28,923 nucleotides of DNA from a virus. The stretch is taken from IMG/VR virus record IMGVR_UViG_3300030430_003980, positions 1 to 28,923 of that record. One strand, 5' to 3'. Positions 1-28,923 of the stretch are shown one piece after another. The notes beneath the pieces were generated by a model. It made no database searches. It was not told where the DNA came from and saw only the letters and a program-made list of their open reading frames with translations. Position 1 is the stretch's first letter. Each line of letters begins with the position of its first letter. The translations under genes and the position numbers were made by a program.

Positions 1-1
1 A

Positions 2-1582
2 TTTTGGAATGGAACAAAATTGATCACCACCGGTAAGTACAACAACAACTCTGATTTAGTTAGAGTTGAAATGGCTACTACAACGGGAGTAATTGGATCT
101 GATTTCCCTGTTGGTTTCGTTGGTCCAGCAAATGCTCTCAATCAAGCTAATATCGACCATAATGAAGGCGGTCCAGCAGTAGAGTGGGTTATTGGAAAAG
201 AACGGCTACCAAGCGGCACTGGGACTGCAAACATGATTGAGGAGCTTAAAGCTTCTGATCAAGTCCAGATCTCATTCCCTGAATACGGACTATCGACAAC
301 TGGTAGTAATGTAAGAGGCGGCGACTATGGAGCCACTTCATTATTCGGTCTCTCTTATGCTGCTCAAAGGGGTGATGAAAACTTTGGCGATTTGGGATTG
401 TTGAGAGCTGGTTCTGACTTCCAACCTCACTTAGCTGAAGGTGCTGCTTTGACCGATGCCTCGTTTGTATTCACTTTAGACGAAATTGAAGAGAGCAATG
501 GTAAATACTACTTTGAGCCAACAGCGTCAAATCCTGTTGCACTTGATACTCTTATCAATGCTGGTGTTAAGCAATTTGTTGCACCATTCTTCGGTGGTTT
601 TGACGGACTTGATATTAAGTTGCAAAACCCATTCAATAAAGCACGATTGAATGATGCAGACTCATCAGCTCAGTTCTCAATGGAATCTGCATTGAACATG
701 GTCGCAGACAGAGACGTTATTCGTTACGACTTGATCTCTGTACCAGGTGTTACTAATCGATCAGTAAATCAAGATTTGATCTCACAAACTGAAGCTCGCG
801 GTGATGCACTTGCGATCATTGATGTCGAAGGGATTTTCTCACCAATTGTTGATAACGGCGACACCACAGATACTCCTCAATCAATTACCGAAGTTGTAAA
901 TGAAATAAACGCTGCTGGATTGGACAGCTCTTACGCTGCGACTTACTTTCCAAATGTTCGCTTGTCTGATACTTTGAATGGAAATGGAACTGTTATTATT
1001 GCTCCTCCATCAGTAGCAGCACTCGGTGCAATTGCTAAATCAGAAGCAGACTCACAGCCTTGGTTCGCACCTGCAGGCTTCCAAAGAGGTGGATTGAACC
1101 CTCTTGGTGGATCTGGTGGACCTGCTGTACTAGGAACTATCGAACACCTCACTAAAGCTGATCGTGACTCTCTATACGAAGTAAACATTAACCCAATCGC
1201 ACGTTTCCCTGCTACAGGTGATACCGTGATCTTTGGTCAAAAAACTCTCCAACAATCAGCATCTGCTCTTGATCGAATCAATGTTCGTCGTTTGATGAAC
1301 TATCTCAAGAAAGAAATTGGAGATATCGCTGATACAATCTTGTTTGAACAGAATGTCCAAGCAACTTGGAATCGTTTCAAGACTAGAGCAGAAGTTGTTC
1401 TTTCTGAAGTCAAGTCTGAATTTGGTGTTACAGAATACAAACTTGTTCTTGACGAGACCACAACAACACCTGATCTTCAAGATCGTAATATCTTGTATGC
1501 GAAGGTATTTGTTAAACCAGCCCGTTCAATCGAGTTCATCGCAGTTGATTTTGTTATCACTCAAAGCGGCATAGAACTATAA
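2..1582 (+). CDS. Contractile tail sheath protein (T4 gp18-like), 5' partial
   Basis: The reading frame is open to the left edge, so the true start lies outside the window; a TTG at 20 is internal. At least 526 residues are present, against about 660 for T4 gp18. The sheath polymer surrounds the tail tube and contracts to drive it through the cell envelope. Visible support is the C-terminal part typical of sheath proteins: a segment SLYEVNINPIARFPATGDTV, followed by FGQKTLQ, then INVRRLMNYLKKEI and a final beta-rich part with AKVFVKPARSIEFIAVDFVI. This 'ARFPATG...V.G.KTL...INVRRL' layout is the conserved sheath C-terminal domain. It is followed directly by two tail tube genes, the usual myovirus order. 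No oddities were seen. Function is near certain; the N-terminal extent is unknown. Confidence 0.92.
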   Translation, partial: FWNGTKLITTGKYNNNSDLVRVEMATTTGVIGSDFPVGFVGPANALNQANIDHNEGGPAVEWVIGKERLPSGTGTANMIEELKASDQVQISFPEYGLSTTGSNVRGGDYGATSLFGLSYAAQRGDENFGDLGLLRAGSDFQPHLAEGAALTDASFVFTLDEIEESNGKYYFEPTASNPVALDTLINAGVKQFVAPFFGGFDGLDIKLQNPFNKARLNDADSSAQFSMESALNMVADRDVIRYDLISVPGVTNRSVNQDLISQTEARGDALAIIDVEGIFSPIVDNGDTTDTPQSITEVVNEINAAGLDSSYAATYFPNVRLSDTLNGNGTVIIAPPSVAALGAIAKSEADSQPWFAPAGFQRGGLNPLGGSGGPAVLGTIEHLTKADRDSLYEVNINPIARFPATGDTVIFGQKTLQQSASALDRINVRRLMNYLKKEIGDIADTILFEQNVQATWNRFKTRAEVVLSEVKSEFGVTEYKLVLDETTTTPDLQDRNILYAKVFVKPARSIEFIAVDFVITQSGIEL

Positions 1583-1618
1583 TCGAGACTAATTAAAGAT
1601 AAATAGGAGAATTAAATT

Positions 1619-2179
1619 ATGTCATTTTGGACCGAACCAACATCAGAGCCTAAAAGAAATTTTAGATTTCAAGTGCAAATCACCAACCTTGATGGTGGAG
1701 AGTCTATCATTTGGTGGGCAAAGAACTTCAAGACACCTTCATATAACGTTAGTGAAACAACGCATGATTTCTTAGACAATAAATATTACTTTCCTGGTCG
1801 CTTGACTTGGGATGACTGTACAATGACTTTAGTAGATCCTGTTAGCCCTAATGCTGCAGCCTTAACGAACGATATCATTATCAAATCAGGCTATAACGTC
1901 AAGGGAAAGGACACTCCTAAAACAACTATGGGTAAAGCAAACTCAGTTGCTGCTGTCGGCGCTGTTATCATAACAATCTTTAACGCTGACGGCGTACAGA
2001 TCGAAGAATGGACTCTAAAAAATCCATTCTTGAAAGGAGTTACTTATTCAACATTGGATTACTCTAATGACGACTTAAGAACAATCGATTTGACTTGGCG
2101 CTATGACTGGGCAGAATGTGATCATCCGAATGATTCTGAATTCGATAAGCAATTTGTAGAGCCACCTTCAACAACTTAA
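1619..2179 (+). CDS. Tail tube protein A (T4 gp19-like)
   Basis: A 186-aa protein with ATG start, preceded by TAGGAG. It lies 36 bases after the sheath gene. Size and position match tail tube subunits, which stack as hexameric rings inside the sheath. It opens with MSFWTEPTSEPKRNFRFQV and contains FPGRLTWDDCTMTLVDP in the middle and FLKGVTYSTLDYSNDDL near the end, matching the gp19-type pattern of a 'W..a....P.f......y......yPG..tW..i..t..D' core and a late 'YS..d' beta segment. The next gene is a clear paralogue, so this phage carries two tube-type proteins. Which one forms the main tube cannot be decided here. The absence of a C-terminal extension favours this copy as the bulk subunit (inference). 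Confidence 0.87.
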   Translation: MSFWTEPTSEPKRNFRFQVQITNLDGGESIIWWAKNFKTPSYNVSETTHDFLDNKYYFPGRLTWDDCTMTLVDPVSPNAAALTNDIIIKSGYNVKGKDTPKTTMGKANSVAAVGAVIITIFNADGVQIEEWTLKNPFLKGVTYSTLDYSNDDLRTIDLTWRYDWAECDHPNDSEFDKQFVEPPSTT

Positions 2180-2191
2180 TAGAGGTTAAAC

Positions 2192-2818
2192 ATGTCGTTT
2201 TGGACCGAGCCTAGTCTTGAACCTAAAAGAAGTTTTAGATTTCAAATAATTTCAGATGGATGGGGAAGCGATGCAACTTGGTGGTGGGCCAAGTCGGTTG
2301 ATAAACCATCCTTTGACGTTTCAAATAATGAGTATCAACTTATCAACCATAAGTTTAAATATCCCGGCATTGTTACTTGGAAGAATATTTCAATGACCGT
2401 TGTGGATATTGCAAACAATGGCCCATCAGCAACTAATGCACTTGAAAATGAGCTTGCGACCATTGGGTACACCAGACCAAACTCTACAAACCCAATGAAA
2501 GGAATTGGAAAAACAGACCAATCTACCATCGATGGTCTTCTCATTCAACAATTAGATTCCGGAGGGGTTGTTATGGATGAGTTTAAACTTATTGGTGCCT
2601 TTATTGTATCTGTGTCCTACAACAAACTAGACTACTCAAACGACGCATTAACGGAAGTGACTATGGATATTGCATATGACTATGCTGAATTCACAACAGG
2701 GTCAGATGTCCGTTTGGAGTCAGTAGTATCTGCTGCTGAGAGTGCCGGACAGGAAGGTGCCGCAGCTGCACTTGCAGCTTTTGCAGGCGGTGCTGGTAGC
2801 GCATTTTTACAAGATTAA
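2192..2818 (+). CDS. Tail tube protein B (paralogue of tube A)
   Basis: A 208-aa protein with ATG start behind AGAGG, 12 bases after tube A. It begins MSFWTEPSLEPKRSFRFQI, almost matching the start of tube A, and keeps the same landmarks: WWWAKSVDKPSFDVS, YPGIVTWKNISMTVVDI and VSYNKLDYSNDALTEVTM. It therefore has the tube fold and arose by tandem duplication. It differs by a C-terminal tail of roughly 25 residues rich in Ala and Gly (from about residue 180, ending in GAGSAFLQD). It could be a second structural tube subunit or a specialised ring at the baseplate or neck end. The fold is well supported, but the specific role is inference. Confidence 0.83.
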   Translation: MSFWTEPSLEPKRSFRFQIISDGWGSDATWWWAKSVDKPSFDVSNNEYQLINHKFKYPGIVTWKNISMTVVDIANNGPSATNALENELATIGYTRPNSTNPMKGIGKTDQSTIDGLLIQQLDSGGVVMDEFKLIGAFIVSVSYNKLDYSNDALTEVTMDIAYDYAEFTTGSDVRLESVVSAAESAGQEGAAAALAAFAGGAGSAFLQD

Positions 2819-2833
2819 CATACTGGAGGTATA

Positions 2834-3667
2834 ATGGGAAGGAATTCCGACCGTCTTGGAATAGACAACAGAGCAGAGCCGGCGGAGGCTCCACCAACAA
2901 TGAGTCCACTAAACTTTGTGGCCCCAACAGAACTCGTCGATCTACCATCAAAGGGAATGGGCTATCCAGAGGATCACCCTTTGAATGGAAAAGAATATAT
3001 CGAGATTAGATACATGACGGCAAAGGACGAAGACACCTTGTCGAACCAATCTCTTCTTAAGAAGGGAATAGCACTTGAAAGAGTATTGGAAAACATCATC
3101 ATAGACTCCAATATTAGCCCTTTAAGCCTTCTTGTGTGCGATCGCAATGCAATAGTTATCCAAGCTCGTGCAACAGCTTATGGTGCGGATTATGAAGCCG
3201 TAGTGAACTGTCCTAAATGTGCTACAAAGAATCGAATGTCCTTTGATTTGAGAACTCCAAAGGTCGAAGGCGGACTTGTAGAAGGGAGCCCTGACGTTCA
3301 ATACATTGGAGACGGTTTGTTCGAGACAAAAATGCCCGGCACAAAGTTCACGGTTAAGTTCAGACTCGCAAATGGAGAAGACGAAAACAGAATTATGGAA
3401 ATGGCGATCTCTGGTAAGACGGTTGACTTTGGAGCCGTTGAGCAATACAAGAAGATGATCAAGTCTGTTGAGGGATTCACAGAAGAAGAAGTGATACACT
3501 CATACGTTGAGAATATGATCGTTACAGATGCATCACATCTAAAGAAGTGTCTTAAAAACTGTACCACAAGTATCAGAATCACAGAAACTCTTGTGTGTAA
3601 AAATTGCTCAAACGAGCAGGAGGTCGACGTTCCTTTTGGAACGGACTTTTTTTGGCCTAACCTCTAA
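2834..3667 (+). CDS. T4 gp26-like baseplate hub/assembly protein with zinc ribbon
   Basis: A 277-aa protein with ATG start behind CTGGAGG. It resembles the T4 base plate protein family (T4 gp26 type): an N-terminal segment with LVDLPSKGMGYPEDHPLNG, a middle helical part (YMTAKDEDTLSNQSLLKKG) and two Cys pairs, C126-x2-C129 (NCPKCATKNR) and C255-x2-C258 (VCKNCSNEQE), that can form one zinc ribbon. It ends in DFFWPNL. It sits between tube and tape measure, where most tailed phages encode tail assembly chaperones. The last 76 bases are also open in the +1 frame, and a run of seven T lies ten codons' length or less before the stop (see the frameshift site). Family assignment is from recognised motifs. 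The role as a chaperone rather than a virion component is inference. Confidence 0.75.
   Translation: MGRNSDRLGIDNRAEPAEAPPTMSPLNFVAPTELVDLPSKGMGYPEDHPLNGKEYIEIRYMTAKDEDTLSNQSLLKKGIALERVLENIIIDSNISPLSLLVCDRNAIVIQARATAYGADYEAVVNCPKCATKNRMSFDLRTPKVEGGLVEGSPDVQYIGDGLFETKMPGTKFTVKFRLANGEDENRIMEMAISGKTVDFGAVEQYKKMIKSVEGFTEEEVIHSYVENMIVTDASHLKKCLKNCTTSIRITETLVCKNCSNEQEVDVPFGTDFFWPNL
3646..3653 (+). promoter_or_regulatory. Candidate +1 (or -2) ribosomal frameshift site, C-TTTTTTT
   Basis: Seven consecutive T (3647-3653) are read in the gp26-like frame as GAC TTT TTT TGG, four codons before its TAA. Slipping +1 on TTT keeps perfect pairing and continues as GGC CTA ACC TCT AAG TTT ATG, the frame of the small downstream ORF. 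A -1 slip meets TAA at 3658 at once, so only +1 or -2 gives an extension. The product would be about 334 aa (273 + 61). Programmed shifts between tube and tape measure genes are a known conserved feature of tail assembly chaperones. Use of this site is inferred. Confidence 0.5.
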
Positions 3668-3671
3668 GTTT

Positions 3672-3839
3672 ATGGAGGGAGTCTACGAACAATTCTTTAT
3701 TCTCAAGCATTTTGGAGGATGGTCGTTGACCGAAGCATACAGTCTTCCAGTTGGTTTGAGAAGCTGGTTTGTTGAGAGACTCAAAAAGCAGTTTGAAGAA
3801 GAAGCAAAAGAGATAAAGAAAGCCCAGAAGAAACGATGA
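3672..3839 (+). CDS. Small tail-chaperone-like ORF, probably the frameshift extension of the gp26-like gene
   Basis: The frame is open from 3591 and overlaps the end of the gp26-like gene. An internal ATG at 3672 would give a 55-aa protein beginning MEGVYEQFFILKHFGGWSL. It contains LPVGLRSWFVERLKKQ and a Lys/Glu-rich end. No Shine-Dalgarno sequence precedes 3672 (upstream is CCTAACCTCTAAGTTT), unlike almost every other gene here. Expression is therefore more likely by frameshifting at the T7 run or by coupling to the stop four bases upstream. The short aromatic and leucine-rich peptide resembles the second halves of tail assembly chaperones, which bind the tape measure. Real coding is supported by position and composition; the mechanism is inference. 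Confidence 0.6.
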   Translation: MEGVYEQFFILKHFGGWSLTEAYSLPVGLRSWFVERLKKQFEEEAKEIKKAQKKR

Positions 3840-3862
3840 GTCTTTTGGGTTTTTGTTTTTTG
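3823..3862 (+). terminator. Intrinsic terminator overlapping the end of the small tail ORF
   Basis: CCCAGAAGA (3823-3831) pairs with TCTTTTGGG (3841-3849), with one G-U pair and a 9-base loop, and is followed by TTTTTGTTTTTT. The left arm lies inside the end of the 55-aa ORF. It would reduce transcription into the tape measure gene, consistent with the few tape copies needed per tail (inference). Confidence 0.6.
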
Positions 3863-3892
3863 AGCTAATTAGGGAATAACGAGGGACAATAC

Positions 3893-6127
3893 ATGGCTGA
3901 TTTGACCAAAGAAGAAATTAAGAAAATTATTGAACAAATCAAAGGCGACAAAGACTTGAAAAAAGCTTTCTCTGCAGCTATTGGTAGAGAAGAAACAAGT
4001 AGAATTTCTTTTGAGTACGACGAGCAAAGAGACTCTAAGGCTATAGAGGCTTTAAAAAAGAGAGCACAACTTCAAAGTGATATAGCAGCTAGCACAAGAT
4101 TGGCCTACGAGCAAGAACTCAAGTTTTTAGAGGAAAAAGCCAAAGCTGGTGACATAGAGGAAGATCAAAGACAAAGAATAGCCCAAATCATTGAGGGCAT
4201 TAAGGATGGCCAAGGCATTGGTCTTCAAGAAATTGGAATAAAAGAAATTGATGATGCATTAAATCGACTTGATAAGATGGCTCAAAAACAAAATACGATC
4301 AATAAAGGGTCGAAAGAATTTGCAAACGCAGCGGAAAGAGCCGCTACTGGAATGGCCGATTTTGTTGGGATAAAAACAAAATTTACTGAAACAAGAATAG
4401 GTAAGATGACCGACTTGTTAGCATCAATGGCTGGTACAACTGAAGAGGCTCGTGGTAATGCGATGAGGTTTGGACAAGAACTTGCCACGGCATTCAGTCC
4501 TCAAAACATTGGAGCATCCATATTTACAAAAATCTTTGACGAATCAATGAAGACACTCAAAGCTTTTGATAATGCTGTAGCGGATCTCTCAAAAACAACC
4601 GGTACCGTTGATAAATTCAACAACGTTCTCTATGATGCTCAGAGAGCAGGAAACCTTCTTGGGGTATCTATGTCTGAAGTTGGAACTGCTATTGCAACAT
4701 TAAATGCTTCTACGTCACAATTTGCAAAACTAAACGAATCTACACAAACTCAACTCGCAATTTCAACATCTCAATTTGAAAAGCTTGGAGTTTCTGCTCA
4801 AGATACCGCAGACTTTATGGAAAATGCGTTCAAAATTATGAACATGGGTGCAACTGAAGCCATTCAGGCTCAAAAAGAACTTGCTATGGCTGGTGTAGAT
4901 CTTGGTATCGGTGCTGGAAAAATAGTCAAAGACTTTAATGCTGCTTCGAAGACGCTTGCGGTATATGGTAGAGGATCCGTTAAAATATTCAAAGACCTTG
5001 CTGCGCAAGCTAAGGCTGCTGGTGTTGAGGTATCGACCCTTCTCGGTATCGTCCAAAAGTTTGATACATTTTCCGGTGCAGCAGAAGGTGCTGCTAAGTT
5101 CAATGCACTATTGGGAACTCAATTATCAACAACTCAAATGTTGATGATGACTGAAGAAGAGAGAATGAAGACTCTGGTGGAGTCAGTCCAAGCACAAGGC
5201 ATCGCATTTGGAGACATGGATCGCTTCACTCAAAAGGCAATCGCAGCCGCAGCGGGCATCACAGACATGAATGAAGCAAATAGAATTTTCTCAATGAGTC
5301 TTGCTGATTATGAAGCAAACGCAGCGCAGATGGAACAAAATGCCGAGGCACAACAAAAATTTGATGAAGCAGTTCAAGCAACTGTCCCGACAATGAAAAA
5401 ATTCCAAAACCTCGCAACAGAATTAATCACGCTAGTCCAACCTGCTTTAGAAATTTTGGGTGATATAGCAGATTATTTGACGGACTTCTTTCAAGGTTTG
5501 AGTAAAGAAACAAAAGAGACGGTCTCTATGATCGCACTTTTCGCAGGAGGCGTAATGACTCTGCTTCCAATATTCGCTGTTGGTGGTGGTTTCATGGCTG
5601 GACTTGCGGCGCTTGGACCTGCAATTGCTGGTGTTGGTACAGGTATTGCTTCTGCTATTGGTGCAATATCAGCTGTTACAATGACTGGTGTGGGCGCTGG
5701 TGTCTTGGCTACACTTATAGCTGCAGGTGGCGGTATTGCTGTAACAATGGCTGCAATGGCTGCAAGTGAGGCCGAGATTGCAGAATCAAACGCGAGAATG
5801 ATGAGCCAAGGCTCAGCGACAATCCAATCAATGGCTGAAATTGGAAGAGCGGATTTCTCAGGAATCGCAACAAAATTCAGAGGTGTTGTCGAAGAACTCA
5901 ACTCAATGGGTACGGACGTAAAAGTAACGTCAATGATGCAGAACCTGTCTTTAATTAGCGCTGGGACAGCCATAGACATTACTGGTGCGAAGATTCAAGG
6001 CTCGGCTACCAATGTAACCGCTAATGTTCAAAACATCTTTGATGGTATGCATATGACTCTAGAGGCTGGTGGTCAAGAGTTTGAAGCATATGTTAAAACA
6101 GTAGCAGCTACGGCAGCACTGCAATAG
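3893..6127 (+). CDS. Tail tape measure protein
   Basis: A 744-aa protein with ATG start behind GAGGGA. It is the largest helical gene directly downstream of the tail chaperone region, the classic position of the tape measure, which sets tail length and is extruded during infection. The N-terminal 130 residues are highly charged (MADLTKEEIKKIIEQIKGD onward) and predicted coiled coil. The middle has repeated Ala/Gln/Thr-rich helices with many Phe-x-Lys-Leu spacings. Around residues 543-630 is a long hydrophobic Ala/Gly-rich part (GVMTLLPIFAVGGGFMAGL and GAGVLATLIAAGGGIAVTMA) that could span the host membrane. At roughly 1.5 angstroms per residue, a 744-aa helix predicts a tail near 110 nm (a rule of thumb). 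No lysozyme or peptidase domain was recognised. Confidence 0.87.
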   Translation: MADLTKEEIKKIIEQIKGDKDLKKAFSAAIGREETSRISFEYDEQRDSKAIEALKKRAQLQSDIAASTRLAYEQELKFLEEKAKAGDIEEDQRQRIAQIIEGIKDGQGIGLQEIGIKEIDDALNRLDKMAQKQNTINKGSKEFANAAERAATGMADFVGIKTKFTETRIGKMTDLLASMAGTTEEARGNAMRFGQELATAFSPQNIGASIFTKIFDESMKTLKAFDNAVADLSKTTGTVDKFNNVLYDAQRAGNLLGVSMSEVGTAIATLNASTSQFAKLNESTQTQLAISTSQFEKLGVSAQDTADFMENAFKIMNMGATEAIQAQKELAMAGVDLGIGAGKIVKDFNAASKTLAVYGRGSVKIFKDLAAQAKAAGVEVSTLLGIVQKFDTFSGAAEGAAKFNALLGTQLSTTQMLMMTEEERMKTLVESVQAQGIAFGDMDRFTQKAIAAAAGITDMNEANRIFSMSLADYEANAAQMEQNAEAQQKFDEAVQATVPTMKKFQNLATELITLVQPALEILGDIADYLTDFFQGLSKETKETVSMIALFAGGVMTLLPIFAVGGGFMAGLAALGPAIAGVGTGIASAIGAISAVTMTGVGAGVLATLIAAGGGIAVTMAAMAASEAEIAESNARMMSQGSATIQSMAEIGRADFSGIATKFRGVVEELNSMGTDVKVTSMMQNLSLISAGTAIDITGAKIQGSATNVTANVQNIFDGMHMTLEAGGQEFEAYVKTVAATAALQ

Positions 6128-6136
6128 GAGAAATAA

Positions 6137-6763
6137 ATGACGAATTATGTAAATACTTATGCGGGATTATCAGGTGCTCAAATCTTCATAACTCCTACTT
6201 CTCATGAAAATGATGAAGTATTTTTTAATGCATTCCTTACTTCTTTTTCAGATAGTATGAATTCTAGCTGGAACGAAGAGCAAGTGTATGGTCGTCCTGA
6301 TCCGATTGGTACTTTTCAAAATACCATTAGAAAAATTTCTTTAGCTTTTGATGTACCAGCACGCGATATAGAAGAGGCTAAGGAAAACCTAACAATGATC
6401 AATCAAGTAAAACAATTTATGTATCCAACTTACTCTTCAAATTTAGAAAACAATACGAGCACAAATGCCCTGTCTCTTGCAAAAAGTCCTTTGGTTAGAA
6501 TCAAGTTTGCAAACTTAATTCAAAATGGTGACGGTAAAGGTTTGCTTGGGTGGATCAGTTCATTTTCGGCCACACCCGTTATTGATATGGGAATGTTTAA
6601 CGAAGGTCGTATGGAAAAAGGTAAGTTCTATCCAAAAGTATATAATGTCTCAATTGATTTCACACCACAACATGAATTTGACCTGGGATATAAGATGGAT
6701 GGAACAACGGCTAAACCAATAAGTGAAAAATTTACTAAATTTCCATACGATGGAGGCGAATAA
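6137..6763 (+). CDS. Putative baseplate/tail tube junction protein
   Basis: A 208-aa protein with ATG start behind ATAGGAGAAATAA, 9 bases after the tape measure gene. Segments include VYGRPDPIGTFQNTIRKISL, ARDIEEAKENLTMINQVKQF, MYPTY and a late beta-rich part (GWISSFSATPVIDMGMF, then YPKVYNVSIDFTPQHEF). The 'yGR.Dpi..f..t.R.i.l.f.vpa....ea..nl..i..L...myP.y' pattern is one I associate with baseplate or tube-initiator proteins that sit just before a LysM-like protein and the hub in myoviruses. Its neighbour is such a LysM-like gene (TAATG overlap). The exact T4 counterpart (gp48/gp54 type, or a gpU-like role) cannot be fixed from the sequence. Virion function is likely. Confidence 0.5.
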   Translation: MTNYVNTYAGLSGAQIFITPTSHENDEVFFNAFLTSFSDSMNSSWNEEQVYGRPDPIGTFQNTIRKISLAFDVPARDIEEAKENLTMINQVKQFMYPTYSSNLENNTSTNALSLAKSPLVRIKFANLIQNGDGKGLLGWISSFSATPVIDMGMFNEGRMEKGKFYPKVYNVSIDFTPQHEFDLGYKMDGTTAKPISEKFTKFPYDGGE

Positions 6764-7095
6764 TGTCGCGATTAAAATCAAGAAGAATAGCAAAAAACAG
6801 AAACGAAATGTACGAGAAGACCTTTGAAGATCGTGGAGTCAAAGAGGTCGAGCAATTCTCTACGCCTTCTTTCAAAAATCCATCTCAAGAAGAGATCGAT
6901 AGAATACCAACAACCGAACACATTTGGTCTAACGGTGATCGATTCTGGTTTCTTGCTTCAAAATTTATGGGAGATCAGAGATTGTGGTGGGTAATTGCCA
7001 AACTAAACAACAAACCGACAGAAGCTCACTGTACAGAAGGAGACAAAATTAAGATCCCAACGAACGTTGCGGTCGCTCTTGAGGTGTTAGTATGA
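6763..7095 (+). CDS. LysM-like baseplate protein (T4 gp53 / P2 gpX type)
   Basis: A 110-aa protein whose ATG overlaps the upstream stop (TAATG), with GGAGG upstream. The N-terminus is very basic (MSRLKSRRIAKNRNEMYEK). The core reads HIWSNGDRFWFLASKFMGDQ, RLWWVIAKLNN and then GDKIKIPTN. This is the LysM-like layout: a 'G D .. ..A....G....WW.Ia..N' helix-loop part and a closing 'G..i.IP' strand, seen in phage baseplate proteins such as gp53 and P2 gpX that bridge hub and wedge. The stop overlaps the start of the giant hub gene (ATGA), suggesting coupled translation. The family call is moderately firm; direct peptidoglycan binding is not implied. Confidence 0.65.
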   Translation: MSRLKSRRIAKNRNEMYEKTFEDRGVKEVEQFSTPSFKNPSQEEIDRIPTTEHIWSNGDRFWFLASKFMGDQRLWWVIAKLNNKPTEAHCTEGDKIKIPTNVAVALEVLV

Positions 7096-10000
7096 TTTTA
7101 AACCCCGAAGTTAGAGCCAAGTTCGAAGAATTAAAAGCAAAAATCGATGAATATGAGCCGATTTTTGCACCAGAATTAATTAGTACACCGCAAGGTACAC
7201 CGATTAAAAGTTTTAAAAATGGAGGCAAATATCAAATTATCAACAGAGTTGCTTATGGATTTTTGGAACCTTATAGTAAAATGACTGTGGAAGAGTTAGC
7301 TAAAGAAGGCTTTGTTGTCCAAACTCTAGTTGAATCTATTGAAGCTTATCAAAATGAAAGACTCTTGATAGAGCCCGGAGGATTTAAATATGCATCTTTT
7401 CTTGGTAATTCTAGCACACTTGATCAACTAGTCTCGCAATATGGAAAAGATAATTATGTTACCGATGCAATAGATAGAGTTTTAGAAAAATCTAACCCTT
7501 TGTTGGGGCTGGATTCTAATGAATTAAAATTTATAACCATAGAACCTTCTAGCAAAGTCATAGAGTCCATGAGAGAATTGGTAATTTCAGCGGTTAAAGA
7601 CAACAAAGTAAAAGAAGTGCTTGGATTAAGTCACACAATAGCCTACATAATAGAAAATGGATATGGTATAGATGAATTAGCGACTCACACATCGAATGAG
7701 GTCCAAAAAATAATCAATTCACTTGACCCAATACAGATAACCATCAATACCGAAGAGTCAGAATATAAAGTCGAGTACGGATTGGGGATTGGTGCGCAAG
7801 TGTTGACTCAAGGTAAAAACTCTTTATTTACAATCAAAGGAGATACTACAGGTGGACAAATATTTCTCTCAATTTTTCAAGACTATGGAACAGATAAAAA
7901 AATAAATTACTCAACAATAGCCTCTAGGGCTCGTAATAATAGAGGAAATTATTTCATAACAGGAATCTCAGAGGATCAAGTCTCATTTCCAGATGGTGTT
8001 TTCGATGCAAACTATCCAGAAGGCCAAGCTGCTCTAGACATCCTAAGAAATGATAAATCACTTGTGGGTAAGGACATTAGAACTTATCAATTTCAACTGT
8101 ACAAAGAGTTACCAAGTGATGGGTGGATGGAGGCAGTATTTGATTTTTTCTCAGGGAAACCAAGCACTCAAGAATTATTAAAAATAAATTTTGAAAATAA
8201 ATACGTGGAGTTTATTTTATCAATTCTTCTAGACTTTAGAGATAGCCAAGAAAGATTAACAGAATCCGTAACAAACCAGAGAAATAAATTTTTTGATAAC
8301 AACTTTTTTAGACAAATATATGCCTTAATAGCAGTTGATAAAGAATTGGTCAGAAGGGTAAGTGTCTTTAACGATCTCGCAGATGCTGCTGAAGAAGCAG
8401 AAGATCGTGGTGAAACCCTAACCGACGAACAAATAAGAGATATTGAACAAGGCGGAGCCGAAGCATATGTTAAGTCAGAAATAGAAGAAGGACAAAAACC
8501 ATTAACTGATGAGCAGATTCAAGATCGACAAAGATTTTATAAACAGTGTGCCTTAATGTTAAATATTCATCGATTGTCCCCAAGTTTTGAAGATGTAATT
8601 ATAGAACGCATGGGCGGCTCCAAAGAATCTAGTAAGTCGAATAAAAAGAAACCGTTTGACGGAAGGTTTTGGAGAGCCAAATCTGATAACACCGAACAGT
8701 TAATCACAAACCTTGTGTCCTCGGAAGACTCTAGCTATATGTTTGAGATCCCCACTCACATAATGACTCAACTAACTCCGAAGTTTAGACTCTATAAAGT
8801 TATGAATGACCAAGATGGTACACTGAAACAGACAGAATTTATATTTCCAATGCATATAGATCTAAACAGAACAAAGAACTTCAAACCACAACAAAACACT
8901 AAACAAGAATCTACCATCCCTACTTTTCTAGAAGCACAATTTGATAAAGGCGATGGTGTAGGTCTAAAATCATTTTCTCTGGAGTTTAACGGAACTAATC
9001 CTGCTGAGGCACGTAATGACGTTAAGGGATCAATGTCTCTGTTTTTTCAGTCATTTGCAGACTTTACAAGAACGCGTATCGATCCAAACGGGAACGAGTA
9101 CAGATTTGTAGATTTAATTATTCAACCACCACCAGACAAAAGCAACAGAGTTAATGGTGTTAAACTGGTTAGCTTAAAGCAATATGAACCAACATTCTAC
9201 AGGATCAGAGTTGATATGGGCTACAATATACCAGACAATCTTGAAGGTATATCAGATTTTGATCTTGCGCGTCTCAAGAGGGCCCTAAGATCAATGAATA
9301 AATCTTTTTATCTCTGCATGATAGATCACAATTTTAACATAAAAAATGATGGAACTGTTGAGATGAATTTTACATACAGAGCATATCTAGAAACAGCCCT
9401 AAAGAGTCTTCGATTCGATGCCTTAACGACACCAGAACTAGCCCTCAAAAGAATAGAAAATCAAGATAAAATGCATAAGGTTGCAGCAAGTAAACAGTGT
9501 ACAAAAGACGAATTAAAAGAATTACAACTAGCAATTGCCGGTGTAGAAGAAGAGATGATATTAAGATCTTTGAGCTCCATCATGACCAGGTTGTATAGAA
9601 GAAAAAAAATCTTTACAGTTACGATAAACAATGAAGACAGAAAAAATTTTCTTAAAAATGGATTCTATAGAACTTGCGAGCTTGTAAATGGTGTTTCACT
9701 TGAAGACAATGCAGATTCGGCATCTGATGGCGATCTAGGTGTCGTGTTGACCAGTTCATTCTTATCTGAAGAGCCTTGTAAAAACTTTGAAAGAGACATT
9801 GATGATACCAACATTCAGTTCTTTTTCTTTGGAGACTTATTGCATACAATCTTAGATGCTCTTAATGACCCAAAAACAAAAAAAACAGCTGTGGGTCTTG
9901 AAAATACAAAGATAGTTTTAGGTCACTTTGAGTTCGATCCTTATCAAGGACAAGGTCCTTCTGGTAAATATAATATATCCAACATACCAATTTCTGTTGA

Positions 10001-11453
10001 TTTTTTTGGGGAGTGGTTTAAGAAAAATGTACTAAATCAAAAATCAACAAGGCGTACTTTTCCTATATTGAACTTTATTCGAAACTTAAGCAACTATCTT
10101 GTTAACAATGGACTGCTTGAAACATGCGTTAATAGAAATGTTGAAAAAACAATAAGGTTTCAAACAGGACAAATATCAGCAATATCTGAAAATGGCGATC
10201 CATTGGGTAAATTGTTGAACTCCAACAATACAACGATAGATACAGATGCACTTAGGCGAGGTGCTAGAATTAGAGCTGGTAATTTTAGTGGGCTTGAAAA
10301 TATAAGTAGAGGTGCATTAGAGAGACAGCAGCAAAGATACATTGATTCTGACTACATGGGCCTACCATTACTTGGAGATGTAGAAGGTAACCCAAATGTT
10401 GAGAACTTTTATCATTACATAGTTCTCAGTTGCAATGGATCCGCATTGACTTATGCAGGGACAGGAAAGTACGAAGAAGATATAAGAGCAGGTCGATTTC
10501 ATGTAGAGATTGGTTCCAACAGAGGTATTGTTAAGACGGTTAATTTTGCGAAAACAGACATGCAATACCTTCGAGAAGCTAGATTTTTTAGAAATGGAGT
10601 CGATGGATTGCTACAACTGTCTTCAGTATACACTGCGACAGTTGAGATGTTCGGAAACACACTTTTCTATCCCGGAATGGATTTGTGGATCAATCCATAT
10701 GGGTTTGGAGGGACTCACCTGGGTAGCCCATCTCAGGGAGATTCTGTCGGAGGAACAATATCAAACAGAAGTCTCGCAAATATTTTAGGGTTAGGAGGAT
10801 ATCACACGATCACTGGTGTTACAATTAATCTAACGCCTCAAAAATTTTCAACTTCCATAAAGTCACAACACTATTATTCTGGTGATGGAGAAAACCCAGA
10901 CAACACATCTCTCAGGGGATCAGATGAATCTAAAGAAAACGATTTGATTGAAGTGAGTGCAAATGAGGACCCTTCCACGAGAAATGCAGCCAATTGTAAA
11001 AAAGAAATTTTAGATCAAATTAATTTCGGAGCGACAGGGCAAGACCGGACTCCGTCAATTGAAGAACCAGAGCCGCAGCCACCTAGTGTTACTGTTGTAG
11101 ATTCATCAGCAACAACCGAAGAAATCCCACCCCCAACAACTCCGCCGGCAACTTCATCTACCCCAACCGAGGTAGCTCCTGAACCTGAAGAAGCCACCAC
11201 TATTGATGAGGGCGTTCCAACAGATTCTGATGCAACATTAGAAGTTAATGATGAAGGAGAAAAGATTACCACGTTCAATGGACACTATGTTCAATCATCG
11301 ACCACAAGAACAACAAGTGGACAAATGGCTACTAGAGAATTTCTGGTGCCTGGTGTGTTTGTTACTAGGGGTGATGATACATTATTCATACCTGAAGGTA
11401 AGGGAGCAACGGATTATATAGTGGTAACTGACGAGAGACTTATACGTAGATAG
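7092..11453 (+). CDS. Very large baseplate hub-like structural protein (1453 aa)
   Basis: The ATG overlaps the previous stop (ATGA), with GAGGT upstream. The N-terminal third (to about 420) is unrecognised and mixed helical/beta. A charged, coiled-coil-like stretch (about 430-480, with DLADAAEEAEDRGETLTDEQ) separates it from a long beta-rich centre. Near residues 1180-1290 it carries a hub-like ending: FGNTLFYPGMDLWINPYGFG, then LGGYHTITGVTINLTPQKF and SIKSQHYYSGDGE, the type of 'G...f.pG...yi.P.g.G...GgY.v..v...i..g.f.t.l.a' motif seen at the end of phage hub domains. A Pro/Thr/Glu-rich linker (about 1316-1376) and a short C-terminal beta domain follow. No catalytic lysozyme motif was seen. 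It is far longer than ordinary hubs (T4 gp27 is about 390 aa), suggesting fused modules. A virion protein is likely; the hub role is inference. Confidence 0.6.
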   Translation: MILNPEVRAKFEELKAKIDEYEPIFAPELISTPQGTPIKSFKNGGKYQIINRVAYGFLEPYSKMTVEELAKEGFVVQTLVESIEAYQNERLLIEPGGFKYASFLGNSSTLDQLVSQYGKDNYVTDAIDRVLEKSNPLLGLDSNELKFITIEPSSKVIESMRELVISAVKDNKVKEVLGLSHTIAYIIENGYGIDELATHTSNEVQKIINSLDPIQITINTEESEYKVEYGLGIGAQVLTQGKNSLFTIKGDTTGGQIFLSIFQDYGTDKKINYSTIASRARNNRGNYFITGISEDQVSFPDGVFDANYPEGQAALDILRNDKSLVGKDIRTYQFQLYKELPSDGWMEAVFDFFSGKPSTQELLKINFENKYVEFILSILLDFRDSQERLTESVTNQRNKFFDNNFFRQIYALIAVDKELVRRVSVFNDLADAAEEAEDRGETLTDEQIRDIEQGGAEAYVKSEIEEGQKPLTDEQIQDRQRFYKQCALMLNIHRLSPSFEDVIIERMGGSKESSKSNKKKPFDGRFWRAKSDNTEQLITNLVSSEDSSYMFEIPTHIMTQLTPKFRLYKVMNDQDGTLKQTEFIFPMHIDLNRTKNFKPQQNTKQESTIPTFLEAQFDKGDGVGLKSFSLEFNGTNPAEARNDVKGSMSLFFQSFADFTRTRIDPNGNEYRFVDLIIQPPPDKSNRVNGVKLVSLKQYEPTFYRIRVDMGYNIPDNLEGISDFDLARLKRALRSMNKSFYLCMIDHNFNIKNDGTVEMNFTYRAYLETALKSLRFDALTTPELALKRIENQDKMHKVAASKQCTKDELKELQLAIAGVEEEMILRSLSSIMTRLYRRKKIFTVTINNEDRKNFLKNGFYRTCELVNGVSLEDNADSASDGDLGVVLTSSFLSEEPCKNFERDIDDTNIQFFFFGDLLHTILDALNDPKTKKTAVGLENTKIVLGHFEFDPYQGQGPSGKYNISNIPISVDFFGEWFKKNVLNQKSTRRTFPILNFIRNLSNYLVNNGLLETCVNRNVEKTIRFQTGQISAISENGDPLGKLLNSNNTTIDTDALRRGARIRAGNFSGLENISRGALERQQQRYIDSDYMGLPLLGDVEGNPNVENFYHYIVLSCNGSALTYAGTGKYEEDIRAGRFHVEIGSNRGIVKTVNFAKTDMQYLREARFFRNGVDGLLQLSSVYTATVEMFGNTLFYPGMDLWINPYGFGGTHLGSPSQGDSVGGTISNRSLANILGLGGYHTITGVTINLTPQKFSTSIKSQHYYSGDGENPDNTSLRGSDESKENDLIEVSANEDPSTRNAANCKKEILDQINFGATGQDRTPSIEEPEPQPPSVTVVDSSATTEEIPPPTTPPATSSTPTEVAPEPEEATTIDEGVPTDSDATLEVNDEGEKITTFNGHYVQSSTTRTTSGQMATREFLVPGVFVTRGDDTLFIPEGKGATDYIVVTDERLIRR

Positions 11454-11476
11454 TAAAGACCTAGGGGCAAACTAAC

Positions 11477-12628
11477 ATGGCAGATTTTAAAGGAAACAAT
11501 AATTCAAATACGATTCGAACAGCGTTTGAGAGAGCAAGATATAAACTCGATGCTTTCAACGACTCTGATGTCCAAGTTATGGATTTCAACTTTGCTGAGA
11601 GGACATTTTACGGAAGAGTAAATAGACAAATTGACCCTGTTATTGCTAACGAAAACTTCATAGTTAATCTTTACAATCAAAATACAGCAGTTATGAATTT
11701 TGTCGCGGATCAGTTTAGGGAAATGTACATAAGATACAGCAACGCACTAAACCTCAGCCTTATAAACAATGAAGATCCAAACCTATCAGAACTAAGCGTT
11801 ATTCGCGGTTGGGAAGACCCAATAAACTTATATTCCAATTTTATGTCCTCATTTATGGACTCTTTCTTGCGAGAAAAAATGATTCCTAATGAAAAAAAGA
11901 TACGATCCTTCCAAGACTTTTTAGTCATGTTTGAGGCACACGTCCTTGAAAACGACATCAACGCAAAGACAACATTCTCAGGCTTCATGAAGTCAAGACA
12001 GTCCTCTATCTTTAACACAGGCTTAGCATTGCAAGTGGCCCCTGTCGGTTTCGCAGATGATTCTATCAAAGAAAGTACAATTCTTGACTCACCAAACTAT
12101 GCATTTTTTATGAATATGGCCAAACAATTTGGATTTTCCGTCAATCTCCAAAATCCCAGCGTGCTGGTGTCTGACTTGGCTCATCCAACTACAACACAAT
12201 TTCGAGGAAGATATGATCTATTCTCCGTCAGTAGGGTATTCAGCAAGCAATACCTTAGAACATTCAACTTTGACTTTGATCTATTATCGCAGTATCTCAT
12301 GGATACATATAACTCTTTTGTTCACTTGAAACCAAACTTAAAAGAAATATATATATGCAATAACAAAACTAAATCAAATATATCTAGAAGAAATAATATT
12401 GATAGTATAGATTATAATATTATATTATTATTATATATTAAAATAAGAAATATGGAAGAAATTTTTCCGTTTTCCCATTCCGAGATGAAATCAATACACA
12501 GTACCTCCGTAAGATTGTTTGACATCACACCAGAAAAAGCTTTAGAATTCATCGAATCTCAGTTTCGAAGCAAATACAATACCAAAGAGGGTTCTCTTAC
12601 CTACTACAAAAAAAAGTTTGAAAAATAA
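11477..12628 (+). CDS. Putative virion structural protein, 383 aa
   Basis: ATG start behind AGGGG, 23 bases after the giant hub-like gene and last of the structural run. Segments include FAERTFYGRVNRQIDPVIAN, a helical middle (MNFVADQFREMYIRYSNAL; FQDFLVMFEAHVLEND), MAKQFGFSVNLQNPSVLVSD and a late part YIKIRNMEE with a final GSLTYYKKKFEK. The 'FGF.v..n.P..lvaDl..p' phrase is one I have seen in uncharacterised virion proteins of marine myophages, but I cannot name the function. Residues about 290-325 are encoded by a markedly AT-rich tract (12342-12453) with many AAT, ATA and TTA codons, flanked by AAGAAATAT at both ends. The frame stays open through it, and the flanking protein pattern continues, so I do not read it as an insertion. 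A promoter starts two bases after the stop. Confidence 0.5.
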   Translation: MADFKGNNNSNTIRTAFERARYKLDAFNDSDVQVMDFNFAERTFYGRVNRQIDPVIANENFIVNLYNQNTAVMNFVADQFREMYIRYSNALNLSLINNEDPNLSELSVIRGWEDPINLYSNFMSSFMDSFLREKMIPNEKKIRSFQDFLVMFEAHVLENDINAKTTFSGFMKSRQSSIFNTGLALQVAPVGFADDSIKESTILDSPNYAFFMNMAKQFGFSVNLQNPSVLVSDLAHPTTTQFRGRYDLFSVSRVFSKQYLRTFNFDFDLLSQYLMDTYNSFVHLKPNLKEIYICNNKTKSNISRRNNIDSIDYNIILLLYIKIRNMEEIFPFSHSEMKSIHSTSVRLFDITPEKALEFIESQFRSKYNTKEGSLTYYKKKFEK

Positions 12629-12629
12629 C

Positions 12630-12658
12630 TTGACAAGCTTATCTGAATATGTTATCTT
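12630..12658 (+). promoter_or_regulatory. Sigma-70-type promoter for the DNA polymerase operon
   Basis: TTGACA (12630-12635), 17-base spacer, TATCTT (12653-12658) with an extended -10 TGT just before it. It begins two bases after the stop of the last structural gene, so it separates the virion module from the replication module. It overlaps the upstream ATG at 12649, which therefore cannot be the polymerase start. Confidence 0.75.
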
Positions 12659-12705
12659 ATATTAACCGTCAAACTTATTATAACACATTTCGGAGGACCC
12701 TGCAA

Positions 12706-13893
12706 ATGTTTTTTCAACTTTTAGATAATAAAATGGAATGTGCCGGCACTTACGTGGATGGACAGTTCATTTGGGATAAAATTCCTGAAGGCATTTCGAA
12801 AACATGGAGCTACTCAGACCATCTTTATGGTAGAGATATCGATTATGCCCATTTGCTGGTGGCTGGTAAGTCACTCAGCGAGATTTGCCCACCTCACCTA
12901 ACCGATCGATGGATAGAAGCAAACAATTTGCTGAAGAGTCATTACAAAGCAATCAACACATCATTCATCGATGTATCAGATGTGTGCTTTTACGATCTTG
13001 TTCCACAAAAACACCTTCAACATTACTTTGATACGAAGAATGAGATAACCAAGTGGGTGTTTGAGAATGTGGAGAAGCCTGAACACTACGGCTTGCTGAA
13101 AAGAGCACAAGCCGCAGTCAAAGAGTTGAAGCAACATCCAGTGAACCTCAACTCTTTCGCAGTCTACGTTAGTGGTGCTGATTGCATGAAGGCAAAGCAC
13201 CTTTACGAGCAGTTCGGTGAGACAACTCCATATGTTGATTACGACATCTTTGGAACAGTCACTGGACGATTGACAACAAAGAAAAATTCTTTTCCTATTA
13301 TGAATCTTAAGAAGGAATTGAAGGTGCATGTGAGACCAAACAATGATGCATTTCTTGAACTCGACTTCAACGCGGCAGAGATTCGAACAATGCTTGCCCT
13401 GCAAAACCACAAACAACCTGAGGAGGACATACATGAGTGGAACATCAAAAACATTTTTAAACAAGATCTTAGCCGAGAAAAAGCTAAAGAAAAATTATTT
13501 GCTTGGCTCTATAACGAAGAGTCAAACACAATCCAATCAGATTTCTACGATAGGGAAAGCCTTAGAGAAAGATATTATGACGGAGAAAAGGTTCAAACCC
13601 CTTTCGGTAGAACAATCCATGCTCCCGTTCGTAAAGCGCTCAACTACCTATTACAATCGACTTCCTCAGACAACACTCTTGACCGCTTTTGCAAAATTTC
13701 TAACTTTCTTAGGGCAACGAGATCCCATGTTGCTTTCTTTGTTCATGATAGCGTTGTCATCGACTTACACAAAGATGACCGGAGATTAATTCCCGAACTT
13801 GTCGAAATGTTTGGAGACACGAAACTTGGTAAGTTCAAAGTAAACTGTTCACTAGGAAAAAATCTAGGAAACATGAGAGAATTCTCATGGTAG
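12706..13893 (+). CDS. polA: Short family A DNA polymerase (PolA-type), lacking a recognisable 3'-5' exonuclease
   Basis: Start chosen at ATG 12706 because CGGAGG lies 9 bases upstream and an earlier ATG (12649) falls inside the promoter; this gives 395 aa. Motif A is DFNAAEIR at 220-227 (catalytic D220), just after TGRLTT. Motif B is R257-x3-K261-x3-F265-x3-Y269, the O-helix spacing of Pol I R754/K758/F762/Y766, but the usual Gly after Tyr is Asn. Motif C is HDS at 347-349, with the catalytic Asp kept and the usual Glu replaced by Ser. F265 matches Pol I Phe762. The roughly 200 residues before motif A show no DxE exonuclease motif, and the protein is far shorter than Pol I (928) or T7 polymerase (704). 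It is probably the replicative polymerase, working with the downstream helicase, SSB and UvsX. Proofreading, if any, must be encoded elsewhere. Confidence 0.85.
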   Translation: MFFQLLDNKMECAGTYVDGQFIWDKIPEGISKTWSYSDHLYGRDIDYAHLLVAGKSLSEICPPHLTDRWIEANNLLKSHYKAINTSFIDVSDVCFYDLVPQKHLQHYFDTKNEITKWVFENVEKPEHYGLLKRAQAAVKELKQHPVNLNSFAVYVSGADCMKAKHLYEQFGETTPYVDYDIFGTVTGRLTTKKNSFPIMNLKKELKVHVRPNNDAFLELDFNAAEIRTMLALQNHKQPEEDIHEWNIKNIFKQDLSREKAKEKLFAWLYNEESNTIQSDFYDRESLRERYYDGEKVQTPFGRTIHAPVRKALNYLLQSTSSDNTLDRFCKISNFLRATRSHVAFFVHDSVVIDLHKDDRRLIPELVEMFGDTKLGKFKVNCSLGKNLGNMREFSW

Positions 13894-14090
13894 GTGAACT
13901 CGTAATGGTAACAGGTTGCGAAACTAGCGGATATGAAGACGGCACAATTGGAATAATCGTGAAATTTGAAACACTCGGAGCACTATATACTATATACTGG
14001 GTGCTTATGCCCGACGATGAAGAGATTCCCATGTGGGACAGTGAGTTTGAGGTTATAAGTGATAGAAGGCGACCTGATAATAGTAGTTGA
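13887..14090 (+). CDS. Small SH3/KOW-like protein, paralogue 1
   Basis: A 67-aa ORF whose ATG overlaps the polymerase stop; an alternative ATG at 13905 is less good because it would cut the shared N-terminal motif. It reads MVGELVMVTG, then DGTIGIIVKFETLGALYTIYW, then EEIPMWDSEFEVI. It shares with the next two genes and with one at 27084 the layout 'GeLv.V......G.iGIIV......Y.V.....EE........f'. A small all-beta barrel of SH3 or KOW type fits this spacing of Gly and hydrophobic residues. No function is known to me. Its acidic Glu/Asp content argues against simple DNA binding. The gene is real on overlap and paralogy grounds; the fold is inference. Confidence 0.6.
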   Translation: MVGELVMVTGCETSGYEDGTIGIIVKFETLGALYTIYWVLMPDDEEIPMWDSEFEVISDRRRPDNSS

Positions 14091-14277
14091 ATCACTCCCA
14101 GATTGGTACTGGCTGACTTACACAACAGGTCATATTGGAATTATAGTCAAAAAAAGAAAAAACGTTTTTAAATCATTATATCCAATCGTTGAAGTTTTTT
14201 TCTTCCACAACGAAGAAATACATCCAGTCCCAGAACATTTTATCAGATTGTTGAGCGAAATAGATGAAGGAAGGTGA
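14059..14277 (+). CDS. Small SH3/KOW-like protein, paralogue 2
   Basis: A 72-aa ORF starting at GTG 14059 inside the end of paralogue 1, so translation is probably coupled. It reads MIEGDLIIVVESLPDWYWLT, then TGHIGIIVKKRKN, then PIVEVFFFHNEEIHPVPEHF and ends with FIRLLSEIDEGR. The 'P..FIRLL.E.DE' ending also appears in the 27084 paralogue (EAFLRRLKDEDE). GTG is supported because MIEGDL aligns with the starts of its neighbours. Function unknown; a beta-barrel fold is inferred. Confidence 0.6.
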   Translation: MIEGDLIIVVESLPDWYWLTYTTGHIGIIVKKRKNVFKSLYPIVEVFFFHNEEIHPVPEHFIRLLSEIDEGR

Positions 14278-14470
14278 CTTGATTACAATAGTAAAGAGTC
14301 CATGGGACCGCCGAGCACTATTTGGATACAAAAATGGAGACATTGCTATCGTTCTCGAAGTGTTTCCATATCCAAACCAAATATCACTGCCTTCAATAAG
14401 AGTTTTTGTTTTTGTCTCTGAAAAAATAATTACAATACCAACATTATACGCACATAAAATAGGAGATTAA
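14264..14470 (+). CDS. Small SH3/KOW-like protein, paralogue 3
   Basis: A 68-aa ORF, ATG at 14264, overlapping paralogue 2 by 14 bases. It reads MKEGDLITIVKSPWDRR, then YKNGDIAIVLEVF, then SIRVFVFVSEKIITIPTLYA. It keeps the 'EGDLI.iV.S......G.I.IV' start but lacks the C-terminal FIRLL part and looks more divergent. The three tandem copies suggest local duplication. The final TAGGAG of this gene also serves as ribosome binding site for the tubulin-like gene that starts two bases after its stop. Confidence 0.55.
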   Translation: MKEGDLITIVKSPWDRRALFGYKNGDIAIVLEVFPYPNQISLPSIRVFVFVSEKIITIPTLYAHKIGD

Positions 14471-14471
14471 A

Positions 14472-15308
14472 ATGATCTTAGTAGGATTAGGCGAAGCAGG
14501 AAAAAATATCGCCACCTTATTCAAACCACACAGTAAAAATTACAAGATAATAATTCTTGACGAAAACGATGGTATTGATAAAAAAGATTCCGTTGAACAA
14601 TATGACGAAGATCCAATCAAATTTAAACATAGAGGGCTCAAATCTCACGATGAAGCCATTTTGTTTGTTTGTGGGAGTGGTAAGATAGCTGGAGCGTCTC
14701 TACGCGTTCTGGAGGCTCTGAAGGCCTATAAAACAACGGTTTGCTATATCGTTCCTGACTTGGAGTTCGCATCCAAACTTGAACAGAGAAGACACAGAGT
14801 ACATTTTGGGGTACTACAAGAGTACACCCGCTCAGGTATGTTGCATGAAATGATTGTTTTGGACAACAAAATTTTATTTGAGATTGCTGGACACGGATCG
14901 GCATCAAACTACTACGAAAAAGTCAATTTTTTTATTTACAATACAATTCAAAATTTGATGTACATGAAGCATGTTGATCCTACGTTTGGAAAACTACACG
15001 AGAAGAAAGATATTTCTAGAATATCAACCATCGGCGTTGGATCACTGGACACAGATGATGAAAAACTATTGTATAATTTAGCTAACATCACCGAGTCAAT
15101 GTATATGATGAATGTTGAAGAGGAAGATATGGACAACGATCAAAATCTAATTCCAACTTGTCAACAAATTGTTCGAGAAAATAAAAGAAAAGAACGAGAC
15201 ACTTCTTTTGCTATATGGCTGAGTGATACCGAGAATCACTTTTATTCAGCACATTACACCCATTTCATACAAGAAGAAAATAAAACTTCTTTCGGAAGTT
15301 CCGAATGA
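14472..15308 (+). CDS. Divergent tubulin/FtsZ-fold protein
   Basis: A 278-aa protein, ATG behind ATAGGAG. Read against FtsZ, the landmarks fall in order. A T1-like loop MILVGLGEAGKNIA lies at residues 1-14. The phosphate loop GSGKIAGAS (68-76) stands where FtsZ has GGGTGTG. It is followed by LRVLEALKAYKTTVCYIVP and a 'LEQRRHRVHFGVL' helix like FtsZ 'F.EG.RR...A..Gl..L', and then HEMIVLDNKILFEIAG, like 'vDtLIvIPNDrLL'. HVDPTF (167-172) sits at the T7 catalytic loop N-x-D-x-x-D, with only the first Asp kept (D169), followed by ISTIGVGSL like 'alMGiGxA'. The protein is shorter than FtsZ and has lost the second T7 acid and the Gly-rich signature. It may therefore bind nucleotide or polymerise atypically, or be inactive. 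The neighbouring genes do not explain its role. Superfamily by eye only. Confidence 0.55.
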   Translation: MILVGLGEAGKNIATLFKPHSKNYKIIILDENDGIDKKDSVEQYDEDPIKFKHRGLKSHDEAILFVCGSGKIAGASLRVLEALKAYKTTVCYIVPDLEFASKLEQRRHRVHFGVLQEYTRSGMLHEMIVLDNKILFEIAGHGSASNYYEKVNFFIYNTIQNLMYMKHVDPTFGKLHEKKDISRISTIGVGSLDTDDEKLLYNLANITESMYMMNVEEEDMDNDQNLIPTCQQIVRENKRKERDTSFAIWLSDTENHFYSAHYTHFIQEENKTSFGSSE

Positions 15309-15529
15309 TAATTACTGTAGATATGGAGTTTGCTATGGATAGAATGAAGATTAAATATGAAATCAACAGATTGTTAAACATTGAAGAAGGAATTCTTCTT
15401 AAACTTGCATATGAATCTAGATACTGCTCCGATGAGCAATTAAGATATGTATCTAAAAAGATTTTTGAGATAAGCGATATGATACTTAGGCTAAAAACAG
15501 CATTGCTTGAGTTTGATAATGAAAGGTGA
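15305..15529 (+). CDS. Small helical protein of unknown function
   Basis: A 74-aa ORF whose ATG overlaps the tubulin-like gene's stop (ATGA), so it is translationally coupled to it. Composition is helical and charged: MDRMKIKYEINRLLNIEEGI, then LKLAYESRYCSDEQLRYVSK and a final ILRLKTALLEFDNER. I recognise no family. A partner protein for the tubulin-like product is possible from the coupling alone. Confidence 0.5.
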   Translation: MIITVDMEFAMDRMKIKYEINRLLNIEEGILLKLAYESRYCSDEQLRYVSKKIFEISDMILRLKTALLEFDNER

Positions 15530-15686
15530 TGAAATAGAAGTTGGTGATCGACTTGGGCAAATTATTAGGATCGTTTATCATACCTTTTCCAAAATATCAA
15601 CTGTATTGTTTTTCGATGGAACACGAACAAAGGTCGATCTCAACGAGTATATTTGGGATGATGAAAAAAAAGTTTGGAAAAAATAA
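15519..15686 (+). CDS. Small SH3-like protein, 55 aa
   Basis: ATG at 15519, overlapping the previous gene by 11 bases, with a short GAG upstream. It reads MKGDEIEVGDRLGQIIRIVY, then STVLFFDGTRTKVDLNEYIW and ends DDEKKVWKK. The start (GDEIEVGD) and the alternating hydrophobic beta pattern resemble the small SH3-like family encoded at 13887-14470, but the match is weak and the GIIV core is only partly kept (GQIIRI). Last gene of this operon; a new promoter begins 9 bases after its stop. Confidence 0.45.
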   Translation: MKGDEIEVGDRLGQIIRIVYHTFSKISTVLFFDGTRTKVDLNEYIWDDEKKVWKK

Positions 15687-15695
15687 ACATTTTAC

Positions 15696-15724
15696 TTGAC
15701 AACCCGTTTTAAATATGTTATATT
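15696..15724 (+). promoter_or_regulatory. Sigma-70-type promoter before the 25-aa membrane peptide
   Basis: TTGACA (15696-15701), 17-base spacer, TATATT (15719-15724) with extended TGT at 15716-15718. It lies just after the stop at 15684-15686. Confidence 0.75.
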
Positions 15725-15751
15725 ATAGTATAAAGAAAAAGGAAGGACACT

Positions 15752-15829
15752 ATGGAATTTGTACTAGCAACTTCAATCTTTGTATTCGCCTTTACCTGGT
15801 TTTGGTATTGGCTTCATGAAAGACTTTGA
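15752..15829 (+). CDS. 25-aa single-span membrane peptide
   Basis: ATG at 15752 behind GGAAGGA, downstream of its own strong promoter and followed by another promoter, so this tiny frame is the only gene in its unit. The peptide begins MEFVLATSIFVFAFTWFWYW and ends LHERL. It is one hydrophobic aromatic-rich helix with a short charged end, long enough to span a membrane. A dedicated promoter and a strong ribosome binding site argue that it is made. A host-membrane effector is possible (inference), but no family is recognised. Confidence 0.55.
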   Translation: MEFVLATSIFVFAFTWFWYWLHERL

Positions 15830-15847
15830 AAAAACTTTAAACAATAC

Positions 15848-15876
15848 TTGACAAGGTATCAAAACTATGTTATAAT
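15848..15876 (+). promoter_or_regulatory. Sigma-70-type promoter before the DUF2693-like gene
   Basis: TTGACA (15848-15853), 17-base spacer, perfect TATAAT (15871-15876) with extended TGT. The downstream gene starts at 15907 behind GGAGG. The strongest-looking promoter of the set. Confidence 0.8.
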
Positions 15877-15906
15877 ATATATGTTCAATCAAACTATGGA
15901 GGTTAT

Positions 15907-16164
15907 ATGAACAATACAAACACTATGACTGTATACACTGCAACATTTACTACTCAACGCGGAGAACAACGAGAAATGAATTTCATCCGCCCATCCGAAG
16001 CGCCGAGTGGTGTATTCCCGATGAATTTGCGAGCACGTAAATTGCAGCCTGGATATGAAACTGTATGGGATATTGATCGTCAACAATATAGAACATTCAA
16101 CAATAATACTGTGGTAGGCTTCGTAGTATCAAGCACCCGAGATGTAACTGTAGAATTGTTCTAA
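15907..16164 (+). CDS. WYL_2 / DUF2693-like small Sm-like protein
   Basis: An 85-aa protein, ATG behind GGAGGTTAT. The centre and end read VWDIDRQQYRTFNNNTVVGF, matching the 'v.D...k.fRtFn.dtVvg' ending of the short Sm-like/WYL_2 family (DUF2693) common in T4-like phages. The N-terminal half (YTATFTTQRGEQREMNFIRP) fits the family's first beta strands ('v.ftkkdGs.R.m'). Members are small and generally uncharacterised; an RNA or protein binding role is only suggested by the fold. It is monocistronic, with its own promoter and terminator. Confidence 0.6.
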   Translation: MNNTNTMTVYTATFTTQRGEQREMNFIRPSEAPSGVFPMNLRARKLQPGYETVWDIDRQQYRTFNNNTVVGFVVSSTRDVTVELF

Positions 16165-16185
16165 GTATCTTACGCTAAAAAGGTT

Positions 16186-16217
16186 TGCGGTCTCCTTTTA
16201 AAAGACCGCACTTTTTA
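16186..16217 (+). terminator. Intrinsic terminator after the DUF2693-like gene
   Basis: TGCGGTCT (16186-16193) pairs perfectly with AGACCGCA (16203-16210) across a 9-base loop, followed by CTTTTTAC. Confidence 0.85.
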
Positions 16218-16240
16218 CAAATGTACACAAAGGAGGAAGA

Positions 16241-16669
16241 ATGTCCAAAGTAATCGATCTAAAAGCATACAAGCTGCACAAAGAAAGTGTTGAACTAATT
16301 GAGCATATGTTAGATATATGTTGCACTCTCAAAGGTGTAGATTGGTCAGAGCGCGATGATTTGTCCAGCGAAGAAATAAGACATTACTTGAAACAATATT
16401 TGGATATGACTGATGCTGAACCTGGTGTTTATGAAGTAATAAGCAAACTATTTCCAGATGAAACAGAAACCTCATTTGCCGATAGAAGCACAGAAATCTT
16501 AATGAATAACATTGCTTCTTCTTTCGAAGGTGGTATTGAGCCCTATCATGTTTTAGAAGATACTGACTTGAATAAAATATTCGAAGCAATTGATAAATCA
16601 TATCCTGATAATCCTGAAATTTCCGAACTAATAAAGAACAGAATAACAGAAAAGATAAAAAAACTTTAA
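16241..16669 (+). CDS. Acidic helical protein of unknown function, 142 aa
   Basis: ATG behind AAAGGAGGAAGA, one of the best ribosome binding sites in the window. The protein begins MSKVIDLKAYKLHKESVELI and has Cys-Cys at about 27-28 (MLDICCTLKG). It is rich in Glu and Asp and probably all helical. No motif is recognised and no promoter was seen between it and the terminator just upstream, so it may be expressed by read-through. The next promoter begins 7 bases after its stop. Confidence 0.6.
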   Translation: MSKVIDLKAYKLHKESVELIEHMLDICCTLKGVDWSERDDLSSEEIRHYLKQYLDMTDAEPGVYEVISKLFPDETETSFADRSTEILMNNIASSFEGGIEPYHVLEDTDLNKIFEAIDKSYPDNPEISELIKNRITEKIKKL

Positions 16670-16676
16670 AAAATAT

Positions 16677-16705
16677 TTGACAAACCATTTTGAATATGTT
16701 ATAAT
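16677..16705 (+). promoter_or_regulatory. Sigma-70-type promoter for the SSB gene
   Basis: TTGACA (16677-16682), 17-base spacer, TATAAT (16700-16705) with extended TGT (16697-16699). Predicted transcript start near 16712 leaves a leader of about 95 bases. Confidence 0.8.
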
Positions 16706-16733
16706 ATTATATAATGAAACGACTTTAATCGGG

Positions 16734-16757
16734 GGCGGGATGAAAAAATAGCCTGCC
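16734..16757 (+). promoter_or_regulatory. Structured leader hairpin upstream of the SSB gene, possible autoregulatory site
   Basis: GGCGGG (16734-16739) pairs with CCTGCC (16752-16757), one G-U pair, around a 12-base loop that is itself a mini-ORF ATG AAA AAA TAG. From there to the ATG at 16807 the leader is unstructured and A-rich. T4 gene 32 is autoregulated by gp32 binding a leader pseudoknot and then the unstructured A/U-rich stretch down to the start. The arrangement here is similar in position (-73 to -50), but a pseudoknot second stem was not found. Confidence 0.4.
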
Positions 16758-16806
16758 TACCTTAGTGATAAAACACAAAAAAATAAAATAACCTTAGGAG
16801 TAAATT

Positions 16807-17580
16807 ATGGCTATTAATATAGAAGCAATGCGAGCAAAGCTCGAACAATCAAAGAACGGAAAAAAAACATCCGGTAGAAATTCTACTATGTGGAAGCCAC
16901 AAGCCGGCGCACAACACATCCGTATCTTACCAACAGCAGACGGCGACCCGTTCCGTGAATTCCACTTTCACTATAATGTAGGAAAGAATCCTGGGATCTA
17001 CTGTAACAAGCGAAATGATGGTGGTGAATGCCCTATCTGTGACTTCGCATCTAAACTTTGGCGAGAGGGTACTGAAACAGACGATCAAAACCTCAAAAAC
17101 GAAGCTAAAAAGTTGTTTGCTCGAAAGCGTTACTACTCACCAGTATTGGTTCGTGGAAATGAATCAGAAGGTGTAAAAATCTGGGCTTATGGAAAGACTG
17201 CCTATGAAACTTTGTTGGGCTATGTGCTTGATCCTGATTATGGAGATATCACAGATCCACAAACTGGAACAGATATCAAGTTGACTTATACACTTGCTTC
17301 TGGACCTGGTGCTTTCCCTAAAACTGCTCTTCAGCCACGACGTCGTCCATCAATCTTATGTGACGATGCAGTTGGAAACTGTGAAGAGTTGTTGGACTCG
17401 GTACCTGTAATCGATAATCTGTTTGAACGCAAAACCGTTGATGAAGTTCAGGCTCTGTTGGATGGTTATTTGTCCTCCGACGATCTAGCGGAGTCGTCTT
17501 CTAGCGAGACACAACGCGGTAAATCACAAACAGGACAGGATGTAGATAAGGCTTTCGCGGCATTCATGAATGAAGAATAA
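16807..17580 (+). CDS. gp32-like single-stranded DNA-binding protein
   Basis: A 257-aa protein, ATG behind TTAGGAG. The N-terminus is basic (KLEQSKNGKKTSGRNS), followed by MWKPQAGAQHIRILP. A gp32-type zinc site is visible: H53 or H55, then C66-x8-C75-x2-C78 within YCNKRNDGGECPICDF. A Ser/Glu-rich linker and an acidic tail ending KAFAAFMNEE match the gp32 C-terminal domain that recruits replication partners. It coats single-stranded DNA for the phage replisome and recombination. Slightly shorter than T4 gp32 (301 aa). It has its own promoter and terminator and a long leader, so independent, possibly autogenous control is likely. Confidence 0.85.
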   Translation: MAINIEAMRAKLEQSKNGKKTSGRNSTMWKPQAGAQHIRILPTADGDPFREFHFHYNVGKNPGIYCNKRNDGGECPICDFASKLWREGTETDDQNLKNEAKKLFARKRYYSPVLVRGNESEGVKIWAYGKTAYETLLGYVLDPDYGDITDPQTGTDIKLTYTLASGPGAFPKTALQPRRRPSILCDDAVGNCEELLDSVPVIDNLFERKTVDEVQALLDGYLSSDDLAESSSSETQRGKSQTGQDVDKAFAAFMNEE

Positions 17581-17611
17581 GTCGTAGACCTCCTGTGTTG
17601 TAAGGGTTTTC

Positions 17612-17650
17612 AGCCACCTTTCCCTCGGTTATAAAAGGTGGCTCTTTTTT
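17612..17650 (+). terminator. Intrinsic terminator after the SSB gene
   Basis: AGCCACCTTT (17612-17621) pairs perfectly with AAAGGTGGCT (17634-17643), followed by CTTTTTT. A strong, textbook-shaped hairpin. Confidence 0.9.
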
Positions 17651-17666
17651 ATCATAGGAGAACAAA

Positions 17667-17846
17667 ATGGATAAACAACAATTATCAAACGTGTGCTTTA
17701 CGGCATCGTTAGTATCAGTAATCGTATCAATATTGACTTGGGTTTTTGCTAGCCAAGCAGACCCTGCCCATGCAGAACGATTCGGAATATTTATTGGATT
17801 GTGGGCCCCAACTTTAATGGGCTTAGCAAATTATTACAGGGAGTAG
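17667..17846 (+). CDS. Small two-span membrane protein, 59 aa
   Basis: ATG at 17667 behind ATAGGAG, 17 bases after the SSB terminator. The protein begins MDKQQLSNVCFTASLVSVIV, has a first hydrophobic span (about 10-28, VSVIVSILTWVFA), a polar loop (QADPAHAERF) and a second span (about 39-54, GIFIGLWAPTLMGLA). It is too short for most families. The 'AERFGIF.GLWAPT..gLAN' part is one I associate with small uncharacterised proteins of marine phages and bacteria. A holin-like role is possible because it is followed by another small membrane protein, but the setting beside SSB and UvsX is not a lysis cassette. Confidence 0.6.
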   Translation: MDKQQLSNVCFTASLVSVIVSILTWVFASQADPAHAERFGIFIGLWAPTLMGLANYYRE

Positions 17847-17848
17847 CA

Positions 17849-18004
17849 GTGAATTTAGTAGAGTTTATATTTGCTGTTACAGCTGTGTTTGGGAGCACAG
17901 GTATCATCATGGCTTGGACCTCTTTCACTTATCGCATAGAGCAGAGACACCAAGAAGACACCCAAAAATCTCTCAGAGTTATAGAACAACACGTAGGAGA
18001 ATAA
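17849..18004 (+). CDS. Small one-span membrane protein, 51 aa
   Basis: Start chosen at GTG 17849 because CAGGGAG lies just upstream, overlapping the end of the previous gene; a GTG at 17801 would give 67 aa but has no such site. After the start comes NLVEFIFAVTAVFGSTGII, one membrane span, then a charged helical end (YRIEQRHQEDTQKSLRVIEQ). Paired with the 59-aa gene upstream (2-base gap) and directly before uvsX. A two-component membrane complex is possible; no family is recognised. Confidence 0.5.
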   Translation: MNLVEFIFAVTAVFGSTGIIMAWTSFTYRIEQRHQEDTQKSLRVIEQHVGE

Positions 18005-19111
18005 ATGACAAAAGCAGGCAAAATAGATATTAATGCGATGAAGAAATTCGTCAACAAAAAAGTTGGGCTTGATATCGCCCATGACCTTAATGAAGACAAT
18101 CCTACCGAGGTTAAAGAATGGATTCCAACTGGTTCGCGTTGGTTGGACTCTATTGTCTGCCGAGGGAAGATGGCTGGTATTCCTGTTGGAAAAATCACAG
18201 AATTGGCTGGATTATCCTCAGCCGGTAAATCTTATATGGCTTGTCAAATCGCAACTCGAGCACAAAAAATGGGACACTGTGTCGTATACTTTGACGCCGA
18301 ATCTGCGATTGATCCCTTGTTCCTTGAGAATTCAGGGATCGATATTAACAATGACTTCTTGTACATTCAGGCCGTCTCCGTTGAGAAAACATTGGAGACA
18401 ATTGAGGATCTCATGTCCGAATATCCAGAAACCCAGTTTCTATTTATTTGGGATTCTATCGCGGCAACTTCTTCCGAGAAGGACCTCGAAGGAGATTTTA
18501 ATCCTCAATCATCAATGGCGGTAAAGCCTCGGATCTTTGCGAAAGCATTTCCGAAACTTACTATCCCATTAGCAAATCAACAGTGTACTCTCTTGTTGAT
18601 CAATCAACTAAAAACTAACATCACTTCTAATATTGCAGAAGCTATGACGACACCTTATACCGCTCCTGGTGGTAAAGCAATCGAATACTTCTCTTCGCTT
18701 AGAATATGGCTTACAAAGCGCAAAGCAAAGGCTGCACATGTCCTAGACTCTAGTGGTCTTCGCATTGGCTCTGAAGTTAAGGTTAAGATTGAAAAGTCTC
18801 GCTTCGGATCTGAAGGTCGCACATGTGGCTTCAAGATTCTTTGGGGCAAAGATGTAGGGATTCAAGATGAAGAATCGTGGCTTGAAGCATTAAGAGCATC
18901 TGGCTCCAATCGTTTCAAGCCTGGTGCTTGGAATAAGATCTATGACCGTGATGGTAAAGAGTTCAAGTTCCAACGCTCACAATGGATAAAGAAACTTCAA
19001 AACGAAGAATTTAGATCAGTTGTGTTCGACATCATGGATGAAGAAATCATTAAATTATTTGAGACCGAAGGTAAGAATTTTCGTCTCGAAGGAGAGTCCG
19101 AAGAAGGTTAA
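18005..19111 (+). CDS. uvsX: UvsX/RecA-type recombinase
   Basis: A 368-aa protein, ATG directly after the previous stop (TAA-ATG), with GTAGGAG upstream. RecA core: Walker A GLSSAGKS at 69-76, then VVYFDAESAID, a Walker B-like strand QFLFIWDSIAATSS, and the L1/L2 region with LLLINQLKTN and PGGKAIEYFSSLRIWLTKR. It forms filaments on single-stranded DNA and drives strand exchange in recombination-dependent replication and repair. Its length is close to T4 UvsX (391 aa) and the C-terminus is acidic (GESEEG), as in UvsX. It is the last gene before a clear terminator; the gp32-like gene lies just upstream, as expected for functional partners. Confidence 0.92.
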   Translation: MTKAGKIDINAMKKFVNKKVGLDIAHDLNEDNPTEVKEWIPTGSRWLDSIVCRGKMAGIPVGKITELAGLSSAGKSYMACQIATRAQKMGHCVVYFDAESAIDPLFLENSGIDINNDFLYIQAVSVEKTLETIEDLMSEYPETQFLFIWDSIAATSSEKDLEGDFNPQSSMAVKPRIFAKAFPKLTIPLANQQCTLLLINQLKTNITSNIAEAMTTPYTAPGGKAIEYFSSLRIWLTKRKAKAAHVLDSSGLRIGSEVKVKIEKSRFGSEGRTCGFKILWGKDVGIQDEESWLEALRASGSNRFKPGAWNKIYDRDGKEFKFQRSQWIKKLQNEEFRSVVFDIMDEEIIKLFETEGKNFRLEGESEEG

Positions 19112-19130
19112 ATCCTGAAGGTAACTCATC

Positions 19131-19163
19131 AGCCTCGTTGGTTCGCCATCGGGGCTTTTTTTG
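19131..19163 (+). terminator. Intrinsic terminator after uvsX
   Basis: AGCCTCG (19131-19137) pairs with CGGGGCT (19150-19156), one U-G pair, followed by a run of T (to 19162). Confidence 0.85.
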
Positions 19164-19202
19164 TTTTTAAGCAACTATTTAAAGTCATAATGGAGAATAA
19201 TA

Positions 19203-20009
19203 ATGAATCCAAAAAGACAAATTATTGAACAAGCGATTATGGACCTTGAAGAAAACAGAGAGGTGGTAAGCCAAATCTACGAAGAACGGAGCAACATGAT
19301 CCAAAATCCAGGATCGGACTTCTACCAAAGATCTGAAGAACTAGACGTCGCCATGGAAAAAGCACGAGAAGAACGCGTAAACATAGCAGTTAGGCTTTTT
19401 CGTGACTATCTGGATTACCAAGGAAATCCTGTTGTTGGAAATCCGAATGAAGCATTTTATGACCCCAACCCAACACCTATCTTTAGTGTTGGCGACTTTC
19501 ATAGAGGGCCTGGTATGCCTAGAACAATGCCGGCGATTACGGGTGCTAGAACCAAACACTCATCAACAGGACGAACAACCTTAAGAAGAATCGATAAATT
19601 TATTAAACAACTAAAAGATAAAATGAAAAGAAGAAAAGACTTGCAAGAGAGCAATTTATTTCAACTCACAGAAGCAAAACTAAAGCAAATGATCTTGGAT
19701 GAAATGAAATCTAATCTACCTATCGCCGATCAAGATCAACTATATGCAGACATCGAGAGAGCTAAAGAAATTGCTGCAGAGTTCAATGCACTTTATAGAG
19801 AAAGAAACGAAATTTCGGATCGTGCGTTTGAAGATGGACATGATAACTTTGACGAATATTATCGAGAGATATCGCACAGATTGCAGGGTTTGTCTAATGA
19901 GTTTGATACGATTGCGATAAGAAATAATGTTTTAAATAATTACCATATTTTTAATCTAGATGGTTTTATAAAAACGTTAAAAAAGAAGTTCCGGAGAAAA
20001 AGCCTGTGA
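19203..20009 (+). CDS. Two-module protein carrying the repeated LTEAKLKQMILDEM peptide
   Basis: A 268-aa protein, ATG behind ATGGAG. Residues 1-155 are one module: a helical start (MNPKRQIIEQAIMDLEENRE), a Pro-rich middle and an end RIDKFIKQLKDKMKRRKDLQ. From about 157 a second module begins LTEAKLKQMILDEMKSNLP and ends FIKTLKKKFRRKSL. That second module is homologous to the whole next gene, which starts with the same peptide and ends KNKFRRKTI. The first module's end resembles the other two ends, so three related units lie in tandem, two fused in this ORF. Function is unknown. The peptide resembles short conserved leader peptides of many marine phage proteins; a sorting or capsid-targeting role is a guess. 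Confidence 0.6.
   Translation: MNPKRQIIEQAIMDLEENREVVSQIYEERSNMIQNPGSDFYQRSEELDVAMEKAREERVNIAVRLFRDYLDYQGNPVVGNPNEAFYDPNPTPIFSVGDFHRGPGMPRTMPAITGARTKHSSTGRTTLRRIDKFIKQLKDKMKRRKDLQESNLFQLTEAKLKQMILDEMKSNLPIADQDQLYADIERAKEIAAEFNALYRERNEISDRAFEDGHDNFDEYYREISHRLQGLSNEFDTIAIRNNVLNNYHIFNLDGFIKTLKKKFRRKSL
19664..19735 (+). repeat. Direct repeat, copy 1 (with 20011-20082)
   Basis: The 72 bases match 20011-20082 at 63 positions by hand count. They encode the LTEAKLKQMILDEMKSNLP segment inside the 268-aa protein. The offset between copies is 347 bases. Confidence 0.9.
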
Positions 20010-20374
20010 AACTAACAGAAGCAAAATTAAAACAAATGATCTTGGATGAGATGAAATCTAATCTACCACTTGCTGACCAAGAAATGTTGCAAAGAGATAT
20101 AGACAAAGTTAGATCATTGTCCGTTGAAATTGATAAGCTCAGAGAGATGACTCGTATGCCCTCGGGTTTTGAAGGTCGAAAAAACATAGTTTCCTCTGCC
20201 GAACTAGAGCAATCAATCAAAGATATGGAAGATCTCTATAGTCGGATTCATCATTTAGATGGCGAAGTCCGAACCATCGCAGACAAATACAATATAGAAT
20301 TCTATTTTGATGAACCTGGAAATGAAGATCTAATTCGTTTAATGAAAAACAAATTTAGAAGAAAAACAATTTGA
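20006..20374 (+). CDS. Single-module paralogue with N-terminal LTEAKLKQMILDEM peptide
   Basis: A 122-aa protein starting at GTG 20006, which overlaps the upstream stop (GTGA); CCGGAG lies 10 bases before it. It reads KLTEAKLKQMILDEMKSNLP right after the start, then a helical charged centre and an end LIRLMKNKFRRKTI. It is a duplicate of the second half of the preceding protein; DNA identity is highest in the first 72 bases. The stop codon TGA lies inside the -35 box of the next promoter. Function unknown. Confidence 0.6.
   Translation: MKLTEAKLKQMILDEMKSNLPLADQEMLQRDIDKVRSLSVEIDKLREMTRMPSGFEGRKNIVSSAELEQSIKDMEDLYSRIHHLDGEVRTIADKYNIEFYFDEPGNEDLIRLMKNKFRRKTI
20011..20082 (+). repeat. Direct repeat, copy 2 (with 19664-19735)
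   Basis: Second copy of the 72-base repeat, at the 5' end of the 122-aa gene. The copies differ at nine positions by hand count, consistent with an old tandem duplication under protein-level constraint. Confidence 0.9.
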
Positions 20375-20399
20375 CAAACCCTCCGAGATATGTTATAAT
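20371..20399 (+). promoter_or_regulatory. Sigma-70-type promoter before the 185-aa gene
   Basis: TTGACA (20371-20376), 17-base spacer, TATAAT (20394-20399) with extended TGT. The TGA stop of the previous gene (20372-20374) lies within the -35 box. Predicted start near 20406. Confidence 0.82.
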
Positions 20400-20415
20400 A
20401 CTATAAACTCGGAGG
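20380..20415 (+). promoter_or_regulatory. Inverted repeat that can mask the ribosome binding site in read-through RNA only
   Basis: CCTCCGAG (20380-20387, in the promoter spacer) is perfectly complementary to CTCGGAGG (20408-20415), which contains the Shine-Dalgarno GGAGG of the gene at 20420. RNA read through from upstream has both arms and can hide the site. RNA started at this promoter (about 20406) lacks the left arm. This resembles T4 genes whose early transcripts hide the site while late transcripts start inside the hairpin. Base pairing is seen; control is inferred. Confidence 0.6.
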
Positions 20416-20419
20416 ACTT

Positions 20420-20977
20420 ATGGGTAACGACATTAACATCATTGATGCTCATATCAATGAAAAGGCAAAAAATAATCAAAATTTTGAAAAAGTAAAAGAA
20501 AAAATCTTGGGATACATCAATGATCACTTAAGAGGGATTATGGTGAACAATATAGATTTTTTAGACAAGCTTTTGAAAAAACATGGCGTAAAAGAGATTC
20601 TTAAAGCTATAGACACTTCAGCAGAAAAATATCTACAATTTGATAGCAATGGACACTCAAAAGAAAGCGTAGAAACATTCTTGGATAAAATTGGCGGTAT
20701 TGTGGTAAACAACAATAGACCCATGGTTGACAACAAGTGTTCTTATATTAAGGGTATTTGTAGAAATCGTTTTCACTATTGGGACAATAGAAAAGGAGCG
20801 ATCATCATGGCCAATTATATAAAAGCACTTAGAGACTATGGATGGTCAGAATCTAGAGTTCTTCACGACCTTGAAACTCAAGTTCAGCCAAAAACTCTAG
20901 AGTGCGCTAACTGGTCCGAATGGAAAAGTTTCCTAGAACAATGGACCGAAGATATTAAAGGATGGAGTAATAAATGA
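20420..20977 (+). CDS. Unknown replication-region protein, 185 aa (possible helicase loader-like)
   Basis: ATG behind CGGAGG with a short 4-base spacing. The N-terminal half is helical and charged (FEKVKEKILGYINDHLRGIM). The C-terminal half contains CSYIKGICRNRFHYWDNRKG and YIKALRDYGWSESRVLHDLE. The 'yIkgicRNr' phrase recalls the C-terminal part of some phage replication and DnaD-like proteins, but this is weak. Its stop overlaps the start of the flap exonuclease (ATGA), so it shares that operon. Treat the function as unknown. Confidence 0.55.
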   Translation: MGNDINIIDAHINEKAKNNQNFEKVKEKILGYINDHLRGIMVNNIDFLDKLLKKHGVKEILKAIDTSAEKYLQFDSNGHSKESVETFLDKIGGIVVNNNRPMVDNKCSYIKGICRNRFHYWDNRKGAIIMANYIKALRDYGWSESRVLHDLETQVQPKTLECANWSEWKSFLEQWTEDIKGWSNK

Positions 20978-21924
20978 AAAATGTAATAATAATTGACGCG
21001 TTGAACATGTTTCTACGCTCTTATGTAATCAGCCCTCACCTTAATAAAAAAGGGTGGCCTGTAGGAGGCACTATTGGCTTTCTAAAGTCTTTACAGAAGG
21101 TGGCTAGGGATTTTGACGCTGATGAGATTATAATCGCTTGGGATGGCCATGAGGGCTCTGCAAGACGACGTTCTATGAACAAGGACTATAAAGGTGGTCG
21201 CAAACCAGTGAGATTCAATCGCCGCATGGTGGAACTACCACCAGAAAAAGAAGAAGCCAACAAAGGCTTTCAACAAATAAGACTGATGGAGTACCTCAAT
21301 GAGATGCCCGTCATTCAATTGGTCGCTGATTTTACAGAAGCAGACGACATCATTGCCTTAGTGATCAACCATCCCCGCTATGCAGACTGGAAGAAGACGA
21401 TCATATCTAGTGATAAAGACTTCTTTCAACTGTGTCGAGAAGACGTTCAGATCTATCGACCAATACAAAAGAAGATTGTAACAAAGAAAAGCATCATCGA
21501 GGACTTTAAGATCCACCCGAATAACTTCGCACTAGCAAGAGCGATCGAAGGAGATAAGTCGGATAATCTACCGGGTATTAAAGGTGCTGGCTTGAAGACA
21601 ATAGCGAAACGATTTCCCTATCTTGTTCGGGAAGATGAATATGCTGTATCAGATATAATCAGAGACTGTGCTATGCAAGGTAAGAAATTAAAGATACACG
21701 AAAATATCGAGAGCAATGAAAAATTAATTAAGGACAACTATGCAATTATGCAATTACAACACCCAAATATTCGACCAATGAATAGGGAGTTGATCAAAAA
21801 GGCTATAGTCGACTTTGAACCTTTTTTCAATAAAATAAAATTTACACAGATGCTTTTCGATGATGATGCCGGCACTCTCAACTTTACAGATCTACAACAA
21901 ATTTTTCGAAAAATAAAAAGATAA
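20974..21924 (+). CDS. 5'-3' exonuclease / flap endonuclease (T4 RNase H, T5 FEN type)
   Basis: A 316-aa protein, ATG behind GGAG overlapping the upstream stop. FEN/PIN motifs appear in order: IIDALNMFLRSY near the N-terminus (first Asp), IIAWDGHEGSARRRSMNKDY in the arch region, FTEADDIIALV, ISSDKDFFQLC, and EGDKSDNLPGIKGAGLKTIA, the metal-binding acids plus helix-hairpin-helix. It removes RNA primers and 5' flaps during lagging-strand synthesis. As the polymerase here lacks the Pol I nuclease domains, this supplies the 5' nuclease in trans. Length matches T4 RNase H (305 aa). A new promoter follows 6 bases after its stop. Confidence 0.9.
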   Translation: MKNVIIIDALNMFLRSYVISPHLNKKGWPVGGTIGFLKSLQKVARDFDADEIIIAWDGHEGSARRRSMNKDYKGGRKPVRFNRRMVELPPEKEEANKGFQQIRLMEYLNEMPVIQLVADFTEADDIIALVINHPRYADWKKTIISSDKDFFQLCREDVQIYRPIQKKIVTKKSIIEDFKIHPNNFALARAIEGDKSDNLPGIKGAGLKTIAKRFPYLVREDEYAVSDIIRDCAMQGKKLKIHENIESNEKLIKDNYAIMQLQHPNIRPMNRELIKKAIVDFEPFFNKIKFTQMLFDDDAGTLNFTDLQQIFRKIKR

Positions 21925-21930
21925 TTTTAC

Positions 21931-21959
21931 TTGACAAGTAGAGTATAACAGGTTATATT
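21931..21959 (+). promoter_or_regulatory. Sigma-70-type promoter for the helicase/RNR operon
   Basis: TTGACA (21931-21936), 17-base spacer, TATATT (21954-21959). The TGn extension is absent (GGT). A short inverted repeat TATAAC-AGG-TTATA-type lies across the spacer and -10, possibly an operator (weak). Confidence 0.68.
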
Positions 21960-21987
21960 TAAACATAAAACAAATTCAGGAGGACAC

Positions 21988-23340
21988 ATGAACAACGATA
22001 GACAAGAAACTTTTATGCGCTTTGGAAAGAACTTCCAAGAAAATCTCTGCCAACTTATGTTGGAGGACAGACCATTCTTTGATCAGATCACAGAGGTTCT
22101 TGACGTTCAATTCTTTGAAAAGAAATATTTACAAATATTCGCACAAACACTTATCAACTATAGAAATAAATACAACACGCATCCTAATGCTGAAGTCATG
22201 ATGACTCTGTTGAGAACAGAACTTAATCACCACGACAAAGCAACAGCACAATCTGTACGCGAGTTTTATGCCCGCATCCACACATCAGATGGTGTAGAAG
22301 AAGCAGAGTTCATCAAAGACAAGGCAATCGACTTTTGTCGAAAGCAAGTGTTAAAGGGAGCCATGATCAAATCCGCATCTCTGCTCAAATCATCTTCTTT
22401 TGAAGAGATTGAGAAAGTTATCAAAGAGGCTTTGGTACTTGGAACAGACAACAACTTTGGACACGACTTTCGCAAAGATCTGCTTAAACGTTTTGAGTTG
22501 GTTTCAAGAGATCCAATGTCGACTGGCTGGTCTCGAATGGATGAGATATGCAAAGGAGGTCTTGGAAAGTCTGAACTGGGGGTCGTCATTGCTCCTACTG
22601 GCGCTGGTAAGTCTATGGTCCTCGTGCACTTGGCTGCTCAAGCGATACTTCAAGGCAAGACTGTTGTCTATTATACCCTCGAACTTAAAGACACTGTTGT
22701 CGGTCAAAGATTTGACTGCTGCATTACGGACGTTCCTCTGCAAGAACACAGAGAAAGACAAAAAGATATTGTCTCAAGAGTAAAAGACTTGGATGGAACT
22801 CTAATTATCAAGGAATATCCAACCAAATCGGCTTCCGTTCAAACTATCAAGAACCATATTGAGAAGTTACGAAAGCGAGGGATAGAACCCGATATGATCT
22901 TGGTTGATTATGCTGACCTGCTTAGACCTGTTCGTACTTCTGGTGAAAAGCGACATGAGTTGGAAGAGACTTATGAAGGTTTACGTGGCTTGGCTCAAAC
23001 TTACGAAATCCCTTGTTGGACAGCATCTCAAACTAACCGTGGAGGCCTCAATGCAGAGGTTATTACAATGGAAGCAATCTCTGAAGCATTCAATAAATGC
23101 TTTGTTGCTGACTTTATTTTCTCTTTGTCTCGAACGGTTCAAGATAAGCAATCCAACAAAGGTCGCCTGTTTATTGCAAAGAATCGTAATGGTCCCGATG
23201 GACTTGTATTTGATGCCTTTGTTGATTGGTCAGATGTTACTATTAAGATTCTAGATCGAGACGAAACGGCGGAGAAGATGCAATCGACAAGCGATGCTCT
23301 TCAAATGTTAAAAGATAAATATGCAAAGCAGGGGAAATAG
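21988..23340 (+). CDS. Replicative DNA helicase (DnaB/T4 gp41 type)
   Basis: A 450-aa protein, ATG behind CAGGAGGACAC. RecA-like helicase core: Walker A APTGAGKS at 202-209, with VVYYTLELKDTVVGQRFDCC following, Walker B DMILVDYADLLRP (D307), then a 'TASQTNRGG' sensor-type segment and a final SRTVQDKQSNKGRLFIAKNR strand and arginine region. The N-terminal part (FFDQITEVLDVQFFEKKYLQ) resembles the DnaB/gp41 helical collar. It unwinds DNA at the fork as a hexamer. No primase domain is fused and no primase gene is seen in this window. It is followed after one base by the ribonucleotide reductase gene. Confidence 0.9.
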   Translation: MNNDRQETFMRFGKNFQENLCQLMLEDRPFFDQITEVLDVQFFEKKYLQIFAQTLINYRNKYNTHPNAEVMMTLLRTELNHHDKATAQSVREFYARIHTSDGVEEAEFIKDKAIDFCRKQVLKGAMIKSASLLKSSSFEEIEKVIKEALVLGTDNNFGHDFRKDLLKRFELVSRDPMSTGWSRMDEICKGGLGKSELGVVIAPTGAGKSMVLVHLAAQAILQGKTVVYYTLELKDTVVGQRFDCCITDVPLQEHRERQKDIVSRVKDLDGTLIIKEYPTKSASVQTIKNHIEKLRKRGIEPDMILVDYADLLRPVRTSGEKRHELEETYEGLRGLAQTYEIPCWTASQTNRGGLNAEVITMEAISEAFNKCFVADFIFSLSRTVQDKQSNKGRLFIAKNRNGPDGLVFDAFVDWSDVTIKILDRDETAEKMQSTSDALQMLKDKYAKQGK

Positions 23341-23341
23341 C

Positions 23342-25264
23342 ATGGACATATCACAGGTCTACACAGACGAAGAAAGAAAAAAATTCAGAAATCATCAGAA
23401 GCCTGTAGTGGATGTAGAAAAGAAAATTCTATCAGACATTACGGTTCATATGAAGTACGCCAGATATCTTGATGATAAGCAACGTAGAGAAAATTGGAAC
23501 GAGTTGGTAACTCGTAATATGAATATGCACATTAAGAAGTTTCCACAACTCGAGAGCGAGATACGTGAGAACTACAAGTTTGTGTTTGATAAGAAGGTCT
23601 TGCCTTCTATGAGAAGTATGCAATTTGGAGGAAAGCCGATTGAGGTCTCCCCAAACCGTATCTTTAATTGTGCGTTCGCACCTGCGGACGACTACCGAGT
23701 GTTTGGTGAGATTATGTTCTTGCTACTCGGAGGAACTGGTGTCGGATATTCAGTCCAGCACCATCACGTTGAAAAACTACCAGAGATCAGAAAGCCGTCA
23801 ACCAAACGCAGCCGTCGATTTCTGATTGGAGATTCAATCGAAGGATGGTCAGATGCGGTGAAAGCACTGGTCAAGTCTTACTTTAAAGGGACATCGAAGC
23901 TACATTTTGACTTCTCCGATATTCGTCCCAAAGGAGCGAGACTAGTTACCTCGGGTGGAAAAGCCCCCGGCCCACAACCACTTAGAGAATGTTTAGTAAA
24001 AGTAGAAGGAATTTTAGATGCGAAAGAAACTGGAGACAAACTTTCACCCATTGAGGTTCATGATATCATCTGCCACATTGCGGATGCAGTTCTGGCGGGC
24101 GGTATTCGTCGCGCTGCTCTCATTTCCCTTTTCTCGGCTAATGACGAAGAAATGCTCGGAGCCAAAGCAGGGTCATGGTGGGAACTCAATCCACAACGAG
24201 GAAGGGCAAACAACTCTGTAGTTGTAATGCGCCATCGCATTGATGAACAGACATTCAAGCGTTTGTGGAAACGTGTTGAAGACTCTCGATCTGGAGAGCC
24301 TGGATTCTATTTCTCAAACGACAAAGACTGGGGCTGCAATCCTTGTTGTGAGATTGGACTTAGACCATTTCAGTTTTGTAACTTGGTGGAGATCAATGTA
24401 TCAGATGTTAAAACTCAATCCGAATTTAATGCTAGATCTAAAGCAGCATCATTCATTGGAACCCTTCAAGCATCGTACACAGACTTTCACTATTTACGAC
24501 CAGTATGGCAACGCACTACAGAGAAAGATGCGTTGATTGGAGTCTCAATGACTGGTATTGCATCAGGCGGCGTTCTTAATTTAAATATGACTGAAGCGTC
24601 GTTGGAAGTTTCAAAAGAGAATCGTCGGGTCGCAATGCAGATTGGAATCAATCAAGCAGCACGCCAGACATGTGTGAAGCCAGCTGGTACAACATCGCTT
24701 ACTCTTGGAACGTCAAGCGGTATTCACGCTTGGCACAATGATTATTACATCCGTCGTTTGCGAGTTGGAAAGAATGAGGCTATCTACTCATATCTCGTCA
24801 AGAACCTACCTGATTTGATCGAGGACTGCCGTTTCCGCCCACACGACACTGCTATCCTATCTGTGCCTCAAAAAGCTCCTGAAGGGGCTATAACGCGCCA
24901 CGAAAGCGCACTTGATTTGCTCGAGAGAGTAAAGAAAGTTTCTAACGAATGGATCAAGTCTGGTCACAAGAAAGGCAACAATACCCACAACGTCTCAGCA
25001 ACGATCACAATAAAAGATGATGAGTGGGAAACCGTTGGAGAATGGATGTGGAAAAACCGTAGAGTATATAATGGGCTAAGTGTTTTGCCTTATGATGGCG
25101 GCACATATGTTCAAGCACCATATGAGGATTGCGACAAGGAAACTTATGAAAAGATGCTCTCTTTGGTCAAAAACGTTGACTTGAACCTAGTTATAGAGAC
25201 AGAAGACGAAACTGACTTAAGCGGAGAAATCGCGTGCGGTGGAGGTTCTTGTGAAATCTTTTAA
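23342..25264 (+). CDS. nrdJ: Class II (adenosylcobalamin-dependent) ribonucleoside-triphosphate reductase
   Basis: Start chosen at ATG 23342 (640 aa) because AGGGGA lies just upstream; an ATG at 23321 lies inside the helicase gene. It resembles the monomeric RTPR form. C110 (IFNCAFAPADD) and C346 (QFCNLVEINV) are the expected redox pair, and NPCCE at 333-337 carries the radical Cys (C335) and Glu (E337). LLLGGTGVGYSVQ and KPAGTTSLTLGTSSGIHAWH are signature glycine and phosphate-binding segments. The C-terminal CGGGSC supplies the re-reducing cysteines. It makes deoxynucleotides for phage replication without oxygen dependence but needs host B12. The gene lies in the helicase operon, near ThyX. 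Confidence 0.93.
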   Translation: MDISQVYTDEERKKFRNHQKPVVDVEKKILSDITVHMKYARYLDDKQRRENWNELVTRNMNMHIKKFPQLESEIRENYKFVFDKKVLPSMRSMQFGGKPIEVSPNRIFNCAFAPADDYRVFGEIMFLLLGGTGVGYSVQHHHVEKLPEIRKPSTKRSRRFLIGDSIEGWSDAVKALVKSYFKGTSKLHFDFSDIRPKGARLVTSGGKAPGPQPLRECLVKVEGILDAKETGDKLSPIEVHDIICHIADAVLAGGIRRAALISLFSANDEEMLGAKAGSWWELNPQRGRANNSVVVMRHRIDEQTFKRLWKRVEDSRSGEPGFYFSNDKDWGCNPCCEIGLRPFQFCNLVEINVSDVKTQSEFNARSKAASFIGTLQASYTDFHYLRPVWQRTTEKDALIGVSMTGIASGGVLNLNMTEASLEVSKENRRVAMQIGINQAARQTCVKPAGTTSLTLGTSSGIHAWHNDYYIRRLRVGKNEAIYSYLVKNLPDLIEDCRFRPHDTAILSVPQKAPEGAITRHESALDLLERVKKVSNEWIKSGHKKGNNTHNVSATITIKDDEWETVGEWMWKNRRVYNGLSVLPYDGGTYVQAPYEDCDKETYEKMLSLVKNVDLNLVIETEDETDLSGEIACGGGSCEIF

Positions 25265-25276
25265 CAGGAGAGATAT

Positions 25277-25471
25277 ATGAGAGATCAATTAGAAAAAATT
25301 ATTCACAACTTGAAAGAAGTTATGGAAGACCTCGATAAAGTTGAAGCAGGCGCCTATGGCTATAAGTCAGCAGCCCCTCGAGCTCGTAAGGCTTTGATGG
25401 AAGCTTCAAAAGGATTAAGAGATGTCCGTACCGTCGTCCAAGAAGTGAAGAATTCTCACGAAGATAAGTAA
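25277..25471 (+). CDS. Histone H1-like (Hc1-type) small protein
   Basis: A 64-aa protein, ATG behind CAGGAGAGATAT, 12 bases after nrdJ. It reads MRDQLEKIIHNLKEVMEDLD, then KSAAPRARKALMEASKGLRD and VRTVVQEVKN. This follows the 'DL.ka..g..kaAa.RvRk....l.k..k..r.e.q..kn' pattern of the short Hc1/histone H1-like domain in chlamydiae, Bacteroidetes and some marine phages. It lacks the very basic tail of chlamydial Hc1 and is close to neutral, so compaction of DNA is uncertain. A protein- or DNA-associated structural role is possible. It ends the helicase/RNR operon, just before a terminator-like hairpin. Confidence 0.55.
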   Translation: MRDQLEKIIHNLKEVMEDLDKVEAGAYGYKSAAPRARKALMEASKGLRDVRTVVQEVKNSHEDK

Positions 25472-25478
25472 TTTTTAC

Positions 25479-25507
25479 TTGACAAACACCACTGAACGTG
25501 TTATACT
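25479..25507 (+). promoter_or_regulatory. Sigma-70-type promoter embedded in a terminator hairpin
   Basis: TTGACA (25479-25484), 17-base spacer, TATACT (25502-25507) with extended TGT (25499-25501). The -10 region lies in the left arm of an inverted repeat (25497-25524). Predicted start near 25514, in or just after the loop. Confidence 0.78.
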
Positions 25508-25531
25508 ATAAAAGGTATAACACGTTTTTTT
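25497..25531 (+). terminator. Terminator-like hairpin overlapping a promoter
   Basis: CGTGTTATAC (25497-25506) pairs perfectly with GTATAACACG (25515-25524) around 8 bases, followed by seven T (25525-25531). It should terminate the helicase/RNR/histone transcript. RNA begun at the embedded promoter lacks the left arm and would pass. Confidence 0.75.
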
Positions 25532-25544
25532 ATTAGGAGGCTAT

Positions 25545-25835
25545 ATGCAATTTAAACCATTTAACAAACACTTACTCATTAAACCACAAGAGCAAGAGCA
25601 AAACAAAGAAAATCCATTGTTCGTAATGCCCGATGAGTATCAACCACCAAAGTCGCCATATGTGATTGCTGATGTTATTGGAATGTCCGATGACTGCACT
25701 ATCGATTTGTCGCTTGGAGATACAATTGTGGTCGAGAGATCAACGGTTCAGGAGATAAAAGCGGATTCTCAAACTATTTATGTGGTTAAGGAAAACTACG
25801 TATATGGGAGAACCGGAAATGAAACTGAAGATTAA
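25545..25835 (+). CDS. GroES-like co-chaperonin (functional counterpart of T4 gp31)
   Basis: A 96-aa protein, ATG behind TTAGGAGG. It begins MQFKPFNKHLLIKPQEQEQN, has a mobile-loop-like polar stretch up to LFVMPDEYQPPKSPYV, then IADVIGMSDDC, LGDTIVVERSTVQEI and an ending YVVKENYVYG. The 'hhLi.P.......vLp.ey....py..a.Vi....d......GD.ivv......i.......y.v.En.v.g' outline is that of phage co-chaperonins. Such proteins replace GroES on host GroEL to fold the major capsid protein. Length matches GroES and gp31. The call rests on pattern only. Confidence 0.65.
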   Translation: MQFKPFNKHLLIKPQEQEQNKENPLFVMPDEYQPPKSPYVIADVIGMSDDCTIDLSLGDTIVVERSTVQEIKADSQTIYVVKENYVYGRTGNETED

Positions 25836-26412
25836 ACTGACTGAAGCTAAGCAGTCAAAGTACATGAAGGTCCTTGCTATGTTGAGAGGTAAGGACCCAA
25901 ATGTAAAGACGATAACTATCATGTCTGGTCAAAATCCTAATGCAAAACAAATGATTGAACCAATTAACAAAAGACTAAAAGAAGAACTCGAACAAGAACT
26001 AAAGCAAATGGGACTTAAGTTTGTTAGAGTCGGCGGAAAGTTCTTCGGCGTGTTTGAGCAGTCTGTAATTGTGATCAATCCTGAAATCAAACAAATAGCA
26101 AGATTAAATAAAAAATTTGGACAATGGGGATTTCTTTGGGGCGAGAAGTTTACGATTGAACCTGGAAACGACACCATGTTGTTCACAATGTATCAGATAG
26201 ACAAGACAGGAGACTCTCTGTTCTTCAGAGCCAGTGGTTCTCACAAAGTCTCTGACGTATATGATCACAGCCAACTTGCACAACAGGGCGATGATTTCAC
26301 GTTCATTCCAAAGTCTGAGCAAGACGATGATCCAGAGACAAGAATAGGAAAGAAATTTAATATTCCGGTGTTCGAAGAATACAAACGCAGAGGAATCGAT
26401 GAAAGAAGTTGA
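25819..26412 (+). CDS. DUF3293-like protein with an LTEAK N-terminal peptide
   Basis: Start chosen at ATG 25819 (197 aa) because GGGAG lies 8 bases upstream; an earlier start at 25780 would run deep into the co-chaperonin gene. It begins MKLKIKLTEAKQSKYMKV, sharing the LTEAK peptide with the genes at 19203 and 20006. The core reads TIMSGQNPNAKQMIEPIN, then LKQMGLKFVRVGGKFFGVFE and IARLNKKFGQWGFLWGEKF. This matches the '.s..NP.......n..r...L...l...g......G.....E.S..v.......a..La..fgQ....g' layout of DUF3293. Function of that family is unknown to me. It overlaps ThyX by 14 bases. Confidence 0.5.
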   Translation: MKLKIKLTEAKQSKYMKVLAMLRGKDPNVKTITIMSGQNPNAKQMIEPINKRLKEELEQELKQMGLKFVRVGGKFFGVFEQSVIVINPEIKQIARLNKKFGQWGFLWGEKFTIEPGNDTMLFTMYQIDKTGDSLFFRASGSHKVSDVYDHSQLAQQGDDFTFIPKSEQDDDPETRIGKKFNIPVFEEYKRRGIDERS

Positions 26413-27103
26413 ATTATATGGAGACGGCATAGGCAAAGTATCATACATACAACATGTTGGAGATGATAAGATGATTGCCAATGCTGCTCGAGTATCTTTT
26501 GGTCGAGACAACACAAAACCCTTGACTAAGAGAGACCAAAAACTGATCAAGTATTTAATTGAGCACAAACATACTTCTCCATTTGAGCATAACTCTATTA
26601 CTTTTATGTTTGAAGTTCCAATGTTCGTAAGGTCCCAACATATGAGACACCGAACATGGGCATACAATGAGATATCTAGACGATATACGGAAGTACATCT
26701 TAGGTTCTATGAACCAGACACTTTTCGAACGCAACACGAGAGTAATAGACAGGCGTCAAATATTGAGAATCAACAAGATCCAACAATTGCTCCAATATTT
26801 TTAGACACTTACTCAAAGTCATCAGAAGCCATCGCCAAATGGCACGACTATTCTCTAGACTTGTTTGATAAGCTGATCGAAGCAGGTGTGTGTCGAGAGC
26901 AAGCCAGAGGTGTTCTACCGCAAAACCTGTATGCGAAGTACTATGGTACTGTTAACCTATCAAATCTTCTTAAGTTTATTGATCTACGCCTACACGAAGG
27001 AGCTCAATGGGAGATCCAAAAGGTTGCTGAAGCCTGTCTAAATATAGCAGAAGAAATTTGGCCATATTCAATAGGAGCGTATCGTGAATTACGGAGATCC
27101 TAA
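26399..27103 (+). CDS. thyX: Flavin-dependent thymidylate synthase
   Basis: A 234-aa protein, ATG behind GAGGA inside the previous gene's end. The ThyX signature is complete: R83-H84-R85-x7-S93 in RHRTWAYNEISRRY. Other family segments are SPFEHNSITFMFEVPMFV before it and CREQARGVLPQNLYAKYYGT, then RLHEGAQWEIQKVAEA near the end, with the conserved 'aR..LP..l.t....t.N...l..fi..R....aq.Ei' pattern. It converts dUMP to dTMP using FAD, NADPH and methylene-tetrahydrofolate. Together with the class II reductase it provides a self-contained dNTP supply. Length is typical (about 220-250). Confidence 0.95.
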   Translation: MKEVELYGDGIGKVSYIQHVGDDKMIANAARVSFGRDNTKPLTKRDQKLIKYLIEHKHTSPFEHNSITFMFEVPMFVRSQHMRHRTWAYNEISRRYTEVHLRFYEPDTFRTQHESNRQASNIENQQDPTIAPIFLDTYSKSSEAIAKWHDYSLDLFDKLIEAGVCREQARGVLPQNLYAKYYGTVNLSNLLKFIDLRLHEGAQWEIQKVAEACLNIAEEIWPYSIGAYRELRRS

Positions 27104-27338
27104 ATTTGAACGAGGCGATCTGGTTATTTTCAGTCAAGACACCGTTGGAGAAATGGTTCCTAACTTGGGGATTATAGTTTCCGAGCCGACACTCACATTC
27201 AGTCACAAATGGCCCAACGAAGATGAAAAAGAGAATTTTTGGACATATGATGTTAAGGTAAACAACAACCTATTTAAAATGATTCCGGAAGCATTCCTAA
27301 GGAGATTAAAAGATGAAGATGAAACTGAGGATACTTAA
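27084..27338 (+). CDS. Small SH3/KOW-like protein, dispersed paralogue 4
   Basis: An 84-aa ORF starting at GTG 27084 behind TAGGAG, inside the end of thyX. It reads MNYGDPKFERGDLVIFSQDT, then NLGIIVSEPTLTF, then WTYDVKVNNNLFKMIPEAF and an acidic end RRLKDEDETEDT. The 'rGDLVif......G..GIIVs.......Y.V......kmiPE.FlR.L' layout matches the tandem genes at 13887-14470, most closely paralogue 2. Function unknown; a small beta barrel is inferred. Confidence 0.6.
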   Translation: MNYGDPKFERGDLVIFSQDTVGEMVPNLGIIVSEPTLTFSHKWPNEDEKENFWTYDVKVNNNLFKMIPEAFLRRLKDEDETEDT

Positions 27339-27960
27339 AGAAAGTAGATACACAGGCTTATATGATGTTACTGGTATTCAACCTGGATCAATAGATCTTT
27401 TTATCAGACATTTTGTTGATATAGATAATGACGTTCAAAATAAACGTAGAGAATTCTTCACTAGTACATTTGGAGATAGAATCGATGCCTTAACAGATCA
27501 AGACATCCCTAGAACATCAGCTAGGGGATATGGATCTGCTTTGGATAAGGTAAAAGTGGCTTTACGCTCTGGAACCTCGCATTGGTACAATCAAGTTTTC
27601 GGACCAGACTTGGCTAATTTTGTTATTGAAGCAAAAGTACTTATGTACCTAACAGAATTAGCTGAAGGTCTAGAGAGAATAGGATATAGCACAATAACTG
27701 GTGAACAGTTTAATATGTTATCAACAGAAGATAAAAACTTGGTGTTCGAAAAGCACTTCCTCGAAGATTATCTCGACAGTTTCATCAAAGACCACGTTAA
27801 AATGGATTCGATGAATACAACAGGTTTCTTGGATAACCCAGGTGTAGGTGCAGGACTATACGGTCAAATGAAAGACTGGTATATGTCCACAGCAGGAGCT
27901 GAGGTTCTTGGTCAAAAGATCAAAGAAATGCTTCCAATGCTTCCACAGAGGGCATCTTGA
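27313..27960 (+). CDS. Unknown protein, 215 aa
   Basis: ATG at 27313 behind GGAG, overlapping the previous gene by 26 bases; ATG at 27319 is an alternative. It begins MKMKLRILKESRYTGLYDVT, which recalls the short leader peptides at 20006 and 25819 (K-L-x-L/I-x-E). It is mostly helical, with RSGTSHWYNQVFGPDLANFV and TGEQFNMLSTEDKNLVFEKH. No family recognised. Its stop overlaps the next start (TTGA). Confidence 0.5.
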   Translation: MKMKLRILKESRYTGLYDVTGIQPGSIDLFIRHFVDIDNDVQNKRREFFTSTFGDRIDALTDQDIPRTSARGYGSALDKVKVALRSGTSHWYNQVFGPDLANFVIEAKVLMYLTELAEGLERIGYSTITGEQFNMLSTEDKNLVFEKHFLEDYLDSFIKDHVKMDSMNTTGFLDNPGVGAGLYGQMKDWYMSTAGAEVLGQKIKEMLPMLPQRAS

Positions 27961-28733
27961 GACAAGAACTTGAGAAAGTGATTGTTGGAGGATCTTTGGA
28001 GTCTATGTTGTACGCATGGCGTACACAGACCAAAATTCTAGTGAAGGAAAAAAAGTATGTTTTCCGATTTGGTGAAAAATTTTTTCCGACCACTTTTCCA
28101 GATTTTGATTGCGATAATCCAAAGAGATTATCATCAAATCTGTCTTTTGCCTTGTCTCTTGGTGGACTGATGCCTTACGGCGGCAATATAGAAAACATTA
28201 GGATAGACAAGAACCGGATTAAAGTCATAACGAAGGGGAATCGACGAGTTGAACTCGAAGCAATGGAGATCATTCGTTTCGATAAGAATCTAAAAGACTA
28301 CTGGGTCTATGACTTTTTTAATTCTAGACAAATGCGTGCTCACAACATAGATGAGATTTTTGATGATACCAATGAATTCATCAAAAAAATTAATTTCTAT
28401 ATGTCCCCAAGAGCAACGAACGGCACAACAAAAGACTTTGTAGGAAGCTCAAATTTAAGCCACAAGCAACTTTTAAGCCCTGACTATGGCCCTGGTATCT
28501 CAAAGATCAAAGTCATGCGTATGCTCAAACAGGCTGGCTTAACGGGGCCACTATCACAAGTTTACAATGGTAAAGAATACTACAAGAGACCAAAGATAGA
28601 GTTTTATAAAAGAGTTGTAGCTCAGGCATATAAGCCGCTCTACGATTTTAACACAATATACAACATGGAACAACATGAGGAGAAAGCATGGAAGACGTTC
28701 GAGACCTTGAAGAAGAAGGGAGAAATCTTGTAG
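27957..28733 (+). CDS. Unknown protein, 258 aa, with a degenerate Rossmann-like start
   Basis: TTG start at 27957 overlapping the upstream TGA (TTGA), with AGAGGG upstream. The first residues after the start are RQELEKVIVGGSLESMLYAW, followed by RTQTKILVKE. A strand-Gly-helix-strand start of this form (VIVGGSLES...AW.....iL) resembles the dinucleotide-binding start of FAD/NAD proteins, but the second and third Gly are missing. The centre has FPTTFPDFDCDNPKRLSSNL and LGGLMPYGGNIENIRIDKNR. I have no firm family. If homologous to FAD-dependent mutases it is divergent. It overlaps the next gene by 46 bases. Confidence 0.5.
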   Translation: MRQELEKVIVGGSLESMLYAWRTQTKILVKEKKYVFRFGEKFFPTTFPDFDCDNPKRLSSNLSFALSLGGLMPYGGNIENIRIDKNRIKVITKGNRRVELEAMEIIRFDKNLKDYWVYDFFNSRQMRAHNIDEIFDDTNEFIKKINFYMSPRATNGTTKDFVGSSNLSHKQLLSPDYGPGISKIKVMRMLKQAGLTGPLSQVYNGKEYYKRPKIEFYKRVVAQAYKPLYDFNTIYNMEQHEEKAWKTFETLKKKGEIL

Positions 28734-28923
28734 GTATTATCCCGATCGCAGGACACGAATCTTTTGATTTTGGACAGCCATGGCCCGATTGTATGATGCC
28801 GATCGCACCAAACTTCAATCTTATTGAGGCTGCAGTAGCAGAGTGTGCATGGGCAGGTTGTAAATCTATTTGGATCACAGTGAATCATGACTTTTGCAAA
28901 TATATACGCAAGAGGCTTGGCGA
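28688..28923 (+). CDS. Nucleotidyltransferase-like protein, 3' partial
   Basis: ATG at 28688 inside the end of the previous gene, with GAGGAG just upstream; the frame is open to the right edge, giving 78 residues. It reads MEDVRDLEEEGRNLVGIIPI, then AGHESFDFGQPWPDCMMPIA and LIEAAVAECAWAGCKSIWIT followed by VNHD. This follows the sugar nucleotidyltransferase layout: a first strand with 'iIP.AG', a 'P..mmPi....liE.Av.e...AGc..I.iv.n.D' core. The usual GxGTR signature loop is replaced (GHESFDFG), so substrate and activity are uncertain. Confidence 0.5.
   Translation, partial: MEDVRDLEEEGRNLVGIIPIAGHESFDFGQPWPDCMMPIAPNFNLIEAAVAECAWAGCKSIWITVNHDFCKYIRKRLG

Follow-up and report, generated by a model that had tools for sequence, protein, structure and literature searches.

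What has become of the tubulin fold in a phage gene that lies among DNA replication genes, and does its product still bind nucleotide, hydrolyse it and assemble? The gene (positions 14472–15308, plus strand) lies in a window of 28,923 bases, the whole stretch of DNA analysed here, out of a virus record of 29,458 bases. Its ORF begins with ATG exactly where the original prediction had placed it, with a Shine-Dalgarno-like AGGAG at 14461–14465, six bases before the start codon. It encodes a protein of 278 aa, named TUB here, whose description as a tubulin/FtsZ-fold protein draws on the ORF call, an AlphaFold model and structural comparisons by Foldseek and VIA-align. Measured against five close relatives, the dN/dS of TUB is 0.075–0.10, which marks strong purifying selection on the gene.

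The window encodes a tail sheath, two tail-tube proteins, a baseplate hub, a family-A DNA polymerase, gp32 and UvsX, together with an exonuclease, a DnaB-like helicase, a ribonucleotide reductase and a thymidylate synthase. Judged by its genes, the phage is a myovirus whose tail and replication genes are of the T4 type, and the phages that carry TUB are T4-like myoviruses by their head, portal, sheath and gp32 genes. The two tail-tube genes (1619–2179 and 2192–2818) are adjacent, each is best matched to phrog_4542, and they look tandemly duplicated.

Predicted structure of TUB

We modelled TUB with AlphaFold2 on an alignment built from IMG/VR relatives. The model has two domains (mean pLDDT 82.5, pTM 0.84), and a family member about 32% identical to TUB (L155) gave a model of higher confidence (pLDDT 91.7, pTM 0.90). 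When the TUB model was searched against the PDB with Foldseek, all of the 50 matches listed were FtsZ, TubZ or CetZ (best E 3.1e-11, probability 1.00). VIA-align placed TubZ first for TUB, with Z 22.6 over 275 residues, followed by CetZ (22.5) and FtsZ (21.7), while the L155 model was closest to CetZ (Z 25.1 and 24.0), then TubZ (22.9) and FtsZ (22.4). Across these two distantly related members the structural matches thus span 258–275 residues at Z 22–25. The best matches in a viral structure library were phage proteins named FtsZ or tubulin, PhuZ among them.

The predicted structure contains the full N-domain, the central helix H7 and the C-domain of the tubulin fold. The C-terminal tubulin-type domain, delimited by DSSP of the models, occupies residues 183–267 (15018–15272, plus strand), and the alignment runs across 275 of the 278 residues. 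What is missing from both models are H2, H8 and H9 of FtsZ, the helix names being assigned from the order of elements; in neither model does a helix separate H7 from the next long strand. The tract around T7 is poorly modelled in TUB (mean pLDDT 57 for residues 171–180), whereas the same tract reaches 87–89 in L155. In one clade of the family (L155, L161, L168, L175, L177, L179 and others), a variable linker is followed by a conserved C-terminal peptide, LDDQDI[SG], which brings to mind the tail by which FtsZ, or a phage ssDNA-binding protein, binds its partners.

On the strength of these models, the assignment of TUB as a full-length but reduced protein of the tubulin/FtsZ fold and family is well supported. 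The original prediction, a divergent phage tubulin/FtsZ fold with altered nucleotide and catalytic loops, is therefore borne out by the models and by the profile comparisons below. It had proposed a Foldseek search of a predicted structure, and among the matches listed that search returned only the tubulin superfamily, over nearly the whole length. Neither outcome that would have spoken against the prediction appeared: a complete tubulin N-domain with its GTPase fold was modelled, and no unrelated family was confidently matched beyond an N-terminal strand-helix-strand.

Profile comparisons with the tubulin superfamily

Comparison of profiles, which does not depend on the models, supports the same relationship. 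With HHalign, the family profile scored 40.6 against PhuZ and 31.2 against FtsZ, above the maxima of 28.9 and 23.7 reached in 100 block-shuffles, and reversed alignments scored about 15–17. The PhuZ match has a pairwise P of 7e-5 and a probability of 62%, and covers residues 2–93 only. In the FtsZ comparison the unguided register placed T1 on T1, N132 on the Asn of IPN, H7 on H7 and 'TFGK' on the T7 'DFAD'. FtsZ-like motifs had been picked out by eye as occurring in the right order, and HHalign recovers that order with a score above every shuffle.

An HMM of 67 family members, run against 177,635 PDB sequences, listed no more than two chains at E of 10 or below; both are CetZ, at an insignificant E of about 1, and the alignment sets N132 on the CetZ VDN and Y148/N152 on YDxxN. 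In NCBIfam, the model touched by most members was TIGR00065 (ftsZ), with 9 of 67 and a best E of 2.8e-4. PF00091 was touched by 6 of 67 (best E 0.019) and did not match TUB itself, so that the family goes unrecognised by these two curated FtsZ/tubulin models. Used alone as a query, TUB drew Pfam and PHROG touches at E above 0.01 only, and phmmer against the PDB gave Cas1 and others at E above 0.07 only. A DEAD-box identity (best E 1.8e-4) was rejected because the TUB model matches tubulin folds throughout.

A modified but conserved nucleotide pocket

We examined conservation of the pocket across 104 distinct family members. The T1 glycine loop (VGLGEAGKN, residues 4–12; 14481–14507, plus strand), with GLGEAGKN as its core at residues 5–12, is nearly invariant: G5 and G7 are kept in 103 of 104, A9 in 102 and G10 in all. 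D30, at the end of strand S2 in the T2 position (14559–14561, plus strand), is Asp in 103 of 104 and may be compared with the 'IDTS' of PhuZ.

The T4 phosphate loop reads GSGKIAG at residues 68–74 (14673–14693, plus strand), and the family motif is G[SA]Gx[IV][SA]G. The canonical signatures of the superfamily are GGGTG[T/S]G at T4 and NxDxx[D/E] at T7 (PMC12583498); the former is absent from the family. Conservation of G68, G70 and G74, which had been suggested as a check, holds in 104, 100 and 99 of 104 members. The proposed replacement of GGGTGTG by GSGKIAG is accurate for TUB, but K71 is not family-wide (68 of 104), and because it varies in the wider family we dropped the idea that K71 is a new T4 catalytic residue.

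The strand 'IVLDN' stands for FtsZ 'IPND' and ends at N132 (14865–14867, plus strand), which occupies the T6 position of FtsZ IPN and CetZ VDN by HHalign and HMM alignment, respectively, and is present in 104 of 104. On H7, Y148–N152 (14913–14927, plus strand) aligns with CetZ YDxxN; N152 is invariant (104/104) and position 148 is Y, F or W in 102 of 104. The T6 Asn, the stacking aromatic of H7 and the H7 Asn or Asp are the guanine contacts of tubulin and FtsZ, and we infer that N132, Y148 and N152 contact guanine in TUB too. Since these contacts are invariant, the pocket is best described as modified rather than dead, and TUB probably binds GTP or GDP.

A different ligand has to be weighed here. 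GLGxAG followed about 20 residues later by an Asp is also the fingerprint of an NAD-binding Rossmann fold, D30 being that near-invariant Asp, and TrkA_N was the commonest Pfam touch of the family (36 of 67 members, best E 8.8e-6). TUB might accordingly be an enzyme or sensor with a tubulin-like fold that binds NAD(P) or another ligand. However, in the members displayed the TrkA_N match covers residues 2–32 only, equivalent to profile positions 2–33 of 116, and no match to a whole NAD-binding domain was found; the touch reflects the strand-helix-strand common to Rossmann and tubulin folds. The residues that would serve guanine (N132, Y148 and N152) are conserved, the whole chain matches tubulin folds, and PhuZ, too, carries its 'IDTS' at the D30 site. 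We regard a non-GTP ligand as the least likely of the readings considered, and a very improbable one.

Loss of the T7 acid and helix H8

The T7 region of TUB reads HVDPTFGKL (residues 167–175; 14970–14996, plus strand), and both alignment and models show it to be without the catalytic acid and without H8 after it. In the HHalign register T171 occupies the position of FtsZ D209 and K174 that of D212. An acid stands at the D212 position in none of the 104 members, most of which have K, N, S, R, T, A, G or Q there, and at the D209 position in 45 of 104. The NxDxx[D/E] motif is thus missing with its catalytic acid, as is the counterpart of the catalytic T7 aspartate of PhuZ. D169, which the original prediction had singled out as the surviving T7 acid, proved to be misassigned: its column is E, K, D or T across the family. 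Just before H10, D223 is near-invariant (98 Asp and 3 Glu of 104) and might serve as a catalytic acid instead, which leaves the loss of hydrolysis short of certain.

Given the loss of both the T7 acid and H8, hydrolysis of GTP by TUB through the usual mechanism, in which a neighbour in the filament takes part, is improbable, and canonical dynamic protofilaments are unlikely on the predicted structure. The second point follows also from the role of these elements elsewhere, since the subunits of tubulin, FtsZ and phiKZ TubZ/PhuZ filaments meet at T7 and the base of H8 (PMC3678025).

The main rival to a non-filamentous TUB is a static scaffold, in which stable GTP-dependent filaments, joined through a modified interface, would centre, segregate or enclose replicating phage DNA, as a PhuZ or TubZ naturally dead for hydrolysis might do. 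We rank it so because a hydrolysis-dead PhuZ (D190A) still forms stable filaments with GTP (PMC4244570). PhuZ is also the closest family by sequence profile, the structural match to filament formers extends over the whole length of TUB, and the LDDQDI[SG] tail, in the one clade that has it, is reminiscent of tails that serve a function in FtsZ and TubZ. Against this stand the interface parts themselves, TUB having no H8 and no conserved T7, and the finding that non-dynamic PhuZ mutants upset DNA positioning (PMC4244570). On balance we consider such a scaffold unlikely.

A large family found in phage contigs

A scan of IMG/VR with a diverse alignment confirmed relatives in at least 593 of the 600 candidate stretches listed. 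Members are 266–290 aa long and 25–95% identical to TUB, and several lie on contigs of 148–194 kb; a record of 183.9 kb holds a single TUB copy by the family HMM. In that record the head protein is nearest to those of an uncultured phage, RM378, immuto and Mel-JY01. On these sequence grounds the lineage may plausibly infect Bacteroidota (compare PMC7198788).

Outside these contigs the family was not encountered. Searches with five members by tblastn gave no credible relative in 50,697 phage records, a phi1402 match at E=3 being noise, and the family HMM detected none in RM378 (whole), immuto (150 of 160 kb) or Mel-JY01 (41 of 190 kb). GTDB genome contigs, searched with an alignment of the close branch, contained no TUB relative, a cellular absence that covers close relatives. 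No model in PHROGs, Pfam or NCBIfam describes the family, and no description of it was found in the literature searched, which takes in few of the subscription papers. The family may have been missed so far because no cultured phage with the gene was found. We also looked with PF00091 for a second tubulin-like subunit in 13 records and found none; this is a weak search, because PF00091 does not detect TUB either.

Taken with the profile comparison, the predicted structures make TUB the first representative of a new family in the tubulin/FtsZ fold superfamily. Its fold, and probably its ancestry too, is that of tubulin and FtsZ, but it is not FtsZ, tubulin, TubZ, PhuZ or CetZ as these are defined.

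TUB is a core gene between DNA polymerase and gp32

In the window, TUB is preceded by a family-A DNA polymerase domain (12649–13893, plus strand; PF00476 1.5e-8, phrog_17 2.1e-15) and followed by a gp32-like ssDNA-binding protein (16807–17580, plus strand; PF08804 4.1e-16, phrog_1192 7.2e-30), with a UvsX/RecA-like recombinase in the same module (18005–19111, plus strand; phrog_97 2.9e-58). To see how far this arrangement extends we used 142 distinct loci, taking as denominators the loci with enough flank. The polymerase lies upstream of TUB in 90 of 91 and gp32 downstream in 104 of 105, overlapping in some. A search with gp32 alone avoids selecting on TUB; among the 80 closest gp32 matches, 55 loci had at least 1.8 kb upstream, and TUB was present in 55 of 55, 53–968 bases before gp32. 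This constancy beside gp32 holds for this lineage only. The synteny of polymerase, TUB and gp32 shows that their linkage is under selection, which does not amount to contact between the proteins.

Flavobacterium phage immuto, which is close by its head protein and the nearest cultured relative that we read, shows the module without TUB: its syntenic region holds PolA, two small genes, an ssDNA-binding protein, a recombinase, an exonuclease, DnaB and RNR. Because immuto keeps this gene order, the replication machinery can work without TUB, a point against the replication role proposed below. TUB is thus core to one large lineage and dispensable for the replication module generally.

Several small genes share the neighbourhood. 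A 74-aa helical protein (ORF at 15305–15529, plus strand) had been described as translationally coupled to TUB, and its ATG does overlap the TUB stop as ATGA at 15305; across relatives, however, the helical protein is found by HMM in only 29 of 105 distinct loci. We therefore regard it, from its sequence and distribution, as a family of its own and a clade-specific addition, and dropped it as an obligate partner. In L138, L068, L060 and L048, TUB is followed by a second small family of 60–94 aa, carrying '...GITILLIDGAPFAVE...', which replaces or precedes the helical protein in some relatives. Upstream of TUB are three overlapping ORFs of 67–72 aa (13887–14090, 14059–14277 and 14264–14470) with similar openings (GELVMV, GDLIIV, GDLITIV...GDIAIV), which appear to be tandem paralogues coding for a small beta-rich protein and have syntenic copies in 56–72 related loci. 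The L155 clade has a small gene (cluster c14, 43 loci) between polA and TUB, whose product starts LVRDRIPEII and is, by eye, MazG or phosphoribosyl-ATP pyrophosphohydrolase-like. Before the polymerase, a 383-aa ORF (11477–12628) has no Pfam or PHROG match and a homologue in 154 related loci; it may be the N-terminal half that the short (414 aa) polymerase lacks, or else a partner dedicated to it.

The position of TUB bears directly on a further reading, that it is a decoy with a normal nucleotide face at the top and no functional bottom face, which would cap host FtsZ and block division. One face kept and one degraded is the expected look of a capping subunit, and phages often inhibit FtsZ, for which T7 Gp0.4, lambda Kil and P1 Icd are examples. 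The inhibitors listed are, though, small proteins and not FtsZ homologues, and TUB is an obligate core gene of the replication module, beside gp32 and under strong purifying selection, with which a capping decoy fits poorly. We therefore judge this reading possible but improbable, and favour a role in replication.

Proposed function

Because TUB is a core gene fixed between DNA polymerase and gp32, we infer, with moderate support, that it takes part in the replication or recombination of phage DNA. Our preferred reading joins this role to the state of the pocket and T7: TUB would be a GTP or GDP binder of a new family, without the usual hydrolysis or dynamic filaments, acting in replication or recombination with gp32 or the polymerase. 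Its nucleotide binding and the loss of canonical hydrolysis and protofilaments have good support; the reading as a whole is tentative, at a little under an even chance. In mechanistic terms, TUB would be loaded with GTP as a monomer or short stable oligomer, partner gp32 or the DNA polymerase, and hold or position replicating phage DNA. A sharper version is more doubtful: in a very large, uncultured T4-like lineage, a tubulin-superfamily protein would have turned core replication factor, binding GTP without hydrolysing it or assembling into filaments, and working with gp32 at the phage replication fork. If that version is true, TUB would to our knowledge be the first protein of this fold to serve replication instead of building a filament.

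Two kinds of FtsZ/tubulin family protein were recognised in jumbo phages by a review that covered 224 of them (PMC7824862). TUB would add a further viral lineage, a large one without a name in Pfam, PHROGs or NCBIfam. No other tubulin-superfamily protein compared here is as short, and TUB lacks the catalytic T7 acid by nature. This opens two questions to test: how small a part of the tubulin fold suffices to bind GTP or to assemble, and whether tubulin relatives help to organise DNA replication in phages that form no nucleus.

Comparison with known tubulin-superfamily proteins

FtsZ (TIGR00065, PF00091) has the same order of secondary structure as TUB and its motifs align in order, but TUB has neither the GGGTG[T/S]G nor the NxDxx[D/E] signature and is without H2, H8 and H9. 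For a naturally non-hydrolysing T7, a parallel that we take to be one of working only is beta-tubulin, in which K254 stands in the place of the catalytic acid, at the position of TUB K174. The parallel with the N-site pairing of beta-tubulin ends there, no second tubulin-like subunit having been found with TUB in the 183.9-kb record or, by the weak PF00091 search, in 13 records. TubZ (4ei7, 2xka), which serves plasmid and phage segregation, is the best VIA-align match of TUB. At 278 aa, TUB is shorter than TubZ (chains of 380–414 aa) and PhuZ (315–327 aa), as the original prediction had noted.

The archaeal shape proteins CetZ (3zid, 4b45, 4b46) are the best structural match of L155; a GQAG-type T1 is common to both, and the VDN and YDxxN guanine contacts of CetZ align with the TUB family. 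CetZ chains are larger (373 and 395 aa), their T7 acids, 'DLGD', are replaced in TUB in the HMM register, and CetZ is archaeal whereas TUB was found only in phage contigs. PhuZ of the nucleus-forming jumbo phages is, like TUB, a phage protein of the tubulin fold and gave the best profile score; its 'IDTS' resembles T2 of TUB at D30, and its T4 likewise is not GGGTGTG. PhuZ, however, exceeds the whole TUB family in length, has a catalytic T7 aspartate and shows dynamic instability (PMC4244570, PMC3678025), where TUB is without H8 and the T7 acid, and, unlike PhuZ, TUB sits beside gp32 in T4-like phages.
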